From IMG/VR virus record IMGVR_UViG_3300042477_000480, positions 1-64,000 of that record: 64,000 nucleotides of DNA; one strand, given 5' to 3'. This DNA is from a virus. Of the stretch, positions 1 through 64,000 are shown one piece after another (within the stretch, counting starts at the first letter, position 1; each line of letters begins with the position of its first letter). A program made the translations under genes and the position numbers. The notes under the pieces were generated by a model, which ran no database searches, had not been told where the DNA came from, and saw only the letters and a list, made by a program, of their open reading frames with translations.

Positions 1-425
1 AACGAGAAGATCTCGGTCTGCGAGACAATGATAAACCGACTGATAAACTTGGCGTCTACGCCTAACAGTTTTTCAATGCCAGCGGTAACAGACTTATCAC
101 CACGGCCGGCTTCTTTGCCGTCTACAACAAGCGTGGCCTGCTCTTTTTCGGGCAACAGGTGTCGCGTAACAACGGCTATGTGCCCGTTGTGTTCAAACTC
201 AAGCGTTGCATAGGCCGGCTCGCCGTCTTTCGCGTACTGCGAAATATTGTCGGCTTTGACGCCAAAGTTAGGATTCTCGCCGGTCAGCAGCCAGCGGATA
301 GCGCCAAACAGACTGCTCTTTCCTGAGCCATTCTCGCCTAGGATCGCCACCAGCCCACGTGTAAATTCACACACACGGTGTCGATGGTGCACCCAGTTCT
401 TCACTTCTAATCTCAAGAGCTGCAT
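1..425 (-). CDS. SbcC/Rad50-like recombination ATPase, N-terminal part (cut by window edge)
   Basis: The reverse strand from 425 reads an SMC/Rad50-type N-terminus of about 141 residues and runs off the left edge, so most of the protein is missing. The Walker A motif GENGSGKS is at about residues 33-40, followed by a segment typical of SbcC/gp46 ATPase heads. The partner SbcD-like nuclease lies just upstream and ends at 367, so this start lies inside its last codons (59-base overlap). CCGGAG lies about 10 bases before the ATG. In the family, SbcC/gp46 forms an ATP-driven complex with SbcD/gp47 that processes DNA ends in recombination-dependent replication. The role is inferred from the family. 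Confidence 0.85.
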   Translation of the reverse strand, partial: MQLLRLEVKNWVHHRHRVCEFTRGLVAILGENGSGKSSLFGAIRWLLTGENPNFGVKADNISQYAKDGEPAYATLEFEHNGHIAVVTRHLLPEKEQATLVVDGKEAGRGDKSVTAGIEKLLGVDAKFISRFIIVSQTEIFS

Positions 426-1542
426 CGTTAGGTTCTCCGGTCATGTACTTAGAAAACTGTACATCAAGCTCTTTTGTCGGATCTTCAGCGGTCAACAGCG
501 CGGCCGCCAGCGCATACGATTCTGTTCCGTCTCCAAGCAAATCGGCGATGGCCGACAACAAATCGTTCTTGGCGTTTTCTCTCTGCCCCAGCCGCCGCAC
601 AGTATCTAGTCTGTTCGGCAAGGCCTCGCAAAACACGTGGGCCGACTCGCCAATAGACGTGACGAGCCGTAAATACGCATCGGGCAGCTGCTTGTCAAAT
701 TTGATGCGCACAATTGGTTTGGCGATTTCAGCCGGAAGAACCTCAAACTCTTTTACGTCTTTAATGTCTCTCGCCAGATCGCCGGCGCAAAGACGGTCTA
801 GCAGTTCCTGCTCGCGCACAACGTAATTCAAAAACGGCCGCGTCTTTAACGGAATCGGCCTGAAGTCAAACGCGCCGGTAGTCTCGCGACCAATTACAAA
901 GAAAAACTTTTCCTTGCTCTCGCCGCAATCCTGCATGCAAATCGAGCCCGGCGACAGCATTCGTATTGGCCTGCCCTGCGCGTTTAAACCTTCCACAGTT
1001 TTTGTCACGTGAAAGTCGCCGGCCAGTACGGTGCGAACGTGATGTACGTCTGTCAGCTCGCACTCCGTTCTGCCGATCTCACCCATAAAGTCTTTCCACA
1101 CCTGATGCGTGATCAGAATCTCTGTGTCCGGGTGCACGTTGGCCAGCTCGCGCTGAATGTCGCCCCGCGGTAACCAGTCCAGCCCGGCGACCGCGGCGCC
1201 ATTGATATCAAACAAACCCTGCAGGTGCATGTGCCGCGGCCAGCTGTGCACGCTCAGCCACGGCGCATTGCGATCATACTCGTGATTGCCTTGAATGTAG
1301 TACACGGCCAAATCAGCCGCTTGCATGCGACTGAGACCTTCGCACAACTTGGCAATCGGGCGGGCTGAGTTGCTCTTCTTTTCGAGCACATCGCCGCCAA
1401 GGATCAGCGGTAACTTGTGGCGGACGCAGTAATCAATAATCTGGTTAAAACTGTAATACGCGTCGCCGTAAATGCTCGGTCGAGTAGACCAAGCGCCGTC
1501 TTCAAGATGAAGATCGGCCGTAAACACAAAAAGAGGCTCCAC
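367..1542 (-). CDS. SbcD/Mre11-like (gp47-type) metallophosphoesterase nuclease
   Basis: A 391-residue protein with the full set of calcineurin-like phosphoesterase motifs: DLH at residues 10-12, GGD at 49-51, GNHE at 85-88, TH at 145-146 and GDFH at 175-178. These bind the two catalytic metals in Mre11/SbcD nucleases. The start is GTG, preceded by AGGAG seven bases upstream. It is translationally coupled to the SbcC-like gene downstream. Together they should form the phage DNA-end processing complex. The length matches phage gp47 proteins. Acting as a nuclease is well supported by motifs; the exact substrate is inferred. Confidence 0.88.
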   Translation of the reverse strand: MEPLFVFTADLHLEDGAWSTRPSIYGDAYYSFNQIIDYCVRHKLPLILGGDVLEKKSNSARPIAKLCEGLSRMQAADLAVYYIQGNHEYDRNAPWLSVHSWPRHMHLQGLFDINGAAVAGLDWLPRGDIQRELANVHPDTEILITHQVWKDFMGEIGRTECELTDVHHVRTVLAGDFHVTKTVEGLNAQGRPIRMLSPGSICMQDCGESKEKFFFVIGRETTGAFDFRPIPLKTRPFLNYVVREQELLDRLCAGDLARDIKDVKEFEVLPAEIAKPIVRIKFDKQLPDAYLRLVTSIGESAHVFCEALPNRLDTVRRLGQRENAKNDLLSAIADLLGDGTESYALAAALLTAEDPTKELDVQFSKYMTGEPNDAALEIRSEELGAPSTPCV

Positions 1543-1575
1543 ACAATACTCCTATCACAAAATACGGCCATAGGT

Positions 1576-2208
1576 TTAATCCGTTTCGCCGTACTCGTCG
1601 GTGTAGTACTCGTCGTCATCCTCGTCGTCTTCTTCCCAATCGTCGTCGTCAGAATAGTACTCGATAGTGGCGTTGAATTTGAACGTCTGTGGCGGCAGAT
1701 TCCAATGCGATAACGGATCGTCTGCCAACGGATATTTTTTGTTGTGCGGCGAAAACAGTTTAAACGCTGCATTCAAATAACTGCTCAAAAGATTGGGCAG
1801 TTTTGTTTTGTCTGCTTTTTGCAGCGTCTTGAACATCTCGACGAGCATTTCTGGCTCGCCGCTAAACCAACCCTCGTCTTTTTTGCCGGCGGGGGTTGGC
1901 GACACCACCTTGAAAAAAGACAGCGTGAACAGATCTGCCAATTCTTCGTCGGTGGGGCTTTCGGCTATTTTTTTAGCTTTTGCGCGATGTTTTACGCTCA
2001 GCGCGTGCAGCGATTGCTCAAACTCAGCTTGCATTTCTTGCAGTTCTTTTGCCGCCCTTGTTGCATCAACTACGCAACGAATCCCAAGGTCTGTGGGATT
2101 CATCAGCGCCAGAACAGACTGCAATACGTGATACTCGCGCTTCATGGCGCGCACGTATACCCGAATAAACGCTATTTCAGCTTGAGTGATTTTATGCGGG
2201 TTGAACAC
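1576..2208 (-). CDS. Protein of unknown function with highly acidic C-terminal tail
   Basis: About 210 residues from a GTG start at 2208, chosen because AGGTG lies just before it and it clears the upstream gene; a TTG start at 2229 is also open. The N-terminal two thirds look helical and charged (KHRAKAKK region). The last 30 residues are almost all Asp, Glu and Tyr. I do not recognise the family. An acidic tail of this kind occurs in DNA-mimic and single-strand-binding proteins, but nothing else supports either role. It sits directly upstream of the SbcCD-like pair, so a link to recombination is possible by position only. Confidence 0.7.
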   Translation of the reverse strand: MFNPHKITQAEIAFIRVYVRAMKREYHVLQSVLALMNPTDLGIRCVVDATRAAKELQEMQAEFEQSLHALSVKHRAKAKKIAESPTDEELADLFTLSFFKVVSPTPAGKKDEGWFSGEPEMLVEMFKTLQKADKTKLPNLLSSYLNAAFKLFSPHNKKYPLADDPLSHWNLPPQTFKFNATIEYYSDDDDWEEDDEDDDEYYTDEYGETD

Positions 2209-2215
2209 GCAGCAC

Positions 2216-2434
2216 CTAAGCGCCAGCAAGACCTAAAAAAGACGTTTCAGGAATAGAGACAGTATTCAGCAATTCGTTGAACCCGTGCTCTGTCCAGTCA
2301 ATTTTATAGTGCGTTTGTTTTTTCGCAACAGCAATGGCGAGTACCGTCACAGCCATTGCGGGTCTTTGGCCTATTTTTAACAGCAACCGATCGCCGATTT
2401 TGTACAGCGGTGTTACGTCCTGTTTTGCCGCCAT
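2216..2434 (-). CDS. Small hypothetical protein
   Basis: 72 residues from ATG at 2434. The protein starts with a basic patch and a segment (residues 10-35) that alternates polar and hydrophobic residues like a small beta-barrel, ending in Ala/Gly. No family is recognised and no clear Shine-Dalgarno precedes it. It is packed seven bases after the stop of the upstream gene, which suggests co-transcription and perhaps coupled translation. Confidence 0.55.
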   Translation of the reverse strand: MAAKQDVTPLYKIGDRLLLKIGQRPAMAVTVLAIAVAKKQTHYKIDWTEHGFNELLNTVSIPETSFLGLAGA

Positions 2435-2440
2435 ATGTTG

Positions 2441-2677
2441 CTACAGTTCGCAATCGGTCGTCGCGGCGTGTTCGTCAAGGTTGAACGCTGCTTTAAACGT
2501 ATCAAATGTCTTGTCAACACGAATGCGCGTCATTACTGCAACACCAATTAAAGCATTTACAATTTCATCAATGTCAATGTCGTCTTTTTCTAGTATGCGC
2601 TCTACAAGCAGATCAAGATCATCTGCCGTGTTGTAGATATTTGTAATGTCCGTCTCTAATTGAAATCTATCAGCCAT
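2441..2677 (-). CDS. Small acidic hypothetical protein
   Basis: 78 residues. The ATG at 2677 is preferred over an upstream TTG at 2689 because GAGG lies seven bases before it. The protein is rich in Asp, Glu and Ile and looks all-helical. It ends TDCEL, close to the MTDCEL start of the coiled-coil protein at 3130, which may be coincidence. No family is recognised. Confidence 0.6.
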   Translation of the reverse strand: MADRFQLETDITNIYNTADDLDLLVERILEKDDIDIDEIVNALIGVAVMTRIRVDKTFDTFKAAFNLDEHAATTDCEL

Positions 2678-2866
2678 GATTAACCTCAAAAATAACGTAG
2701 CCCGTCGTCAGCCTCCGAATTGACCGGGCGGGAATTGCACCCGCTATGTACCTCACCACCACGCTGTGTATATCGCCGCGTCCGGCTAGGTCAAGCACGG
2801 GGCTGTTGGGTACCGGCACACCAAAGTGCCGCTTTAGTCGCTGTCACTAAAGAGCCGATCAAAATG
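2678..2866. other. 189-base gap with several short hairpins, possible degenerate tRNA
   Basis: No gene is supported here. Read on the minus strand, the gap holds CTTTAGT/ACTAAAG with a 7-base loop (2831-2851), GGCAC/GTGCC (2814-2829), and GCGGG-TGCAATT-CCCGC (2728-2744), which looks like a tRNA T arm. TAGCCGG and CCGGTCA around it pair at five of seven positions (plus one G-T wobble), as a weak acceptor stem would. D and anticodon arms cannot be drawn convincingly, so I do not call a tRNA. It could be a tRNA remnant or another structured RNA. Confidence 0.35.
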
Positions 2867-3130
2867 TTATTTTGTTCTCTCCAGCAGCGCAAGAAGCGTG
2901 TCAACATCTTTGCGCCAACCGTGTTGATCCAACCAAAACGCAACTCGATCAATCGCCTCCCGCTCCTCGTCCGTGAGCGTGGCGTCCATCGTCACCGTCA
3001 CGTTCCCGTCGCACACTGACAGCGTAGCGTCTTGATCGGCGAGGCGGCGGATGGCCTCGCGGTGCTTCTCTAATTCTTCCGCCAGTAATTTGTTCTCTGT
3101 GCGGAGATTTGTAAGTTCGCAGTCAGTCAT
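2867..3130 (-). CDS. Small coiled-coil hypothetical protein
   Basis: 87 residues from ATG at 3130 with GGGAG about nine bases upstream. Residues 5-35 form a likely coiled coil (heptads with Leu). This is followed by a short beta-like stretch and a helical tail. Its start overlaps the stop of the zinc-finger protein upstream by eight bases, suggesting translational coupling. No family is recognised. Confidence 0.65.
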   Translation of the reverse strand: MTDCELTNLRTENKLLAEELEKHREAIRRLADQDATLSVCDGNVTVTMDATLTDEEREAIDRVAFWLDQHGWRKDVDTLLALLERTK

Positions 3131-3383
3131 CGCGCGTTACTCCCTGTAAACGCAAGTCAGAATTTGCACCCATTGTTGCCGCCATACTTCGAAACTGTTC
3201 GCGTTGCATAGCCATAAAAGTCTCGTTTGATACTTTGCGCACCATCATGTTGATACGCGCCGGAATCACAATATTGTTGTCGCAGTCGTTGCAGCAGCGC
3301 CCGTGATTAACCGGCGCCGCGTTGTTGCCAGAATCCCAGCCGTTGACGCTGGGAATGTCGTTGAAACAGATTGAACAGAGCAT
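3123..3383 (-). CDS. Small cysteine-rich zinc-finger-like phage protein
   Basis: 86 residues. CSIC at residues 3-6 and GRCCNDCDN at about 28-36 give a C-x2-C plus C-C-x2-C arrangement expected to bind zinc. The pattern of CxxC, then GW..GxNA.PVN.GRCC..C, then VIPAR, is one I recall from many small phage proteins of unknown role. ATG at 3383 has GGAG nine bases upstream. Its function is unknown; nucleic-acid or protein binding is only a guess from the zinc motif. Confidence 0.75.
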   Translation of the reverse strand: MLCSICFNDIPSVNGWDSGNNAAPVNHGRCCNDCDNNIVIPARINMMVRKVSNETFMAMQREQFRSMAATMGANSDLRLQGVTRDD

Positions 3384-3402
3384 TCAAAACTCCACTAATT
3401 TG

Positions 3403-3666
3403 CTACCACTCACCAGAATGAAAACGGCTGCCGTGATACGCCGCATCAGTTGATTCTTGCGGAGAACCGCCATACGAACGTCGCGAACCCCCGCGCAAAC
3501 ACATATCGCACCACGGACCAGAGCCGCGAAACTCTTCAATGAGTTTTTTGGCATCGACGGTCATTTTGTCGTTGCAACCTTTGCAGTACGCATAAAACAG
3601 CCCGTCTGGTTTTGCTCGCCTTTGAGCAAATTGAACAAGTTGCACTTCTGTGTTGTCAGCGCTCAT
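3403..3666 (-). CDS. Small CxxC-containing hypothetical protein
   Basis: 87 residues from ATG at 3666, with a clear GGAGG four bases before it. It carries CKGC (residues 28-31) and CDMC (53-56), a four-cysteine zinc-ribbon-like layout. The C-terminal third is Gly/Ser/Arg/Tyr-rich and probably disordered. It is the first gene after tRNA-Gln on this strand. The family is unknown; the zinc ribbon is inferred from the cysteine spacing. Confidence 0.7.
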   Translation of the reverse strand: MSADNTEVQLVQFAQRRAKPDGLFYAYCKGCNDKMTVDAKKLIEEFRGSGPWCDMCLRGGSRRSYGGSPQESTDAAYHGSRFHSGEW

Positions 3667-3677
3667 AAACCCTCCAA

Positions 3678-3748
3678 ATGCCCGACTAGGATTCGAACCT
3701 AGACAAAGGGAACCAAAATCCCTTGTGCTACCGTTACACCATCGGGCA
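3678..3748 (-). tRNA. tRNA-Gln (anticodon TTG)
   Basis: Read on the minus strand this folds into a standard 71-base cloverleaf. The acceptor stem is seven perfect pairs (TGCCCGA/TCGGGCA) and the D stem is GTGT/GCAC. The anticodon stem AGGGA/TCCCT carries the loop TTTTGGT (anticodon TTG), and the T arm is CTAGG-TTCGAAT-CCTAG. The 3' CCA is not encoded. U1-A72 is usual for glutamine tRNAs. Confidence 0.95.
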
Positions 3749-3768
3749 ACCGGGTTACCCCGAAAACG

Positions 3769-4041
3769 TTAATCTTTGTCTATTGTGTTGACGTTGTCGT
3801 TAAAGCTGACGAACTCGCCACCTTCGCCGTCAAACAATATGCCGGGTTCGCCGGGCATGTCAGCCGTTGCACGCCGTGCGTATTTAGTTAGAAACCGATA
3901 AATGTCGCGGCCGCGTTTTTCGCCGTACTTGAGGCAGAGTAAAGCTTTGACCGTCAAATACTCCTCAAAGCCAGCCTCCTCGTTTTCCTCGGCATAAAGA
4001 TTGTCGTCGTTCAGGAACTCGCCGAAGTCAAAATTTGTCAT
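3769..4041 (-). CDS. Small hypothetical protein
   Basis: 90 residues from the ATG at 4041, preferred to an upstream in-frame start at 4077 that would overlap the previous gene. The N-terminus is acidic; the middle has an Arg/Lys-rich helix (residues 40-60). No family is recognised. It lies between a long hypothetical gene and tRNA-Gln. Confidence 0.6.
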   Translation of the reverse strand: MTNFDFGEFLNDDNLYAEENEEAGFEEYLTVKALLCLKYGEKRGRDIYRFLTKYARRATADMPGEPGILFDGEGGEFVSFNDNVNTIDKD

Positions 4042-4046
4042 GAAAA

Positions 4047-5201
4047 TTAATCCAGTATGTTGAGCACTACCGCGCATTGCGGTAGCGGAAATAAGTAAAC
4101 ACCGCGCGCAGAAAACTGCCGCGGATACTCTAGCCGCATCACAACGTTATCGTCGTACATAAGGCGGGCCACTACGTACGACCCTGTGACGGCGGTCAGC
4201 GCGTCAAGCACAACGACAAACTCTGTGCCGGGCACAGCAATTCGGACCGATGCGCCGTGCGGACCAGTAGCGCCAGTGACTCCAAGATTAGCAGCTTCAG
4301 TTGCTGCGTCAATGACCGTCTCTAATGACGCCACGGCCGAACGCTGCGCAGACACAAGCATTAGCTGGCGCGAAAACGCTACCGTGGCTGCAGCTGTCAG
4401 CGCTGCGGCTTTTGCGTCGTTCAGAACGGCGAGGATTTTGAGATCCTTTGCCGCCGCGCCGCAGAAAGCCAATAACGCGGGGCAAACCTCGGCATAGTCT
4501 TCTGCCGTATTTGTTACGCGTACCGATTCGTCGTCTTTTGCCCGCGTCACAAACTCGCCGCTCTCAAGAATAATATGCCACGTATTTGTACCGTTATCGA
4601 ATGCGATGCCGCGTAAAGACGGGCCCATGTCGCCGTTAGGCAGCGCGTCACGAAATACGACAAGGCTGGCTTCAAGCTCGGCGGCAAACGTGTCAGTAAA
4701 ACCAAACGCGGCTGGCTTAAAAACGCGCGCCAACATGCGCTCGTTGTATACCTCGGGCGCCACGACCGGCTCGGCATAAAACGATTTGTTTTGCGCCAGC
4801 TCGGCAATCTCTGCGATCACAGCGTCGAACAGGTCGGCAGGATTGATGTCCTGCGACATTAAGCCGTCGCCAATCATATCTGAAAATACAGCCAGCGCTT
4901 CCAGCAATACAGCGTCTACCTGCTCGGGTTTTGCGCCGTACTGCGCTGCTACCTGCTTGCCGCGGCCAAGCGTTGCCTGCGTAATCGAAAAAGGCAGTGC
5001 GCCCCAGTTTGTACTGCCGGCTGCCTGTGCAAACTGCCCAAGTGCTTTTAGAAACGCTGGATTCTTTGCCGGCATCTGAGACTGACGAAATAGCTCAAGC
5101 GTGCAAGCGGCAAGTGTGAGTTTTTGTTGGGCAGGTGCGTCAAAACTATCTAAGAACTTTTTAATCGTGACTGATGTTTTCTGTCGTGGTGCAGTTGTCA
5201 T
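4047..5201 (-). CDS. Long hypothetical protein next to the HTH/DHS-like fusion
   Basis: 384 residues from ATG at 5201 (a GTG at 5231 is also open). The protein is Ala-rich and mostly helical at the N-terminus. Near residues 300-330 there is a TGATGPHG stretch, then a beta-rich C-terminus. Its start overlaps the end of the upstream HTH/DHS-like gene by 41 bases, so the two are likely coupled. No domain is recognised. Because of the overlap and order it is the best candidate partner of that fusion protein, but this is inference from position alone. Confidence 0.7.
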   Translation of the reverse strand: MTTAPRQKTSVTIKKFLDSFDAPAQQKLTLAACTLELFRQSQMPAKNPAFLKALGQFAQAAGSTNWGALPFSITQATLGRGKQVAAQYGAKPEQVDAVLLEALAVFSDMIGDGLMSQDINPADLFDAVIAEIAELAQNKSFYAEPVVAPEVYNERMLARVFKPAAFGFTDTFAAELEASLVVFRDALPNGDMGPSLRGIAFDNGTNTWHIILESGEFVTRAKDDESVRVTNTAEDYAEVCPALLAFCGAAAKDLKILAVLNDAKAAALTAAATVAFSRQLMLVSAQRSAVASLETVIDAATEAANLGVTGATGPHGASVRIAVPGTEFVVVLDALTAVTGSYVVARLMYDDNVVMRLEYPRQFSARGVYLFPLPQCAVVLNILD

Positions 5202-6354
5202 ATGAATTTGTTCCGCTAAATACTGCGTCACATGTGTGTAGAAGTGTGATTAAATTTGCGCGATATGCGCCGTCAAGTTTGTAACTGGTGCCGCCGTGGC
5301 TGCGAACGTAATTGTGAAAATCTGATTGAACATGGTTGTCGATAGATACGACTGTAAACGGACCTGCAGCGGCGCCGCAGGCTGTGGCACGCGCTTGCAA
5401 AAACATATGCAAGCCGCGCATAGCGTTGCCTATAAGCAGCACTACGCCGTTTTGCGTTGCACATAGCTGACGAACTTGCTCAGCAAATATCAAAAGATCA
5501 ACATACGTTGCAGCGCCAATAGCCGCGCCCAGCTCGGCGCCACGCACAGCCGGACCTGTATGCGCGCGCAATTCTCCCAGCTCGACATGCGCCGTGGCCG
5601 GAAGACCCAACGAATACGCGGCATGAAATAGGCTGCGCGCTTTGTTGTCTTTCGGTGCAAACGCCCATCGGCCTGTCGCCTCTCCGTATCCTATACCCTG
5701 CGCAGCCGCAAGGCGAGCAACGTGATTCAGATCTGGGGGCGTGTCTGGTCGCGTCATCTCAATGTCCGCCAGCAAACCGGCACCAGTCGTTGCCGCAGCC
5801 GTGGCGTACCGTTTGCGCAGCCATTCGGCGGCAACGATGCCGGCGCCGGCGTAGATAGCCTCTGCGCCGATAAACAATAAAACGTTGCTGTCTGCGCTGC
5901 GAGCGCAATGAACAGCTTTTGCTGCCAGTACGTGCGTTTCGGATGCTGTAGCCGGCGTGTCAACTACTTCAGGCGGCATTATTTGCGTCAACGGCCAAGC
6001 CGCTGTCTGGGTTTCAAAAACAGGAAAAGAACTTTCAAGCCTAAGCGGCAAATGTAACGACAGATCTACATCCGCTGTTGCGTGGGCAGACCGCATATCG
6101 CCGTCGCCCAAAAGTAACCACTCAAACCGGACATCGGTGAAGGCGACGACTTGCGCCAGTACTTCAGGCGTAACAGCAATCTCGCCAAGCAGAATGCGCG
6201 CCACATGTTTAGAGTCCAGCTGGATCGCCGCGGCGAAAGCGCGGACATCATTTCCAAACAACACAGCGCATACGTACTCAAGTCTCTGCCGCCATGGCTG
6301 ATTCGATTGACGTAGCTTGCGTTGTGTCCGTCTTCTCTTCGGCTTCTGTGACAT
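5161..6354 (-). CDS. HTH domain fused to deoxyhypusine-synthase-like domain
   Basis: 397 residues. Residues 20-90 resemble a phage-repressor/XRE helix-turn-helix domain: a FA..I..s helix pair, then the closing motif FEWLLLGDGDM, typical of Cro/CI-like domains. Residues 135-385 match, by pattern, a bacterial family related to deoxyhypusine synthase. The signs are LLFIGAEAIYAGAG, a GYGEATGR block, LPATAHVELG, GAAIGAATYVDLLIFAEQV, GVVLLIGNAM and an FTVVSID segment. In that family the usual DIIHMHP and PEVFLKA motifs are conserved; here they are altered (LRAHTGP, LHMFLQA), so catalysis is doubtful. The NAD-binding fold could serve as a sensor. ATG has GAGG seven bases upstream. Confidence 0.6.
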   Translation of the reverse strand: MSQKPKRRRTQRKLRQSNQPWRQRLEYVCAVLFGNDVRAFAAAIQLDSKHVARILLGEIAVTPEVLAQVVAFTDVRFEWLLLGDGDMRSAHATADVDLSLHLPLRLESSFPVFETQTAAWPLTQIMPPEVVDTPATASETHVLAAKAVHCARSADSNVLLFIGAEAIYAGAGIVAAEWLRKRYATAAATTGAGLLADIEMTRPDTPPDLNHVARLAAAQGIGYGEATGRWAFAPKDNKARSLFHAAYSLGLPATAHVELGELRAHTGPAVRGAELGAAIGAATYVDLLIFAEQVRQLCATQNGVVLLIGNAMRGLHMFLQARATACGAAAGPFTVVSIDNHVQSDFHNYVRSHGGTSYKLDGAYRANLITLLHTCDAVFSGTNSYDNCTTTENISHD

Positions 6355-7345
6355 GTTCGCGCCTCGCTTTAAATTGCTCCAGCAGCGATCGGCCTACACG
6401 TCGAAACACGCCGGTGCCGGAAACGGTGTGCATACCGTCTACAGCGCGCAAATACGCCGCAGTCAGTTCCGCATAACCAGTTAACAGTTCAATGGGATAC
6501 CGGTTGAATTGCCCCAACATAAAGTAAAAATCTGTGTCGGGAGAATCGTAGCAATCGGCAATTTTAATTGAACGCAGATACGTTACCCGCCCGCCATGCG
6601 GTCGAACGAGCGGCAGCTTGGTTTTAGGGTAGTGCAGCAAAAACTGTCGCGTCTCAATTATCCAGCCGGTGTCTGTCGGCACAACAGCTATGCGCCACAT
6701 TGACCCAAGCGTTTTTCGATTTAGCGCTTTTGTGCAGCGCTGATACAGCGAACGTTCGCGCCGAAGCTCGCCCCACAACAGGCGCTCATATTGCCCGACC
6801 TGCTCATGAGAGCAACCAAACACCGCGTCAAATCCGGGCGCCAAAAGAACGCGGCTAGTAACGCGACATGTGACAATAAGTTTTGTTTTAGCGTTGTGCT
6901 TACCGATCTGTCGAACTTTGTGCCGCACGCTCACATACTGCGCTTGACTGATACGTGCGAAACAGAACGGGCAGAAATACGACCGGTGACACGGACGAAA
7001 CACCTTTTCTTTCTTCCAATGAAAGTAGAGGTATGACGGCCGGCAGAACAGGCAGCGCTGAAACGATAGCGCAAAATTTTTCAGGTCAAAATCGGCCGCG
7101 TACGGGTCTAGCGCGCGAGAATGTGGAAACCACAGATTGCGGGTGGCCAATTCTTTTAATCGACGAGCCCAATGATTTCGCACTGTGTTCGTGCGCCCGA
7201 CTACCGCCCCGTGCGTTTTCTTGCCGTCTAGGTTTAATACAAATTGCTGCGCAAAAGTCTGAGACATCCGGCGCCCGACTCGCGCAATTTTCCACGGCCG
7301 CAATGCGTAGCGGCTGACATGCGCCACAAAATCGAACAGCGCCAT
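6278..7345 (-). CDS. Zinc-ribbon protein of unknown function, possibly replication-related
   Basis: 355 residues from ATG at 7345 (GGAG seven bases upstream). The N-terminus is very basic. Two cysteine clusters, CLFC near residue 98 and C-x6-C-x2-C (CHRSYFCPFC) near 120, should bind zinc, followed by more Arg/Lys. The layout of basic N-terminus plus zinc ribbon recalls plasmid and phage replication proteins, but no HUH, primase or helicase motif is visible. Its end overlaps the start of the HTH/DHS-like gene by 77 bases. The C-terminal tail is Glu/Thr-rich. The function is unknown. Confidence 0.65.
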   Translation of the reverse strand: MALFDFVAHVSRYALRPWKIARVGRRMSQTFAQQFVLNLDGKKTHGAVVGRTNTVRNHWARRLKELATRNLWFPHSRALDPYAADFDLKNFALSFQRCLFCRPSYLYFHWKKEKVFRPCHRSYFCPFCFARISQAQYVSVRHKVRQIGKHNAKTKLIVTCRVTSRVLLAPGFDAVFGCSHEQVGQYERLLWGELRRERSLYQRCTKALNRKTLGSMWRIAVVPTDTGWIIETRQFLLHYPKTKLPLVRPHGGRVTYLRSIKIADCYDSPDTDFYFMLGQFNRYPIELLTGYAELTAAYLRAVDGMHTVSGTGVFRRVGRSLLEQFKARREHVTEAEEKTDTTQATSIESAMAAET

Positions 7346-7360
7346 CAAAAACTCCACTGG

Positions 7361-7621
7361 CTATTTATGCCAATCGCCCATGTACCGCACGGCGATGTAC
7401 GTTCCTAAAAATGCGCCTATCGCCAACGGAATGAGATAGAGCGCGTTGTGCAGATAATTCATGACGCCGTACGCGCCTAAGCTATACAAGACAGAGCTAA
7501 TGACGCTCGCCGCTACCGCTTGCCGGCGGCTCACACAAATGACGTACAGCGCGTACAGGATGTCAAAAAAGACATAGACAACAAAAACTGTTGCAGCTGT
7601 CGCCCAATTAAAGTCGTTCAT
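7361..7621 (-). CDS. Small membrane protein with three predicted transmembrane helices
   Basis: 86 residues from ATG at 7621 (a TTG at 7633 is also open). Three hydrophobic spans are visible at about residues 6-25, 35-50 and 58-78. A short basic loop (SRRQ) follows the first span. It has a short soluble tail ending GDWHK. No family is recognised. It would sit in the host inner membrane. Confidence 0.7.
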   Translation of the reverse strand: MNDFNWATAATVFVVYVFFDILYALYVICVSRRQAVAASVISSVLYSLGAYGVMNYLHNALYLIPLAIGAFLGTYIAVRYMGDWHK

Positions 7622-7829
7622 TTTTCTGCTCAAACATTGCGTCGCGCACTGTTTGAAACAACTCCTCTCGTGTCATTGTGCCGGCGAGAAAAGCAGCTGC
7701 CGTATCACGCACGTTTTCAAAGTGCGCGACTTTTTTTCGCAGCGCCGCGATCGTTTGACTTTGTTTAATAAACCGCTGCTGCAGCTCAGTAAATTGCTGT
7801 GCCGGAACAGCATCGTTCACGTTTTCCAT
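7608..7829 (-). CDS. Small coiled-coil protein
   Basis: 73 residues from ATG at 7829, with GGAGG about ten bases upstream. Residues 12-45 form a predicted coiled coil (heptads of Leu, Ile, Val). It overlaps the next coiled-coil gene upstream (7817) by 13 bases and the membrane-protein start downstream by 14 bases. It may interact with its coiled-coil neighbour; this is inferred only from order and shape. Confidence 0.65.
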   Translation of the reverse strand: MENVNDAVPAQQFTELQQRFIKQSQTIAALRKKVAHFENVRDTAAAFLAGTMTREELFQTVRDAMFEQKNERL

Positions 7830-8122
7830 GCTGGTGAAGCCTCCGTGATTGAACTGTCTGCAGGAATATCAGATTTTGGAAATGGATTGTCCCATTCCAA
7901 CAACGTGCGCCGTTCTTCCCGCAACAGCGCTATCTCGTGACGCTGCGTTCGAATCTCGGTGCGCAACGATTGATTTACGTTTTTCAGATCCCGCACTTTA
8001 GCACGCAGTTCTTGCAGTTCTTCCGCGTGATCATGCAGCTCCGCAACTGCTTTTTGATATCTCAGTTCGCCTTTAAGCCGTAGTACCTCTAAACGCAATT
8101 TTGCCGTATCGGCGTCATCCAT
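7817..8122 (-). CDS. Coiled-coil protein
   Basis: 101 residues from ATG at 8122 with AGGAG six bases upstream. Residues 5-75 are one long helix with regular Leu heptads (ELHDHAEELQELRAK block), a clear coiled coil. The last 25 residues are Pro/Asp/Ser-rich and probably flexible. No family is recognised. With the next gene it forms a pair of coiled-coil proteins next to a membrane protein. Confidence 0.7.
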   Translation of the reverse strand: MDDADTAKLRLEVLRLKGELRYQKAVAELHDHAEELQELRAKVRDLKNVNQSLRTEIRTQRHEIALLREERRTLLEWDNPFPKSDIPADSSITEASPAWKT

Positions 8123-8144
8123 GACGGCTCCTACAGATAGTGGT

Positions 8145-8684
8145 TCAAGTTTCCTTGACGAAAATGCCTTCGGGCGTCAACCGGCCTTTGCGATCTTTAA
8201 TCGTTTTGTACGCCTCTTCAAGACACAGCCGCAAACTCATCGCGGGGTCGTACAGGTTTGCGCACAGAATAAGCGTAACAAGTACGTCGCCGATCCCGTC
8301 GACAACACCGTCGCCGTCATCTTTCAATAACGCGTCGGCTAATTCGCCCAGCTCTGACATCGTTTTCAGCAGCTGAACTCTTGGGTTGCTGTTCGGGATG
8401 ATGTGCCGATCCCGCGCCCACTGAATGACTTTTTCTTCCAACTCGGTAAATGATGGGTGCATGTTGTGCTTCTCCTTGTGTTTTTCTGCGGCATGCTCCA
8501 GCGCTTGATCATGCGCTGACAATAATTCAAGTGCGTAAAGCCTGAGCTGTTTTTGCAATTGCTCACGCTCTGGACGCAGCAAATTTAATAGCGCCAAAAC
8601 GCTACGCATTTCCTGCGCTGACAACTCGCCCATATGCAAGCGAATAGCTTGCTTGTCGCCGGCCCATATTGGTTCAAGATTCAT
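8145..8684 (-). CDS. MazG-like nucleoside-triphosphate pyrophosphohydrolase
   Basis: 179 residues. The C-terminal half (residues about 100-175) has the all-alpha NTP-pyrophosphatase pattern: K..SELGELADA, then DGIGDVLVTLI, then LCLEEAYKTIKDRKG. The Glu-x2-Glu and Gly-Asp acid pairs are the metal-binding residues in MazG proteins. The N-terminal 95 residues look helical and are unassigned. MazG proteins hydrolyse (d)NTPs to monophosphates; in phages they are thought to shape nucleotide or alarmone pools. The family call is good; the exact substrate is not visible. Confidence 0.8.
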   Translation of the reverse strand: MNLEPIWAGDKQAIRLHMGELSAQEMRSVLALLNLLRPEREQLQKQLRLYALELLSAHDQALEHAAEKHKEKHNMHPSFTELEEKVIQWARDRHIIPNSNPRVQLLKTMSELGELADALLKDDGDGVVDGIGDVLVTLILCANLYDPAMSLRLCLEEAYKTIKDRKGRLTPEGIFVKET

Positions 8685-9174
8685 TTACGTTTTCTTGCTC
8701 GGGCGCGGGTGTTTCTTCCGGCGGATCAACCGCGTCAGACATGCTCTCTAATTTGTTGCGTTGCAGTTCCATACGTTCGCGTACAAGTGCAATGCCTTGT
8801 GCGGCATCAGCAACCTCGACGTACGGTAATTTCTCTTTCAGGTGCTCCCACTTTGTCGGGCCTACGCCGGCAACATTAATCTCGCCCGGCGCTGCCTCCG
8901 CAAAGTCTTCCAGCAGCGCCACAGCCGTAGCGTCTTGCCGCGTTTGGAACACAATAATGTTGTTGTCTTTGTCGGAAAAGAATTTAACGCCGGTATCGTC
9001 GCAGATAACGTAACGAGCGGCTTCTTCGCCGGTATCGATATAGCGCACCGGCTTCATGTAGCTGTTGGCGTGCTTTGACGCTTCTGGCGAACAGCACCGT
9101 TTAAATTTCTGGCCACTGCCGCACGGGCAACGGTCATTACGTTTTACAAAGCTGTTGCGACGAATCGTTGTCAT
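8674..9174 (-). CDS. SEC-C motif (zinc-binding) protein
   Basis: 166 residues from ATG at 9174 with GGAGG four bases upstream. The N-terminus carries CPCGSGQKFKRCC (residues 17-29), the SEC-C zinc motif found at SecA C-termini and in many small proteins. The rest has no domain I recognise; residues 105-145 are helical and the last 15 are Glu/Pro-rich. It ends 11 bases inside the start of the MazG-like gene. SEC-C motifs usually mediate protein contacts; the partner here is unknown. Confidence 0.75.
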   Translation of the reverse strand: MTTIRRNSFVKRNDRCPCGSGQKFKRCCSPEASKHANSYMKPVRYIDTGEEAARYVICDDTGVKFFSDKDNNIIVFQTRQDATAVALLEDFAEAAPGEINVAGVGPTKWEHLKEKLPYVEVADAAQGIALVRERMELQRNKLESMSDAVDPPEETPAPEQENVNES

Positions 9175-9189
9175 TGTTCCTCCATGAAA

Positions 9190-9474
9190 TCAGTCAATCG
9201 TTACCGCGCTGGTCGTACGAACTTGAAACGCGTTTTTTGTTCTGTGCGCTGTTGGCACAAAATATTCGGGTGTGTCTGTTGCGCCGATCGTAGCCGGACC
9301 GTGAATGGCTACCGTGTCGCCGAGATAGACTTTGCCGGCGCACACAACGCAGGTTTTACCGTCTTCATACGGACTGCGCAGAACCACCTTTGGCGTCCCG
9401 GCTTCCAGCGTTAGACCCGTTGTTGCCTTCACAGGAATCTGCGTGGGAATGGTCACAACACCCGGCTTTGGCAT
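9190..9474 (-). CDS. Small hypothetical protein with CVVC motif
   Basis: 94 residues from ATG at 9474 with AGGAG upstream. The protein is beta-rich (many Val, Thr, Gly, Pro) and contains CVVC at residues 38-41. No family is recognised. The 69-residue reading frame upstream ends inside this gene, 110 bases past its start. Both have good ribosome-binding sites, so both may be made. Confidence 0.65.
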   Translation of the reverse strand: MPKPGVVTIPTQIPVKATTGLTLEAGTPKVVLRSPYEDGKTCVVCAGKVYLGDTVAIHGPATIGATDTPEYFVPTAHRTKNAFQVRTTSAVTID

Positions 9475-9574
9475 CGTTAGGTGCTCCTAATTTGAATAGC
9501 CGACAGCATACCTTGCCGATATCGGTCGTCAATACAGCATTACCGTCAAACTGGTTGTCAAAAACGATGTGCAT
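9365..9574 (-). CDS. Small overlapping hypothetical protein
   Basis: 69 residues from ATG at 9574 preceded by GAGGAGTTAACT, a near-perfect ribosome-binding site. The first 30 residues look like a normal protein. The rest, Cys/His/Gly/Asn-rich, is read in the region shared with the next gene. The C-terminal half may simply be forced by the overlap, so the functional part may be just the first 35 residues. The family is unknown. Confidence 0.45.
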   Translation of the reverse strand: MHIVFDNQFDGNAVLTTDIGKVCCRLFKLGAPNDAKAGCCDHSHADSCEGNNGSNAGSRDAKGGSAQSV

Positions 9575-9576
9575 AG

Positions 9577-10383
9577 TTAACTCCTCGCGAGGTTGTTCAC
9601 CCAGCGTGTTTTGATATGTTTAGTGCCTGTTGGGTACGCAAATATACTTTTGCGCTGCGCAACATTGGCCGGCTGATTTGCGCCATTGCAAAGGCGGCAC
9701 TTGTTGCATTGAATCAGTTTGTTTATTTGTTCGTTTTGATGCGGGCATAAAACTTCGTTTGCCGCGGGACCGTCAACGCCTACACGATAGTGGCGCCAGC
9801 CAAGCGCCGCTGCACGGGGCATATCCTCGACGCGGTGCACGCTGGCCATGTAGTACGGCCGATAGGCCTGATACTCGGGTTTCATCCATTGCTCGGTGAA
9901 ACCGGTGTAGTTGCGACGCGATACGGTAACAAGTCGTTCCACAATTTCAAGCGGAATCAAAACCGGATCTCCGTAGGCGCCAAAGCGTACGCCCTTTGCC
10001 GCCACAATTCTGTCGTGGCGGTCTGGGTCGTAGTCCGGGTAGTTTCCGTTCTTGTAAGCGTTCCAGACCATCCGCGGCGCTTGATGCAGCTTGACGTAGC
10101 AAACCTGCACGAGCTTGCAGTCGCCGCAGACCAGCCGGTGCAAACCGCCGGCTCGGGCCTCTGTCGGCTTGAGCTTGTCCGCAAACAGCCAAACCTGACA
10201 CGTGTCGCCCGTTTTGCGGTTGGTAGAGGTAAACGTCATCAGGATCACAATCTGGCTGTCAGCGTCGCTGGCGCCCTCTGGGGCCCAAGGACTGCGGCCG
10301 CGGTACAGCACACAGCCCGAAACTGTCTCCTGCCGAAGTTTGCGTTTTTTACGGGCTTTTTGCGCTTTTTTCGTGATCGTCAT
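9577..10383 (-). CDS. Conserved phage/bacterial cysteine-containing protein (DUF7227-like pattern)
   Basis: 268 residues from ATG at 10383. The order of motifs matches a family I recall from many phages. It runs STNRKTGD, then CGDCKLVQVCYV (four Cys), QAPRMVW, YK.G.YP, VRFGAYGDP, TGFTEQW, a MASVHR segment, GW...RV, and a second set of cysteines (CPHQ...QCNKCRLCNG). Two metal clusters, zinc or iron-sulfur, seem likely. I believe it is the family called DUF7227, whose function is unknown; the name is from memory. The N-terminus is very basic (KKAQKARKKRK). Confidence 0.7.
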   Translation of the reverse strand: MTITKKAQKARKKRKLRQETVSGCVLYRGRSPWAPEGASDADSQIVILMTFTSTNRKTGDTCQVWLFADKLKPTEARAGGLHRLVCGDCKLVQVCYVKLHQAPRMVWNAYKNGNYPDYDPDRHDRIVAAKGVRFGAYGDPVLIPLEIVERLVTVSRRNYTGFTEQWMKPEYQAYRPYYMASVHRVEDMPRAAALGWRHYRVGVDGPAANEVLCPHQNEQINKLIQCNKCRLCNGANQPANVAQRKSIFAYPTGTKHIKTRWVNNLARS

Positions 10384-10862
10384 TGTCCTATCTAAAATCA
10401 GCGACATTGGGGGGTAAAATGACCCCAAAATCTGTCGCAAATCGTTGAGGCCACATGACTTACGCTGCGCGCTTTACGCAAATTTTGTCCGATTTATGCG
10501 GACCTAGTGTAGGCTTCGCCTACAAGGTAGTTCTTTCTTAGAATTTTTTATTGGTAGCAGATGATCGGGGGCTGTTTGATTAGGCAGTTAAATACTGCCT
10601 TTTCAAATAGCGCCCCAATACGTTGTAATAAAGACCCCAACAGCCGAATTGCACGGCTACACCACAGGGCATGAACCTTTAGTGACACGCGTTTGGGGTG
10701 ACCAGTCTGTTTTCTGCGGAGTTCGGTAACGCAGCACGTGGAACAGACAAGTGAGTCCAGCTTTACTGGTCAAGAGGCTGCTGGACAAGCACTGGATATC
10801 AAAAAAAAAGACAACGGTAGGGGCGGGTAATTAAACCCGCCCCTACGCGTTTATCTTATTGT
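10384..10862. other. Structured non-coding region of about 480 bases
   Basis: No reading frame is credible here. The stretch is packed with short inverted repeats: TTGGGG/CCCCAA (10409-10434), GTCCG/CGGAC with a 7-base loop (about 10488-10504), GTAGGC-TTC-GCCTAC (about 10509-10523), GGCAGT/ACTGCC (about 10581-10597) and AGCCG-7-CGGCT (10642-10658). A 74-base module follows, with TGACCAG/CTGGTCA ends (10699-10772) enclosing TCTGTT/AACAGA and CTGCG/CGCAG. It could be a non-coding RNA, a leader or a replication origin. It separates two leftward gene blocks. Confidence 0.5.
10801..10846 (-). terminator. Strong intrinsic terminator (leftward)
   Basis: A perfect 12-pair hairpin (10817-10846, loop AATTAA, GC-rich stem) is followed on the minus strand by TTTTTTTTT (10809-10801). 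It lies just past the stop of the ParB-like gene at 10863 and should end that transcript. Confidence 0.85.
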
Positions 10863-12287
10863 TCAACGGGTAATGCTTTTGGCATTGCCTGCTGCTTTTA
10901 CAGACTTCAACCGCTGTTTCGGTCCAAGTCGCTTAGCCAGCGCAGCGTTCATTTCAGCAATGAACCGCTTGCGCTCGTTTTCATCCTGAATGCTTGGCGC
11001 AACGTGAAACAGTTGCCGCAACTCAGGCGGGCAGTCGGCCCAATTGCTACTTCGCGCTTTTGGCTGCGGTACGCTGGCCAGATACAGCCGGCGCATCGCG
11101 GCAGCGTAATTGTGATACCGTTTCGACTCGTCTCGCGAGATCGACGCTTCAGGAATCTGCATTTCCACCGTAAGTAGCGCCGGAGACATTTCCTTAGCAA
11201 GTTCCTCGATGCGCGACAGAACGTCGGGGCGCGAGAACATATGCTTCAGGCCAATGTCGTGCATGTACCCCGGCCGCTCGTAATAAGCGATCAGGTGACA
11301 CAGTCCGCCAAAGAAGTTTTGCTTCAGGGCTTCTTTGTGCTTGTACAGACCTTCGCACGCCGGATCTGTAATCAGCTGCAGCGCGCGGCGCACGTCCTTT
11401 TCCGTGATCCACGGAAAATGATATCGTGCTCCGTCGCACATGTGCATGATGATTTTGCCGTTAGCAAAGCGCGGCCAGCCGCGCTTGTTTGGCGGTGCGG
11501 ACGCATCTAGCCCGTACTCAGCAGCCAGTTCCACCGCTTTGACGACTTCCTCGTCGCCGGCGATGTACATGTTACGCCAGCTGTCGCTTCCGGCCATCGG
11601 TCGCTTGCCGTCGTCGTTGTTCTTTGAGAACGACGTAGCAACTTCGGCCATCGACGCTACCGGCGCAACCTGCACCTGTATTTTGATGGGGTTCTTACCC
11701 GTGCGCAGATCGTCCGGCCGATCCGCGTAGGCAAGCTCCATCTGGATTCGCGTGCGATGCCAGCCGTCTGGCACTTCAAACCGCACGGTGACTAGTCGGC
11801 CGTTTTCATAGATAGGCCGCATGTTTACAAGCGGCGGCGTCATGCTTGGCGCATGATAGTGCTGCACGATGTAACCGATGTGTCCCTTGTCTACGCGTTT
11901 TTCACGCCCGATACCGTCTGCCGGAAAATCGAGCATCGTCCACGGAATTGCAAACGGGATGCCACCCGTATTTACAACGTCCGCCGGCTGCGCCCTCAAC
12001 GCACGGGTAATCTCGTTAAACAACGCGATCCTCGCGGTCGGTGGCGCGCTAACAGTTGCCGGCACGTCGTGCAAGATCTCTTCATACAGCGCAACAAACA
12101 CGCCCGTTTCGCCGGACTTGCGGTGCTTCCACGCCAGCTGCTTTGGCCGGATTGTTTCACCGGTCATTTCTACATCTTCATCGTCCATGTCTACCTCGCG
12201 CGCTTCTACGTAGGCGTCGTGACGCGCAACTGCAGTCTTACGTGCTGCGCGCTTTTTAGCCATACGACGGTTGCTTGCGTGTCCCAT
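10863..12287 (-). CDS. ParB/DUF6551-like protein
   Basis: 474 residues from ATG at 12287 with AAGGAG seven bases upstream. The N-terminal 20 residues are very basic. Residues about 120-190 resemble the ParB/Srx-like fold used by DUF6551: a DKGHIG.IVQ.Y segment, PPLVNMRP, then VPDGWHRTR in place of the usual DGQHR. The C-terminal half is helical with conserved aromatic motifs but no known domain. ParB-like domains bind DNA and, in some families, CTP. Its role here is unknown. The gene is followed by a strong terminator and a structured non-coding region. Confidence 0.6.
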   Translation of the reverse strand: MGHASNRRMAKKRAARKTAVARHDAYVEAREVDMDDEDVEMTGETIRPKQLAWKHRKSGETGVFVALYEEILHDVPATVSAPPTARIALFNEITRALRAQPADVVNTGGIPFAIPWTMLDFPADGIGREKRVDKGHIGYIVQHYHAPSMTPPLVNMRPIYENGRLVTVRFEVPDGWHRTRIQMELAYADRPDDLRTGKNPIKIQVQVAPVASMAEVATSFSKNNDDGKRPMAGSDSWRNMYIAGDEEVVKAVELAAEYGLDASAPPNKRGWPRFANGKIIMHMCDGARYHFPWITEKDVRRALQLITDPACEGLYKHKEALKQNFFGGLCHLIAYYERPGYMHDIGLKHMFSRPDVLSRIEELAKEMSPALLTVEMQIPEASISRDESKRYHNYAAAMRRLYLASVPQPKARSSNWADCPPELRQLFHVAPSIQDENERKRFIAEMNAALAKRLGPKQRLKSVKAAGNAKSITR

Positions 12288-12301
12288 ACTTTGCTCCTTG
12301 G

Positions 12302-12616
12302 TTAGGTTTCATTCGTAACTAATTGATCCGGCACGTTTTCTTCTACGTCGTGTTCCGGAATGAATTCATACACAGACATGTTGACATCCAGAATTAACCA
12401 CGGATGCGCGGGGCCGGCGTAGATCCGGCAGCGCATATGCGGTTCTGCTGGTTTGCCCATGATGTGTTCGTGCACCATGAGCGGCATGACTACAAACAAC
12501 AAATCATCAGACAGCGATTCAATGACGCTTTCTGGCAGCGTTCTGTTGTAGCCAATTCGTGTTGATACGCCGTTGATTTGCCGCAGCAGCTTTTTGTCTA
12601 GATATTTAATCTTCAT
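12302..12616 (-). CDS. Hypothetical protein
   Basis: 104 residues from ATG at 12616, overlapping the stop of the upstream membrane protein by four bases (coupled). The protein is mixed alpha/beta with an acidic C-terminus (HDVEENVPD). No family is recognised. Confidence 0.6.
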   Translation of the reverse strand: MKIKYLDKKLLRQINGVSTRIGYNRTLPESVIESLSDDLLFVVMPLMVHEHIMGKPAEPHMRCRIYAGPAHPWLILDVNMSVYEFIPEHDVEENVPDQLVTNET

Positions 12617-12879
12617 TGTCCGCGGGCCTTCTGGGCATTGTGAAATTTGATAATCGCTTCGGCCGCCTGCGCAGCTTCGCGATCACTGTAGCCTTCTTGC
12701 TTTACGCGTTCCTTGGCGTACCGGTACTCAAAAGAGCTTTTGTCCGGCGCGCTTGTGCTCGTGCTGCTCGTGCTGCTCGTGCTATTTGTGCCGTTGCCGA
12801 ATAGCATGCTTATAAAGATGCACACGACAAATACAAATACAATCAGCGGCCACGGACTGCTGTCATTACTCTGTTTCAT
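12613..12879 (-). CDS. Small single-span membrane protein
   Basis: 88 residues from ATG at 12879 (AAGGAG seven bases upstream). One transmembrane helix at residues about 9-25, a Ser/Thr-rich linker (STSSTSTS), then a charged helix (residues 48-80). The start overlaps the stop of the upstream gene by 14 bases. It would be anchored in the inner membrane with a soluble helical tail. The function is unknown. Confidence 0.65.
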   Translation of the reverse strand: MKQSNDSSPWPLIVFVFVVCIFISMLFGNGTNSTSSTSSTSTSAPDKSSFEYRYAKERVKQEGYSDREAAQAAEAIIKFHNAQKARGQ

Positions 12880-13444
12880 TTCCGTACTCCTTTTTGAGTT
12901 TGTCCCAGTACGCACGAATTGCGGTTACTGCTGCGTGCAGATAGTCCATCCGCTCGTGATCTTCAAAAATGCCGTCACCCACCGGGTTGGCGGTGTACAC
13001 AGTTTCGCCGCCGACATCTGGGCAGTCGGCGCGAAAAGTACCGTGTCGCAAACGAAGGTACCCGACCAGCGAGCCGTTTTCGTTGTTAAATACGTCATAC
13101 TGCTCAGGGCACGCGGGGCACGTGCAGATTAGGCGGTAGCCGTCAATTACGATGTCGGTGTCGGAGGGCGTATGGCCGCCGTATTTTTTGGTTTTGCGTT
13201 CTTCGTTCATGATTTCCTGCTTGCGCTGTAAAACCTGTAAAAATTCTGATTGCACGGCGAAAAGATCTGGCGCTTTTTCTGCCGCTATAACCATCTCGTG
13301 CCTCATTGGAAAATGACGCAAAACCCAGCGTGCAGCCTGCCTTACAGCTTTGGGTACTTTTGGCGTTTTCTTTGGGTCAAGCAAGTCATACAAAAACTCG
13401 CGCGCGTTTTCTACCGCTCGAAACCGCTCATACGGTAACGTCAT
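12866..13444 (-). CDS. BPSL0761-family-like protein with a second conserved domain
   Basis: 192 residues from ATG at 13444 with GGAG eight bases before it; the longer reading frame from 13537 has no such site. The N-terminal 60 residues match the BPSL0761 pattern MTLPYER..AV..AREFLYDLL...TP.VP..VR..AR..LRHFP. A second part (residues about 105-185) carries CTCPACP and EQYDVF...VGYLRLRHG, then GDGIF. The function of both parts is unknown. The start overlaps the HTH protein upstream by four bases. Confidence 0.7.
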   Translation of the reverse strand: MTLPYERFRAVENAREFLYDLLDPKKTPKVPKAVRQAARWVLRHFPMRHEMVIAAEKAPDLFAVQSEFLQVLQRKQEIMNEERKTKKYGGHTPSDTDIVIDGYRLICTCPACPEQYDVFNNENGSLVGYLRLRHGTFRADCPDVGGETVYTANPVGDGIFEDHERMDYLHAAVTAIRAYWDKLKKEYGNETE

Positions 13445-13812
13445 AAAATCTGCTCCATGCGGCGCTCTACAAATCCGCCGACGGTTGCGTCGTAGGCGAC
13501 AACTGGCGGCTGCCAAGTCTTTTTGCGCGGACCGCAAAAACGATCTTCGTGATCTTTGTCGGTCCAGCCGGCTTTTATTTCTGCCATACGCGCCTCAAGC
13601 TCTTCTGGCGTTGGATCTACGTCTCGTGTGCGCCCGACGTTTCCGTTTTCTTTTTCCGGCAGCTTGTGCTTTGCCGCAAGACGACTAAGCGCTCCCGGCG
13701 AAATGCCCAGCTGCTTTGCTATTTCAATTTTGGACAGCTCCGTATTCCAAAGCCGAAACAGCGCGGGTACGTCAGTTTTTTTCCGCAGCCGATGTGTTGT
13801 CTGTTTCGTCAT
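13441..13812 (-). CDS. Small helix-turn-helix protein
   Basis: 123 residues from ATG at 13812. Residues 16-50 form a likely helix-turn-helix: LFRLWNTELSKIEIAKQLG then ISPGALSRLAAKHKLP, as in GcrA-like and homeodomain-like DNA-binding domains. The rest is Pro/Arg-rich. It probably binds DNA and may regulate phage genes; the target is unknown. It overlaps the next upstream gene by 41 bases. Confidence 0.65.
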   Translation of the reverse strand: MTKQTTHRLRKKTDVPALFRLWNTELSKIEIAKQLGISPGALSRLAAKHKLPEKENGNVGRTRDVDPTPEELEARMAEIKAGWTDKDHEDRFCGPRKKTWQPPVVAYDATVGGFVERRMEQIL

Positions 13813-14230
13813 CTTCGTCGTTATCTCTGGTTACCGGCCTATATCCGTATTTGTCTGCCTGAGCCGACGAGAGCGTGCGTAGCCAACGACCTGTTGTGCA
13901 CAGCTGTCCGGTTTCGCCTGTGACCTCGCAGATGTGATACGACATGTGCTCGGCCATATTGCACACGCCGGAAACAAAATCATCGCCGCCGTAGTAGTAC
14001 AACCGCAGACCGCCAAATTTTTCTTTGATCTGGCTAAAGCGGACTGGCGGGCATTCTGGGCGGTGCTTGAGATGATTTGCAATTTGTGCGCACGCATTGT
14101 GGATCAGCGTGAACCAGCCGTTGTCGCATTCGCAACCAAAGCACATCAGCGACTGCGTAGGCGGCTTGTCTTTGTCGATGAAAAGGTCGGGAAACTTTTT
14201 TACCAGTTTTTCTTCAAGTTCCGGGCTCAC
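13772..14230 (-). CDS. Conserved phage protein of unknown function
   Basis: 152 residues from GTG at 14230 with AAGGA upstream. The pattern C..GWF.LI...C.QI, then V...QIKEKFGGLR.Y..GGDD, a MAEHMS segment, CEVTG..G...T.GRWLRT, matches a family I recall from many phage genomes that has no known function. Several conserved Cys residues suggest metal binding. The last 20 residues are acidic and probably disordered. Confidence 0.7.
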   Translation of the reverse strand: MSPELEEKLVKKFPDLFIDKDKPPTQSLMCFGCECDNGWFTLIHNACAQIANHLKHRPECPPVRFSQIKEKFGGLRLYYYGGDDFVSGVCNMAEHMSYHICEVTGETGQLCTTGRWLRTLSSAQADKYGYRPVTRDNDEDDETDNTSAAEKN

Positions 14231-14474
14231 TTTTGCGTCCTTTGCGTTTCTTTTTTGTTGGTTTTTTGCGCGGTGATTCTACTTCGTTGGCTACTCGGCG
14301 TAAAAGCGCTGTCAGGTTGTCGTGAAAGTCAAACGTCGCGTCAAGCTCTTTGCGGTTTGTTTCGCCGTTTGCAAGAAATTGTCGGATGACGTCTAGCTTG
14401 TGGTTTGTAATTGCTGCATTAGCCGCGCGTAAAACCTGATAGAGCAGCAGCGTTTCTTTTTCAGTAAGTTTCAT
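14214..14474 (-). CDS. Small helical protein with basic tail
   Basis: 86 residues from ATG at 14474. The N-terminal 65 residues look helical (Leu-rich); the last 20 are mostly Lys/Arg (KKPTKKKRKGRK). The tail could bind nucleic acid. No family is recognised. Its stop overlaps the GTG start of the next gene. Confidence 0.6.
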   Translation of the reverse strand: MKLTEKETLLLYQVLRAANAAITNHKLDVIRQFLANGETNRKELDATFDFHDNLTALLRRVANEVESPRKKPTKKKRKGRKSEPGT

Positions 14475-14475
14475 G

Positions 14476-15000
14476 TTATGTCGCCATTGCGACTAAGCGG
14501 CGCTTGGTCTTTTTAGTCGAATGCGCCGCCGGTTCGATATGCTTTAGCTGTGAACCCGGAATCAGTCCCGCCATGTGCCGCAAAAACGTCTGCTCAAACT
14601 CTGTCTTTGTCAGGTCAGAGTAGGTGCCCATAAAACCTTTGTGATACACCATTTCTCCGCGGTAAAGCAGCTTGCCTTCTTTATTTATTCGGCACTTCCA
14701 CGCGCAGCGGCACGCAGATCGGCGGCTCCAAACCTCAAGGCCTACGATCACATCATCTTTGCGGACGTATTTGCCGCACTTGCTGACGGGAATTTCTAGC
14801 TCTTCAAGATCCTGTTCGTAGTGCGGGACAAGGATATCTTTGGCGCTTTCCCAGACACCCGGGATACATGTGTCCATAAAAGCTGCGTGCTGCAGCGCAA
14901 GTTGTTCGTCTTTCTTTTTTTCTTGAGCCAGCAGCTCTTCGCAAATTGCGCGCTGACTCGCAACAATCAAGCCTAGCAATTCATGATTGTTCTGTTCCAT
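14476..15000 (-). CDS. Hypothetical protein
   Basis: 174 residues from ATG at 15000. The N-terminal 45 residues are helical and Glu/Lys-rich; the middle carries CRCAWKC (three Cys near residue 100), perhaps metal-binding. The C-terminus is basic. It overlaps the upstream gene by 20 bases. No family is recognised. Confidence 0.6.
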   Translation of the reverse strand: MEQNNHELLGLIVASQRAICEELLAQEKKKDEQLALQHAAFMDTCIPGVWESAKDILVPHYEQDLEELEIPVSKCGKYVRKDDVIVGLEVWSRRSACRCAWKCRINKEGKLLYRGEMVYHKGFMGTYSDLTKTEFEQTFLRHMAGLIPGSQLKHIEPAAHSTKKTKRRLVAMAT

Positions 15001-15247
15001 GTTGGCGGATTACCTCCCACCCTATGTGCTTAAAAACCTTTTGCGTCGCGAAAAAATCAGCGTCATCGTCGTTGCCCGGTTGCACCAGTATGAGTTGCTT
15101 TTTTTGCTTATCAACTTTGAATACAGTTTCAGACCGCGGGATGCCCCATATTCCGCCGTCGGTCAGTGCGCTCACCAGACTTGTGCACCATGAAAGCACG
15201 CTAGCCGCCGGATGATCTAGTTCAAATTCGTCATTGCAGCTAACCAT
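14981..15247 (-). CDS. Small hypothetical protein
   Basis: 88 residues from ATG at 15247 with AGGAAA upstream. It is a mixed alpha/beta protein with no recognised motif. It overlaps both neighbours by eight and 20 bases, so it belongs to the same transcript. The function is unknown. Confidence 0.55.
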   Translation of the reverse strand: MVSCNDEFELDHPAASVLSWCTSLVSALTDGGIWGIPRSETVFKVDKQKKQLILVQPGNDDDADFFATQKVFKHIGWEVIRQHGTEQS

Positions 15248-15734
15248 TTTTGCTTTCCTGTGCGTGGCGGCGATGACGAAGCGCCATTGCCTGCAGACAG
15301 TCGCGCACCATGAGATCCTGCCCCGTTTCGAGCTTTGCTATTTTTATCAGGATATCTGGGCACCATAACGCGCTATAGGGCATGACATCCGGCCAGCTTG
15401 CGGATTCTTCAGCGTAAAGCGGATCGTCACCGTTTTCGATCAACAATTGCTTTACTGTGTTGACGTAGAATTCTTCGGCTTTTTGGCCCTGCAATACCGG
15501 CACGGCGTCGTCAAGCTGCGCTTCTGTTTCCGCGGCTGCCCGGGCCTCGTCGACGCGGAGCTGCGCAAGGCAGTTGGTGAGGTACTCTAGCGTAGTAGTC
15601 GTCATCTCGTCGTCAACAGTGCCACAGAAATGCGCGGCAAAAGCACGAAGAACCAAGTCTTCTATTACGATAGCTGTCACGGGAGCTTTGTCGGCCGCAA
15701 GATACAACAGCCTTAGATCTTCTTTTTGGCTCAT
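15240..15734 (-). CDS. Hypothetical helical protein
   Basis: 164 residues from ATG at 15734 with AAGGA upstream. A longer frame starting with TTG at 15851 would run through a perfect inverted repeat, so the shorter start is preferred. The protein is mainly helical, with Ala/Glu-rich middle and a C-terminal segment with RHRRH. No domain is recognised. Confidence 0.6.
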   Translation of the reverse strand: MSQKEDLRLLYLAADKAPVTAIVIEDLVLRAFAAHFCGTVDDEMTTTTLEYLTNCLAQLRVDEARAAAETEAQLDDAVPVLQGQKAEEFYVNTVKQLLIENGDDPLYAEESASWPDVMPYSALWCPDILIKIAKLETGQDLMVRDCLQAMALRHRRHAQESKNG

Positions 15735-15766
15735 TGATATTTGTGTCCTTGTGTTTGCCGCGCGTG

Positions 15767-15830
15767 ACCCGGGCAGTAGGCGTTCGGACTTATTAGGCGA
15801 GCGCCTGTCGCCGCAGCCTACTGCCCGGGT
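15767..15830. repeat. 15-base perfect inverted repeat between genes
   Basis: ACCCGGGCAGTAGGC (15767-15781) is repeated inverted at 15816-15830, enclosing 34 bases with a smaller GGCGA/TCGCC stem. No T run follows on either strand. It sits in the 109-base gap between the genes at 15734 and 15844. It may be an RNA processing site, a Rho-type pause or an operator. Confidence 0.6.
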
Positions 15831-15843
15831 GTGTACGCGTATG

Positions 15844-16458
15844 TCAATCAATAACGCGAGCGATTGTGTTGTCCTTGGCTACCGTGCGCTGATAGGTGAT
15901 GCGATACGTGCCAGCCGGCAGCATCCAGTCACCGTGCTCGGGGTGCGTAACAACATTCGGCTCCGTTAGGACGAGAATCGGCCCGGCGAAGCTGACCATT
16001 TCAGCTGCCGCGGCAAGCGTCAGGATGTCGGCGTTTTGATCCTTGCGGCGAGCGGCCCACTCCGCCTCGCGCAATTCGGAGCGCAGGTTCGGCGACTTGA
16101 CGTCAACGCCCGGATACTGCCGGGCAAGCTGTTCGATCATGCCGTACGAATTTGCAACCATCGGCTGGTAGACCGTCACGCCGTTGCCGTGCGCAAGGCA
16201 GTGGCGGCTGCCCTTGCTCGTGCCCTCGGCTAGCTGCAGCGGAAATACCGGCTGCAGAACGCGCTCATACAGCATCGGCGCCGACGTCACGTCGTCGATG
16301 AGCTGGATGTACACGTCGCCCTGCCGCACGGCATCGCCTGCGCTGGCGGCTTCAGGGAACTGCTGCGGCGCGTCGTTCTTGACGCGCTCCACGGCTTCAT
16401 TGGCGTCGCGGAGAACGCGGGTAATCTGTTCAGCTCGCTCAAGAGTAGCAGTAGTCAT
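15844..16458 (-). CDS. Conserved protein paired with the DUF6745-like gene
   Basis: 204 residues from ATG at 16458 with AAAGGA upstream. The pattern RQGDVYIQLID, then LAEGTSKGSRH.LAHG..VTVY, then HPEHGDWMLPAGTYRITYQR, matches a conserved bacterial family I recall beside DUF6745 genes (short form: QGDV...GHRH..AG...HEEH..I.LP.G.Y.V..QRE). Its function is unknown. The next gene upstream is DUF6745-like, so the pair seems to have been kept together. The pairing is from memory of genome neighbourhoods. Confidence 0.6.
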   Translation of the reverse strand: MTTATLERAEQITRVLRDANEAVERVKNDAPQQFPEAASAGDAVRQGDVYIQLIDDVTSAPMLYERVLQPVFPLQLAEGTSKGSRHCLAHGNGVTVYQPMVANSYGMIEQLARQYPGVDVKSPNLRSELREAEWAARRKDQNADILTLAAAAEMVSFAGPILVLTEPNVVTHPEHGDWMLPAGTYRITYQRTVAKDNTIARVID

Positions 16459-16468
16459 TTTTGTCCTT

Positions 16469-17917
16469 TCAGGAGGCGCCGACAAGACGAATGCGCTTGT
16501 TGGCGTGAGGTAGTAAGTGAGAAGAAATGTTGCCCGAATTTGCCATCCAATTTTGGGCCTGTTCGCAATTAGCTATATCACGCGGTACCGCAAGAAAATA
16601 TCGCCGACCAGTGGACCGACAAAACAGCATCATGTACTGCGTGGTGATTCCATTGGCCGCGTCAGCTTCTGGCGGGCCGACCAGCATTTCAATCGTGTTG
16701 TCGACGTCGTTTTGACGCCGATCAAGAATCGGGCAGTTGGCTTCAACAAGAAACCTGTCCCAGCCAAATCGTTCAATGGCAATACGGCGCGTTTCCTGAT
16801 TTCTAATTAGCAGGATTTTTGCCGTCGTTAGTCGATCAGGGTGCTCGACAATGTCGCGTCCGCCTTCGCTTAAGAAGTGCCCGTCGTTAAAGTAAACTTT
16901 TGCGCCGTCGGTCCATTCAACCGCAGGTCCGGCGCTGTTGTGCAAGTTGCCTTCTTCATTGACGTGGATCGTAGGCCGCTTAGCCAGCAGAATGCACGAC
17001 TTTTGGAACGTCGCAAACGCCGTCAGATGATGATAAACCTCGTGCTCCCACGTGACGCTCGGATCGGTGACGTTGAGCAATTTGCAGAGAATTTCTGCGT
17101 CAAGCGCCAGCGGGATTTCACCGATAAACACGCTGTTGTCGGTGCCGAGTACATCCGGCGGACTCATTAAATCGCGTACGTTTACAGCGTCGGCAAGATT
17201 GCCGATGATCGATCGCGTGCTGGTGTTGCCGGGCAGCAAATAATGCTCAATTTCTCGGCGACGCTTTTCTGTTACGCGCTCGTTGATCGTTCTCTCGCGC
17301 CAACCGCTCTGCGACGGAATAACGCGAGTTTCGATCACATTGCCCATGGCGTCTACAAGCCACGCGTCTAAGTGCGCTGAAAAATAGTTCAGACTGTTGA
17401 TGCCGTGCATCAGCCTGTCATTTGCCGTTTCGCGACTTTGCCACCAACGCCGATGCACGTCTGGTAGCGTTGCAATAATTTTTTCTTTTGCGGCAAACTC
17501 TTCGCGGATGACGCGGAGCCATGTGCGGCCAAACTCAGTGGGCTGACGGCGCCACCAACGCGTTATCTGCTCGTTCCACTGGCATAGCGTGTCGCGGCGC
17601 AGCGGTTTGAGAAAATCAGCCGAGATATTGATTTGCTGACATAGATCGACTGCGACGCGTTTAGGCATTCGTCCGCGCACAACGCCAAGCGCAATCATAA
17701 ACGCGGCAATAGAATCAACTTCATAGAACGTGATGTCTTTTACAGTCTTAGCCATGCCGCGCCTAAACGCGCCGACACCTGAAACGTATGCTGCCGTAAG
17801 CTGGCGTTTTGCCGCTTCAATATTTGGCTTACCGTCGCTTATGGTTGCTACCCAGCGCTCGACGGTGTTTGAGATGATCTGCTTGTTAGCCTTTGACAAT
17901 CCTTTTGCTTTTGCCAT
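16469..17917 (-). CDS. DUF6745-like protein
   Basis: 482 residues from ATG at 17917. The C-terminal part (residues about 300-470) matches the DUF6745 pattern. It shows RPTIHVNEEGNLHNSAGPAV, then W.DG.KVYF..G, V.HPDRLT...IL, RRIAIERFGWDRFL, and a final segment of EADAANG..T.YMMLFC...GRRYFLAVPRDI. The N-terminal half is helical, with many Arg and Trp. The family role is unknown; members often sit beside the QGDV-type protein, as here. Confidence 0.65.
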   Translation of the reverse strand: MAKAKGLSKANKQIISNTVERWVATISDGKPNIEAAKRQLTAAYVSGVGAFRRGMAKTVKDITFYEVDSIAAFMIALGVVRGRMPKRVAVDLCQQINISADFLKPLRRDTLCQWNEQITRWWRRQPTEFGRTWLRVIREEFAAKEKIIATLPDVHRRWWQSRETANDRLMHGINSLNYFSAHLDAWLVDAMGNVIETRVIPSQSGWRERTINERVTEKRRREIEHYLLPGNTSTRSIIGNLADAVNVRDLMSPPDVLGTDNSVFIGEIPLALDAEILCKLLNVTDPSVTWEHEVYHHLTAFATFQKSCILLAKRPTIHVNEEGNLHNSAGPAVEWTDGAKVYFNDGHFLSEGGRDIVEHPDRLTTAKILLIRNQETRRIAIERFGWDRFLVEANCPILDRRQNDVDNTIEMLVGPPEADAANGITTQYMMLFCRSTGRRYFLAVPRDIANCEQAQNWMANSGNISSHLLPHANKRIRLVGAS

Positions 17918-18287
17918 GTTTCTTTTTGATTTTGATGGGGTGAGTAAACCGGTCAGAAATTGCGGTGTCTGTCACGCGCAGATTAAATAGTTTGTGACTG
18001 TCGCAGTCGTTGAGCCATGTCGGCTTGATTGGAATTACTTGCGCAAACTCGTTATTGCCAACGAGCAGTTTGCTATTTATTTCGCAATTTATGTCGCGAT
18101 GCGGATCGCAATTAAACGCATACGCAGAAAAATCATCGGCGGGATCTCCGTTACTGGTCAGAAAGACGCCGTCGCTATGCACTAGGTAGAGTGCCGGCAA
18201 CTGCAGACTAGTTTTGAAGCGCGTCGATTGGCGCGCATGCTGAATGCACCTCTTCACCTCCTGCGTTCGAAATTTGCAGATTCCCAC
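17886..18287 (-). CDS. DUF3085-like protein
   Basis: 133 residues from GTG at 18287 with AAGGAA upstream. The block LPALYLVHSDGVFLTSNGDP, then AYAFNCDPHRDI, resembles DUF3085 (LWLV.D.GVYLMSNG ... VAYA.GC.P..D). The C-terminus is basic. The start lies 80 bases inside the upstream gene, a large overlap. The family role is unknown. Confidence 0.6.
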   Translation of the reverse strand: MGICKFRTQEVKRCIQHARQSTRFKTSLQLPALYLVHSDGVFLTSNGDPADDFSAYAFNCDPHRDINCEINSKLLVGNNEFAQVIPIKPTWLNDCDSHKLFNLRVTDTAISDRFTHPIKIKKKHGKSKRIVKG

Positions 18288-18645
18288 TGGTAAGTTCCTT
18301 CTCTAAGTTTTTGCCGCGGCCAAACATCCATCGGTGTTCTTCAGTTTCTGGCTTTATGCAGCGGAACCAGTCGGCCACTGTGGGAATGCGACCGAGATCT
18401 TCGGTTATGTGCTGCTCGCCGATATATCGCACTGGCACGCGGCGGCCGTCTGAATTGATAATTACCGTGCCAAAGATTTTTTCCGCCATAAAAATACCTT
18501 CGGTGTGGTGCCGAAGGGCTCGGTGGCGAAAGTCTGCCATGTGCGCTTTAGACCCATCAAACCAGTCGTGGATCGGCAAATAATCGTCTACTTCGCCGCC
18601 CCATTTTTTCACTGACGACAGCGCGTGGTGATAGGGATGTGCCAT
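18208..18645 (-). CDS. DUF6915-like conserved protein
   Basis: 145 residues from ATG at 18645 with AGGAG six bases upstream. The sequence follows a family I know as widely conserved. It starts with MAHP..HA.SS...GG, then DYLPIHDWFD.SKAH, ADFRHRALRHH.EGIF.AE..FG, VP.RYIGEQH..EDLGRIP, and D W. The first 95 residues are nearly all conserved-type positions. The function is not known; conserved His residues hint at metal binding. Confidence 0.75.
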   Translation of the reverse strand: MAHPYHHALSSVKKWGGEVDDYLPIHDWFDGSKAHMADFRHRALRHHTEGIFMAEKIFGTVIINSDGRRVPVRYIGEQHITEDLGRIPTVADWFRCIKPETEEHRWMFGRGKNLEKELTSGNLQISNAGGEEVHSACAPIDALQN

Positions 18646-19107
18646 TTAATCTCCTGTGTCGTCGGTTTGTTCTGCGCTCGGTTTTTCAATGCGCTGCAGC
18701 TCTGTATTTAGGTCGAATTCGAGCCTAGCAAGTAGTTGCAAAAAAACGCTGGCTTTGCCAAGACTGACCTTTGGTTTTGAATAACCGTAGCCTGCGCCGA
18801 CTTGCCAGCGGCAAAAGTGTTCGTACTCTGCCGTGATTGCGTCTTGCGGGCACGAATAAACGAGCCCTTTTGGCCGGACTTCGTCTCCCCGGTCGTTAAC
18901 AAGCGTAATAGTTTTTGGCGTCAGGCGTACAATTTTTCTTGACCAAATTTCAGGTCGCAACCCGGGGCGGTAGTTGTGCCACCCTGTGTACATGCCATCT
19001 TTGTCCACCGGACCTTCTGGGTCATACCACATGAGCCAGTAAACAGTTTGGCCGACGTAGCAATTTTTTGCTTCAAGGTGTTGCGGTCGTGCGCGTTCGC
19101 GTGCCAT
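18646..19107 (-). CDS. Hypothetical protein
   Basis: 153 residues from ATG at 19107. The N-terminus is basic with several Tyr/Trp; the middle has a beta-rich stretch (residues 55-80), then helices. A single CPQD is present. No domain is recognised. It ends one base before the next start, so translation is probably coupled. Confidence 0.6.
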   Translation of the reverse strand: MARERARPQHLEAKNCYVGQTVYWLMWYDPEGPVDKDGMYTGWHNYRPGLRPEIWSRKIVRLTPKTITLVNDRGDEVRPKGLVYSCPQDAITAEYEHFCRWQVGAGYGYSKPKVSLGKASVFLQLLARLEFDLNTELQRIEKPSAEQTDDTGD

Positions 19108-19461
19108 TTAAGCTTCTACTGGATTTTTGTCTAAATGTTTGTGCAGCGCTTCTTGATACACACGCGCCTGAAACCCGCGACCAAACTTGTGCTCGCACTG
19201 CAGTTTGAAGTCTGTAACCATGTCGAGCAGCACCGGCAGGCCGTACACGCCTTCCATTGCTTTGACTGGCTCGCCGGTTTTGTTGTCAAAAATTGTCTGC
19301 TTTGGATCGTTAAAATTGCTTTCAAAGATCTGCGTGTACCGCTCTACCAGTTCTTGCGGCACGCCAACGTCTAGCAGCGCTTTCGGTGCAAATATGCTGT
19401 GCCCGTCACAGATGTCAGCCGCAGCGAGCACAACTGTTGGCGGCAAGTCTGTCCATTTCAC
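19108..19461 (-). CDS. Hypothetical protein
   Basis: 117 residues from ATG at 19461. The protein appears mostly helical, with a conserved-looking N-terminal LPPTVVLAAADICDGHSIF. No family is recognised. It is part of the same leftward run of short genes. Confidence 0.6.
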   Translation of the reverse strand: MKWTDLPPTVVLAAADICDGHSIFAPKALLDVGVPQELVERYTQIFESNFNDPKQTIFDNKTGEPVKAMEGVYGLPVLLDMVTDFKLQCEHKFGRGFQARVYQEALHKHLDKNPVEA

Positions 19462-19471
19462 GGTGCGTACC

Positions 19472-19912
19472 TCACATTTCGTAGCTAGAAGAATTGACTT
19501 CCTGAATACGTTCGTTGTGGTCTACGGTGATTTTTTTGGTCTCCGTATCAATAGTGATTTCGCCGTAACTACCGTCGTTGATTTCCCAGCCGCCGGGCAG
19601 GATTGAAAACAGATAGTCTTCAAATCTGTCTATCTGCTGCTCGGTGATGATGCGCCTATCGACCGGCACGTCGGCGATATAAGTTTTGCGCAGTGTGTGC
19701 GACGTAATGTAGTTTGAACCGCCTGCTCCCGCGTGAAAAGCGCTATCGCCAGTGTCCTTGTTGTCGAAGCGATAATCGATCGAATCAAAATCGCCGGAGT
19801 CGCCTTGACCGTCGTAGGCGGCTAGTACGCTTTTTACGCCCAGCGTTTTCAGCACGCCGCAGAAGTCTTTGATGTTGTCAACTGGCGTTTTTTCTTGTTT
19901 GCTTTTAGCCAT
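19472..19912 (-). CDS. DUF6878-like protein
   Basis: 146 residues from ATG at 19912. The pattern of an AYDG.GDSGDFD segment followed by PGGWEINDGSYGEITID and then VDHNERI recalls DUF6878, common on plasmids and phages of Gram-negative bacteria. The role is unknown. It is acidic and Gly/Asp-rich. Confidence 0.6.
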   Translation of the reverse strand: MAKSKQEKTPVDNIKDFCGVLKTLGVKSVLAAYDGQGDSGDFDSIDYRFDNKDTGDSAFHAGAGGSNYITSHTLRKTYIADVPVDRRIITEQQIDRFEDYLFSILPGGWEINDGSYGEITIDTETKKITVDHNERIQEVNSSSYEM

Positions 19913-19918
19913 GGTTAT

Positions 19919-20428
19919 TTAGTGGGATGCTATTACTTTGCACGGTTGTCCTGTTTGCTGTTCTTTTGTTTCCGCCAACGCGACAAAATCGCGAAATGAT
20001 TTCACTACGCGCTCTGTCATTTCGTGCGCATCTTCTGGGTACAGCCGCATCTGCCGCTCGCGGACAGCCTCTTCCACTGTCATTGGTCGTGTGGTGTCGC
20101 TTTTTATTGTTGCGTTTATCGGAATAGTGCCGGCTTGACGCAGCGTTGCCGCAATCATAGCTGCAGCGTCATGCCCGCCGCCGACGTTGTAGGCGGGCTC
20201 TGTAAGATGCGTCAGTCGTTCGCGCATTACCGCTGCCGGGATTCTGGCCGTGCAGTCTTCTGCTTCAAACGCCTCCCGCACAAGAATGCGTGTAGCGTAC
20301 GGCCCGCCGTGATATGCCTCTCGCAAATAGCCAACGGCGCCATCTGTGATAGAGAAGCCAACGGACGTTTGCGCTTGCTTTTCTTCTTCATCCATGCCGT
20401 CCCATTCGAGATAGATATCAATGCCCAT
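19919..20428 (-). CDS. Conserved phage protein of the MGIDIYLEWDGM type
   Basis: 169 residues from ATG at 20428, preferred over an in-frame start at 20482. The N-terminus MGIDIYLEWDGM, then VGYLREAYHGGPYAT, then a helical region and an FRDFVALAE.KE...G.PC segment, is a pattern I recall from many phage and planctomycete-type genomes, with no known function. Confidence 0.65.
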   Translation of the reverse strand: MGIDIYLEWDGMDEEEKQAQTSVGFSITDGAVGYLREAYHGGPYATRILVREAFEAEDCTARIPAAVMRERLTHLTEPAYNVGGGHDAAAMIAATLRQAGTIPINATIKSDTTRPMTVEEAVRERQMRLYPEDAHEMTERVVKSFRDFVALAETKEQQTGQPCKVIASH

Positions 20429-20429
20429 G

Positions 20430-20654
20430 TTATTTAGCCTTGTTTCGCTTAACCGCGTCAGTCCACGCCGCGCGATCAGCATCGGTGATGTCGATGTTTG
20501 CCGTGCTGTTGGTCATTGTCCGTAGCACGTTTTTGTTGGTCGTTTCGTTGTACGCCACGTCAAGCGCAGCTGCTTGCGCAGCGTCGCGATCGGCAGCCTG
20601 CACAACAAAATCTTCGTTTACTGTGCTTGAAACACGTACGTAAAAATAAGCCAT
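20430..20654 (-). CDS. Small hypothetical protein
   Basis: 74 residues from ATG at 20654, with a perfect AGGAGG four bases before TTTT-ATG. Residues 1-40 look alpha/beta with Ala-rich helix; the tail is polar. It is the first gene after the secreted-protein terminator in this run. The family is unknown. Confidence 0.65.
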   Translation of the reverse strand: MAYFYVRVSSTVNEDFVVQAADRDAAQAAALDVAYNETTNKNVLRTMTNSTANIDITDADRAAWTDAVKRNKAK

Positions 20655-20667
20655 AAAACCTCCTGTG

Positions 20668-20708
20668 AAAAAAAGAGGGCGCCGGGGGAACTAGCCCTCG
20701 GCGCCCTC
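20668..20708 (-). terminator. Intrinsic terminator (leftward)
   Basis: A GC-rich hairpin with 10-base arms, GAGGGCGCCG at 20675 and its complement ending at 20708, is followed on the minus strand by seven T (20674-20668). It should end the transcript of the secreted cysteine-rich protein gene. Confidence 0.85.
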
Positions 20709-20733
20709 CATGGCGACGAAACTAATTAGCTAC

Positions 20734-21132
20734 TCAGTTGCAGCAGCTGCCGCCTCGGCAACCGGCGCGGCAAGCGCGCACAGGCAGCGTGATCACATTG
20801 TAGGCCGCTGCGCCAACGCCCTGCACGACGGCGCCAGTGCCGCGCACAACACCGCGGGAAACGCTACGCACCGAACGCCCTGTGCAGGCGTCACAGCCTT
20901 CCGTCACGACGCGATAGCGCGTCCGCGACCGACCGCCCACCACGCGACTGCTGGCGCAATCGCAGCTGTTGCAGCAATCGCCGGCGGCGACAGCAACGAC
21001 TGCCGGCGCGGCGACAACCGCCGGCTCAGCGGCAGGCGTCGGCTGCTGCAGAACGCTCTGCGGGCCTTCGCCGGCCGAAGCGATCGAGAGGAGCGTGACA
21101 AACGAGAAAACAGCAACAAGGAGGGACTTCAT
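20734..21132 (-). CDS. Secreted cysteine-rich small protein
   Basis: 132 residues from ATG at 21132 with GGAG about nine bases upstream. The first 20 residues are a clear signal peptide (Lys, then a hydrophobic core, then SIASAG, probably cut near residue 20). The mature part has an Ala/Val/Pro linker, CCNSCDC, Arg-rich segments, CDACTG and a CRAGC...CC C-terminus. The ten cysteines suggest disulfides outside the cytoplasm. Small Cys/Arg-rich secreted proteins are common in planctomycetes. It has its own upstream gap and a terminator, so it may be a separately controlled cargo gene. Confidence 0.65.
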   Translation of the reverse strand: MKSLLVAVFSFVTLLSIASAGEGPQSVLQQPTPAAEPAVVAAPAVVAVAAGDCCNSCDCASSRVVGGRSRTRYRVVTEGCDACTGRSVRSVSRGVVRGTGAVVQGVGAAAYNVITLPVRACRAGCRGGSCCN

Positions 21133-21160
21133 AAATAAACTCCATTACTCTCTGAACACA

Positions 21161-21178
21161 CGTATGCACGCGCATACG
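21161..21178. repeat. Short inverted repeat, possible operator
   Basis: CGTATGC-ACGC-GCATACG lies 29 bases upstream of the secreted-protein gene in a 114-base gap. Its location suggests an operator or leader hairpin; no T run follows. Nothing else in this gap is clear. Confidence 0.35.
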
Positions 21179-21246
21179 CAAACAACGTTGTAGCGACTTT
21201 TTGCTTTTATGCAACCCTTTGCCGTTTGGCGAAATGGGTAAAAGCG

Positions 21247-21612
21247 CTAAAACGAGAAATCATCGCCGTCATCAACACTATCGTCAAAATCGTCTTCTGT
21301 CGGCCAATTTATATCTAGACCGCGTGCGCATAATTCGTCTTCTTCTTCGGGATGCTGCTCCAGCCAGTCGAAAAACCACGACACGCAATTTTTCTGCTCT
21401 GTGGCTGTGGGCCTACGCGGCTCTTCTCCCTCAAGAAGTATTCTGTCGCACGCAGCGTTTTCTACAATGGCTCGCGCTGGTATGACGAAATAATCGCCAG
21501 CCGGCTTTTCTGTTTCTATCAAAAATTCGACGTCAAACTCCAACGTGCCGGCTTTGCCAGTCGGATTGCAGCCTGTTTCATCCTCAATTAGCCACGTAAC
21601 TGTTGCGCTCAT
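21247..21612 (-). CDS. Small acidic hypothetical protein
   Basis: 121 residues from ATG at 21612. The first half is beta-rich with a Cys pair; the end is a long acidic tail (DEDD and GDD segments). No domain is recognised. Its stop codon is at 21247, in front of the gap that holds the inverted repeat. Confidence 0.55.
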   Translation of the reverse strand: MSATVTWLIEDETGCNPTGKAGTLEFDVEFLIETEKPAGDYFVIPARAIVENAACDRILLEGEEPRRPTATEQKNCVSWFFDWLEQHPEEEDELCARGLDINWPTEDDFDDSVDDGDDFSF

Positions 21613-21875
21613 TATTGCACCACATGAACGTTGTAGTGCTGCATCTTGGAGTGCAACCAGTTTGCTTCAGCTTCAAGCGCACCAGCGCGAGACTTAAACC
21701 CAGAGAGCAGCGGACCACCGACAGGCGATAAGTCTGCTATCCACTCTCCGGGTTTAGTGTCGTTTGGTTCAACATGACTGGCGCGTTTTATATCAAGACT
21801 GCCCAGTTTAGCGAGATTGATTTCTTCGCCGTATAAACACTGCGCGGTCCCGTTTGGGCGGATGAATAGTTGCAT
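21612..21875 (-). CDS. Small conserved phage protein
   Basis: 87 residues from ATG at 21875 with GGGAG upstream. The pattern of a YGE.INLAKLG segment, RASHVEP, then WIADLSPVGGPLL and a final EA.WL, is one I recall from many phages as a conserved short protein without function. It joins stop-to-start with both neighbours. Confidence 0.65.
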   Translation of the reverse strand: MQLFIRPNGTAQCLYGEEINLAKLGSLDIKRASHVEPNDTKPGEWIADLSPVGGPLLSGFKSRAGALEAEANWLHSKMQHYNVHVVQ

Positions 21876-22885
21876 TAGTTTGCACTCCCGCTGGTGGCCA
21901 TGATACGTCGCCCCGGGGCGAGCACTCGCGTATCTACTGGCCGGTTAAGCGGCCTCGCCGGCTGACTGCCCATTGCCGGTCGCTCGTGCGGGCTCACATT
22001 GTACGACTGAAACGTCGCAACGTTATTAATACGTAGCCCTGCAAACAATGCTTGATCGTGTGTACGTTCGCGCACGTAATTTCCGGCGTCGTGCACCGGG
22101 CTAAAATGCAGCGTGCAGCCTAGCGCCTTGGCATGACCCGCAAACTCAAGAAGACCCGAAATCTCACAGTCGCACAGCACAACGTGGTCGACAACTCGCA
22201 GACGATTTAACTCATCATTCTGTTCGTTTTCGTGGATGTTCGGGTAGAAATGATTCAACTGGCGCAACGTGGTATTTACAAGCCGCGCAAAACCACCCAC
22301 GCTAACGCATCCGTGCAGCACGGAGTTAGAAATTTTTGCGTTACCGCCGGCTTTGGCCACGCCTTCAAGCGTTGTGTCAATGAGCGTTACGTTGTCATAC
22401 ACTTTTGCGTTATCGCGTATGCTGGCGTTTCGAATGTACGGCTGACCGCGGCTGTGATGAAAAATCACTGCTTTGTGATTTACAACGGTTGAACCACAAA
22501 GCAAACCGTTGTAAACCTCGGCGTGACCTAGCACACGCACACTATCTCGCAGCACCGCCACGCCGCCGACGACAGCAAAGTTACAAATTTCAATGCAAGT
22601 CCTGTCGGCCACAATGTCGGCAAATCCGCACACACGGGCGCGGTTTTGAATTTTTACGTTGCCGCGGATAGTGGCGCCGTTCATTACCTGCGCCATGCGA
22701 CTGACGAACACAGAGTCTTCTACTTTGGCCGAATCCTCTACCCAGCCAAGGCCGTTGACATGCTTATGCGCAAATACTCTTCCGCGTCCATCTTTAAAAT
22801 CATGCTTTGACGCCCGTTTCTTTTTTATTTTTACGGGCGCAACGTCGGGCTTAATGTCCGACGGTGCAGCATCAAGTGTCAGCAT
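21875..22885 (-). CDS. Left-handed beta-helix (hexapeptide-repeat) protein
   Basis: 336 residues from ATG at 22885 (GGAG five bases upstream). Residues about 45-260 show repeated short strands with V/I at every sixth position, such as GATIRGNVKIQNRARVCG and ISNSVLHGC, typical of left-handed beta-helix proteins like YdcK and acetyltransferase repeats. No acyl-CoA or sugar-binding motif is visible, so it is more likely structural or a binding protein than an enzyme. The C-terminus (from about 280) is Pro/Arg-rich. It joins its upstream neighbour by a one-base overlap. Confidence 0.7.
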   Translation of the reverse strand: MLTLDAAPSDIKPDVAPVKIKKKRASKHDFKDGRGRVFAHKHVNGLGWVEDSAKVEDSVFVSRMAQVMNGATIRGNVKIQNRARVCGFADIVADRTCIEICNFAVVGGVAVLRDSVRVLGHAEVYNGLLCGSTVVNHKAVIFHHSRGQPYIRNASIRDNAKVYDNVTLIDTTLEGVAKAGGNAKISNSVLHGCVSVGGFARLVNTTLRQLNHFYPNIHENEQNDELNRLRVVDHVVLCDCEISGLLEFAGHAKALGCTLHFSPVHDAGNYVRERTHDQALFAGLRINNVATFQSYNVSPHERPAMGSQPARPLNRPVDTRVLAPGRRIMATSGSAN

Positions 22886-23826
22886 TACGACTCCAGCGGC
22901 ATAACGCGCCGACGCGGCGCATTCGTGATCAAGGTATCGAGTGACGTTTGCAGCTCGGCCATCGAGGTGCGCAGCTGCGTCTGCAGCGTGTTGTTCTTTC
23001 GCAGATCCTTGACGTCAACGCCCGCAACAAGACTGTTTGCCTGCTCGATTAAATTTTCAAGCTGCGCGTTTGACCGCACATTCATATGCTTGAAGTTCTC
23101 GTAAAACTCCTTGAAGTTTTCGATGGCGCTGGCACGAAACGTTTTCTTCGTACCGTCGGGCTCGTCTGTAAGACGCTCGACAAGATGAGCAACCAGCTCC
23201 TGTAGGTTTTCCGCAAACGCATTTTCGGCCATAGCCACAGCTGCCTCAAACCGCCGCTGCACGCGGTCCTGCTCGGCGCGATAAACGCCCGGGTTTAGCG
23301 CAACAAGATATCGCGGCGGCTCGATGGGCGGATACTCCCAAGAGATCTCAAACACGTTATCGAGCGTAGCCGGATAATCGTTCGGGTTAAACAGGCTGCC
23401 AAGCTTCTGCCGCGCAGCATCTTTAATCGCGTCGTACTCAAGCTGCAGGTTTGCAACAGCCGCGGCTAGCTGATCGCGAAAACCCTGCATTGTTTCTTCG
23501 AAGCGGGCGATGTCGTCCTGCTTGATCAGGCGCGTACCTTCTTGCGGATACGGTAGCGTGATTCCACGCCAGAAAGCCTGTGCTTGGCTCTTGATCGCCG
23601 TCACGGCGCGATAGGCCGGATTCTTAGTATCAATCAAACGCTTGGACGCCGTTACAAGCGATGTGTCTGCTTCAAACGTATCGGCGGCCTGTTTTGTCTG
23701 CGCGTCAGACAACTTGCGCTGCGTACCCAACCACGAGAACGATAACTTGACTGCGCCCATTGTCTGGCGCAGATCGTTAGCGGTCTGCTCTACGGTCGGG
23801 GTTTCTGTGGTTTCTGTCGTTGACAT
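22885..23826 (-). CDS. Conserved helical protein next to the AAA cassette
   Basis: 313 residues from ATG at 23826 (AAGGGA upstream). The sequence follows a family I recall from planctomycete and phage genomes. The N-terminus reads KLSFSWLG...L...Q...AA..F, followed by a DTKNPAYRAVTA segment, FWRGITLPYP..GTRLI, LFNPNDYP and WEYP.IEPP.YL. The C-terminus is a long helix with FKHMNVRSNAQLE. It may belong with proteins annotated DUF3150, but I am not sure. Being directly downstream of the AAA ATPase, a shared role is likely. Confidence 0.6.
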   Translation of the reverse strand: MSTTETTETPTVEQTANDLRQTMGAVKLSFSWLGTQRKLSDAQTKQAADTFEADTSLVTASKRLIDTKNPAYRAVTAIKSQAQAFWRGITLPYPQEGTRLIKQDDIARFEETMQGFRDQLAAAVANLQLEYDAIKDAARQKLGSLFNPNDYPATLDNVFEISWEYPPIEPPRYLVALNPGVYRAEQDRVQRRFEAAVAMAENAFAENLQELVAHLVERLTDEPDGTKKTFRASAIENFKEFYENFKHMNVRSNAQLENLIEQANSLVAGVDVKDLRKNNTLQTQLRTSMAELQTSLDTLITNAPRRRVMPLES

Positions 23827-23871
23827 TCAGTGTTTCCCTTGGGGCTACTCATTGTTTATCAGCAATCCGCA

Positions 23872-23895
23872 GCTGCGGGGCTTGCGCCCCGCAGC
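23872..23895 (-). repeat. Hairpin with GNRA-type loop
   Basis: On the minus strand GCTGCGGGGC-GCAA-GCCCCGCAGC forms a 10-pair GC stem with a GCAA tetraloop in the 87-base gap between the AAA ATPase and the next gene. GCAAT/ATTGC may extend it outside. No T run follows. It may be an RNA-stabilising or processing hairpin. Confidence 0.55.
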
Positions 23896-23913
23896 CGCAG
23901 TATTGCCAATGCC

Positions 23914-25398
23914 TCAGCTCTTCGACGGGGCCGCCACACGGCGGCGCGACGAGCTAGCGGGTGCCTGCTTTCCCACTCGCGTATAAATTCCGCGATTGTC
24001 GGCCGATAGGCACCGGCCCTCAGCCCAGTGCCGCAGGCTTTCAATCTGTTCGGCGGACGTTACCGCAACTGGTACGACGTTCTGCGCCGCTTCGGTAAGC
24101 GGCACATCAAGCAGCGCTGCCAGCCTGCAGCACGACTTGATCTCGGCGCCGGTCCAGTTGGTGTCGTCCGGCTTTTCCTGCGACGGATCGACACCGAAAT
24201 GGTTTAGATAGATATTCCAGATCGCAGCGCGCTGCTCGGGACCCGGTAGATCCACGAAGAACACGCCGTCGAAGCGCTCGGCACGAGCGAACGGCGCCGG
24301 AAGCTGACTGGCGTCGTTGCAGGTACCGATAAAGAAAACATCGCTGGTGTGGTCATTGAGCCATGTAAGCAGCGTACCAAACAGCCGCGCCGAAACGCCG
24401 CTATCCGTCTGCCCAGAACTCTGCACGCCAGACAGGCCCTTCTCGATCTCGTCGACAAAGAGCACGCATGGCGCCATGGCGTCGACCTGCTTTAGCGCGC
24501 GACGCATGTTACCCTCGGACTCGCCGACAAACTTGCCCATCAGGCTGCCGAAGTCGAGCATGACTGTCGGCCGACCAACTTCGTTACCCAGCGCCTTGGC
24601 AAACTGCGACTTTCCGCAGCCCGGCGGCGACAGCAGCAGCACACCCTTGGGGCGCTTGTCTACGTTCGTCTCGCCCTGTCGCCGCATTGCGCGGAGACAG
24701 AATGACTTCAGGTTTTCGAGGCCGCCAAGATTCTCAAAGTTGGCATCACCCCGATACAGCGTCATAGTCCCGCTCTTTTCGAGCGTCTGCGATTTGATAT
24801 TCCAGATCGTGTCTGGAATCAGCTTGTTATTGTGAACAAGCGAGAGTGCGTATGCGTTCTCGGCCTCAAGCCGCGTAAGACCGCGAGAAGCGTCAACTAC
24901 AACCGCGATCTCCGCGTCCGTCGGCTTGGCAAACGCAGAATCAGCCGTGAATAAGTTGTTGCAGACCTTGGTGAGCTGTTCCTGATCGGGCAGCTCGTGA
25001 TGCACAACCGTAAACAGCTTCTCAACCTCGGGCTGCAGTTGGAGCACCGGCGCCACGATCACGATGTGCTGACCGTCGCCCTTGCCCTTGACTACCCGAT
25101 TGGCCAACGCCTGCAGCACCTCGGGGTTGCCGAGAAACCGATGAAAGTTCTTCAAGACCAGAATCGACGTCGGCTTCGTCTGCGGCTGGTCTAAGAACTG
25201 AAGCGCCTGCATCGGACCCGGCGCGGCAAATGAGCCGGAGTAAAGCTTGCGGTCGATATCCCAGATATCAAAACCCCAATCCTTGTCTTCAGCCGCCTGC
25301 CGGATCGTATCGACAGCATCGTCGCATTCGTGCGATTCAACCCAGATGCCGGAGAAGCCGGCGCAAACAAGTTCCTTGATTTCTTTTTCGAGCGACAC
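23914..25398 (-). CDS. Ycf46/FtsH-type AAA ATPase
   Basis: 494 residues from GTG at 25398 with AAAGG upstream. Walker A SPPGCGKS is at residues 257-264, Walker B CVLFVDE at 311-317, sensor-1 Asn near 361, and likely Arg fingers at 372 and 375. The N-terminal 200 residues (helical, Asp/Glu-rich) match the layout of cyanobacterial Ycf46-type proteins. It is followed upstream by DUF2997-like and DUF1257-like proteins, a grouping I recall from cyanobacteria and planctomycetes. The target is unknown; AAA proteins of this type remodel or unfold proteins. Confidence 0.85.
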   Translation of the reverse strand: MSLEKEIKELVCAGFSGIWVESHECDDAVDTIRQAAEDKDWGFDIWDIDRKLYSGSFAAPGPMQALQFLDQPQTKPTSILVLKNFHRFLGNPEVLQALANRVVKGKGDGQHIVIVAPVLQLQPEVEKLFTVVHHELPDQEQLTKVCNNLFTADSAFAKPTDAEIAVVVDASRGLTRLEAENAYALSLVHNNKLIPDTIWNIKSQTLEKSGTMTLYRGDANFENLGGLENLKSFCLRAMRRQGETNVDKRPKGVLLLSPPGCGKSQFAKALGNEVGRPTVMLDFGSLMGKFVGESEGNMRRALKQVDAMAPCVLFVDEIEKGLSGVQSSGQTDSGVSARLFGTLLTWLNDHTSDVFFIGTCNDASQLPAPFARAERFDGVFFVDLPGPEQRAAIWNIYLNHFGVDPSQEKPDDTNWTGAEIKSCCRLAALLDVPLTEAAQNVVPVAVTSAEQIESLRHWAEGRCLSADNRGIYTRVGKQAPASSSRRRVAAPSKS

Positions 25399-25431
25399 GG
25401 TTTACCTTTGTTGTGTGAGGTCTGGTTAAAG

Positions 25432-25623
25432 TTAGTTCTGCTCGGTGATCTGCTGATCGTTGCTGGCCTGATAAAACTCGCCGGTCAGCTGCTCATCAAT
25501 CGTGGCGCCCAGCGCCTTTTCAAGCTCGCGCGTAGCGTCCTGACACGAGCTGCCGGTGAAGCCGCTCGTAGAGATCTTCGTCTCGCCCTTGGGGGTGATG
25601 GTGATTTCAATAGTCTTGGTCAT
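25432..25623 (-). CDS. DUF2997-like small protein
   Basis: 63 residues from ATG at 25623 with GGGAGG upstream. The pattern KTIEITITPKGETK, then TSGFTGSSCQDATRELE.ALG, then EQLTGEF, fits DUF2997. It lies between a DUF1257-like gene and the AAA ATPase, matching the grouping seen in other bacteria. The function is unknown; because of its size it may be a cofactor or adaptor of the AAA protein. Confidence 0.75.
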   Translation of the reverse strand: MTKTIEITITPKGETKISTSGFTGSSCQDATRELEKALGATIDEQLTGEFYQASNDQQITEQN

Positions 25624-25625
25624 AT

Positions 25626-25988
25626 TCAGAATCCTCCCGTAAGGTTGAGCTTGATCGAACCGTCCGACAGCATTTCCTCGTACACCGAGTAGCCGCCCTT
25701 CTGCGCCTCATAAATCGCCTTCTCTACGGCGTAAGCCTGCAGGAACTTATCAAGCTCCTCCTGCTTACCCCACGAGCCGTTGTAGTTATCAAAATCAACG
25801 GCGCCCGTCTCCAGATTGCACACGACGGGATACTGCCAGCCGGGCAGAGTTACGCCCAGCCCTTCGCGCTCCACGGCGAATACCCGGAACTTGCCGCTCA
25901 CCGGGTCCTTGAGTCCTAGCCGGCGGCAGGCGGCCTGCACAGCAGCCGCGTCCTTGACTTCAGTCTTAATCTGTACGATGTGAGACAT
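25626..25988 (-). CDS. DUF1257-like protein (Ycf35 type)
   Basis: 120 residues from ATG at 25988 (GAGGA upstream); a longer frame from 26078 lacks that site. The sequence opens MSHIVQIKTEV, with AA.QAACRRLGL, then GLGVTLPGWQYPVV, GAVDFDNY.G.WG, LDKFLQAYAVEKA and SIKLNLTGG, all matching DUF1257 (Ycf35). The family function is unknown, but it co-occurs with Ycf46-type ATPases. It joins the AAA and DUF2997 genes as one cassette. Confidence 0.8.
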   Translation of the reverse strand: MSHIVQIKTEVKDAAAVQAACRRLGLKDPVSGKFRVFAVEREGLGVTLPGWQYPVVCNLETGAVDFDNYNGSWGKQEELDKFLQAYAVEKAIYEAQKGGYSVYEEMLSDGSIKLNLTGGF

Positions 25989-25989
25989 C

Positions 25990-26301
25990 TTATCCTCGTT
26001 TGGTTTGCTTGTAGTCCTGTAGCGCACACACGATGGTGTTTTCAAATAGTTCGGGCGATATGTAATCTGTGCCCGCAAAATACTCTAGCACCGCAACTGC
26101 GGTTGCTCTGTCATACGCTTTTTGGAATTGCCTCGGCCCTTTGCTCGTATCTAGTCGGTAGTTTGTAATGTCATGCAGCGTTACTACTTCTGGTATCGCT
26201 ATGACATCCTTATACCGCTCACGGATTGCGTTTAACTCGTCAAGGGCGGCCATAATGCGCTCGCGATCGGCAATCTCATTTTGCACTGTATACGGTGTCA
26301 T
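25990..26301 (-). CDS. Small hypothetical protein upstream of the AAA cassette
   Basis: 103 residues from ATG at 26301. It is an all-helical protein with an N-terminal coiled-coil-like region (residues 8-35) and an acidic middle. No family is recognised. It ends one base before the DUF1257-like start, which suggests it is in the same operon. Confidence 0.6.
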   Translation of the reverse strand: MTPYTVQNEIADRERIMAALDELNAIRERYKDVIAIPEVVTLHDITNYRLDTSKGPRQFQKAYDRATAVAVLEYFAGTDYISPELFENTIVCALQDYKQTKRG

Positions 26302-26597
26302 CGGTTATCGATTTCGATTGTTGCAGTCGTTTCAACCCAGACGTGCGCGCCGCAACTCAACGGTTTGTCTGGCGAATAAATAGCTTTTGATTCGCCCAGA
26401 ATCTTGAGTGTTTTGGCAGTGTAGGATTTGTTTTTCCACTGCACCGTGATGACCGAATCTGTGGCGCCATTTTTTTTGTTGGCGCGAATAATGTGTTGAT
26501 TGACGTGAACTCGTTTGATCGTGCCCGCGGGCATGACGAGTACGCCGTCTATAGACTGCTGCCTTGCCGGCAGCGGGCATACGCCGCACGCTGTCAC
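26298..26597 (-). CDS. Small conserved beta-rich protein
   Basis: 99 residues from GTG at 26597 with AAGGAG eight bases upstream. The pattern HVNQHIIRANKKNGA.DSVITV, then SKAIYSPDKPLSCGAHVWVET, is one I recall from planctomycete and phage genomes with no known role. CGVC (residues 4-7) could bind metal. It ends four bases into the next start. Confidence 0.6.
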   Translation of the reverse strand: MTACGVCPLPARQQSIDGVLVMPAGTIKRVHVNQHIIRANKKNGATDSVITVQWKNKSYTAKTLKILGESKAIYSPDKPLSCGAHVWVETTATIEIDNR

Positions 26598-26664
26598 GCT
26601 GTGGCTCCTTGGAACGCATCCGCCAGAGTAGCGGACGCAGAGAAAAGATCTAGCCCGCCGCGAA

Positions 26665-26684
26665 GACGGTCGTCCGTGACCGTC
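26665..26684 (-). repeat. Short inverted repeat between genes
   Basis: GACGGTC-GTCCGT-GACCGTC forms a 7-pair hairpin in the 114-base gap after the 279-residue acidic protein gene. No T run directly follows. The rest of this gap shows no gene. Confidence 0.4.
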
Positions 26685-26711
26685 GCCGCGCGCGGGTAGA
26701 CTACTTCAGGC

Positions 26712-27551
26712 TCAGCGGCCCCACATCTGGCCCAGCTGCTGGTGCGTCTTGAGGATGCTGGCGGCCGTGTCGTAGCAGCCGTCGCAAGCCTCCAGAAACG
26801 TCGCAGCGGCCTTGAGCTGCGTCATCGGCATTGCGGCCGACCCGGTCGCAGCGGTGACCGGCTTCTTCGGCGCAGCGCGAGGCGCCGTCACCGGCGCAAC
26901 CGCGGTCTTGCCGCGAGCAGCAATCCGGCTCTTTTCCTCTTCCGGCGCCTTTACGGCACGACCGGCTTTCGCCGGCTTCACACCGGACTTCTTCAAAAGC
27001 TGGCTTACCTGCGCCGGGCTAACCGTAACACGCTTCTTTGCCAGCGCCGCGACGATATCAACGCCGCGCAGCGAATCGCCGGCTTCCTGACGACGCTCAA
27101 TCTCCTCACGGATGTGATCAGCACCACTCTTCTTGGCAGCCATATTCTCTGCTCCCTTACGTTTTGTGCCGCGGACAGGCGACACGGACTCATCGGTTTC
27201 CACATCATCTTCGGCAACAACGGCGTCGCCGACTTCTTCTTCGTCGCCCTCTTCAGGCGCGTACTCAGTCTCAGACTCTTCTTCATCGTCGGTTAGCTCA
27301 TCCGCAGTTTCGCGGATATCTTCGCCGCTTTCGTCTTCGTACTCAGCCGCCTCGGCATACGCGTCTTCGTCGTTCGCCTCAAGCTCGGCCTCGACGTCGA
27401 CAGTTTCTTCCTCAACGTCTTCGTCTTCGTAACTCTCGCGCATCCCTGTCTCCGGTTTCTTTTCCTTGGTTGCCGCAGGCTTGGCGGGCTTTCCGGGTAA
27501 CGGACGCCCCCACAAGTTTGCGGGGCTGATAAATTCATCAGCTTTAGCCAT
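26712..27551 (-). CDS. Acidic protein with small C-terminal winged-helix-like region
   Basis: 279 residues from ATG at 27551 (GGGGAG upstream). Residues 35-125 are very rich in Asp/Glu (long acidic tract). Residues about 140-185 hold a likely winged-helix motif (HIREEIERRQEAGDSLRG ... VSPAQVSQLLKK). A basic Ala/Pro/Lys linker follows, then a conserved-looking C-terminal helix pair (LKAAATFLEACDG). It could be a DNA-binding regulator; the target is unknown. Confidence 0.6.
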   Translation of the reverse strand: MAKADEFISPANLWGRPLPGKPAKPAATKEKKPETGMRESYEDEDVEEETVDVEAELEANDEDAYAEAAEYEDESGEDIRETADELTDDEEESETEYAPEEGDEEEVGDAVVAEDDVETDESVSPVRGTKRKGAENMAAKKSGADHIREEIERRQEAGDSLRGVDIVAALAKKRVTVSPAQVSQLLKKSGVKPAKAGRAVKAPEEEKSRIAARGKTAVAPVTAPRAAPKKPVTAATGSAAMPMTQLKAAATFLEACDGCYDTAASILKTHQQLGQMWGR

Positions 27552-27629
27552 AATTATCTCCCCTGTTGCGCCGCTGCTGAAACCGTTCAGCATTTTGCGC
27601 GGCTAAATGAACAATACAGCTTTGGGCAC

Positions 27630-27665
27630 AAAAGGCAATCCCCGCTAAACCGCGGGTTATTTGCC
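27630..27665 (-). terminator. Possible weak intrinsic terminator (leftward)
   Basis: On the minus strand, GGCAA...CCCGC-loop-GCGGG...TTGCC (27665-27634) is followed by TTTT. The T run is short, so this is a weak candidate for ending the dATP/dGTP-type gene transcript. The hairpin overlaps that gene's stop codon. Confidence 0.35.
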
Positions 27666-28019
27666 TGTTTTGTAGGCCGGCGGTACGTCGCAATTTTTTT
27701 CGCGCAACGTACCGGCGTTTAGGTGCGGCCATTTCTCAAGCGAGTGGATAGCGCCTATCAGATTCCACGTCGCATGCCCGAGATGATCTTCCGACCGATC
27801 GCCACCCAAGAAATTAAAGATATGCGCTATGGCGTGGTTGAGCAGATCCGCGACTGGCATTCCGTTTTCCCAGTTGTGCGAACCAAATTTCACGGCGCCT
27901 TCGTGATACGTCCTAGCGAGCGCACGCAAGCCGATTGGCGATATCAAATCGTATCGGACTTGATCGCAGTCATCGCTACGGACAGCGCCGGTGTCATATT
28001 CATGTCGTCCCTCTGACAT
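27657..28019 (-). CDS. dATP/dGTP diphosphohydrolase-like protein
   Basis: 120 residues from ATG at 28019 (AAAGG upstream). The pattern HEYDTGA.RSD......RYDLISP, then LA.TYHEGAVKFG.HNWENGMP, NHAI.HIFNFLGGD.SEDHLGHATWNLIGA, matches the phage family described as dATP/dGTP diphosphohydrolase (DUF5664/PF18909-like). Conserved Glu, His and Asp would bind metal and substrate. Such proteins remove selected dNTPs and may work with base-modifying or pool-shaping genes. The specific substrate is inferred. Confidence 0.7.
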   Translation of the reverse strand: MSEGRHEYDTGAVRSDDCDQVRYDLISPIGLRALARTYHEGAVKFGSHNWENGMPVADLLNHAIAHIFNFLGGDRSEDHLGHATWNLIGAIHSLEKWPHLNAGTLREKNCDVPPAYKTGK

Positions 28020-28320
28020 GTTCAACCTTTATCGGTTTGAATGAGAAATAAAAACGCGGATCTTTATTGAACGCCACAGTTCCCGCAACGCCGTCAGCCT
28101 TCCGAATTACGTGCACATACGGCGGATCGAAATGCGAGACCTCAAACTCTTCAAGAAGCTGCTCTGCGTTCCACAGCTGTTCGCCATAATTCTGTTCAAG
28201 AATTTGTCGCAGCTCGTTTATGTCGCGGTTTTTGAACTGGTCGTGAAGGACGTTTATGAGCGTCTGCCGCGCTGCGTCGAGTTGTATTTGTGTGCCTAGG
28301 TCATTCGCTTTGTGCTGCAT
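28000..28320 (-). CDS. Small hypothetical protein
   Basis: 106 residues from ATG at 28320. It is alpha-helical at the N-terminus and more beta-like from residue 60 (YVHVIRKADG). It overlaps both neighbours by 20 bases. No family is recognised. Confidence 0.55.
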   Translation of the reverse strand: MQHKANDLGTQIQLDAARQTLINVLHDQFKNRDINELRQILEQNYGEQLWNAEQLLEEFEVSHFDPPYVHVIRKADGVAGTVAFNKDPRFYFSFKPIKVEHVRGTT

Positions 28321-28705
28321 TTGTGGTTGTTTGATTGGTTTCTGCAAGTCGGTTTAACTCGTCCGTTTGCAGTTTGATCTGTTCAGCCAAGTTTGCCGCG
28401 TACTGGTCAAACATTTTGAGCTGATTGATTAAGTCACGATGTACGTCTACGCCAAAACTAGCAAGTTTTCCAAGCAGTGTCAGCAGACTGGCGAGATACG
28501 GCGGCTGCGAGTTGCGCAGACGCAGCAGACCTGCTGGCATTTTTTCTGGTTGATTTGTCCATAGCGGGACGATTGCAACGCCGCTCAATTCCGGCAGCGA
28601 CGCCAGAATAGACGCGCAAAAATCTTCGCTGCGTTTGAAAAACTCCGCGTCGTACGGTAAGCGTTCTGCTTCGATTGCCGGCTGCGCTTGCTGAGCGGAA
28701 TCCAT
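28301..28705 (-). CDS. Hypothetical helical protein
   Basis: 134 residues from ATG at 28705 (GAGGAAG upstream). It is rich in Gln, Leu and Ala with a C-terminal coiled-coil-like helix (residues 95-120). No domain is recognised. Confidence 0.55.
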   Translation of the reverse strand: MDSAQQAQPAIEAERLPYDAEFFKRSEDFCASILASLPELSGVAIVPLWTNQPEKMPAGLLRLRNSQPPYLASLLTLLGKLASFGVDVHRDLINQLKMFDQYAANLAEQIKLQTDELNRLAETNQTTTNAAQSE

Positions 28706-28720
28706 TTGCTTCCTCAAAAA

Positions 28721-29065
28721 TTACTGATCGTATCTAGAACCGGGCGGTAACACGCCGTTAATTACATTTCCTAGTCGCGTAGCCGCGAGGCTGTAGACGA
28801 CTAAGCGTATTGCAGCGCTCACAATACCACCAAACCAGTCTCCTGCCAATAGGCTTAAAAACAGGTAAAAAGGCACATGGTATGATTTGCAAAACGGGCA
28901 ATTGATCAGTTCGAGCAACCGACCTTTTGCTGTTTCTTGCGGGGTAATATCTTGCCACGCCTGCGCGTAAGCGCGGGCGGTTTCAAAGATAGAACCTTTG
29001 TGCCACACTTCAATAATGGCGCCGGCTGCAAGTGCTACGGCTACAAAATCAAACGGGGAAATCAT
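28721..29065 (-). CDS. Membrane protein with CPFC motif
   Basis: 114 residues from ATG at 29065. It has a hydrophobic span at residues about 5-20, a CPFCKSYH motif near 55-62 and two more hydrophobic stretches at about 62-75 and 78-95. This recalls DUF1360-type phage membrane proteins, but the match is loose. Its ATGA overlap with the upstream gene stop (29062-29065) shows coupled translation. Confidence 0.6.
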   Translation of the reverse strand: MISPFDFVAVALAAGAIIEVWHKGSIFETARAYAQAWQDITPQETAKGRLLELINCPFCKSYHVPFYLFLSLLAGDWFGGIVSAAIRLVVYSLAATRLGNVINGVLPPGSRYDQ

Positions 29066-29247
29066 GAGCGTCGTTTTCGTTTTACCGGGGCGGAGGTATA
29101 ACCGCTCATGAAACATGAGCCGCCATAGATGGCAGCGCCTGCCGCCAACAATCCCGCAAGACCGATTTGTGGAATGGCAATGATACCGCCAATTAAGAGC
29201 AATGCTGCGTAACCGGCGAACGTTGTATCCGGATCAGGCTGGGCCAT
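29062..29247 (-). CDS. Small membrane protein
   Basis: 61 residues from ATG at 29247. Two hydrophobic spans at about residues 10-28 and 28-45, then a basic C-terminus (VKRKRRS). This size and shape resemble phage holin-like or small accessory membrane proteins, but no enzyme or endolysin partner is next to it. The function is unknown. Confidence 0.6.
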   Translation of the reverse strand: MAQPDPDTTFAGYAALLLIGGIIAIPQIGLAGLLAAGAAIYGGSCFMSGYTSAPVKRKRRS

Positions 29248-29250
29248 ACG

Positions 29251-29475
29251 TTATGTTATGTACTTGTCGCCGTGCGGCCACACCTGTGTAAGTGCGCCGT
29301 CCGGCGCTTGTGGGTTTATTTGAAATTTGGGTAGCGGCAAAGGCGCCTCAAGTTTAAGATGATTTACGGCGTTGTCAGGGAGGTAAATCTGCGGCCCCGG
29401 GCCGCGACGCGTACCTTCCGTGTAAATCTGTTTGCGTTCTTGGTAAAGCTTTGCAGATCGACCGATAGTAGCCAT
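29251..29475 (-). CDS. Small basic hypothetical protein
   Basis: 74 residues from ATG at 29475, preceded by AGGAG five bases upstream; a longer frame from 29664 is not credible. The N-terminus (MATIGRSAKLYQERKQIY) is basic; the C-terminus is Pro/Leu-rich with IYLPDN and a PLPLPKF stretch. No family is recognised. Confidence 0.6.
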   Translation of the reverse strand: MATIGRSAKLYQERKQIYTEGTRRGPGPQIYLPDNAVNHLKLEAPLPLPKFQINPQAPDGALTQVWPHGDKYIT

Positions 29476-29509
29476 AAATACTCCTATGTAAGCAACAGAG
29501 TCACCGTTT

Positions 29510-29515
29510 AGTATA
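29510..29515 (-). promoter_or_regulatory. Possible -10 element (weak)
   Basis: TATACT on the minus strand lies about 35 bases upstream of the gene at 29475. The palindromic AGTATACT could also serve the plus strand toward the terminase. No good -35 is visible, so this is a weak candidate. Confidence 0.25.
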
Positions 29516-29537
29516 CTCTGCCGCCAACAACAGATCT

Positions 29538-29705
29538 CTACTTGCGAGTGGTTTCTTTTGCGGCGTCCCGGGCAATATCGTATGCGGTAACGACCGCCTG
29601 CGATAATCCCACGAGACCGGCGAGAAAAACGTATCCTGTAAATTTCAGGGCCTCCTCGACCCATTGAAACTCAAACTCGCCACCCGAATTGTTGCTGTGG
29701 TTCAT
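29538..29705 (-). CDS. Very small membrane protein divergent from the terminase
   Basis: 55 residues from ATG at 29705-29703. Residues about 22-40 form one hydrophobic span (FTGYVFLAGLVGLSQAV); the start is polar (MNHSNNSGG) and the tail charged. Its ATG overlaps the terminase ATG (29704-29706) in the shared bases CATG. There is only a weak AGG upstream. It may be a small holin-like or regulatory protein; the function is unknown. Confidence 0.5.
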   Translation of the reverse strand: MNHSNNSGGEFEFQWVEEALKFTGYVFLAGLVGLSQAVVTAYDIARDAAKETTRK

Positions 29706-31617
29706 GGTTAAACCTAATGATGCAAATAGCGCAATTGAAATACCCTCAGCGGGTGTTCAATCGCTTATACAAGAATTAATCAGTATTGACCCGACCGACG
29801 CGGCATCAGTGCATGCACGCGGGGCGGTGCTGCAGCAGCTGGCAAAGTTAAATGCTTTTCCAACGCTGGAGCCTATTCTTCCGCTTGTGCTGAACTTAAA
29901 CGGAAAGCCGTATAGTATTCAGCACCATTTTCCGTTCGCCCCGTTATTTCGTTTACTCACGCCAAAAAGTCAAGTGTGGTGTACGGGACGACAGGTATCA
30001 AAATCGACCAGTCTAGCTGCGCACGGAGTTGTTGTTGCCAACTCTATTCCGTTTTTTAAGACGTTGTTTATTACACCGCTGTACGAACAAATACGGCGAT
30101 TTTCGAACAACTACGTCCGCCCATTTATTGATCAGTCGCCAATCAAAGCGCAGTGGAGCGGCACAACGACAGAGAACTCTGTGCTGCAGCGCTCGTTTAA
30201 GAACAACTCGATGATGTTGTTCAGTTTTGCGCTCTTAGACGCCGACCGTGTTCGTGGTGTCTCTGCCGATCGTGTGTGTATTGACGAAGTGCAAGATATG
30301 GACCCTGATCTTATACCGATCATTCAGGAGACCATGTCGTATTCACGATGGGCGACGAGTTACTATACAGGAACTCCGAAGACCCTCGACAATTTAATTT
30401 ACGGGCTATACAAACGATCGTCACAGGCCGAATGGTTTATACCGTGTCAGTCGTGCAAGCACTGGAATATACCGGCGCTTGAACATGACCTCGATAAGAT
30501 GATCGGCCCATACAACCCTCATATCAGCGAGAAGTATCCGGGCACCGTTTGCGCGAAGTGTCAAAAGCCTATAAGCCCTCGACACGGTCGCTGGGTGCAC
30601 AGATATCCCGAACGCCGCTGGCAGTTTGCCGGGTATCACGTACCGCAGATGATTCTGCCACTTCATTTCGCCGACGCAGAAAAGTGGTCTACTTTGTTGT
30701 TGAAGAGAGAAGGCTTTGGGAACATGACCCAAGCGCAGTTCTACAACGAGGTTATGGGCGAAAGTGTGGATACCGGTCAGAAGCTCATCAGTGAAACTGA
30801 TTTGAAGGCTGCGTGCGTGCTAGACTGGGAAAACAAGAAAGATCCAGACCCCAAATGCTTTGCAAATCTGTCGCAATACAAACACCGCATACTTGCGATC
30901 GACTGGGGCGGCGGCGGAGAAGCAGGTATTAGTTTCACCGTGCTTGCTGTGCTGGGATTCCGGCCCGACGGGACAATCGACACGCTTTGGGCAAAGCGCC
31001 TGCTTATCGGCGGCGATCATTTGGCCGAAGCGATTGAGTGTATGCGCTGGTCTAACTTGTTTAATTGCGATTTTGTCGCGCATGATTACACCGGAGCTGG
31101 CACGGTCCGTGAAACGGTCATGGTGCAAGCTGGGTTTAACCTTGATCGCGTTCTTGCAGTGCGGCTTGTTCGCTCCGCAGCGCAAGACCTGATGATATTT
31201 AAACCACCGACGGAAATTAATCATCGAGCGCATTACAGTTTGGACAAGACGCGCTCACTGCTTTACACCTGCCAAGCGATTAAACTAAAACAGGTCCGGT
31301 TTTTCCAGTACGATTGGTCGTCGCAGGATTCTCCCGGGCTTGTGTCTGATTTTTTGGCGCTGGTAGAAAACAAAGCTGAGTCGCGGCTTGGTGGTGATAT
31401 TTACACCATTACTCGCAACACGCTACTTACCGACGACTTTGCGCAGGCTGTGAACATTGGTTGCGCAGCCGTGTGGCACGTCAACAACGCGTGGCCAAAC
31501 TTTGCAGAAATCGCCGGTATCGCCAAGTTCAATGCGCAACCAGCTCGCGCTGCATTGCCTCCAGACGATGACTGGGCAGACGACGCGATTGGCAGCTCTT
31601 ACTTTGGCGGCTACTAA
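29704..31617 (+). CDS. Large terminase subunit
   Basis: 637 residues from ATG at 29704. The ATPase half has a Walker A-like GRQVSKST (residues 95-102), Walker B CIDEVQDM (192-199, with D194 E195) and a TGTPKT coupling motif (222-227). Two CxxC pairs (C248/C251 and C283/C286) form a zinc ribbon as in GpA-like terminases. The nuclease half shows AIDWGGGG (D400) and HDYTGAG (D461). It cuts and pumps DNA into the prohead. It is one of only three plus-strand protein genes and starts by overlapping a divergent small gene. Confidence 0.9.
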   Translation: MVKPNDANSAIEIPSAGVQSLIQELISIDPTDAASVHARGAVLQQLAKLNAFPTLEPILPLVLNLNGKPYSIQHHFPFAPLFRLLTPKSQVWCTGRQVSKSTSLAAHGVVVANSIPFFKTLFITPLYEQIRRFSNNYVRPFIDQSPIKAQWSGTTTENSVLQRSFKNNSMMLFSFALLDADRVRGVSADRVCIDEVQDMDPDLIPIIQETMSYSRWATSYYTGTPKTLDNLIYGLYKRSSQAEWFIPCQSCKHWNIPALEHDLDKMIGPYNPHISEKYPGTVCAKCQKPISPRHGRWVHRYPERRWQFAGYHVPQMILPLHFADAEKWSTLLLKREGFGNMTQAQFYNEVMGESVDTGQKLISETDLKAACVLDWENKKDPDPKCFANLSQYKHRILAIDWGGGGEAGISFTVLAVLGFRPDGTIDTLWAKRLLIGGDHLAEAIECMRWSNLFNCDFVAHDYTGAGTVRETVMVQAGFNLDRVLAVRLVRSAAQDLMIFKPPTEINHRAHYSLDKTRSLLYTCQAIKLKQVRFFQYDWSSQDSPGLVSDFLALVENKAESRLGGDIYTITRNTLLTDDFAQAVNIGCAAVWHVNNAWPNFAEIAGIAKFNAQPARAALPPDDDWADDAIGSSYFGGY

Positions 31618-31835
31618 TCGTTGGCGGCGAGGCGCTCAACGTAATCGGGCGGGCAGAGGCATGTTATTTTTTTGCCGCTGTCCAGCTCGATGTGAATTTC
31701 TGTTTGGATATCTTGTCCCCAGCGCAAGTCTTGCGCGCTGGTGATAGTGCCGGTCTCGCCGACAAAAACGGAGTTTGGTTTGCTGGCGGCAAACACCAGC
31801 TGTACGCGGTCTCCGTTTTTACCCTGAAAAGCCAC
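31614..31835 (-). CDS. Small hypothetical protein
   Basis: 73 residues from GTG at 31835. The sequence is beta-rich with G-D-R-V-Q-L and IHIELDSG, like a small SH3/KOW barrel, but no family is certain. It converges tail-to-tail with the terminase (four-base overlap at 31614-31617). It is coupled by stop/start overlap to the next upstream gene. Confidence 0.55.
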   Translation of the reverse strand: MAFQGKNGDRVQLVFAASKPNSVFVGETGTITSAQDLRWGQDIQTEIHIELDSGKKITCLCPPDYVERLAAND

Positions 31836-32299
31836 TAGTTGTTCTCGGCTGTTGGCGGCGTGGTGCCGGCGATGTAAGCCAAACCCTTTTCGGTCACAGA
31901 GAAGTCAAACGAACCCTTTTCAAAGTCGTACTCTGAGTCTAGCAACCCACCCTGTACGCCAAGCTGCATAATGTTGGACACAATACGCGTGGCCAGCGCG
32001 CGAAACAGGTTGCCCATTTTTTCCTGATACTCGGCCAACGAATTAGCGCCGATGCCGTAGAGTCCGTCTTCTTTGACGTCGCTAAGTTCCTTGAGGATGC
32101 CTTCGACTTCCCAGACTTCAAGAAACTGTTTGTGGTGCTCTACAATTTGCTCGGCATCGGGATCGTCCATTACGCGGGATAGAAACGCGCCGAAGAGGCG
32201 CAGCACTTCATCACGCAATCCCTCGACAGAATTCATAATGTGGTGCTGGCAATCAGGTCGTTCGTCGTTTTCTTCTTCGTTGAACTCTTCGTCAAACAT
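31835..32299 (-). CDS. Acidic helical hypothetical protein
   Basis: 154 residues from ATG at 32299 (AGGAG eight bases upstream). It is mostly helical with a strongly acidic N-terminus (EEFNEEENDE). No domain is recognised. Confidence 0.6.
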   Translation of the reverse strand: MFDEEFNEEENDERPDCQHHIMNSVEGLRDEVLRLFGAFLSRVMDDPDAEQIVEHHKQFLEVWEVEGILKELSDVKEDGLYGIGANSLAEYQEKMGNLFRALATRIVSNIMQLGVQGGLLDSEYDFEKGSFDFSVTEKGLAYIAGTTPPTAENN

Positions 32300-32308
32300 C
32301 AGTCGCTC

Positions 32309-32620
32309 CTAGATTGACTCCTGTAATCGGGCGCCGGCCAGTGCGGCGTCATACGCACCGCGGGCCATGATACGATTGTACGCAGCCTCGCGCAGCTGGC
32401 CGAGATAGTCGGCGTACTGCTGGTCGCTGTGGACCATGGCCTCGGCGCTCGAAAAGCTGTGCGGCTTTCCGGTCAGCGGGTTGTCTCCGGAATTCATGAT
32501 TCTGGTAATCGCGGCAAGCTTAACGCTGTGCCGATTATCCTCCAGCGTCATCTCCGTCTTGACTGCATCCGCGAGCTGCTGGGTGGCCGACAGAATCAGC
32601 GTTGAGAAATTTTCTGCCAT
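32309..32620 (-). CDS. Small hypothetical phage protein
   Basis: 103 residues from ATG at 32620. It is helical. A DNPLTGKPHSFSSAEAM segment (residues about 51-67) and a Y..YL..LREAAY segment follow a pattern I recall from small phage proteins of unknown role. Confidence 0.55.
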   Translation of the reverse strand: MAENFSTLILSATQQLADAVKTEMTLEDNRHSVKLAAITRIMNSGDNPLTGKPHSFSSAEAMVHSDQQYADYLGQLREAAYNRIMARGAYDAALAGARLQESI

Positions 32621-32648
32621 TGTGTTCTCGGTTTTCTATGGTTGGAAA

Positions 32649-32918
32649 TTAACTGTTTGCGTCATTGTCGTGTTCCCACGCCTGACGCTCTTGTTTGGTT
32701 GGTTGCCTTTTTGGATATTTTTCCGGGTGGCAGACCTGACATCGCGCACGGGTGCATCCGCCGCAGCGTAACCCTTTTCGGTAGTGGCCATCTTCAATAA
32801 CGTGAGCGGGTCGTCCGTTTTGCAGGCTTTGCTGCCACGTTTCCATACCGGCGTTGATTTGCTTTCGCTGTTTGATGCGCCGCGCAATGATGTGTTTTTC
32901 TTCGTGGTAACGTTTCAT
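32649..32918 (-). CDS. Small basic protein with Cys cluster
   Basis: 89 residues from ATG at 32918 (AGGT upstream). A C-x2-C-x4-C-x2-C cluster (CGGC..ARCQVC) is followed by HPEKYPKRQPTKQERQA, a pattern I recall from planctomycete and phage genomes. It is very basic and probably binds nucleic acid or zinc. A second frame on the same stretch is a shadow. Confidence 0.6.
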   Translation of the reverse strand: MKRYHEEKHIIARRIKQRKQINAGMETWQQSLQNGRPAHVIEDGHYRKGLRCGGCTRARCQVCHPEKYPKRQPTKQERQAWEHDNDANS

Positions 32919-32922
32919 GGTT

Positions 32923-33372
32923 TTACCTGCCGTCTGTTTCGCAGTAAATCACAAAAGTACAGCCGCATTGTTGCGCGAGCTTTACAACGTTTGGCGCATA
33001 CACCGAAACAATTTTTGTTTTGTCGATTTTGTTGGCTGCGAGCAGAGCGAGCAGCCCCATTTTTGCAATGCCGCGCCGTCTATATTCCGGATCTACAAAG
33101 CATTCGACTGTTTGCGCTACGACCGGGCGTCCCTTGAATTTTTCAGTCCAAGGGCGCGTGCCTACCCATCCGGCAAGGACGTCGTCGCACCAAATGAGCG
33201 CCAGCGCCATTTCTGGGTGCAGACCGGGTTCGACGTGCAGGTAACGTTTGGTCAGCTCTTTTTGTATTGAGCTGTCGCTACCCGAATCCGGCCACGAAAG
33301 CCGCGACATTATTGCCGCGACGTCGATACATCCTAGTTTATTGATGTCTTTGATTTTGATTACAAATTCCAT
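32923..33372 (-). CDS. GNAT-family acetyltransferase
   Basis: 149 residues from ATG at 33372, with GGAGG six bases upstream. The acetyl-CoA-binding motif of GNAT enzymes is clear: VECFVDPEYRRRGIAK with a following LLALLAANK helix. The C-terminus has the typical strand VSVYAPNVVKLAQQCG. GNAT proteins transfer an acetyl group to amines; the target here is unknown and could be host protein, toxin or small molecule. It follows tRNA-Thr with a possible promoter between them. Confidence 0.8.
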   Translation of the reverse strand: MEFVIKIKDINKLGCIDVAAIMSRLSWPDSGSDSSIQKELTKRYLHVEPGLHPEMALALIWCDDVLAGWVGTRPWTEKFKGRPVVAQTVECFVDPEYRRRGIAKMGLLALLAANKIDKTKIVSVYAPNVVKLAQQCGCTFVIYCETDGR

Positions 33373-33397
33373 AGTTGTCCTCCGTGACAACCATGAA

Positions 33398-33406
33398 ATT
33401 ATATCA
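33398..33406 (-). promoter_or_regulatory. Extended -10 promoter element (candidate)
   Basis: TGATATAAT on the minus strand lies just after tRNA-Thr and about 26 bases before the GNAT start. The TGnTATAAT form can work without a -35 hexamer, which is not visible here. Confidence 0.4.
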
Positions 33407-33409
33407 AAG

Positions 33410-33482
33410 AGCCGGCGGCCGGACTCGAACCGGCGACCTGCTGATTACAAATCAGCAGCTCTACCAACTGAGCTACACCGGC
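33410..33482 (-). tRNA. tRNA-Thr (anticodon TGT)
   Basis: Read on the minus strand this is a standard 73-base tRNA. The acceptor stem is GCCGGTG/CGCCGGC (one G-U pair) and the D stem is GCTC/GAGC. The anticodon stem GCTGA/TCAGC has the loop TTTGTAA (anticodon TGT), and the T arm is GCCGG-TTCGAGT-CCGGC. CCA is not encoded. Confidence 0.95.
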
Positions 33483-33483
33483 A

Positions 33484-33951
33484 TTAAATCAAAATGACAT
33501 CACTGTCGACCGGCCAATAATATGGCAGATCGTCGGGTTCTTGCCAACCAAATCGCGAATAGTGATTGTGATCTTTGCGCAGCAGATTACTGCGATGGCT
33601 AGCATGAAACTTTTTATTGCCGAACCATTTTGGGTAAGGCACTATTAATGCTTCGCCGCGCTCGCGGCGATACGCGTCCATAAACTGCGTGTGCAAACTG
33701 TCGCGGAAACCGCGTTTGCGCCATTCACGGCAAACAATTGCGCTGTATGCAATAAGCGCTATCTCTTCGCCCACCCACATTCGTACGGCCGGGTGATTGC
33801 GCCACCGAGAACTGCCCGGTGTGTGGTCGCCGATTGCAATGCCCAAACACAAAAGTATTTGCTTGCACTCGACGCGTTGTTTGCCTAAACGCTTGTTATC
33901 TAAACACGCAGCCGACGCCCTAAAACTTGGCAGCGGCAGAAACGTTTGCAT
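33484..33951 (-). CDS. MSMEG_6728-like pyrimidine-dimer glycosylase
   Basis: 155 residues from ATG at 33951. The N-terminus MQTFLPLPSFRASAACLDNKRLGKQR, then WRNHPAVRMWVG, ALIAY segments, CREWRKRG and a late GWQEP, matches the MSMEG_6728 family, which I recall annotated as pyrimidine dimer DNA glycosylases. This family is thought to repair UV-damaged DNA. The match is by eye. It lies next to tRNA-Thr; a repair role fits a phage with other repair genes nearby. Confidence 0.7.
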   Translation of the reverse strand: MQTFLPLPSFRASAACLDNKRLGKQRVECKQILLCLGIAIGDHTPGSSRWRNHPAVRMWVGEEIALIAYSAIVCREWRKRGFRDSLHTQFMDAYRRERGEALIVPYPKWFGNKKFHASHRSNLLRKDHNHYSRFGWQEPDDLPYYWPVDSDVILI

Positions 33952-33959
33952 GTTAGTAT

Positions 33960-34319
33960 TTAGTCGTCGTACTCGTCTTCTTCGTACTCTGTGTCGGCCT
34001 CAAAATCTTCTTCATAACTGGGTTCTTCTTCGTCTTCGTCTTCTTCGTCATCCCACTCCTCGTCGTCGTCCTCCCACTCCTCGTCGTCTTCGTCCCAGTC
34101 TTCATCGTCATCATCGTCGTCGGGGATGTAGAAATTTGGTTTCGGTAATTCGAAGTCGCTATCGTCGTCTTCGTCGTCATCGTTGTCGTCGCCGACAAAC
34201 TGCCACTCCTCTTCGATAAAATCGTCGTTGAGTCCGTCGTCGTATTTTGCGGACAGGGTGCGACGAAACGACGCAGGCGCTAGATAACGAATTGGATTAT
34301 CCGATGTCACGAGCTTCAC
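33960..34319 (-). CDS. Highly acidic small protein
   Basis: 119 residues from GTG at 34319. About 60 of the last 90 residues are Asp or Glu. The first 30 residues are ordinary, with KLVTSDNPIRYLAPASFRR. It could be a DNA-mimic or binding tail, but no family is recognised. It overlaps the C-terminal codons of the primase-like gene by 23 bases. Confidence 0.6.
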   Translation of the reverse strand: MKLVTSDNPIRYLAPASFRRTLSAKYDDGLNDDFIEEEWQFVGDDNDDDEDDDSDFELPKPNFYIPDDDDDDEDWDEDDEEWEDDDEEWDDEEDEDEEEPSYEEDFEADTEYEEDEYDD

Positions 34320-36924
34320 TGTTGGTTAAAAGGAATTGATCGCCCCAGTCCGTTGTGATCGATATTCCCGGCATTCCTCGTATTGATTCTTCTGCTATAA
34401 GTGCGCCTGATTTTAGCAGCAACTCTTTAATTAGCAACCAGTTAGGTATGACTGTTTTGCTGCTATAAAAATAACGATCTACCGCCCTCTGATTCAACCA
34501 CCAATAGTCTTTTTTTCTTACAAGGTAGTTTGCGGCTTGCGACCGATTTCTTGGGTGCGGCACAATTGTTAGCTGGCGGTTATTAACGGCACGACCTAAC
34601 TCTAGTAACAAGGCGGTATGCGCGTTTTCGTCGGTAACTAACTGATTTAGCGCACAATCTAGCTGAAAACTGCTGCCGTACGTTTCTGTTAACCAGCCGG
34701 CTAAATCTGACAAAACTGCCCGCGTCATGTTTACACTGCCCGCCGCTATCGTCATGCGCTGTTTTAATGCCCGCTGAATGTAGGCTGGCAAAACGTGCCT
34801 AAACACACTAAAGTCTGCCGCGCCAACAGACGCGCTGCCGGTAATTACCTGCCACCCGTAGCTCGGGGCGATGGCTGCTGCGGGCTGTGTTATTTTGACA
34901 AATATCGGATACGCGTGACACCGCGGTATTACGGTGCCGTAACTCGCGTCGTCGAAGGTACTCGCGGCAAATAACGGCCAGTCCGCGTTTTCTGCCAGCT
35001 CTGCGAGATTGCGACTAACGTGACTGCGGTGCAACGTTGTCGAGTGCTTATAACTGCAGGCTAGTTCGTTGCCCAGCATTGCCGCCAACGTAAAGGACGC
35101 GCCTGACATACCTGTCGCGGTGGGTTCTTTGCGTACAACCGGCGCGATTAAATCTGTGGCAATTGCGGCGAACACTGTCCATATAAACGCATTATCCGGG
35201 CTGGGCGTTAAAAACTGTTTGATGGCCGGCGGTGCAACTGGCGTGGGCTCAGGAAAGGCTGCAGATTGTTTTTTTGTTTTCGGCAGCATTGTCGGCGTAA
35301 CTGCGCCGTCATTAGTCAGCTCAAACTGCGCAAAACGAAATACGCCTGCGCGGTCGTCCCAGCCTAGACGACTTGAAATGCTAATGAGTTCTGGCTTATT
35401 TAACTCAATAGATATCAAGTGGCTGCGTTTGTTCCACATGTTGTCAAAAACGACAAGCTTCTTTTTTGGCGCCATGTATGCTTGTGCGTACGCCAGCAAG
35501 CCCATACCTTCAATACGCTTAGCGCTGTCTGAGAATTCAAATTGCTCGCCGTCGATGTGGATGACGCCGCTGTATGTTTTGTGCCCGTTATCTTCTTGCA
35601 CAATTTTTGTGATTGCGATATTGGCCGAACAGATTCTGTGATTTGCGCTATTCCACCAACCGTCACCGCGCGCAATGACGACGCGTCGGCGGGCAGTCTG
35701 TATAGAGCCCAGCGGCACAGCCAACGTCGCATGCGACAGAACCCGATCTGCGAACCCGGCTGAAAAATTGTCATTCATTTTTTTCAAAAACGGCGCCAGC
35801 TTGTCCGGCGATACTGTCAGCCGTGTGGCGAAAGACTGGGCCGCGATTTCGCTCATTGGTTTCAGCGCGTTATGCAGGCTGACCTGCCACGTTGTCGCCG
35901 CGTATCGAATGTTTGTGAGTTGTTTGAGCGGGTTATCTTGTTCTCGTGTTTTTTTGTGCAACGGTGGCGTGACGCACACATACCCGCGGGCAGTGGCCGC
36001 GCGGCTGATCAGCTCCGGCGAAATCGCCGCGCTTTGGAACAGGCGCGTAATCGGCGCAAATGCCAACCAGTTCTGCCCGTAACTGTTTGCTTCCGGCCCG
36101 GTATAGCTCGCGGCAATTGGCAGCAACTCTACGCCGCGTTTCAACTGCTCGCACTGCATTTGCAGCGCCCACATAGGCGAGTCAACAACGAATTGCGTAT
36201 TTTTTAGTATCTCCGGCGCCGGCTTTAACATAGCGTCAAGGAGAAAGTAACCGGCTTCGGGTCTTTTGCGTTTGTATCCGTTAACGGGAATGTAGTTGTA
36301 CCGCGCGTCAAAATCTTCGCTGTACTGGACGAGCATTGCTCCGGCGAAACGGCCGGGAAGATCGTAGAACGGGAACACGATGCTTGCGCCGCCGCGGCGA
36401 AAGTTTTTAGGGCACGGCCGCCCTATCTCTGCGCATACTTTGGCTATCTGTTCTTTGTGCGCTACGCCAACAAAACCGCGCGCGTTTATTTCGCTGCTTA
36501 CGCCGAGTTCGCGCAGGCGGCAGGCAATTACGTCGTCGCCGTGGCTCCAAATTTGCGGTTCCGTATCCGCCCAAAAATCTTGCAGGTGTGCTTGCTTTTG
36601 AACCGCCCGGCTATACTCATTAATAGCCGTTGTTTTATCGGCAGCGCTAATCAGCCGTAAATCAACAAATTTGTCGATTGCGTCGGCTATGCTTGTATTC
36701 CATATTGACGCCGCAAAGGTTATGATATCTCCATGGGCCCCGCATGTATTACAGTGCAGCCAGACGCCGTTCGCGGCAATGTCATCAAACAAGTACAGCG
36801 TGTTTTGATGACAGCTTGGACACGCAACAATATTTGGGAATGACGGATTTTCCGGCGCGACGCCTAATGCCGATAGGGCGTGCATATGGTGATGTCGGCC
36901 GATTAAACAGGTAGGAAACCCCAT
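34297..36924 (-). CDS. DnaG-like primase/helicase-type protein
   Basis: 875 residues. A zinc finger (C35-x2-C38, C58-x2-C61) is followed by GDIITF, as in DnaG. Near residues 246-254 VVDSPMWAL stands where TOPRIM primases have VVEGPFDA, so the acid is kept (D) but the motif is altered. The C-terminal part has a GMSGASFT loop where a helicase-type Walker A could sit, but the usual GK[ST] is absent. It may be an inactive or variant primase-helicase. The start is uncertain: ATG at 36924 overlaps the ATG of the divergent gene at 36923, and ATG at 36885 is also possible. Confidence 0.6.
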   Translation of the reverse strand: MGFPTCLIGRHHHMHALSALGVAPENPSFPNIVACPSCHQNTLYLFDDIAANGVWLHCNTCGAHGDIITFAASIWNTSIADAIDKFVDLRLISAADKTTAINEYSRAVQKQAHLQDFWADTEPQIWSHGDDVIACRLRELGVSSEINARGFVGVAHKEQIAKVCAEIGRPCPKNFRRGGASIVFPFYDLPGRFAGAMLVQYSEDFDARYNYIPVNGYKRKRPEAGYFLLDAMLKPAPEILKNTQFVVDSPMWALQMQCEQLKRGVELLPIAASYTGPEANSYGQNWLAFAPITRLFQSAAISPELISRAATARGYVCVTPPLHKKTREQDNPLKQLTNIRYAATTWQVSLHNALKPMSEIAAQSFATRLTVSPDKLAPFLKKMNDNFSAGFADRVLSHATLAVPLGSIQTARRRVVIARGDGWWNSANHRICSANIAITKIVQEDNGHKTYSGVIHIDGEQFEFSDSAKRIEGMGLLAYAQAYMAPKKKLVVFDNMWNKRSHLISIELNKPELISISSRLGWDDRAGVFRFAQFELTNDGAVTPTMLPKTKKQSAAFPEPTPVAPPAIKQFLTPSPDNAFIWTVFAAIATDLIAPVVRKEPTATGMSGASFTLAAMLGNELACSYKHSTTLHRSHVSRNLAELAENADWPLFAASTFDDASYGTVIPRCHAYPIFVKITQPAAAIAPSYGWQVITGSASVGAADFSVFRHVLPAYIQRALKQRMTIAAGSVNMTRAVLSDLAGWLTETYGSSFQLDCALNQLVTDENAHTALLLELGRAVNNRQLTIVPHPRNRSQAANYLVRKKDYWWLNQRAVDRYFYSSKTVIPNWLLIKELLLKSGALIAEESIRGMPGISITTDWGDQFLLTNSEARDIG

Positions 36925-38107
36925 GACAAATATTCCACTCGATCAGGCACACGACGTCAGCGGTCGCGAACTGCACCGGCTAACTACGCTTTTTACGTGC
37001 CCGGATTTTGTTAAATCTGCGTCGCAGGATCGCACGCACGGCACCGACGAGTTGCCGCGGCACGTCTATGCCGATCAATACAATAAACTTTACCCGTGTC
37101 ATTCCGCCGCTGCAACGTGGCTCTCCGCGCTGTACTTCGCCGATAAGAAGGCTGAGTTTGCTGAAAAGCGCGCAAACGAGATCCAAGCCCGCATCCACGG
37201 CGCGGCACGTTTCTTTGGTATTTTGGGCTCGGTGACGGAGCTGGAAGAGAAGGTAGCCGCGGCAAACTCTACTGACCTCAACAGTCTTCCAGACAGCGAG
37301 TTTGCCATTGTCTGGTGCGGCGAGAACGGCGCCGGCAAGGAGCGGCATTGGCCGTTGCGTAATGCCACAGAAGTAAAATTTGCGGCAGCGCATTTTAAAA
37401 ACTTTCGCGATCAGTTTGTGTTTGCTGACCGTCACACGATTGCAAACAAAATTCTTGAAAAGGCTGCGCAGTATGACGCGGATGTGTCCGAAGCGGACGG
37501 CTCGTTAGAGCTGGCTGCGGGTCTGGGCGCGTGCGCGGCAAAAGTTGCCAGCGAAATGATTAAAGACCGCGTACGGCTCACTCAGCGCAGCCATGGTGCG
37601 CTGGCCAGTGAGTTGTCCAAATTAGCCGCCGCTATCGACAAGAACCCGGAACGGGCTCGCTCAGTCGATATGCGTCTTAAGTTGGCGAGCGCGGTCGATG
37701 ACTTTGATCGCAGTACTAACCTGCACCGGCTGTACGACGCTGGTGGTTTGCCCCGACCCGAAGAAGTGTTGTTTGCCATCACGGAGAAGGTAGCGCGCGA
37801 CTTCATGGAAGAAAACGTCGAGACAACGACGGGTAACGTGTACGCGCTCACGGACTTGGAAAAGCTAGCAGTTGAAGACGTTCGCGCGTGGCTCGGCGAC
37901 GAGTTTGCAGACGCTGTGACCGCGGGCGGCGTTTACATGGACCGCGAAAAACTGGCGGCGATTGTGCCGACGCTTGACCGCGGTATGGCGTCTATGCTGG
38001 ATCGGCTTATGTCCGAAAAAAGCGCAGGCGCTGTTGTGAAGGCCGCCGAGGCTAACGACACGCTGCTGTCGCTTGCGCGACTGCACGAACTGGCTAGCGA
38101 GGGCTGA
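36923..38107 (+). CDS. Hypothetical protein, divergent from the primase-like gene
   Basis: 394 residues from ATG at 36923 with AGGTAGGA just upstream, inside the first codons of the opposite gene. The N-terminus has LPRHVYADQYNKLYPCHSAA and a WLSALYFADKKAEF stretch; a central block (KERHWPLRNATEVKFAAAHF, with RDQFVFADRHTIANKI) recalls phage proteins of unknown role. The protein is helical and charged. It is followed on the same strand by an initiator-like tRNA. Confidence 0.7.
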   Translation: MTNIPLDQAHDVSGRELHRLTTLFTCPDFVKSASQDRTHGTDELPRHVYADQYNKLYPCHSAAATWLSALYFADKKAEFAEKRANEIQARIHGAARFFGILGSVTELEEKVAAANSTDLNSLPDSEFAIVWCGENGAGKERHWPLRNATEVKFAAAHFKNFRDQFVFADRHTIANKILEKAAQYDADVSEADGSLELAAGLGACAAKVASEMIKDRVRLTQRSHGALASELSKLAAAIDKNPERARSVDMRLKLASAVDDFDRSTNLHRLYDAGGLPRPEEVLFAITEKVARDFMEENVETTTGNVYALTDLEKLAVEDVRAWLGDEFADAVTAGGVYMDREKLAAIVPTLDRGMASMLDRLMSEKSAGAVVKAAEANDTLLSLARLHELASEG

Positions 38108-38116
38108 ACAAATCGA

Positions 38117-38190
38117 CGTGGCGTAGAGCAGTCTGGTAGCTCGCCAGCCTCATAAGCTGGAGGCCGTCGGTTCGAATCCGACCGCCACTA
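38117..38190 (+). tRNA. Initiator-like tRNA-Met (anticodon CAT)
   Basis: A 74-base cloverleaf on the plus strand: D stem GAGC/GCTC, anticodon stem CCAGC/GCTGG with loop CTCATAA (CAT), and T arm GTCGG-TTCGAAT-CCGAC. The first acceptor pair is a C1-T72 mismatch and the D stem holds A11-T24, both marks of initiator tRNA. But the anticodon stem lacks the three G-C pairs normally needed. This makes it an initiator-like tRNA of unclear use. CCA is not encoded. Confidence 0.85.
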
Positions 38191-38445
38191 TTCTTCTTTT
38201 GCGTTGCCGTCTTCAACGATGCCAAGAACTTCGTTGAAGAATTCTATGCAACGCCTGCCGGCAATGCCGCTCTTTTCTGTTGCCGGCGGCTGCGCTGGCT
38301 GCGCGGCGGGGTCAATATTTTGCGATGTTAATCCGAGGCGCTGGCACTCTTCTAGATACATTTGCCAGTTTTCGTAATCTTCTCTATCGCGCGGATTTTC
38401 GTACGGTACGTATGGGTTATCAAGCAGATGGTCGTTCCAGCCCAT
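38188..38445 (-). CDS. Small hypothetical protein
   Basis: 85 residues from ATG at 38445. It is acidic, with NPYVPYENPRDREDYENW near the start. No family is recognised. Its stop codon overlaps the 3' end of the opposite-strand tRNA by three bases, and its start lies inside the csrA-like gene. Confidence 0.55.
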   Translation of the reverse strand: MGWNDHLLDNPYVPYENPRDREDYENWQMYLEECQRLGLTSQNIDPAAQPAQPPATEKSGIAGRRCIEFFNEVLGIVEDGNAKEE

Positions 38446-38614
38446 TTTTGCGCTTCTTCTTTTTTAGAGTGCGCAGCTCGCCGCGAATGACAGTCACGGC
38501 AAGCGGCGCGGTAACACCGATCTTTACGCGGTCACCGCATATGTCCAGTATCTTCAGCACAACATTGTCGCCGATTACAACCTCTTCTTCTTTTTTTCGT
38601 GAAATTACGAGCAC
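38420..38614 (-). CDS. csrA: CsrA-like RNA-binding translational regulator
   Basis: 64 residues from GTG at 38614. The N-terminus MLVISRKKEEEVVIGD, then VVLKILDICGDRVKIGVTAP and VTVIRGEL, is the CsrA signature (MLVLSRK..E..VIG...V.V..I.G.KV.LGI.AP..V.V.R.E). The family binds GGA motifs in mRNA leaders to block or stabilise translation. A phage copy could redirect host translation or control phage genes. The basic tail (KKKKRK) is longer than in many hosts. Confidence 0.9.
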   Translation of the reverse strand: MLVISRKKEEEVVIGDNVVLKILDICGDRVKIGVTAPLAVTVIRGELRTLKKKKRKNGLERPSA

Positions 38615-38628
38615 GGGAGTTGTTTACC

Positions 38629-39300
38629 TTACTGGGCAGCATTTCGTAGCAGCTCGACTACCTGTTGCGTGTTGCCGTTTTCAAGATTTAATGCGGCTAG
38701 TTGCGCAACCAGCAATTCTGTTTTCATACGGATCGACTGGTTGATGTCTTCTGTTTTTCCAGCTTCTAGATCGTAGACGGCATTAAACATTGCCGGGTCG
38801 TCTGAGAAATCCTCGATGCTCGGCGAAACGCGCGCAGCGCGCAACGCTACACGCAAAATATCTGGCGGGTTGATAATGCCCTCGCTGTCGAGCACGGCGC
38901 CTATGTACGAGCGGATCTCTTCGTTGAACGGCTCTTTGTCTTCTTCCTCTGGCGGCGATATCAGCAACGCCTCTGTGATACCCCACGCCACTTCTTCGGC
39001 GTCCGCGGGGTCCCACATGTCGGGCCGATATGTTGCGCCGCCAAGCACGTTACAGAAATCAATGAAATCTGGCAGCGACTTGAAGAAGCTGTCTGTAGTT
39101 AAGATCTGGATGGCGACCAGCAACTTGTCGAGCGCCAGCTGCGGCAGCTCAACGTTAAACTCTTCTTCGACCTCTAGCGTGATGGTCGCCGGGTCCCAGT
39201 CGAGGGCTTCTGTACCAAATTTGTCAAGGAACAGCGTCAGGAGTACGCTCGCGAACGTCTCCCGGCTCATCCAAGCTTCCTGCATCAAATTTTTTGGCAT
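38629..39300 (-). CDS. Acidic helical hypothetical protein
   Basis: 223 residues from ATG at 39300 (AGGA upstream). It is mainly helical and acidic. The first 25 codons overlap the end of the next gene upstream by 77 bases. No family is recognised. Confidence 0.6.
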   Translation of the reverse strand: MPKNLMQEAWMSRETFASVLLTLFLDKFGTEALDWDPATITLEVEEEFNVELPQLALDKLLVAIQILTTDSFFKSLPDFIDFCNVLGGATYRPDMWDPADAEEVAWGITEALLISPPEEEDKEPFNEEIRSYIGAVLDSEGIINPPDILRVALRAARVSPSIEDFSDDPAMFNAVYDLEAGKTEDINQSIRMKTELLVAQLAALNLENGNTQQVVELLRNAAQ

Positions 39301-39775
39301 GAAATCCTGCCCTCTGCTCTATCTGCAGTACGCCCCGGCGGTACAGCTCATTCAGATTATACGCGATGGACTCAAGTGGCGCGCAGGCCAAAAGAGCCGT
39401 CGTTTCGCCTGATTCTAGGTCTAGCCAACCCGTTTGCCCGGTCCACGTGCAGTGCTGCCCGTCCGCGAATGCCAGATGGTCAAGGCAGCACGATTCTTCT
39501 CCCGCTGTGTTGGCATTTTTTTGCGCCCAGACACCTTCGAGGATTAGCAGGCGCTGCTCGGCTTTTAGGAAGTCCAGCCGCTCTAACAGATCTGCCAGTA
39601 GGATGTAAAACAGGTTGTCTGGCGAAACAACGTCTTCTCCGCCCGGGACAGGCTGGCGGAGCGTGGTCGTAAAAAGGTTGCGTATTTGCAACTTGCTAAG
39701 TTTTACGACCCGCATTACCATATCCAGCGTCAGGTCCTTTTTTTCTTCGGAGGTCTTTATGTCTATTTCCGTCAT
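39224..39775 (-). CDS. Hypothetical protein
   Basis: 183 residues from ATG at 39775 with AAAGG six bases upstream; a longer frame to 39982 has an unlikely Ser/Pro/Ala-rich start and overlaps a plus-strand gene. The protein has a helical N-terminus, a CCLDH segment and a conserved-looking TGWLDLESGETTALLAC block. No domain is recognised. Confidence 0.6.
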   Translation of the reverse strand: MTEIDIKTSEEKKDLTLDMVMRVVKLSKLQIRNLFTTTLRQPVPGGEDVVSPDNLFYILLADLLERLDFLKAEQRLLILEGVWAQKNANTAGEESCCLDHLAFADGQHCTWTGQTGWLDLESGETTALLACAPLESIAYNLNELYRRGVLQIEQRAGFHAKKFDAGSLDEPGDVRERTPDAVP

Positions 39776-40037
39776 TGACAACCTTTCTAACATTACCACC
39801 GGCCGCGCCGAGATTGTTGTCAGCGCGTCAGGCATTGAAGAACTCATGGCCGCATCGACGGCTGAGATTGCGTTACAGAAAGCTGCGGCAGCCGGCTTGC
39901 ATCGCCCGGGCGTTTCTAGCGCGAGCGGTCCGTATCCGGTTGACGCGGATGGCAAGACGGACGACGACTTGCTGCTCGGCAAGCGCGGGCCGGTAGCCGG
40001 CTACCGCCGCGATTTTGTTATCTTGGCCTCGATTTGA
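39759..40037 (+). CDS. Small plus-strand protein nested between minus-strand genes
   Basis: 92 residues from ATG at 39759, with GGAGG seven bases upstream, the best ribosome-binding site in the area. The first 40 residues look like a normal mixed protein; the C-terminus ends DFVILASI. Its start overlaps the start of the divergent gene at 39775 by 17 bases; its end overlaps the tail of the convergent gene at 40018. A strong plus-strand terminator lies 300 bases downstream. The function is unknown. Confidence 0.55.
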   Translation: MSISVIDNLSNITTGRAEIVVSASGIEELMAASTAEIALQKAAAAGLHRPGVSSASGPYPVDADGKTDDDLLLGKRGPVAGYRRDFVILASI

Positions 40038-40380
40038 TTTTTGGGCGCTTCTTTTTGATCTGTTCCCAGTAGATGTCGATGACGTCAACGTTGTCGATCG
40101 GCGTCTGCCCCGCGAACTTGATTATTTTGAAGCACACCGGTGTAGACAGCGGCAAGTCTAAATGTTCCGCCAGAGCCGTCAATGGCTTTGCGCTGCGGGG
40201 CGACGAGTGCGCGGCCACGACGGCCCGGGCCTCGCGCTCGGTTTTTACTAGCGCAATAGGTATGTCGTCCATGGTCTGAGACCACAGCACGAGATACCGT
40301 GTTGCGCCCGTTGCGGTTGTTTTCTTGCCACTAAGGGCGCGCGCAGCGCGCCCTTTTTTTTGCGTTTTTTGTTTTTTCAC
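40018..40380 (-). CDS. Small basic-start hypothetical protein
   Basis: 120 residues from GTG at 40380 with GAGG upstream. The N-terminus is Lys/Arg-rich (KKQKTQKKGRAA) and is read antisense through a plus-strand terminator hairpin. The rest is mixed alpha/beta, with RYLVLWSQTMDD and a final basic IKKKRPKIK. No family is recognised. Confidence 0.6.
   Translation of the reverse strand: MKKQKTQKKGRAARALSGKKTTATGATRYLVLWSQTMDDIPIALVKTEREARAVVAAHSSPRSAKPLTALAEHLDLPLSTPVCFKIIKFAGQTPIDNVDVIDIYWEQIKKKRPKIKSRPR
40333..40361 (+). terminator. Intrinsic terminator on the plus strand
   Basis: GGGCGCGC-GCA-GCGCGCCC followed by eight T (40354-40361) is a strong rightward terminator. It lies inside the N-terminal codons of the leftward gene at 40380, where the same bases encode GRAARAL. 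It supports a rightward transcript from 39759. Confidence 0.75.
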
Positions 40381-40383
40381 GGG

Positions 40384-40860
40384 TCAATCCTCGTTACCGA
40401 AAAGCTCGATGTGCGCTAGTCGTGCGCAGTAAAACTCTGCAACCATTCCGGCCGCTTTGTTGAACTGCGCCGCGATATTTGGCAACACTTGCTCGTTGAA
40501 TACTTTGACAATCGTCTTACGGAGTTTCGCAATCGCTTCCTGCGTGTAGCCAGCGTCTCTCGCCTTTTCGGCTGCTGCGCGTACATCAGGGCTGCTGTCG
40601 AGTTGGATCTGTAGGAATGCGGGATTCACAAACTCGATTATGTGGCCGTACACTTGGCGCGTCGCGTAATCGTATGGAACGTCAAACACGCCGCGGCCCG
40701 GCCATTGTTCGCCGTTGATCTTTTCTTCGGACAAGTATCGAAGCTTGCCAAGCGTCCAGCCGAATGCTGCGGCGTCATCGTTCGGCTCGGCCATCACAAA
40801 TTTTGGTTTTGGCCCCGCTGGCTTTTTATCCAGTTTTGTTTTGCTGCTTTTACGGGCCAT
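40384..40860 (-). CDS. Hypothetical protein
   Basis: 158 residues from ATG at 40860 (TTG at 40869 also open). The N-terminus is basic (ARKSSKTKLDKK); the middle has a Trp-Pro-Gly turn and the C-terminal half is helical. No family is recognised. Confidence 0.6.
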   Translation of the reverse strand: MARKSSKTKLDKKPAGPKPKFVMAEPNDDAAAFGWTLGKLRYLSEEKINGEQWPGRGVFDVPYDYATRQVYGHIIEFVNPAFLQIQLDSSPDVRAAAEKARDAGYTQEAIAKLRKTIVKVFNEQVLPNIAAQFNKAAGMVAEFYCARLAHIELFGNED

Positions 40861-40897
40861 AACAGGCAATAGCTAAGGAAAATCGGGCATGGTTAGT

Positions 40898-40973
40898 GTT
40901 GGCTGCGTAGCCGAGATCACATTCGGTCTGCCATCGACAGAAACCAGAATGTGTCCCGGCTACACAGCCAGAC
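40898..40973. repeat. 76-base long imperfect hairpin
   Basis: Two 27-base arms (40898-40924 and 40947-40973) pair at about 23 positions, including TGGCTG, GTAGCCG and CACATTC, around a short loop with extra pairs. It lies in the 126-base gap between genes at 40860 and 40987. No T run follows. It may be a small non-coding RNA, or a palindromic mobile element (MITE-like). Confidence 0.55.
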
Positions 40974-40986
40974 AACGATCCGCAGC

Positions 40987-41364
40987 CTAATCTAGGCTGG
41001 CGGTACAAGCAAGCCACGCATGATACTGCGCGACTCGCTCAATATTGGGATCAACGTCCCTTATCACGACAGCATCATCCATTGATGCCAGTTCACCACG
41101 AAGTAACGCCGCTTGCCATTCGTGATACAGTCGTGCCATGTGACCGCGCAGACTCTTTGCTGTGCGGGCAAGGACTCTTTCTTTCAGATACGCGGCTTTT
41201 TCCCAAAAGCCATTAATCCTACTCAACTCGTCTGCATGCTTTTCGGCCGTATTGTCGAAAAGCTTTTGGACTTTGTCTGAGACGAGTTGAAACTGAGGCG
41301 GCTGCTTGCGGCACCGTTTAGTGACCGCTAAGCGGACGCCGTCAGTTGCGGCGACAAGAGACAT
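40987..41364 (-). CDS. Hypothetical helical protein
   Basis: 125 residues from ATG at 41364 with GGAG seven bases upstream. The first 20 residues are basic, the remainder helical with Leu/Ala/Glu. No family is recognised. It is followed upstream by a regulatory-looking gap. Confidence 0.6.
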   Translation of the reverse strand: MSLVAATDGVRLAVTKRCRKQPPQFQLVSDKVQKLFDNTAEKHADELSRINGFWEKAAYLKERVLARTAKSLRGHMARLYHEWQAALLRGELASMDDAVVIRDVDPNIERVAQYHAWLACTASLD

Positions 41365-41472
41365 GCGTTAACTCCGTTGTAACGCGTTTCAGAAGAGCCA
41401 CTGATACGACACAGCAGCGACAATTAATATGCCGCGATTTTGGCGAAAATTTAGCGCCGGCTGTGTCGCGAC

Positions 41473-41502
41473 TGTCAAGTTTTGTTGCAAAAAAACTTGA
41501 CA
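41473..41502. promoter_or_regulatory. Inverted repeat with two TTGACA boxes
   Basis: TGTCAAGTTTT at 41473 and its complement ending at 41502 form a palindrome with a TTGACA-like -35 on each strand. On the minus strand a weak GCTAAA lies 17 bases further on toward the gene at 41364. It may be a promoter plus operator in the 256-base gap (41365-41620). The rest of the gap shows no gene. Confidence 0.4.
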
Positions 41503-41620
41503 TAGTGCAACCGCCGCCCCGCGCTGCCTAAGAGCATGGAGCCCGCGGGCCACGTGGTACGTGACCCTTCAGCAGACCGCAGGGCGGCGGAAGATCGCAG
41601 CCTACACGTGGCAGGTGCGG

Positions 41621-41923
41621 CTAGAAGGTTAACTGCACGACGGAGCCGCTATTGCTGGCGTAAACAACGCGAACCTTCGCCGTGTTGAGCAGCGTCTTTA
41701 GTTCTTTCTTTTTCTGATCGCTCATGCCGGCCAGACAAGATTTGATTTGCGCCATAGCGGCACGTTGTTTGTCTTGCCGCTTTTTAGCACATGCGCCGCA
41801 GCCGACATTTCCGGTTTTAAACAGATCTTTTTTGTTTATGAAGCACGGAATTGTTTCTGCGTATGCGGGGTCAGCCAGCAACGACAGAATTGTGCTGTCT
41901 TCTAAAACAACTAAATCACGCAT
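41621..41923 (-). CDS. Small hypothetical protein with CGAC motif
   Basis: 100 residues from ATG at 41923. A CGACAKKRQ stretch (residues 42-50) has two Cys three apart in a Lys-rich patch. The rest is helical, ending in a short beta-like stretch. The family is unknown; it resembles small basic phage proteins but is not identified. Confidence 0.55.
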   Translation of the reverse strand: MRDLVVLEDSTILSLLADPAYAETIPCFINKKDLFKTGNVGCGACAKKRQDKQRAAMAQIKSCLAGMSDQKKKELKTLLNTAKVRVVYASNSGSVVQLTF

Positions 41924-41931
41924 ACGGCACG

Positions 41932-42747
41932 CTATGTTACGAGAACGGGAGTGACGTTACCTGTGGTCGCATAATCGCCGTAGCCGCTCACATTTACGGC
42001 AGCCACGCGAAATTTGTAGGCTGTGCCGTTTGTCAAACCTGTGACCGTAAACGCTGTGCTGGTCGATATGGGGCGTGACACGGTTGTCCAGCTAGGCGTA
42101 CCAGCGGCTAGTGTTTTTTGTACCTGATAATCCGTGATAACCGCGCCGCCATTATTTGTCGGGGCAGTCCAAGACAGCGCGACCTGTTGATTACCCGGCG
42201 TGGCAACAAGGTTAGTTGGAGCGGCCGGTGCTACAGGAGGCACGCCAACCCACGACTGCCCACCCGGAAGTAGATCGTCGGCGAGATCGAGCGTGTCTTT
42301 TAGGCGCTGTACGTCTTCCAGCACGTTTTCAATAAATGACTCGACTTCCGCGCGAGACCGGAGTAAAACGTCGACATAGTTCAGGCGAAACCATTCTGGC
42401 CGGTAATTCGGAATGGGGTCGTCTTCAGGGTACTCTTCGAGATCGGTCGGCGAGCAAACGTGATCAAACGCGCCTACACGCTCGTCTTCGCCCGGTTTCA
42501 TGGGGAGCAGCAGGTACGCAAAGATCTTTTCGGGCATCAGCATTGCGTCGCTGGCCGTGATGCGCACCCGAATGCCGTCTACGCTGTTGAAGTTATACCG
42601 GCTTACCTGCCACGTTAAACGCACGTGCCGCCCGTTCGATGGTTGGGGCGGTGGCGTGGCGATTACGGGGTCATAGAAATTAAGCCCCAGCGTATCTGGA
42701 AGCTCAATGACGCCTTCGATGGGTGTTGGGTCGCAATTAGACGGCAT
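41932..42747 (-). CDS. Virion-type protein with C-terminal fibronectin III domain
   Basis: 271 residues from ATG at 42747 with GGAGG upstream. Residues 1-170 are unassigned beta-rich sequence. Residues about 180-270 form a fibronectin III domain (P.NL.A.PGNQQVALSW.AP, TNGTAYKFRVAAVN). Such domains are frequent in phage tail and capsid decoration proteins and bind host surface sugars or proteins. It heads the virion gene block. Confidence 0.75.
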   Translation of the reverse strand: MPSNCDPTPIEGVIELPDTLGLNFYDPVIATPPPQPSNGRHVRLTWQVSRYNFNSVDGIRVRITASDAMLMPEKIFAYLLLPMKPGEDERVGAFDHVCSPTDLEEYPEDDPIPNYRPEWFRLNYVDVLLRSRAEVESFIENVLEDVQRLKDTLDLADDLLPGGQSWVGVPPVAPAAPTNLVATPGNQQVALSWTAPTNNGGAVITDYQVQKTLAAGTPSWTTVSRPISTSTAFTVTGLTNGTAYKFRVAAVNVSGYGDYATTGNVTPVLVT

Positions 42748-42748
42748 G

Positions 42749-43024
42749 TTATTCCTCCGGCAGCACTCGGCCTGCAATTGTTACTTGTCCGGGCGTTGTT
42801 GAGCGTACGTAACCCAGCGCCGCGCCATTGATATCTGTAACGCCGGGCTGGGTGATGGTCGCCGTGCCTGACGTTACGAGTAGCTCTACCTGTCTTCCGG
42901 CGACGGGTAAATCATTGTGGTCGCGCAGCCGGACTCGTATAGCCGCTGACGCAACCCCATCTGCCGCCACGTGTGGTTTTGTGGCATACAGGATCTTTGA
43001 GTTTTCCGGGCTGACATAACTCAT
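42749..43024 (-). CDS. Ig-like (invasin/intimin type) domain protein
   Basis: 91 residues from ATG at 43024, overlapping the upstream stop by four bases. The segment DGVASAAIRVRLRD...LPVAGRQVELLVTSG, then GYVRSTTPGQVTIAG, fits a bacterial Ig-like (Big_1-like) domain as in invasins and phage structural proteins. It is short, with a single domain, and probably decorates the virion or a fibre. Confidence 0.65.
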   Translation of the reverse strand: MSYVSPENSKILYATKPHVAADGVASAAIRVRLRDHNDLPVAGRQVELLVTSGTATITQPGVTDINGAALGYVRSTTPGQVTIAGRVLPEE

Positions 43025-43389
43025 GGAAATGTATACCGTGTTGGCGCGGACGTATTTGGCGGCGAATAGTATATTGTAACACCTGTAGATTCGACTTTAT
43101 CGTCTTTTGCCACGAGTCGAATAAAGCGCTGCACAACGTCTGGGTTTTCTGTTTTGAAACCCTCTAGCGCTGTTAAAAACGCAGACACGCACGGGTAAAG
43201 CACGTTTGTGTCAGCGCGGCAACGGCAGCCATTCTTTTTGGCCGATTCGTTAAACGCGGCACGGCAATCGTTGAACGTCGGTTTTAAATGCGCGAGTTCA
43301 GGAAAACTATCAAAAAAATCTGCTTGTTGGGTAATTTGCATTATGTTATCGCGGCTTAGCGATATCATTCGCGTAATGCGAGTAGCCAT
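43021..43389 (-). CDS. Hypothetical protein
   Basis: 122 residues from ATG at 43389 (GAGGT upstream). A CRCRA motif lies mid-protein (residues about 55-59). The rest is helical with a beta-like end. No domain is recognised; its position suggests a virion or assembly role. Confidence 0.55.
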   Translation of the reverse strand: MATRITRMISLSRDNIMQITQQADFFDSFPELAHLKPTFNDCRAAFNESAKKNGCRCRADTNVLYPCVSAFLTALEGFKTENPDVVQRFIRLVAKDDKVESTGVTIYYSPPNTSAPTRYTFP

Positions 43390-43436
43390 TGGTTACCTCG
43401 TTGGTGACAGGCGCATTCTAATGACAATGCGCGATC

Positions 43437-44408
43437 TCAGACAGACGCAGATGCAGCTTCGCGGATAGCGGCGCGAAGAGTTGCGTTGGTCTGTACCGCG
43501 ATAATCAATTGCGCAAGCGTTAACTCGCCGGCTGGCCCGGACGGACCTGTCGGGCCTGTCGCGCCAGCTGGACCGGTCGGGCCTTGTGGGCCTGCCGGGC
43601 CTATTGCGCCGGGATTACCGCATGGCCCCGTCGGCCCCATCTGGCCGACACCTGACGCCCCCGTTGGACCGATTGGGCCCTGTGGCCCAGCTGGTCCTGT
43701 CGGGCCAGTGGCGCCTTTTGCGCCGCTCGGGCCTTGGTCGCCGCGGAAACCGCGTAAACCAGTTGGTCCGGACGCGCCTTGTGGCCCCTGCTGGCCTTGC
43801 GGTCCTTGCGCGCCTTGCGGGCCGGCAAGGCCCTGCGGCCCTATTAAGCCCTGTAAGCCCTGCGGGCCTGCGGGACCTACCGGACCACGTAAACCTGTTG
43901 GACCGGTCTGTCCGCGCGTCCCAGACGGCCCAGTGGGGCCTGTAGGGCCTGTGGCACCTTTAGCGCCACTTGGCCCAGTGGGACCTGTCGGGCCGCGTGG
44001 ACCTGTTGGGCCGGTCGGGCCGGTTGGGCCTGTAGGGCCTGTTGGCCCCGTAGGTCCGCGAAGACCTGTTGGGCCGGTCGGACCAGTCGGGCCGGTTGGG
44101 CCTCTATCGCCTGTTAATCCCGTTGGACCGGTAGGCCCCGTAGGTCCGGTAGGACCGCGTGGCCCAGCTGGTCCTGTCGGGCCTGTAGCGCCTTTGTCGC
44201 CTTTAAGGCCCTGCAGTCCGCGCGCACCTTGTGGCCCGCGTGCGCCGGCTGGTCCTGTAGGTCCTTGCGGCCCGGCTGGGCCTGCTGGCCCCGGCGGACC
44301 TTCCGGGCAAATTCCACAGCCGCCGGTAGTCGCGGCGAGTATTGGGCCGTCGTACGGTACGACAACGGGCTCAAAGTCGGGCGACTGATTTTGTGTTGTG
44401 TCATCCAT
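43437..44408 (-). CDS. Collagen-like fibre protein
   Basis: 323 residues from ATG at 44408. Residues about 40-300 are Gly-X-Y repeats, mostly GPTGPT and GPAGPQ, as in bacterial and phage collagen-like proteins. The N-terminus is short and polar; the C-terminus is a short helix ([14 protein letters not shown]). Such proteins form triple-helical fibres on tails or virions. The next gene upstream has a similar collagen part. Confidence 0.85.
43520..44320. repeat. Collagen Gly-X-Y repeat tract in DNA
   Basis: Low-complexity DNA with many copies of GG(C/A)CC(T/C)GT-like 9-base units coding Gly-Pro-Thr/Ala. It can also be read as an opposite-strand open frame with many prolines, which is an artefact. 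It may be prone to slippage or recombination with the tract at 44620-45645. Confidence 0.8.
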
Positions 44409-44412
44409 GCTA

Positions 44413-47400
44413 TTAGTCGTTTAGTACGGCGCGCAGTGCTTCGCGCAAATTTGTGTTTGTTTGTAGTTGTGCGATGAACTCAGTTAAGAACGCGGCGTTT
44501 TTTACAAGCTCTGCCGGGTTAATCGTTATCGCGCCGTTTATCGCCGAACTATTGGCGGAGATGGTGCCGCTGCCGATAGCCGTAGGCGTAAATGTAATTA
44601 TACCGCCGGCTGGTATCTGACCCGCCGGTCCAGACGGGCCTGTCGGTCCTGTTGCGCCCGGGTTACCGCACGGACCCGTAGCACCCGCCGGCCCTGTTAA
44701 ACCAGCGGGGCCTGTTGGGCCTGTTGCGCCGGTCGGACCGATCGGACCAGTTTGACCGCGCGTCCCAGACGGACCGGTAGGACCCGTTACACCCGTCGGG
44801 CCGCGAAGACCTGTCGGCCCTGCAGGACCGATAGGCCCTGTAGGTCCAGTAACACCTGTTGGACCGCGAAGGCCGGACGGACCGCTCGCGCCGGTAAGCC
44901 CAGCTGCACCTGTAGGCCCTGTAGGTCCGGTAACACCTGTTGGACCCGTCGGCCCGCGCGCCCCGGAAGCGCCGTTTGGACCTGTTGGTCCGGTCGGCCC
45001 AGTCGGACCTGTCGGGCCGGTTGTTCCTTTTGCGCCAGAGGCGCCGCTGGCACCTGTCGGGCCGCTAGGTCCAGTCGGCCCGGTTGGACCCGTCGGACCT
45101 GTCGGGCCAGTAGCGCCTTTTACGCCAGACGCGCCTGTCGGACCAGTGGGCCCAGTTATGCCCTTGTCGCCCTTGTCGCCCTTTGCGCCTGTTGGGCCTG
45201 TCGGACCTACGGCGCCAGTTAAACCTGTTAAGCCAGTCGGGCCGGTAACGCCTTTATCGCCTTTTAGACCTGTTGCGCCTGTTGGACCTGTTGGGCCTGT
45301 CGCGCCGGTGGGTCCGGTAGGTCCGGTTACGCCAGTAGCGCCAGTAGCGCCTTTGTCGCCGGTGCAGCCTGTCGGCCCTTCCGGTCCTTGCGGGCCGATA
45401 ATGCTGAGGCCCGGAAAACCCTGAAAGCCGCGATCTCCCTGATCGCCTTTGTCGCCTTTGTCGCCTTTTAAACCCTGTAGGCCCTGCTGCCCGGGCATAC
45501 CCATCGGACCCATCGGCCCCATCGGACCTATCGGGCCGGCGACACCAGCAACGCCCTGATCGCCCTTGTCGCCTTTATCTCCTTTGTCGCCCTTGGGGCC
45601 AGTATTGCCGGTGTCGCCTTTTTCACCTTTCGGCCCCGGTGTTCCGCCACCGCTTCCGCCACTCGCGCTATCGCAGTCGACTGTTTCAATGTATACGTCG
45701 ACCTTGAGCGAGTTGCCATTTATCTTTGTTTCTGTGTAACCGATAGACGCGCCTGTTCCGCTGCCGTATACAGTGCCGCTTTCTGTCGCAAGACCTGTTT
45801 GCGTTAAGGACGCTTCTACTCTGTAAATGCACTCTGCGCCGCCGCCGACATTAATAATCGAAATTGTTCCGCCGGTGACGGGCGTCCAGTTTGCGACTTC
45901 GCCGTACCCGGGCTGGTATGTTGTGCCGCCGCTGACCGATATTGTGCCGCTTTGAAACGTCGGGCAATCGGTAAGCGCTTTGAGTTTGATGTATGGCCGC
46001 AGCAAGAACCGGCACGGGCCGACCTGATTGACGATGATCTCGCCATAGTTATCGAGATTGGGACCGGCGTAAACCGTACCCTGCTCGCCCTCCAACTCGA
46101 CGACGCACGGTTTCGGCAGATACAGCATCAAATCGGCTTGGACTTCGCAGTACTCGCCCGGATAGAAATTCGGCGTGACGTTGAAGTAGCCGTACGCAGA
46201 TGCCTGCTCTGGTAATTCTGTAATGTTGACCGTGCCGTTCCATGTTGTGCACGGCGGGCGCGGAAGCTTGATGTAGATATCTAGAATGAAATCAAAGCAG
46301 CATTTCGGCGGTTCGTTCGTGCCGGTGTTTTCGTTGTACGAGCTGCATTTTTGCACCTCGAAGACAAGCTCTGTTGCCGGCGCGTCATAACCAACTTCTA
46401 GCGTACGCTGTTGAATTGTGAATTCTGGGCATAATGGCCGTGGCGTCGGCACGTCGATGTGAATGTCTAAAAGATAATTGCACGTGCCCGGGCTATTGCA
46501 CGACGGCGGTGTTTGAACTTTTGTTAGATTGAAAAAGCTTGCCGTGTTATTTAACCGGCCGGACGGCGCATCTTCGTAGTGGCTGTTGACGGTTAAGAAC
46601 TTGAGAATATTGGGGCACGGCGGGATCGGGAGCGGCACGACAATGTCGAGCGTGATGTCAAAGTCGCAGATCTCCGGTTGATCGCAACCGGAGGCTGGCG
46701 TAACTGTTTTTTCAATCAACAGCTTCGAGCTACCAGCGACACACGACTGACCAGCATAGCCAGAGCGCACCGTGAAAGACTTTGCATTAATCGAAATGCA
46801 AGGCGGCTGCGGAATAGGTACAACGATTTCAACGTCGATGTCGAACTCGCACTGGTCCGGCGTATCGCAGTTGCCGGGGATAACCCGCGGCACAATTTCA
46901 AACTTGTTTTCTTTTCCGACGACACACTCTGAGTTTTCGTAGCCGGTGTTTACCGTAAACGTATTTACGTTGAACGTTGGGCATGGAACCGCCGGAATAG
47001 GCACATAAATTTCTAGCTCAAAATTAAACTCACACTGGTCTGGCGTGTCGCAGTCGCCGGGCGTGTGGTTTGTGCTGATGACAAACTTAGATTCTGGCGC
47101 CGTAGAGCACGTTTCGTTTTGAATGTACGTGCCAACCGTAAATGTTTTTGTATTGATGGTTGGGCACGGGACACGCGGAATTGGAACGAGGATTTCCAGT
47201 TCAATATCAAACTCGCACTGATCCGGCGTGTCGCAGGTGCCCGGGATAACGCGCGGCGTGATTTCAAACTTACTTCCACCCTGTGCGCACGGCTGATCGC
47301 TGTAGCCGGTTGTAACGGTAAACGTTTTTGTGTTGATGACCGGGCAGGGCGGTTGCGGAATTGGAATAAGAATCTCAAGCGTGACATCGAACTCACACTG

Positions 47401-48753
47401 GCCCGGGCTGTTGCAGTCGCCGGGCGTGTGTTTAGTTGTGATTTCAAACTTGTTGTCGCCGGTTAGACAGGTTTCGTTGTTGTAAGCCGTCTTAACCGAA
47501 AAGTTCGGCGAGTTGATGATTGGGCACGGCGGACGCGGGATCGGGATAAGAATTTCAAGCGCGACATCAAATTCGCACTGCCCCGGACTACCGCAATCAC
47601 CCGGCGTGTGTTTAGTTGTGATTTCAAACTTGTTTTCGCCGACTAAGCAGTTTTGATCGTCGTAACCTGTCGTGACCTTGAGGGTCGGCGAGTTAATGAT
47701 CGGACACGGGACGCGCGGAATCGGGATCAGTATTTCAAGCTCGACGTCGAACTCGCACTGATCGGGGCTATTGCAATCGCCGGGTGTATGCCGCGTGCTG
47801 ATTTCAAGGCGGTTGTCGCCCGTTACGCAGCCTTCGTCTGCGTATCCAGAAACTACGGAAAATTTGCTGACGTTAATCGCCGGGCACGGGGTGCGCGGAA
47901 TCGGCACCAATATCTCCAGCGCGACGTCAAATTCGCAGCGCTCTGGTGTGTTGCAGTCGCCGGGCGTTGTTGTCGACGTGATTGAAAAATAGTTTTGCCC
48001 GTCAGCGACACACGTAGAATCCGAAAAGCCGCTAGTGACCACAAAGTCTGTGACGTTGATCAGCGGGCACGGCGGACGCGGAATAGGAATTGCGATCTCC
48101 AGCTCAACCGCGAAATCGCACTGGTCTGGCGTGTCGCAGTCGCCGGGCGTGATTGTCGACGTAATAGAAAACTTGTTTTGCTTATCTGCCATACACGGGT
48201 CGTCTGCGAAGCCGGAGCTAACGCCAAACGACGTGACAGATATAGACGGGCACGGCGGTTTCGGAATTGGTATCTTTAAATCAAGATTAACTTCAAACGA
48301 ACATTGGTCTGCGGCGCCACAATCACCCGGCGTGATATTCGGGATAATCGTGATGGTGTTCGTTGGCGTAATGCAGCCCTGATAACCAACCTCGACGTCA
48401 AACGCGCCGGCCGTGATAGCTGTACACGGGGTCTGCGGCACAGCAATATTTAGATCCAGCGACAAATCGTATTTGCATGGATCTACGTCTTTGCGCTCAA
48501 TACGCAATACACTGCTAGACTCGTCGCAGCTTGGCCCGGCAAAACCGACGCTCACGGTCGATACGGTGTCGATCGTCGGACACTCGACGCCTACGTCGTC
48601 CGGCACGTCACGCGGAATTACCGGGACCGTGCATCCGTAGATCGGCGGCGGCGGTGGGACGATATTACAGACGTCCGTTACGAAGTCGAAATCGACTTTC
48701 GGTACCGGCTCTACAGGACAGTTCGAGTCCTTAAATAGGTTTTCATTGACCAT
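44413..48753 (-). CDS. Large fibre protein: Cys repeats then collagen-like tail
   Basis: 1446 residues from ATG at 48753. Residues about 75-680 hold ten clear copies of a 60-62-residue unit: F.V..GY....C..G..KFEIT...[25 protein letters not shown], with weaker copies before and after. Each copy has four conserved Cys, and each ends IPIPRPPCP. Residues about 1040-1380 are Gly-X-Y collagen (GDKGDKG, GPTGPT), then a short C-terminus. The structure suggests a rod of disulfide- or metal-stabilised beta domains plus a triple-helix tail. Nothing in host databases was compared. It is the largest gene of the window. Confidence 0.75.
44620..45645. repeat. Collagen repeat tract in the large fibre gene
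   Basis: Tandem Gly-X-Y codons, mostly GPTGPT and GDKGDKG, form a low-complexity DNA tract. It is close in sequence to the tract in the neighbouring gene (43520-44320), so recombination between them is possible. Confidence 0.8.
46700..48550. repeat. Tandem repeats of about 180-186 bases (60-62 codons)
   Basis: About ten in-frame copies of the four-Cys unit in the large fibre gene, spaced about 180 bases apart, with TTCACACTGGTC(C)GGCGTGT and GGGCACGGxGG as recurring blocks. Copies differ by 10-40 percent by eye, so this is an old array under selection, not a recent slippage. Confidence 0.75.
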
Positions 48754-48756
48754 CGT

Positions 48757-49656
48757 TTACGTGCACGTGACTTGAGTATTCGGTCTTTTCTGTACGGTGA
48801 TTTGTCCGTCCTCTACGCGCACGTCTATACCCGCGCCGCCGATGATCGTAACGTTCGGCCCGCCGAGACCGTTGATCGTCGAAATGAGTTCGTCGCACGC
48901 CGGACCGCCGCTGTAAAACTTGCTGCCGGCAGGAATTGCTTCTCCGTTGTAAAGCGGGATCTCGCTGCCGGCGGCGCACAGCGCCGAGTCGTACGAGGCA
49001 CCTGCGCCCTTGGCTGCCGACACAACAATCTCGTTTGCGCGATTAACTTGCGTAATTTGGCAATTGTAACCTTCTTTAAGTTTGACGTCGCCCTTCAAAC
49101 AACGCGCGTTCACTATGATTGCGCGGTCATCGTTGTTGCTGGTTTGGTTGCACCCGGGGACGCGAATGCGATCGTAGTTGCCTACGCTGATGGAACGTAA
49201 ATACGCTTTGTGCAGATTTTGAATACGGGCGGGTTCTAATTGGTACTCGTCTTGGGCAAATGATATTGTGCCATTGCCGGGCAGCATGGCGCGCAAATCT
49301 GTTAATGGTCCGGTGACAAGAAAACCCTCCCAAATTGGTTCTTCAGCGCACTCCAGATCCGCGACAACACTTTCACTGTGCACAATTGCCCACTCGTTCA
49401 GTAACGCCGACTGCTCAAATACAAGCGCGTTTGGGACGGCGCCGGTGCTGAGCGTAAACCGAAAAATGTTACTAATGCGCTGCACTGACGACAGCCAAAC
49501 GGTGTCTATCGCGTCGTCAAAATACGCGTCAAGACCCATGATTATGCCGCAGTCTACAATTGCGCTTGCGGGTAAGGCAGGTGTCGGCCAGCTTGTTCGA
49601 TAAACAAACGGGCATGCGCGGTATTCGTTGTCGTTGTAAAAACCGGGACGTGGCAT
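48757..49656 (-). CDS. Virion protein, member of a tandem paralogous set
   Basis: 299 residues from ATG at 49656. It shares with the next four genes a short N-terminal Y.(A)CPF/RYPL-type signature and, later, an ING segment (TINGLGGPNVTIIGG). It is beta-rich, with Cys pairs near the C-terminus. It is one of five adjacent genes that look like duplicated virion or fibre components. The exact place in the virion is unknown. Confidence 0.65.
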   Translation of the reverse strand: MPRPGFYNDNEYRACPFVYRTSWPTPALPASAIVDCGIIMGLDAYFDDAIDTVWLSSVQRISNIFRFTLSTGAVPNALVFEQSALLNEWAIVHSESVVADLECAEEPIWEGFLVTGPLTDLRAMLPGNGTISFAQDEYQLEPARIQNLHKAYLRSISVGNYDRIRVPGCNQTSNNDDRAIIVNARCLKGDVKLKEGYNCQITQVNRANEIVVSAAKGAGASYDSALCAAGSEIPLYNGEAIPAGSKFYSGGPACDELISTINGLGGPNVTIIGGAGIDVRVEDGQITVQKRPNTQVTCT

Positions 49657-50432
49657 TACACAAGACTCCTGCCGGCAGTGTCGATAACAATTGTTCCGTT
49701 ATCCGGGTAAATGCGCAACACACTGTCGGCGACTTCTTGATTCGTTGCTGTGAACGTGAAATTACCGTAATCGTCTGGGCCGCAGCCGTTGATCGTTTTA
49801 AGGTAATTTGGCGCTGGAAAATTCGCCGTTTGTGGTTCGCAAAGCGCGCGTTTAAACAGCGGCACACCAACTATGTCGACGCGAATTGTGTTTACGTTTT
49901 CGCGGCGCAGAACAACGCCCTGATCGCCAATGAGCCAGATGTCGCCCGTCATTAGCTGCGCGGTAGCAGGTTGTATAGCTCTGACGCCCGGCTCTAGCGC
50001 CGGCCCAGCGACGCTAGCGACAAACTCTGTGGCGGCAACTGTAAATGTGTATGTGCCAACGGCCCACGAAGAAAACAGCGCAAGATTATCTTCTGTTGAT
50101 AATAAAACACCGGCCGGACGGCCGTAGCTGTCCTCTACTGCGAGTAACCCGTCGGTCGGCGGCTTGAGCGGGTCGTAGCTCGCAGATGCGCGATTTGTTG
50201 CGCCCGCGTCGCCAATCACTATCGTTACGCGCTGCGTTGCAACAACGATTGACGAAATGTACGGTCGTCGATTGGCGCCTATTGTAAATAGCGCCGCGTC
50301 AACAAACATATCAACGGGTATGACGACATTAGCGTCTGTGGCGCTACGGAGCGTAACAGCGTCAGCAAACGGGTAGCGTGACGCCGATTGCTCGTCGCGA
50401 AACTGCGGATATAAAATACGTTCGCCGGCCAT
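49656..50432 (-). CDS. Virion protein of the paralogous set
   Basis: 258 residues from ATG at 50432. RYPFADAV near the N-terminus and LKTINGCGPDDYGNFTF near the C-terminus link it to its neighbours. Beta-rich, no enzyme motif. Its start overlaps the next stop by one base. Confidence 0.65.
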   Translation of the reverse strand: MAGERILYPQFRDEQSASRYPFADAVTLRSATDANVVIPVDMFVDAALFTIGANRRPYISSIVVATQRVTIVIGDAGATNRASASYDPLKPPTDGLLAVEDSYGRPAGVLLSTEDNLALFSSWAVGTYTFTVAATEFVASVAGPALEPGVRAIQPATAQLMTGDIWLIGDQGVVLRRENVNTIRVDIVGVPLFKRALCEPQTANFPAPNYLKTINGCGPDDYGNFTFTATNQEVADSVLRIYPDNGTIVIDTAGRSLV

Positions 50433-52192
50433 TAGACCACCGTTAGCTTATTGAAAAATGTATACGATTGATTGGCGAACAAACCAACACCGCCAGTGAC
50501 TTCGCCCGGATTGGCGATAGATGTAAAACCGTCAGCGAGTTGAATCATTGTGTCATTTCGCATCTCGGCTAGCGAGAAATTCACTGTGAGCGCGCTACCG
50601 CTGAGATTTAAACCTGCTGACAACTGATACCACGCGTTAACGCCGACCGGGATTGGAATGCTTGTTTCTTCTGTGAACGTATCGTTTGTGTAGTGCAGCA
50701 CGCGCAGTTTTGCCCGCGTAACGTCGACGACTACAGCGACATATCGAGTCGTGACAATGTTTGTGGCGGTGTCTAATGTTTGGGTGTAGTTCAGCACGAG
50801 CCCGCCATTTCGGGCGACGCCGTTAGTGCCGACTTTTAACTGCGCTGTGACCGTGCGCCCAATTGCCCAGTCTGTCGCGCAGTTTTTTAGCAGTGCAATA
50901 TTGAGCCCGCCGATGCCTGTTGATACGTATGTTCCGTGCTCTGTAAATGGGCTTAAAATTGTTTCTGGATTAAATGTGCCGTCATTGCAGTTGTTGCACG
51001 GCGTGGGCGCTAACGTGTTTTGCCCAGAGAACAGCCCCGTCGCAGTTACGAAATAGTAGCCGGGCGGGCAGGCCAAAAAATCTACGCAAAGCGGTAGCGT
51101 TAAACACGGATAGTTGGCGTCTTCGAGCGTTTGGTCGACAATCTCGTCAATTATCTGTGTCGGGTCAGTCCAGCAGTATTCATCAATTACAATGTCGGTT
51201 TCTTCGTAGTTGTTGTTTTCCCAACGATAAATTTTGTTGTTGTCGTATGCGCGATATAGTTTGCCCGTCTCGCCGGCTACTGGAAACGCGCTTAAGCTGG
51301 CAAACGTTAAAACAGACTCGCCCGTTAAATCGCAGCAAAGATCGTTGTACTCTTGCGGCTTTTTTGGTTTGTTCGCTTCGCACACGGCGGCGAGACTTAC
51401 GTCTGTAACAATGTCTGCGCCGCCGCACGTTTCAAATGGGCGATATGAGAAATCTGCAAACGTAATGTCGATGTTGCCGTTACAGTCGGGCGACACGCCG
51501 TTGATTGTTTCAATTGGCGTCTTTGCGCACGTACCGCTTTCTGGCCGCTGCCCGCAAGGACCTAGAAAGCTTGCGAGCGGGTTATAGTCTGCAGAGATAT
51601 CTAAGCTTGATAGCCTAAATACTATCGCGGGGCTGTCAGGGTTACCGTCGCCGTCTGCGTCTATGACTTCGTACGTGGCGCTGACCGGCTCTGCGCCAAC
51701 TAGCCGTACAATGCCTTCAAGCGCTGACCCGACGCCTAGCTTGCCTATAGTCGGAATTGGCAGCGGGCGATATGCGCGCGCTGACCGCGGTTGCAGCAGC
51801 GTCTGTTTAGGCGTGGTATACCGGCCGGAAAAGTTGTCGGATACACCGGGCCCGAACACAACCCAACCGAATACGCCGGGAACAATGTCTTTAACGCTGT
51901 AGTGCACGTACGGCGTGACCGGCTTCATCACCGAGATTGCGCATATTGTCGTACCGGTGATGGCGTCAATGTCGTTTGCAACGCCGAATACTGCGGTGAC
52001 TAGTCCGGGCGAAACAGTTAGCCCCTGCACGTATAAATACTTACCCAGCGTGCTTGGGAACCTAATGTGGCAATCAACAAGAATGTCGTCGCGAATGAAC
52101 GCGCCCACGTCGTCTACACCGGTACTGATATCGTCCAGCGGGTAGCGCCGCGTCGACTGGAGGTTGTACCAATTTTGATTACGAATAGGCAT
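50432..52192 (-). CDS. Virion protein of the paralogous set with C-terminal beta-sandwich
   Basis: 586 residues from ATG at 52192. N-terminal NWYNLQSTRRYPL, then a central ETINGVSPDCNGNIDITF, and a Cys-rich stretch. The C-terminal 200 residues (from about 390) look like a concanavalin/LamG-type beta-sandwich (e.g. VRNGGLVLNYTQ), typical of sugar-binding tail proteins. It may bind the host surface. Confidence 0.65.
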   Translation of the reverse strand: MPIRNQNWYNLQSTRRYPLDDISTGVDDVGAFIRDDILVDCHIRFPSTLGKYLYVQGLTVSPGLVTAVFGVANDIDAITGTTICAISVMKPVTPYVHYSVKDIVPGVFGWVVFGPGVSDNFSGRYTTPKQTLLQPRSARAYRPLPIPTIGKLGVGSALEGIVRLVGAEPVSATYEVIDADGDGNPDSPAIVFRLSSLDISADYNPLASFLGPCGQRPESGTCAKTPIETINGVSPDCNGNIDITFADFSYRPFETCGGADIVTDVSLAAVCEANKPKKPQEYNDLCCDLTGESVLTFASLSAFPVAGETGKLYRAYDNNKIYRWENNNYEETDIVIDEYCWTDPTQIIDEIVDQTLEDANYPCLTLPLCVDFLACPPGYYFVTATGLFSGQNTLAPTPCNNCNDGTFNPETILSPFTEHGTYVSTGIGGLNIALLKNCATDWAIGRTVTAQLKVGTNGVARNGGLVLNYTQTLDTATNIVTTRYVAVVVDVTRAKLRVLHYTNDTFTEETSIPIPVGVNAWYQLSAGLNLSGSALTVNFSLAEMRNDTMIQLADGFTSIANPGEVTGGVGLFANQSYTFFNKLTVV

Positions 52193-52195
52193 GAT

Positions 52196-53872
52196 TTAGC
52201 ACGGCAGTGTTGTGCGGCCCTCGCTGTCGCAGTTGAGCGTGCGCGTAGCTTCGGCGATCGCCGGCGGCGGCGGAGAACCGTCGGCAAGATTTTGTCCGCA
52301 ATTCGGCAGTATCGGCAGTCCGCTGCTTAAATACGTTCCGGTTAATACGCCAGAAACTGCGTACGCACCGCGAGCTTTGATTGGCGTCGGCGGCGAGGTC
52401 GCATTGTCCAGTTGCGTAAATTTTACCCGAAAGCGCACATATGCTGAATCGCCAGCTTTTAATTGTGGCAGCGGCGCTGAATAACGTGTGCCGTTGTTGC
52501 TCACGGCAATACCCACAGCGGCGCCGTTTACACCGGGCGCGAAAATTTCGGTGTAGCCGCACTCTAACGTTGGCGTTACGGCGGTACCACTGGTGCCGCT
52601 GATACTCAGATCTACTGTTAGCTGCGTTGGCGGCACGCACGTTTCGCACGGATTGCACAGCATCATTACGATGTCCATAAACGGGCACCGTTGCGGCACC
52701 ATCAAAAGCCGTAACGGCTTTTGGACGCTACAGGACCGCTGATCGAGCCATCGCGCAATATTGTTTTCGTGCTCTGTGCGGACGCGCTCAGCGCGGCGCC
52801 CAATGAGTCGATATTGATTGCTGGTTTCGTTTAGATACTTTGCTGTATCGACATAATCTTCGCACGCGCAGCACGGCTGACAATCCGCGCCGATTTGTTG
52901 TTGCGCCGTAGCTGACGGGTTTGTCGCGTATTCAAGCTCCTCACCGTCGACCTGATTTTCCATTGTTACGTAAGAGAAGATCGTGTCGTCTGTGATTACA
53001 AACTCTGTCGCCTCTGTGAGCAGTTTCGGGTAGAGCAGCACACTAGACACAGGGCGTCGCGCCCACAGGCAGTCTGCGCCACCGAGCAAGAAATCGCCGT
53101 TGTTGGCCGTGACGCCATTTATTTTTGATATGACGGGTAGCGTGGTGCCGCAGTTGCCGTATTTACCTCGTCCGCTACCTGCCACAGCGCTAAACGTTGT
53201 AGTCGTTACATTACGGAAATTTGTAACTGTTTGCGGGCCGGCGCTGATCTCGGTATTGAATCCGTTGGTAAAGACTACGTTGTTTCGGTAACGCGAGCTA
53301 AGCGCGCCGCCGTTGTTCACCCGCAGCGACAGCAGCCGCCGCGGCATTTTATACACCGCGCGCTCGTCTAGCCGCGCATTTAACGGGGCAAGATATTTGT
53401 TGTAGTTCCGCGGCGTGTCCTCGTCGCTAAGCTCGTTGTCGTCGTCTGGCCATGTTGTATATGCCACCAACCGGCACACTGCGCGTGCTGTTTTCCACTC
53501 GTAAATCTTGTAATCGTCGCTCCAGTTTTGGACGAAAAAAGTTGCGTCCGCGGTATTCGTATTTAAGATGACGCGGTCTGTGGCGTCGACGATTACGATA
53601 TCGGCAGCGTGTACATTTGCGGGAAACGAGCTGATTGGGGGATTGTCTACGCAGCCTACGCCGTACAGATACTTGATGCGCAGCGGATGCACAGCGGCCG
53701 GAATAGTCTCCGAATACTCGCCGTCATCGTCGTAGCTGAGATAGAAATCCGCCAGCAGATATTTGATATCCGCGGACGGCGCCACAAGCGGAAAATTCAA
53801 ACCGCTTTGAGGCTGCACGACGCCGATTCCGGCGCGACCGTTTTTTGATAGCGTAAAGTCGGGGCAAGTCAT
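52196..53872 (-). CDS. Virion protein of the paralogous set
   Basis: 558 residues from ATG at 53872. Beta-rich; contains SKINGVTANNGDFLLGGADC at mid-length, matching the ING block of its neighbours, then CQPCCACEDYVDTA and a Cys-rich part, and a C-terminal beta region. Function unknown; a fibre or baseplate role is likely. Confidence 0.65.
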   Translation of the reverse strand: MTCPDFTLSKNGRAGIGVVQPQSGLNFPLVAPSADIKYLLADFYLSYDDDGEYSETIPAAVHPLRIKYLYGVGCVDNPPISSFPANVHAADIVIVDATDRVILNTNTADATFFVQNWSDDYKIYEWKTARAVCRLVAYTTWPDDDNELSDEDTPRNYNKYLAPLNARLDERAVYKMPRRLLSLRVNNGGALSSRYRNNVVFTNGFNTEISAGPQTVTNFRNVTTTTFSAVAGSGRGKYGNCGTTLPVISKINGVTANNGDFLLGGADCLWARRPVSSVLLYPKLLTEATEFVITDDTIFSYVTMENQVDGEELEYATNPSATAQQQIGADCQPCCACEDYVDTAKYLNETSNQYRLIGRRAERVRTEHENNIARWLDQRSCSVQKPLRLLMVPQRCPFMDIVMMLCNPCETCVPPTQLTVDLSISGTSGTAVTPTLECGYTEIFAPGVNGAAVGIAVSNNGTRYSAPLPQLKAGDSAYVRFRVKFTQLDNATSPPTPIKARGAYAVSGVLTGTYLSSGLPILPNCGQNLADGSPPPPAIAEATRTLNCDSEGRTTLPC

Positions 53873-53875
53873 TGG

Positions 53876-54826
53876 TCACCCCGATGTTGTGCAGCCTGAG
53901 TCGCCGAGCCGGCTGCCCAGCACAACGAGACTCATTTGCGTTACTTCTGATCCGAGTCGCGTGACAAAGTTTTGCAACGTTGTAACGCCGTCGCCGAACC
54001 GATTGAGCTGGTCGATAATAGCGTCCAACTCCGTGCAACCGCAGCAGGGCTGTGCGCACGTGTCAGCGATCTTGAGCCCGTTCGGTATCGGCGTAATTGT
54101 TACGCAATCGTCTTGCGACAGTACAAAATTGCCGTCGCTGGTGCACACGCCGTTAATGCAGCGAATGCACTCTCCGGTGTCAGGCACGTCGCAGTAGCAA
54201 TCTTCGTTCAGGTTTAGCCCGGAGATCGCGTCAAATCGGATATGTGTTTCGCCGGCTACTGTCGCTGCGGTAATTCTGATGTTATTTCCAGCCACAAGCG
54301 TGACGTCGCCGTAAATCGCGTCGCTGTACTCTGTGTTGTTAAAAATACGCAGGCGCGATACGCCGCGGATCATTGGTCGGATAGCGTCTGGCTCCAGCGC
54401 TGTCCCGGCGTAATCAAACGTGTATAGCCCGGGCGCAATCTGATCGATTTCGTCAAGATTGCCGAGCGCGACGTGCCCGACGCAATCGTCAAAGTCGCCG
54501 ATGCCGCCCAGCGCGTACGAGCGGTTAGCTTGATAGTTGCTGCGGACAATATTTGCCGCGGCGACGTCTACGCTAGATGTTCCGTTGTAATAGCCAACGG
54601 TGATGTTAAAACCAGTCGGGGCTATCAGTACACTACTGATAAAAAAATTGCTGGGAGCGAATGATAACCCCGAGTGAATTGGTAAATACAAAGCAACAAT
54701 AAAACTATCCGGCAGCCGTATAGCTCCGGTAGCTTCAGTGCTTTTCTTTGTGGCCCGTTCTGTCAGCGGATAGGAGCGCTGCGAATTGTGGTTGAGCCAC
54801 TGTAGGTTCCAGTTTCCAATAGGCAT
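53876..54826 (-). CDS. Virion protein of the paralogous set
   Basis: 316 residues from ATG at 54826. N-terminal NWNLQWLNHNSQRSYPL, then mid RCINGVCTSDGNFVLSQDDC, then CCGCTELDAIID near the end. The RSYPL signature and ING block tie it to the genes at 50432 and 52196. No enzyme motif is seen. Confidence 0.65.
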   Translation of the reverse strand: MPIGNWNLQWLNHNSQRSYPLTERATKKSTEATGAIRLPDSFIVALYLPIHSGLSFAPSNFFISSVLIAPTGFNITVGYYNGTSSVDVAAANIVRSNYQANRSYALGGIGDFDDCVGHVALGNLDEIDQIAPGLYTFDYAGTALEPDAIRPMIRGVSRLRIFNNTEYSDAIYGDVTLVAGNNIRITAATVAGETHIRFDAISGLNLNEDCYCDVPDTGECIRCINGVCTSDGNFVLSQDDCVTITPIPNGLKIADTCAQPCCGCTELDAIIDQLNRFGDGVTTLQNFVTRLGSEVTQMSLVVLGSRLGDSGCTTSG

Positions 54827-54843
54827 GGCGGCTCACACAGTGC

Positions 54844-56742
54844 TTAAGTTGTGCTGTAAACAATTCCAGTAATCCTCAGTACGCCGACCTCTCCGTATAC
54901 GTCCGCAGGATTTTCATCGCGGCCTATTGTAAACAGCACCGTATCGCCTTGGCTGACTCCAAACGGCGCGCTTTCTCGCTGGATGACTTTGTCCATCAGC
55001 AGCGAGATTGCCGGCAGCGGCGCGATTGGTGTATCAGCTGAAATTAAACCAATACCCGTGTTATTAGTCAGCGCTGGCGCGGGCAGTACGCGGTAAGACA
55101 TGTACAGCGACGGCAATAACGCCGCCTGCTGCGCCGAGCCGCCGCGCCCGAAATACTGAACGCGAACTTTCATGTTCAAATTGTCGCCGATGTTTTGCCC
55201 CGGCACATTGAAACGCACGCGCAACAGAGACGCCTGCCCGTACGGAAAACCGATGTACGGAATATCCATGTATAAGCGCTCTACGGTGTCGCTAAGCCTG
55301 ATAATCTGCGGCGACAACTCGCGCTCGACTAATTGATCTGTATAGTCGATCTGCAACACGCCTTGCTGCAGCATGATCGTATTAGTCGTGCTCAGCTCTA
55401 ACGCTTCTTTTTCAGCTGTAGTCAGCGCGCGTTCTTGTACGCCCTTGATGCTGATCTGATTCGATACCGTGAACGCGCCTTCGGCAACCCAGCCGCGTTT
55501 TAATTTCTTACCGGCTACAATTTGTTTGACTGCCTGACCGCCCAGCGCCTCGCCGGCGGCGTATTGCATATTGAGGTCAAGCCGAAGATCGCCTGTTGTG
55601 GCCGGCGCGCCTGCGCAGTTTGTGACCACAATCGGGCTTTCGTCGATATCCGGCTCGATGCTGGTTACGACATTTCTGTCGTTGCCCAGTAACATCCGTA
55701 AAAACACGACAGACAGCCGCATTGTTTCTTCACGCGGGCACTCTTCAACACCCGGCGTAACTGGCGTCTCTGCGACAGTTGTATCTAACGTCGCCGGCCA
55801 CGGAACATCGCCGTAGCAGTTGCTCATCCACCAGATGCCATTTGTGTCGCATACGACGAGACCTTGCGCGCCTAGCGGAACTTCCGTGGCGCCTACATGG
55901 TTTTCGCCTTTGTCCCAGAGAACCGCCACCGACTGAATGGGTAGCGGCGGCCATACGTTAGATAGCGCCGGATGCGCGTTTAAGTTGTAACCGAACAACG
56001 CGCCAGCCGGCGCCTTGTTATTAAAAACGCTGTGCGACACCGGCAACCAACCGGGCGTAGTAGCGCTTGTATCGCTTTCACTTTCTTCGTTGACTGTTAT
56101 TACGTGCTCATCGCCGGTGTTTGGCGGCTCGTGCGGGCCGGCGGGGCGACAAACCAAATCGAACCGGTAGTGCGTGTGTTCGTCGATAAAGTCGCGCACG
56201 TGCGGCATGACAACAACGCGCGGCACAGTAGAGCACGCATCTTTTGGGCCGAGTACTTGGCAAACAAATACCGACACCGCGGGGCGCTGCTTCACCAGTT
56301 TGCCGCATGTTGTGCCGGACAAGTAATAGCGCCCGGGAGCGATCGGGCCTGTGATCGCGTTTTGTAGCTCCGGCATGTCCACGACGCCGTGCAGCACAAC
56401 GTCAGCCAGCGTTTCGCCTTTTTTGCGCAAACACATACCGACGCAATCAGACGACGGAAGCACGACGAGTGTTTGCGACGTCGCGTCTGTTTCTACAGCT
56501 GCTTGCGCGCGCTCATAGCGTTTCTCTGTCGAGTTCCAGTAAACCGGATGCCCCGCAAGCACGTCAGGCGCTACGGTGGCGTCAGTGTCGAAAATAGCTT
56601 GTCCGAGCGCAGCGGCGTCAAGCCGGTCGCGAAGGTAGTCGGTACGGTTTTCAAGCGTGCGGTCGGGGCGCGATACAACGCCAGCCTGCACCGGCTCGCC
56701 CGGCGTTACGTGTTTAATATTATGTAGCCAGTTACCGGACAT
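54844..56742 (-). CDS. Large virion protein
   Basis: 632 residues from ATG at 56742. Beta-rich with many Val/Thr; a charged linker at about residues 205-230, then a C-terminal block with VRVQYFGRGGSAQQ. It lies between the paralogous fibre set and the 209-residue protein. No domain is recognised; position and size suggest a tail or fibre component. Confidence 0.6.
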   Translation of the reverse strand: MSGNWLHNIKHVTPGEPVQAGVVSRPDRTLENRTDYLRDRLDAAALGQAIFDTDATVAPDVLAGHPVYWNSTEKRYERAQAAVETDATSQTLVVLPSSDCVGMCLRKKGETLADVVLHGVVDMPELQNAITGPIAPGRYYLSGTTCGKLVKQRPAVSVFVCQVLGPKDACSTVPRVVVMPHVRDFIDEHTHYRFDLVCRPAGPHEPPNTGDEHVITVNEESESDTSATTPGWLPVSHSVFNNKAPAGALFGYNLNAHPALSNVWPPLPIQSVAVLWDKGENHVGATEVPLGAQGLVVCDTNGIWWMSNCYGDVPWPATLDTTVAETPVTPGVEECPREETMRLSVVFLRMLLGNDRNVVTSIEPDIDESPIVVTNCAGAPATTGDLRLDLNMQYAAGEALGGQAVKQIVAGKKLKRGWVAEGAFTVSNQISIKGVQERALTTAEKEALELSTTNTIMLQQGVLQIDYTDQLVERELSPQIIRLSDTVERLYMDIPYIGFPYGQASLLRVRFNVPGQNIGDNLNMKVRVQYFGRGGSAQQAALLPSLYMSYRVLPAPALTNNTGIGLISADTPIAPLPAISLLMDKVIQRESAPFGVSQGDTVLFTIGRDENPADVYGEVGVLRITGIVYSTT

Positions 56743-56769
56743 CCTGTCCTCCGGCGGTTAAATGCGTGT

Positions 56770-57399
56770 TTACAGAAACGCGATATCCCAAGTGATACCG
56801 ATTTGCGACGACGGTTCTTTTGTGACCTGATTCGCGCCGCTGAATTGTGTGCGGGCAAAAATAACGTCCTTTGTGCGGTCACTAAAGTCCGGCGTTGCGA
56901 CAAGGCACGCGGCGTAAACCTTGCTACTTGTGCCGAACGCCCGAGACGATTCCGGATACACGGCGTTCGCGCCCGCCGTCTGCGCAAAGAATGTCAACTG
57001 GTTACCGGACTGATTGACCGGTAAGTTGCCGTCATACCCGCTCGATACGCTCAACGCCGGCTCAAGGCTCAGCGGCACGCGCAGATAGTTTTTCGTCGTC
57101 GACGACGACAAGCCGTTGTAATAATCGATTCCGATATCGCGATTAAACGCTGGCGTAGAAATAACGCTAGCAGTATTTGCTAGATTTTCGTACTCGATGT
57201 ACATCGCTGAGATATGGTAATCGGCACGGTCGGCTTGCCGCCTGTAGCCGATTTGTTTTGCCGCAATGTAACCCCACGTGTACTGGATCTGATTTGGCTG
57301 CGAAAAAACCGGGAGTTTAAGTCCGGTCCGGTCGTCGACGCGCCACACCGCGACATGACCTTTGACGCCAAATACTGAATTGATAGTGTCTGCAGCCAT
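56770..57399 (-). CDS. Virion protein (possible tail-tube-like), unassigned
   Basis: 209 residues from ATG at 57399 with AAGGA upstream. It is beta-rich, with WRVDDRTGLK..F and a DYYNGLSSSTTKNYLRVPLS stretch. Size and location, next to baseplate genes, would suit a tail or baseplate component, but no family is certain. Confidence 0.5.
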   Translation of the reverse strand: MAADTINSVFGVKGHVAVWRVDDRTGLKLPVFSQPNQIQYTWGYIAAKQIGYRRQADRADYHISAMYIEYENLANTASVISTPAFNRDIGIDYYNGLSSSTTKNYLRVPLSLEPALSVSSGYDGNLPVNQSGNQLTFFAQTAGANAVYPESSRAFGTSSKVYAACLVATPDFSDRTKDVIFARTQFSGANQVTKEPSSQIGITWDIAFL

Positions 57400-57408
57400 A
57401 GTAAATCC

Positions 57409-59130
57409 TTATTGGCATGTGCCAGATATTAGTCTGGCCGTAGCGCCCAAATCGACCACATTTTGGGGTGTTGTAAGGGTATCTGTTACCGGTGTCATAC
57501 CGCGGAAGTACGTAACTGTTTCGTTAAGTTGGCTTTCGGCGTTTACCACGTCTTTATCGGCATCCAGCTCGAAAATTACGAGCATAGCCGTTTGCGGCGG
57601 TAAAAGTTGGCGCAGATGCCTTATATTGTACAGCCCGAGTCTATTTTGCCCCAACGCCGAAACTAAAATTCGCACTGTAAACACGTTGTTACGCAGCACG
57701 TTTTCAACGAGAAAACGCAGCGGATTTATTGTTGTCGGTAAATGTTGCGCCGTTGGCTCGCCCTCTGGATTTACGCGCCGGTCCAGTAAGTGCGCAAGCG
57801 TACCTTTCCGCCGAGTGGGGTGGCACGGATCTGTCGGACTTTGCGCCGCGGCAATGCCCCGCGCGTGAATTTCGTCGAAAAAGTATTCGACGTCTGCTGG
57901 ATGTCCGCCGACGCGAAATTTAATGTATGTGTAATCGCTGGGGTGCGCAGAGTCTATCTCCAGCGGCACGATACGATTTTCGAAGACAAGATCAGAGTAG
58001 AAGCAGGCTGCGATAAAACTGTTATCCAGCGCTAGCGCCGTAATAGGTCGGCGTGTCGGGCATGTTTCCGCGTTTGGATCTAGAATAATGTCGTCATTGT
58101 TTTCTGTTGTGACTGCCTCCCACGTATGCGTTATCAGCGTGTCATTAGGCGCCGGACAACACACAAGGTCATTTGCGCTGTTGTTTGGGATGTAGGCGTT
58201 GCCGATAAAAAACTCTGTGATTTCGATGGCGGTTACAAGTGGTGTTCCCGCCACAATGTGCTGCTCTGGCGCCACACTCGCTACAGCGTTTTCTGGAAAG
58301 CGGTAGACATTTTTATCGGTCACGATAAGCAGCCCCGCGGCGTCGTGCGTGACGACTTCTACTGTTTCTTGCGGTTCAAGACTAACTGGCAGTCCGCAAA
58401 TGGCAGCTAAAGCGGTGTCAATGATAGCGGCTGTTGCGCCACCCTCGACGAGCCCGCTGATGATTGCGTTGGTAAGATCTTTGTAGCCCTGACTTGTTTG
58501 TAGCCGCAGACCAACGGTATACGCGAACTGTTCAAATACAAAGTCATAGTCGAACTGTCCGCGAAACCCCCACAGCGTTATTTCTTCGTCAGGGGCGGCT
58601 GCGTCAGTTACCGGTCGCTTTAAAAACGCGGCGTTATCGAACGGATTTGTTCGAAATATGATGGCGCGTCTTTCTAGATCGATTGTGAAATCAACATTTT
58701 TAACCAGCACGGCAGTCGGGAACGTAATTCGGTTAAACAACTGCTGCACGTTTACCAGCTTGTCGGGCAGCGGAAACGAAAACAATTCCGTGTTTTCTGG
58801 CACATCAAAAAATAGCTTTCCATCAAATGCAGCTGTAGTGCGGTCGAATAACGCAAGCGACGTGCGCGACGAATTTTGCGCTGAGCGGCGCAGCACGATC
58901 GGCGTGATGTATTCGGTGTGGAAAAGCGGCGTGTCGTATCGGCTGGTAGCGGCGACAACTTCGAGCAGGTTTAGATATGTTTGATTAGCTACTAAAGCTG
59001 TACCAGTTGCATACGATTCAATTTGATCTGACGCTTCGTAGATGCGTGACCAAAAGCTGCCGAGCGCCGCAATTAAATTGCGGCTACGGTCGAAGTCGGA
59101 CCCGGGATATGTAAATGTGCGCTTGTGCAT
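57409..59130 (-). CDS. Tail/baseplate protein upstream of the gpJ-like gene
   Basis: 573 residues from ATG at 59130. Beta-rich with a helix at the N-terminus and a Cys-rich central block. It directly follows the baseplate J-like gene, the position of gpI-like or other tail fibre base proteins in many myoviruses. No motif confirms this. Confidence 0.55.
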   Translation of the reverse strand: MHKRTFTYPGSDFDRSRNLIAALGSFWSRIYEASDQIESYATGTALVANQTYLNLLEVVAATSRYDTPLFHTEYITPIVLRRSAQNSSRTSLALFDRTTAAFDGKLFFDVPENTELFSFPLPDKLVNVQQLFNRITFPTAVLVKNVDFTIDLERRAIIFRTNPFDNAAFLKRPVTDAAAPDEEITLWGFRGQFDYDFVFEQFAYTVGLRLQTSQGYKDLTNAIISGLVEGGATAAIIDTALAAICGLPVSLEPQETVEVVTHDAAGLLIVTDKNVYRFPENAVASVAPEQHIVAGTPLVTAIEITEFFIGNAYIPNNSANDLVCCPAPNDTLITHTWEAVTTENNDDIILDPNAETCPTRRPITALALDNSFIAACFYSDLVFENRIVPLEIDSAHPSDYTYIKFRVGGHPADVEYFFDEIHARGIAAAQSPTDPCHPTRRKGTLAHLLDRRVNPEGEPTAQHLPTTINPLRFLVENVLRNNVFTVRILVSALGQNRLGLYNIRHLRQLLPPQTAMLVIFELDADKDVVNAESQLNETVTYFRGMTPVTDTLTTPQNVVDLGATARLISGTCQ

Positions 59131-59131
59131 G

Positions 59132-60844
59132 TTAGCTCAAAAAGTCAACCGCTACGATGGATACAGACACGTCTTCTGGCGCGGTTAAAAACGCCGTCGT
59201 GCGTCCGGTGACAAGCTTTTCGTATTCCGCCGGCAGCTGCAAGATTGTGTTGTTGCGCACAAATGTTGTTGTGCCGTCCGGCCGCCGGATACGCCCAAAC
59301 ATATCAATACTGCCGAGCGCCTGTTTGCCCGACAAGTATTTGTGAACAACATTGCTTATGTTTGACGCGTGCAATTGACCGGAGAAGCCAGTCGCAGCGA
59401 CCGCCATGCTCACAGCCTCGCGAATTGCCGCGATATCCGGATCTGCCTCGCTTGCCGACTTGCGGATTTCAAATGAAATTTTTGTAAAGCACGGCACAGC
59501 TGCCCGCACGAGGACGTCTGTGCCACGCGGCCTATGTTCGCGCGCAGATATAAGGTCCTGCATTTCTGCAATAAGCGGCATTCCTTTTGTTGTGACTGCA
59601 TAGATCTTTTTGCTTTGTCCGGCAATCAGGCTGGCGGCCGGCTGGGTATCAGTATCCTCGAATTGAATTACCGCCGTCTGATATCGCGTGTATGTGCTTT
59701 CGTACGTGTATAGAATATCGGGCACGAAATCCAGTTCACTGAAATCGCGACCGCGTGTGTCTAGTACAACGCCGTAGCCGCTGTTGTTCGGCGCGTTTGG
59801 CGGCGCTACGCGAGACACCTCATAAAAGCCGGGCGCTAACGACCGCGGAATGACAACCTGCCAAATCGTGCCCGGCTGCGTTGAGATTCCGATGCCAGAC
59901 GGCCCGCAATTATTGTTAGCGGTGCGCGTGTAGGCTGCGTTGGGTCCGATATACACGGCTTCTAATAAGTGCTCAATTTCTTGCGCGTAACTATTTGTCT
60001 GCGCATAAACATCAACTTTTCCGCCGCCAGAGATCGGAAACAGCCCGTGCTGATCTCGTTGCTGTTCCGCGTCGCCGCAGCCGAGAATAGACAGGTGCAG
60101 CGTGTTTGAGAACTCTGGTTGATTAAGCACAAACGCAGCATAGCTTTGTCGGCTACCGATTGTCTTAGCCGCCAACGCCGGCGCTAATTTTGCAAGATAC
60201 TCTTCGTTTGTACTTGGGTCTTTGCCGCGGATAAAGTCTGACGTTGCGTATACACTGGCTACGTTGTTTAGCACGCTGCTGGGGACAAGCGGTGTGCCGC
60301 GGCGAATATTGCCAGAAGCGCCAACCGCGACTGCGCGGACCGTAATGTTTGCCGCGTATGTGCCGTCACCCACTGCGATCATCTTGCGTTCATTTGCCGC
60401 ACTTGTCGTAGCCGTCGGTGGCAGCGCAACAAACGCGGCAGTTGGCACAAAGACTACTTGGCTGTTTTCTTCAGTAAACCGCGTGGCCAGCGGAATAGCC
60501 GTACGCGTAGGACCGTTAAAAATGACCGTCACAACACCGACCGCGGGCGTGCCGTTGTCGCGCGCAATATTGAAATTTGACAGAACATTGTCAACGATTT
60601 CGGTATCAGCTAGCGTCGGGTCTTCGGTGATTTTCAGCAGACTGTTACTGGCGCGCACACGGTCGATGTTTTCCTGAATTGCCGCGTTGAGCAAACCATC
60701 AAAATACAGCACGAGGTCGTGGAACACGCCTCGGGTCAGTTCAACCTCCGGGTGGCGCTCCGCCATCCACTGCGACAACGTCGCAACCATGCTCTGTACT
60801 TTTGTGTCGTCTAGCTGCGACAGGCTTGAAATTTCAATCGGCAT
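59132..60844 (-). CDS. gpJ-like baseplate protein
   Basis: 570 residues from ATG at 60844. The N-terminal region (residues 1-250) carries GKDPSTNEEYLAKL and GSRQSYAAFVLN, which recall baseplate J-like (gp6/gpJ) proteins, followed by a long beta-rich middle. Gp J-type proteins form the wedge of the contractile-tail baseplate. The call rests on the overall pattern and on the neighbouring wedge-like gene; residue-level motifs are few. Confidence 0.65.
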   Translation of the reverse strand: MPIEISSLSQLDDTKVQSMVATLSQWMAERHPEVELTRGVFHDLVLYFDGLLNAAIQENIDRVRASNSLLKITEDPTLADTEIVDNVLSNFNIARDNGTPAVGVVTVIFNGPTRTAIPLATRFTEENSQVVFVPTAAFVALPPTATTSAANERKMIAVGDGTYAANITVRAVAVGASGNIRRGTPLVPSSVLNNVASVYATSDFIRGKDPSTNEEYLAKLAPALAAKTIGSRQSYAAFVLNQPEFSNTLHLSILGCGDAEQQRDQHGLFPISGGGKVDVYAQTNSYAQEIEHLLEAVYIGPNAAYTRTANNNCGPSGIGISTQPGTIWQVVIPRSLAPGFYEVSRVAPPNAPNNSGYGVVLDTRGRDFSELDFVPDILYTYESTYTRYQTAVIQFEDTDTQPAASLIAGQSKKIYAVTTKGMPLIAEMQDLISAREHRPRGTDVLVRAAVPCFTKISFEIRKSASEADPDIAAIREAVSMAVAATGFSGQLHASNISNVVHKYLSGKQALGSIDMFGRIRRPDGTTTFVRNNTILQLPAEYEKLVTGRTTAFLTAPEDVSVSIVAVDFLS

Positions 60845-60851
60845 TTTGCAC

Positions 60852-61319
60852 CTATGGCATTGTTTCTATTGGCAGAATGATGGCGCGCTCGTCGCCGGCG
60901 TTGCTAATAATCATGACGCGCAGGTTTAAGTACCCGGGCAGGATAGCGACGGACACGAGATCAGCGTCTGAGAACCTTTCGTCGTCTGGCATGCCGTCGT
61001 ACTCTTCAGCCCGCAGGGTAGCGCGTACCCGAATAGCCGCGGCGTAAAAGCTTTGCGCGACGTCGAGTTGTGTGCGTAATTTGCCCTGTCGAACGAGGGT
61101 CATAAAGTCAGAGCCGCGGTTTGGCAGTCCCGGCATAGAGCCTTTTTCTGTTAAAAACTCCAGCGCCCATCGTTGCGCCAGTTTCTGTATACCGACGCAA
61201 AGTTTTCCAGCGGTGTCCTCGTTGTATAATTCGAGCCCCAACTTGCTTTCGCGCGCCGTATTGACGTTTTGAAAAGCAAGAAAATCGTATTTTCGGTTGG
61301 CGTAGTCCGCTATGCTCAT
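60852..61319 (-). CDS. gp25/W-like baseplate wedge protein
   Basis: 155 residues from ATG at 61319. Motifs GIQKLAQRWALEFLTEKGSM, then PGLPNRGSDFM, LRTQLDV and AIRVRATLR, match baseplate wedge proteins such as W/gp25. It sits just upstream of the J-like gene, the usual order. Some gp25 proteins have a lysozyme-like fold, but catalysis is not implied here. Confidence 0.7.
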   Translation of the reverse strand: MSIADYANRKYDFLAFQNVNTARESKLGLELYNEDTAGKLCVGIQKLAQRWALEFLTEKGSMPGLPNRGSDFMTLVRQGKLRTQLDVAQSFYAAAIRVRATLRAEEYDGMPDDERFSDADLVSVAILPGYLNLRVMIISNAGDERAIILPIETMP

Positions 61320-61330
61320 TTAAACACCAG

Positions 61331-61792
61331 TTAAGATTGCCCTGCTTTGATAAATGAGTTTACACCATCCTTGAGGAACGAGAACACACTTACACCTGAT
61401 TTACCGTGACCGTCTAGGCGGCCGTGCATAAAACAGGCACAACGCACATAACTTGCATGCCGTGTACGCCACGCTCGCTCTTCGGCCGCCATAAAATCTG
61501 CCTGCCACTTCATAGCAACCAGATCCCCCGTCGTGCCGCCTTGTTTTCCCGGTCCGGCTAAAATTGACTCCGAGTACAGCTGGTTAATTGCGTCGCGATT
61601 CCACGACGGCTCGTGCAGGCCGGGAACATCTAGCAGGTCATAACTTTTCATTTCTTCTGGCGTGTGCCACGGGCGCTTGGCAGTGTTCCGAAACGATTCG
61701 GACATTTTTTGCGCTTTTTGTTCAAGCTCGTTAATTCGAGCGACGAACTTGCCGTCTAACTGCCCTTTAGATGTGCCAGTGCCGGGTGCCAT
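61331..61792 (-). CDS. Hypothetical virion-region protein
   Basis: 153 residues from ATG at 61792. It contains SYDLLDVPGLHEP and a CFMHGRL motif, with no domain I recognise. Short and basic. The position between the sigma factor and baseplate genes suggests a virion or assembly role. Confidence 0.55.
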   Translation of the reverse strand: MAPGTGTSKGQLDGKFVARINELEQKAQKMSESFRNTAKRPWHTPEEMKSYDLLDVPGLHEPSWNRDAINQLYSESILAGPGKQGGTTGDLVAMKWQADFMAAEERAWRTRHASYVRCACFMHGRLDGHGKSGVSVFSFLKDGVNSFIKAGQS

Positions 61793-61802
61793 TGGTTACT
61801 CC

Positions 61803-62624
61803 TTAAAATCCGCCATACGTGTACTTTTTATCGAGCAATGCCTGTATCTTTGCGGCGCGCTGACTGACTGCGCCGGGCGTTATGTTTAACCGGCGCGCAA
61901 TGTCTTGCGTGCTGGCTTTTCTACGCCCATTACGCCCAAGAGTCATATCGGCAATCAGCTTGTCGACAGGGCTGAGGTCGTCGTACACGAAGTTAAACCA
62001 CGCGTCGTCCGCGCGTGTACTGCCCGGAATCATACTCGCGGTGTCGCCGCCGTAATTTTCTTCTGGGCCCACGTCGCGGGTAGTCATACCCTCCGCTACT
62101 GGCTGATTGAACGCGCGAACTTTTCTGATGCGCCGAACAGACAAACCTGTTGCATCTGCTAGCTCGTCGTCAGAAGGATCTCTGCCGAGCTGGTCTCGCA
62201 GTTCATTTTCGCTTTCGTTCAATCGTGAGAAATCTAAACTAACCTGCTCAGGAATTGATATGATGTTTTGCGTTTGCGCCGACACACGACGCAGACTCTG
62301 CAACTGCGACAACAAATGAGTGCGTACGTTACCCTTTGCCGGGTCATACGTGTCTAGCGCTTTTAATGCCATTATTTTTGCCCGCGACTTTATAGTCGGG
62401 CTGGCGGCTTGCCCGGCGTAGCTCATAACAGCGGTGTCTATAACCGGCTGTAAGCTTTTGATGACTGCGCTATTGTTTTGCGGCGTCTTAGCCGTTTGCC
62501 ACTGCGAATAAACAGTGTCAAAGTCGTCGGCAACGCCCGTAGGCTTTTTGCTGGAAAACGGTGCGGGTACGTCACCCAGAATGGACGGCATACCGGTCGG
62601 TTGTGGTGATAACTTGTCTGCCAT
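61803..62624 (-). CDS. Phage sigma factor (sigma-70 family)
   Basis: 273 residues from ATG at 62624. Residues about 75-185 resemble sigma regions 2-3 (DPAKGNVRTHLLSQLQSL; ELRDQLGRDPSDDELADATG). Residues about 215-265 match region 4: LSPVDKLIADMTLG, then STQDIARRLNITPGAVSQRAAKI, a helix-turn-helix for the -35. It likely directs host RNA polymerase to late phage promoters. Its site inside the tail gene block fits late control. Region 1 is absent, as in many phage and alternative sigma factors. Confidence 0.75.
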   Translation of the reverse strand: MADKLSPQPTGMPSILGDVPAPFSSKKPTGVADDFDTVYSQWQTAKTPQNNSAVIKSLQPVIDTAVMSYAGQAASPTIKSRAKIMALKALDTYDPAKGNVRTHLLSQLQSLRRVSAQTQNIISIPEQVSLDFSRLNESENELRDQLGRDPSDDELADATGLSVRRIRKVRAFNQPVAEGMTTRDVGPEENYGGDTASMIPGSTRADDAWFNFVYDDLSPVDKLIADMTLGRNGRRKASTQDIARRLNITPGAVSQRAAKIQALLDKKYTYGGF

Positions 62625-62625
62625 G

Positions 62626-64000
62626 TTATGCCTGCTTCTTTAACGGGCCGCCATGCCACTTTGTGCCTTCTTTGTATAGCGGCGCAAAATCGTGGCTAAT
62701 TAATTCGTCTTGGTCTTCCTCTAAGGTCCGAATGTAGCCGAGCGTAAATGACGTGCCGGCAGCAGCGCGTTCAGCGTTAATCATGTATGTCACTGACGTT
62801 ACTGCTGCCACCATGTGCCCGTCGGATTCAATCTCTGTTTTCGGTAACTCAATCCGCACGATGCTCCCGGGCGCGATGTCAAAACGCAACTTGCCGGACA
62901 TTTCTCCGTAGCGTTGCCCAAGTAGTTCCATCTTGTACCAGTGATGTGCAAACCGTTCCGCGACTTTGTCGGTCATTTCGTCCGCGGCTTGCGGCGGTGG
63001 CAGCCAGTTAGGTGGCGGTTCTTCTTCGCCAGTTTGCGGCGCCAAGCAGTCGCCCGGCTGCTTGCCTTTAATGCCGGTCGTCGGTCCGGTATAAACGGGC
63101 CACGGCGAAATGTTGGCGAGCCACGGCGGAAGGTCTTTAAATATCTTCAACCCCGGCTTGTCGACGCCTTTTTGCCCCTTGGGATATTCGCCGACCGGGA
63201 AAGTAAACGCGTCGATAGTCTGTGTTTCGCCGCCAGTGCCAAGCATTGGATCTGTTTGTGACGGCCAAAACACCATAATGCTTTCCATCAACTGGTGCAT
63301 TGCCGAGTTAAAATTTGCGTAGCTGTATTCATCTGCATATATGGTCTTTGCGCCCGGCGCGCCCTCTTGCCAACGCAGCCCGCCGAAAAACGGGATCACG
63401 CACGCATGCTCGATCGCTGGCGACACTGCAAAGAAAAAAGACGATGCGTATTCGCCGACGAGCTTGCCCCAGAAAGATGTGTACGCGAACGAATCGAGCG
63501 AGTCCTTTGTCAGCGCTGTGCGAATCGACAGCTCGATGTCGTTTGCGTTTAAACCCTCTAGGTCAAGGCGCAACGGCGTATTAAACGGCGCGCCGTCTGG
63601 TATTCGCTTTAACGCTGCCTGTGCAGCTGTATTCGGCCCGTCATTTGGCAGCGGATAATTGGCGATTTTTTCAAAGATGGGTTTGATTACGTTCCCCCAC
63701 ATATCCTGTTCAATCTTGCCTTTGTTTATGTAATCGCCGTTGATGTCGATAGCCGGAACAGATGACCATTGGTCGCCGCCAGCGCCGCCACCCTCGCCGA
63801 GTTCGAGGGCGTAGAACGCCGCGTTTGTCGCCATGCTGTACGGCGCGTTTGGAAACCAGTTGCCGTTAAGCGCTGACGAGTTGTTAAGGTCGTCCAGCCA
63901 GTGGATAAGCTGCAGCGTAAAATTGGCATTGTTGCTAGACCGCTGATAACCAATGCCGGCCAGCATGCCCTCAAATATGATAAACTCGCCGCTCTCCATT
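62626..64000 (-). CDS. Tail/virion protein, truncated at the window edge
   Basis: At least 457 residues are visible; the frame continues beyond 64000, so the start is unknown. It contains SGEFIIFEGMLAGIGYQ at the visible N-terminus, an HWLDDL segment, a Gly/Pro-rich middle and a C-terminal VRIELPKTEIESDGHM. Beta-rich. It lies upstream of the sigma factor and may be part of the baseplate hub or tail. No domain is certain. Confidence 0.6.
   Translation of the reverse strand, partial: MESGEFIIFEGMLAGIGYQRSSNNANFTLQLIHWLDDLNNSSALNGNWFPNAPYSMATNAAFYALELGEGGGAGGDQWSSVPAIDINGDYINKGKIEQDMWGNVIKPIFEKIANYPLPNDGPNTAAQAALKRIPDGAPFNTPLRLDLEGLNANDIELSIRTALTKDSLDSFAYTSFWGKLVGEYASSFFFAVSPAIEHACVIPFFGGLRWQEGAPGAKTIYADEYSYANFNSAMHQLMESIMVFWPSQTDPMLGTGGETQTIDAFTFPVGEYPKGQKGVDKPGLKIFKDLPPWLANISPWPVYTGPTTGIKGKQPGDCLAPQTGEEEPPPNWLPPPQAADEMTDKVAERFAHHWYKMELLGQRYGEMSGKLRFDIAPGSIVRIELPKTEIESDGHMVAAVTSVTYMINAERAAAGTSFTLGYIRTLEEDQDELISHDFAPLYKEGTKWHGGPLKKQA

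Follow-up and report, generated by a model that had tools for sequence, protein, structure and literature searches.

The gene at positions 5161 to 6354 (minus strand) of the window, by which we mean the whole 64,000-nucleotide stretch of phage DNA analyzed here, encodes a 397-aa protein in which a helix-turn-helix (HTH) domain is fused to a degenerate domain of the GSU2086/deoxyhypusine synthase (DHS) fold, as seen from its open reading frame (ORF), its relatives and a structural model. On balance, we think it probable that this protein is a phage transcription regulator, composed of a lambda-repressor-like HTH and a catalytically retired GSU2086 domain. The fused proteins carry both domains, have lost the family motifs and are conserved as a unit, and unfused versions are present in related phages. 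The initial annotation had proposed a regulator rather than an enzyme, and this is the likelier reading, given that none of the family motifs is intact in the seven fused copies aligned.

The ORF runs from an ATG at 6354 to a stop at 5161, as first annotated. It is not a chance ORF, because the same full-length fusion is found in ten IMG/VR contigs besides the window, at 52–58% identity. No match to the fusion was detected among 50,697 reference phage records, in line with the earlier remark that no such fusion was known from described phages, and a narrow literature search found no described HTH–DHS-fold fusion. The source virus record of the window comprises 203,206 bases and belongs to a phage family of about 200 kb; the terminase of that record is distant from those of cultured phages (about 31% identity at best). 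The fusion protein begins with a basic arm (residues 1–18; 6301–6354, minus strand), identified by charge count, the net charge of the first 25 residues being +10 in the window and +5 to +10 across six fused proteins. The arm is followed by a repressor-type HTH (residues 19–88; 6091–6300, minus strand), a fast-evolving linker with low pLDDT at residues 95–99 (residues 89–138; 5941–6090, minus strand) and the GSU2086/DHS-fold domain (residues 139–381; 5212–5940, minus strand).

The profile search and fold check that the initial annotation had proposed for the C-terminal part gave matches to one protein family and to a wider group of structures. NCBIfam GSU2086 (NF052581) matched the fusion with an E-value of 1.2e-26 and a score of 94 bits, below the family cut-off of 250. 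Profile-profile comparison (hhalign) of six fused phages with GSU2086 gave 99.9% (E 2e-31) and of GSU2086 with DHS 91.8%, while the fused proteins compared directly with DHS gave a weak 6.9%. For Foldseek searches we used an AlphaFold2 model of the 397-aa protein (pLDDT 84.7), whose input alignment included GSU2086 homologues. All 26 PDB matches at E < 0.001 were to DHS, the AgrE/ArgZ C-terminal domain, or 3c2q, a relative of the latter. The closest fold was the C-terminal ornithine cyclodeaminase domain of AgrE/ArgZ (6lrg; E 4e-6, about 12% identity); unlike AgrE/ArgZ, the fusion has no N-terminal hydrolase and has an added HTH. Several DHS structures were also matched (best E about 4e-5, TM 0.5 on target). 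The fusion shares with DHS the fold and the first glycine-loop segment (TTGAG on the first strand), but it differs in lacking, in alignment with an archaeal DHS (L106), the catalytic-lysine segment (SWGK in that protein). The Pfam DHS family (PF01916) had no match in the window, and the best fused relative reached 15 bits vs. a cut-off of 27. A plain DHS was ruled out by this result together with the absent lysine segment. By these sequence comparisons, the domain at residues 139–381 is not DHS itself but a diverged GSU2086 relative, and the GSU2086 family is in turn a relative of DHS and AgrE. Of the originally suggested kinship with DHS, the fold thus held, whereas the closest family proved to be GSU2086.

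The motifs of the GSU2086 family (GAH, NGA..HD.E, GxFGxWxET, GxDI, PEVxLKA, and RPxKT) are all altered or deleted in 7/7 aligned fused copies, and an enzyme is therefore unlikely. All seven have lost H165, N190, H196, D262 and, within PEVxLKA, both E and K; the GxFGxWxET loop and the RPxKT block are deleted, and E199 is kept in the window alone. The lost motif positions are each about 90–100% conserved in unfused members, which are mostly cellular. In the alignment, the glycine loop TTGAGLLAD of the window (5764–5790, minus strand) stands at the N-G-A-x-x-I-H-D of the family, with N and H lost. Two further changes had been pointed out already in the initial annotation and are borne out by the alignment: LRAHTGP (5551–5571, minus strand) occupies the place of DI[IV]HEHP, within the family’s GxDI[IV]HEHP, and LHMFLQA (5392–5412, minus strand) that of PEV[YF]LKA. 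Among the positions conserved in unfused members, many glycines and framework residues have been kept in the fused copies (G170, G191, D197, N210, G222, H256, G260, G280, D286, G303, and G309).

Of all segments of the fusion, the DHS-like part is conserved best, and it is therefore under selection and not decaying. Mean amino acid identity between fused copies is 70% for this part, 64% for the HTH and 47% for the linker, and the corresponding mean dN values are 0.23, 0.27, and 0.53; synonymous differences are close to saturated. In the aligned sequences, the fused clade has its own set of polar residues that do not vary, e.g., R229-W230, E258, E261, E274, R313, H341, Q343, and H353, and they suggest a new binding site or interface. 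These data also bear on a rather unlikely alternative, in which the DHS-like domain is only a structural platform for oligomerization and the protein is a ligand-blind repressor or a DNA-organizing protein. DHS is a known tetramer, the family motifs are all altered or lost, and the domain retains its glycine framework but not the positions that align with pocket residues, all of which would fit a platform. Yet its rate of evolution does not exceed that of the HTH, and a mere scaffold would not seem to require its invariant clade-specific polar residues.

The first 90 or so residues had been annotated as a phage repressor-type HTH, and the assignment is supported by matches of residues 19–88 to PHROG repressor/HTH families (E about 6e-4). 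An HTH-only profile built from six phages matched the HTH regulator 4ich in the PDB (E 8.6e-5), with two non-HTH chains only about tenfold worse (7e-4 to 9e-4). In the AlphaFold2 model this region forms five short helices (21–33, 37–43, 48–55, 63–72, and 77–82), and viral structures matched by the model were mostly CI/XRE repressors, at E 0.01 and above, with no match in that viral fold search below E 0.001. The helices of the model and the repressor fold matches together correspond to the five-helix lambda-repressor-like fold. The single window sequence did not reach the Pfam HTH_3 cut-off (13.2 vs. 23 bits). The fusion shares this HTH with phage CI/XRE repressors but differs from them in its second half, which is DHS-like instead of peptidase-like or a C-terminal half for dimerization. 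No conserved DNA, operator or promoter was found in the region upstream of the operon, and no target was found. This result, and the net charge of the HTH, which is near zero (−2 to +2), would fit an HTH co-opted for protein-protein contact, as in an anti-repressor or a host-factor-binding protein, and not for DNA. We regard such a role as improbable; the HTH of the window keeps the repressor-like end WLLxGxGxM and matches phage repressor families.

The initial annotation had also read the NAD-type fold as a sign of metabolite sensing. Rex, a redox repressor, consists of an HTH plus an NAD-type fold, and a Rex-like NAD(H)-sensing protein would be a special case of the regulator that we favor. 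The fold matches to NAD-dependent DHS and to the NAD-bound AgrE structure 6lrg, as well as the DHS-like TTGAG loop, speak for it. We nevertheless consider NAD(H) sensing quite improbable, and the alignment speaks against it. Where the archaeal DHS homologue has its HD histidine, the window has Ala196, and Leu262 stands at the GxD aspartate of the family (both by alignment only); the RPxKT block is deleted, and so is the segment with the counterpart of the catalytic lysine. The residues lining the DHS pocket are taken as such from background on DHS and from the alignment. The GSU2086 family itself is not known to use NAD. The fusion and Rex have in common the idea of an HTH with an NAD-type fold, while the HTH and the Rossmann domain of the fusion are different and, in the alignment, the NAD pocket positions are not kept.

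The neighborhood of the gene is conserved. At the fused loci examined, the order of genes is kept: a Cys-rich gene, the fusion, a gene for a 394-aa protein, a 102-aa gene and a metallophosphoesterase. In the window these neighbors are all on the minus strand, at 6278–7357 (359 aa, with RPCxxxxxCPFCxAR), 4047–5231, 3769–4077, and 367–1542, respectively; the Cys-rich and the 394-aa genes are conserved in all fused phages examined. The fusion overlaps its upstream neighbor by 77 bases and the downstream one by 71, and the overlaps in five relatives checked are 50–131 bases by our start calls, an arrangement that suggests translational coupling. The overlap with the downstream gene had been noted at the outset for a 384-residue product, put forward as a possible partner; it is found both for the 394-aa form starting at a GTG and for the 384-aa form starting at an internal ATG. 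The 394-aa protein contains a GATGP stretch but had no meaningful family match and no PDB match, and its model (pLDDT 52) was too poor to use. For the Cys-rich protein, no PDB match was obtained and a Rep_1 match was only at chance level. A role in anti-phage defense was considered and rejected, as PADLOC gave no match for the fusion or its neighbors. Elsewhere in the window we noticed a collagen-repeat protein (43437–44408, minus strand; Pfam Collagen, 3.7e-41) with an fn3 protein close by at 41932–42777, a protein matching phrog_2554 (9577–10440, minus strand; 4.2e-42) and three phage tRNA genes (Gln, 3678–3748; Thr, 33409–33482; Met, 38117–38190).

In cells, GSU2086 genes are in most cases found close to genes for HldE-like kinases. 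Profile matches were obtained in 165/392 and 243/395 sampled genomes of two bacterial phyla, and among the matches listed from these 787 genomes none spans both domains. An HldE-type kinase gene was present in the fetched flanks of 62 of the best 80 cellular GSU2086 loci; the flanks of 67 held a comparable gene of the kinase, SIS or HAD type. No HTH fusion was seen at these 80 loci, as judged by where in each ORF the domain lies; a few ORFs have N-terminal extensions, which were covered by an HTH profile run over all the loci together, with nothing significant found. A plasmid search returned two weak matches, both to unfused GSU2086 genes of the ordinary kind that lie in sugar operons. In the collections searched, the fusion is thus confined to one phage lineage. 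A transposon study in Geobacter lists GSU2086 between hldE (GSU2085) and gmhA (GSU2087) and reports an electrode-growth phenotype (PMC5585712); we found no reported reaction for the family.

Two phages, G011 and G013, encode unfused GSU2086 proteins. Their terminases share 58% and 52% identity, respectively, with that of the window, and they are therefore relatives of its phage. The G011 protein (locus L125) scores 311 bits, above the family cut-off, and that of G013 scores 238 bits, just under it; both keep the family motifs. The gene order at L125 is similar to that of the fused loci: a weakly related Cys-rich gene precedes unfused GSU2086 (profile E 2e-4, the sole match among 4,458 ORFs), which is followed by HldE (E 6e-98) and, as in the fused phages, a metallophosphoesterase (E 3e-67). 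The stretch 657–8902 of this record (IMGVR 3300010883_000017) holds a sugar-pathway cassette in which HldE and unfused GSU2086 are accompanied by a dTDP-glucose 4,6-dehydratase-like gene. G013 carries a more distant HldE. In six fused records searched we found neither HldE nor a second, unfused GSU2086 copy, the contrast in HldE being one of two unfused vs. six fused records, some of them fragments. Compared with the GSU2086 family, with which it shares the domain along residues 139–381, the fusion has altered motifs, two deleted loops and an added HTH, and it occurs without HldE in these six records. It is very unlikely that the protein has remained an enzyme, working through a newly formed active site and using its HTH for localization or protein contact, since the strongly conserved new polar residues and the basic N-terminal arm that could speak for it are set against the loss of the family motifs, the deletion of two motif-bearing loops and the result that the six fused records searched contain no HldE or similar partner from the sugar pathway.

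In the tree, the two unfused phage proteins group together (SH-aLRT 94) near Planctomycetota sequences, and the fused clade sits on a stem of 4.4 changes per column, a branch too long for the tree to decide its placement; its joining the unfused phage proteins is compatible with the data (AU p 0.53). The probable ancestor of the fused domain is an unfused enzyme of the sugar pathway, like those that related phages still have together with HldE. Since relatives keep the unfused, motif-bearing enzyme, the fusion looks like an enzyme turned gene regulator. The parts that we infer are DNA binding, oligomerization, regulation, the existence of a ligand and the direction in which the gene evolved. 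Ancestral phages would have had a GSU2086 enzyme working alongside HldE; an HTH would have been gained at the N-terminus of such a protein, and the active site would have been lost in place. Most likely, dimers or tetramers form through the DHS-like domain, which probably also binds a small molecule, a sugar phosphate or nucleotide, in a rebuilt pocket. The HTH and the basic N-terminal arm would contact DNA, and binding of the ligand would change DNA affinity. We give less than even weight to a tentative further proposal, in which one lineage of phages converted an enzyme of its own sugar pathway into a ligand-sensing regulator and thereby founded a new one-component regulator class whose sensor has the DHS fold.

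Several families of regulators are built on a comparable plan. The effector domain is a SIS domain in RpiR, a sugar kinase fold in ROK and a sugar isomerase fold in CggR/SorC. The fusion has in common with them an HTH joined to an enzyme-derived effector domain and ties to sugar-phosphate metabolism, and by analogy it may work like them; it differs in having the DHS/GSU2086 fold and in occurring in phages, and it is not a member of any of these families. The RpiR-type NanR is reported to bind ManNAc-6-phosphate (PMC12713135). An HTH with an enzyme-derived sensing domain is an established design, of which the version with the DHS/GSU2086 fold would be a new variation.

Conversions of enzymes to regulators usually rest on distant homology. 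In this case, the fused, motif-altered form and the unfused, motif-bearing form are both present in related phages, one of them with a similar gene order, so that the gain of the HTH, the loss of the motifs and the loss of HldE are each open to comparative and biochemical tests. The finding hints at a sensor fold that may be new to phage regulation and draws attention to the GSU2086 family, which is widespread in the sampled genomes of two bacterial phyla.
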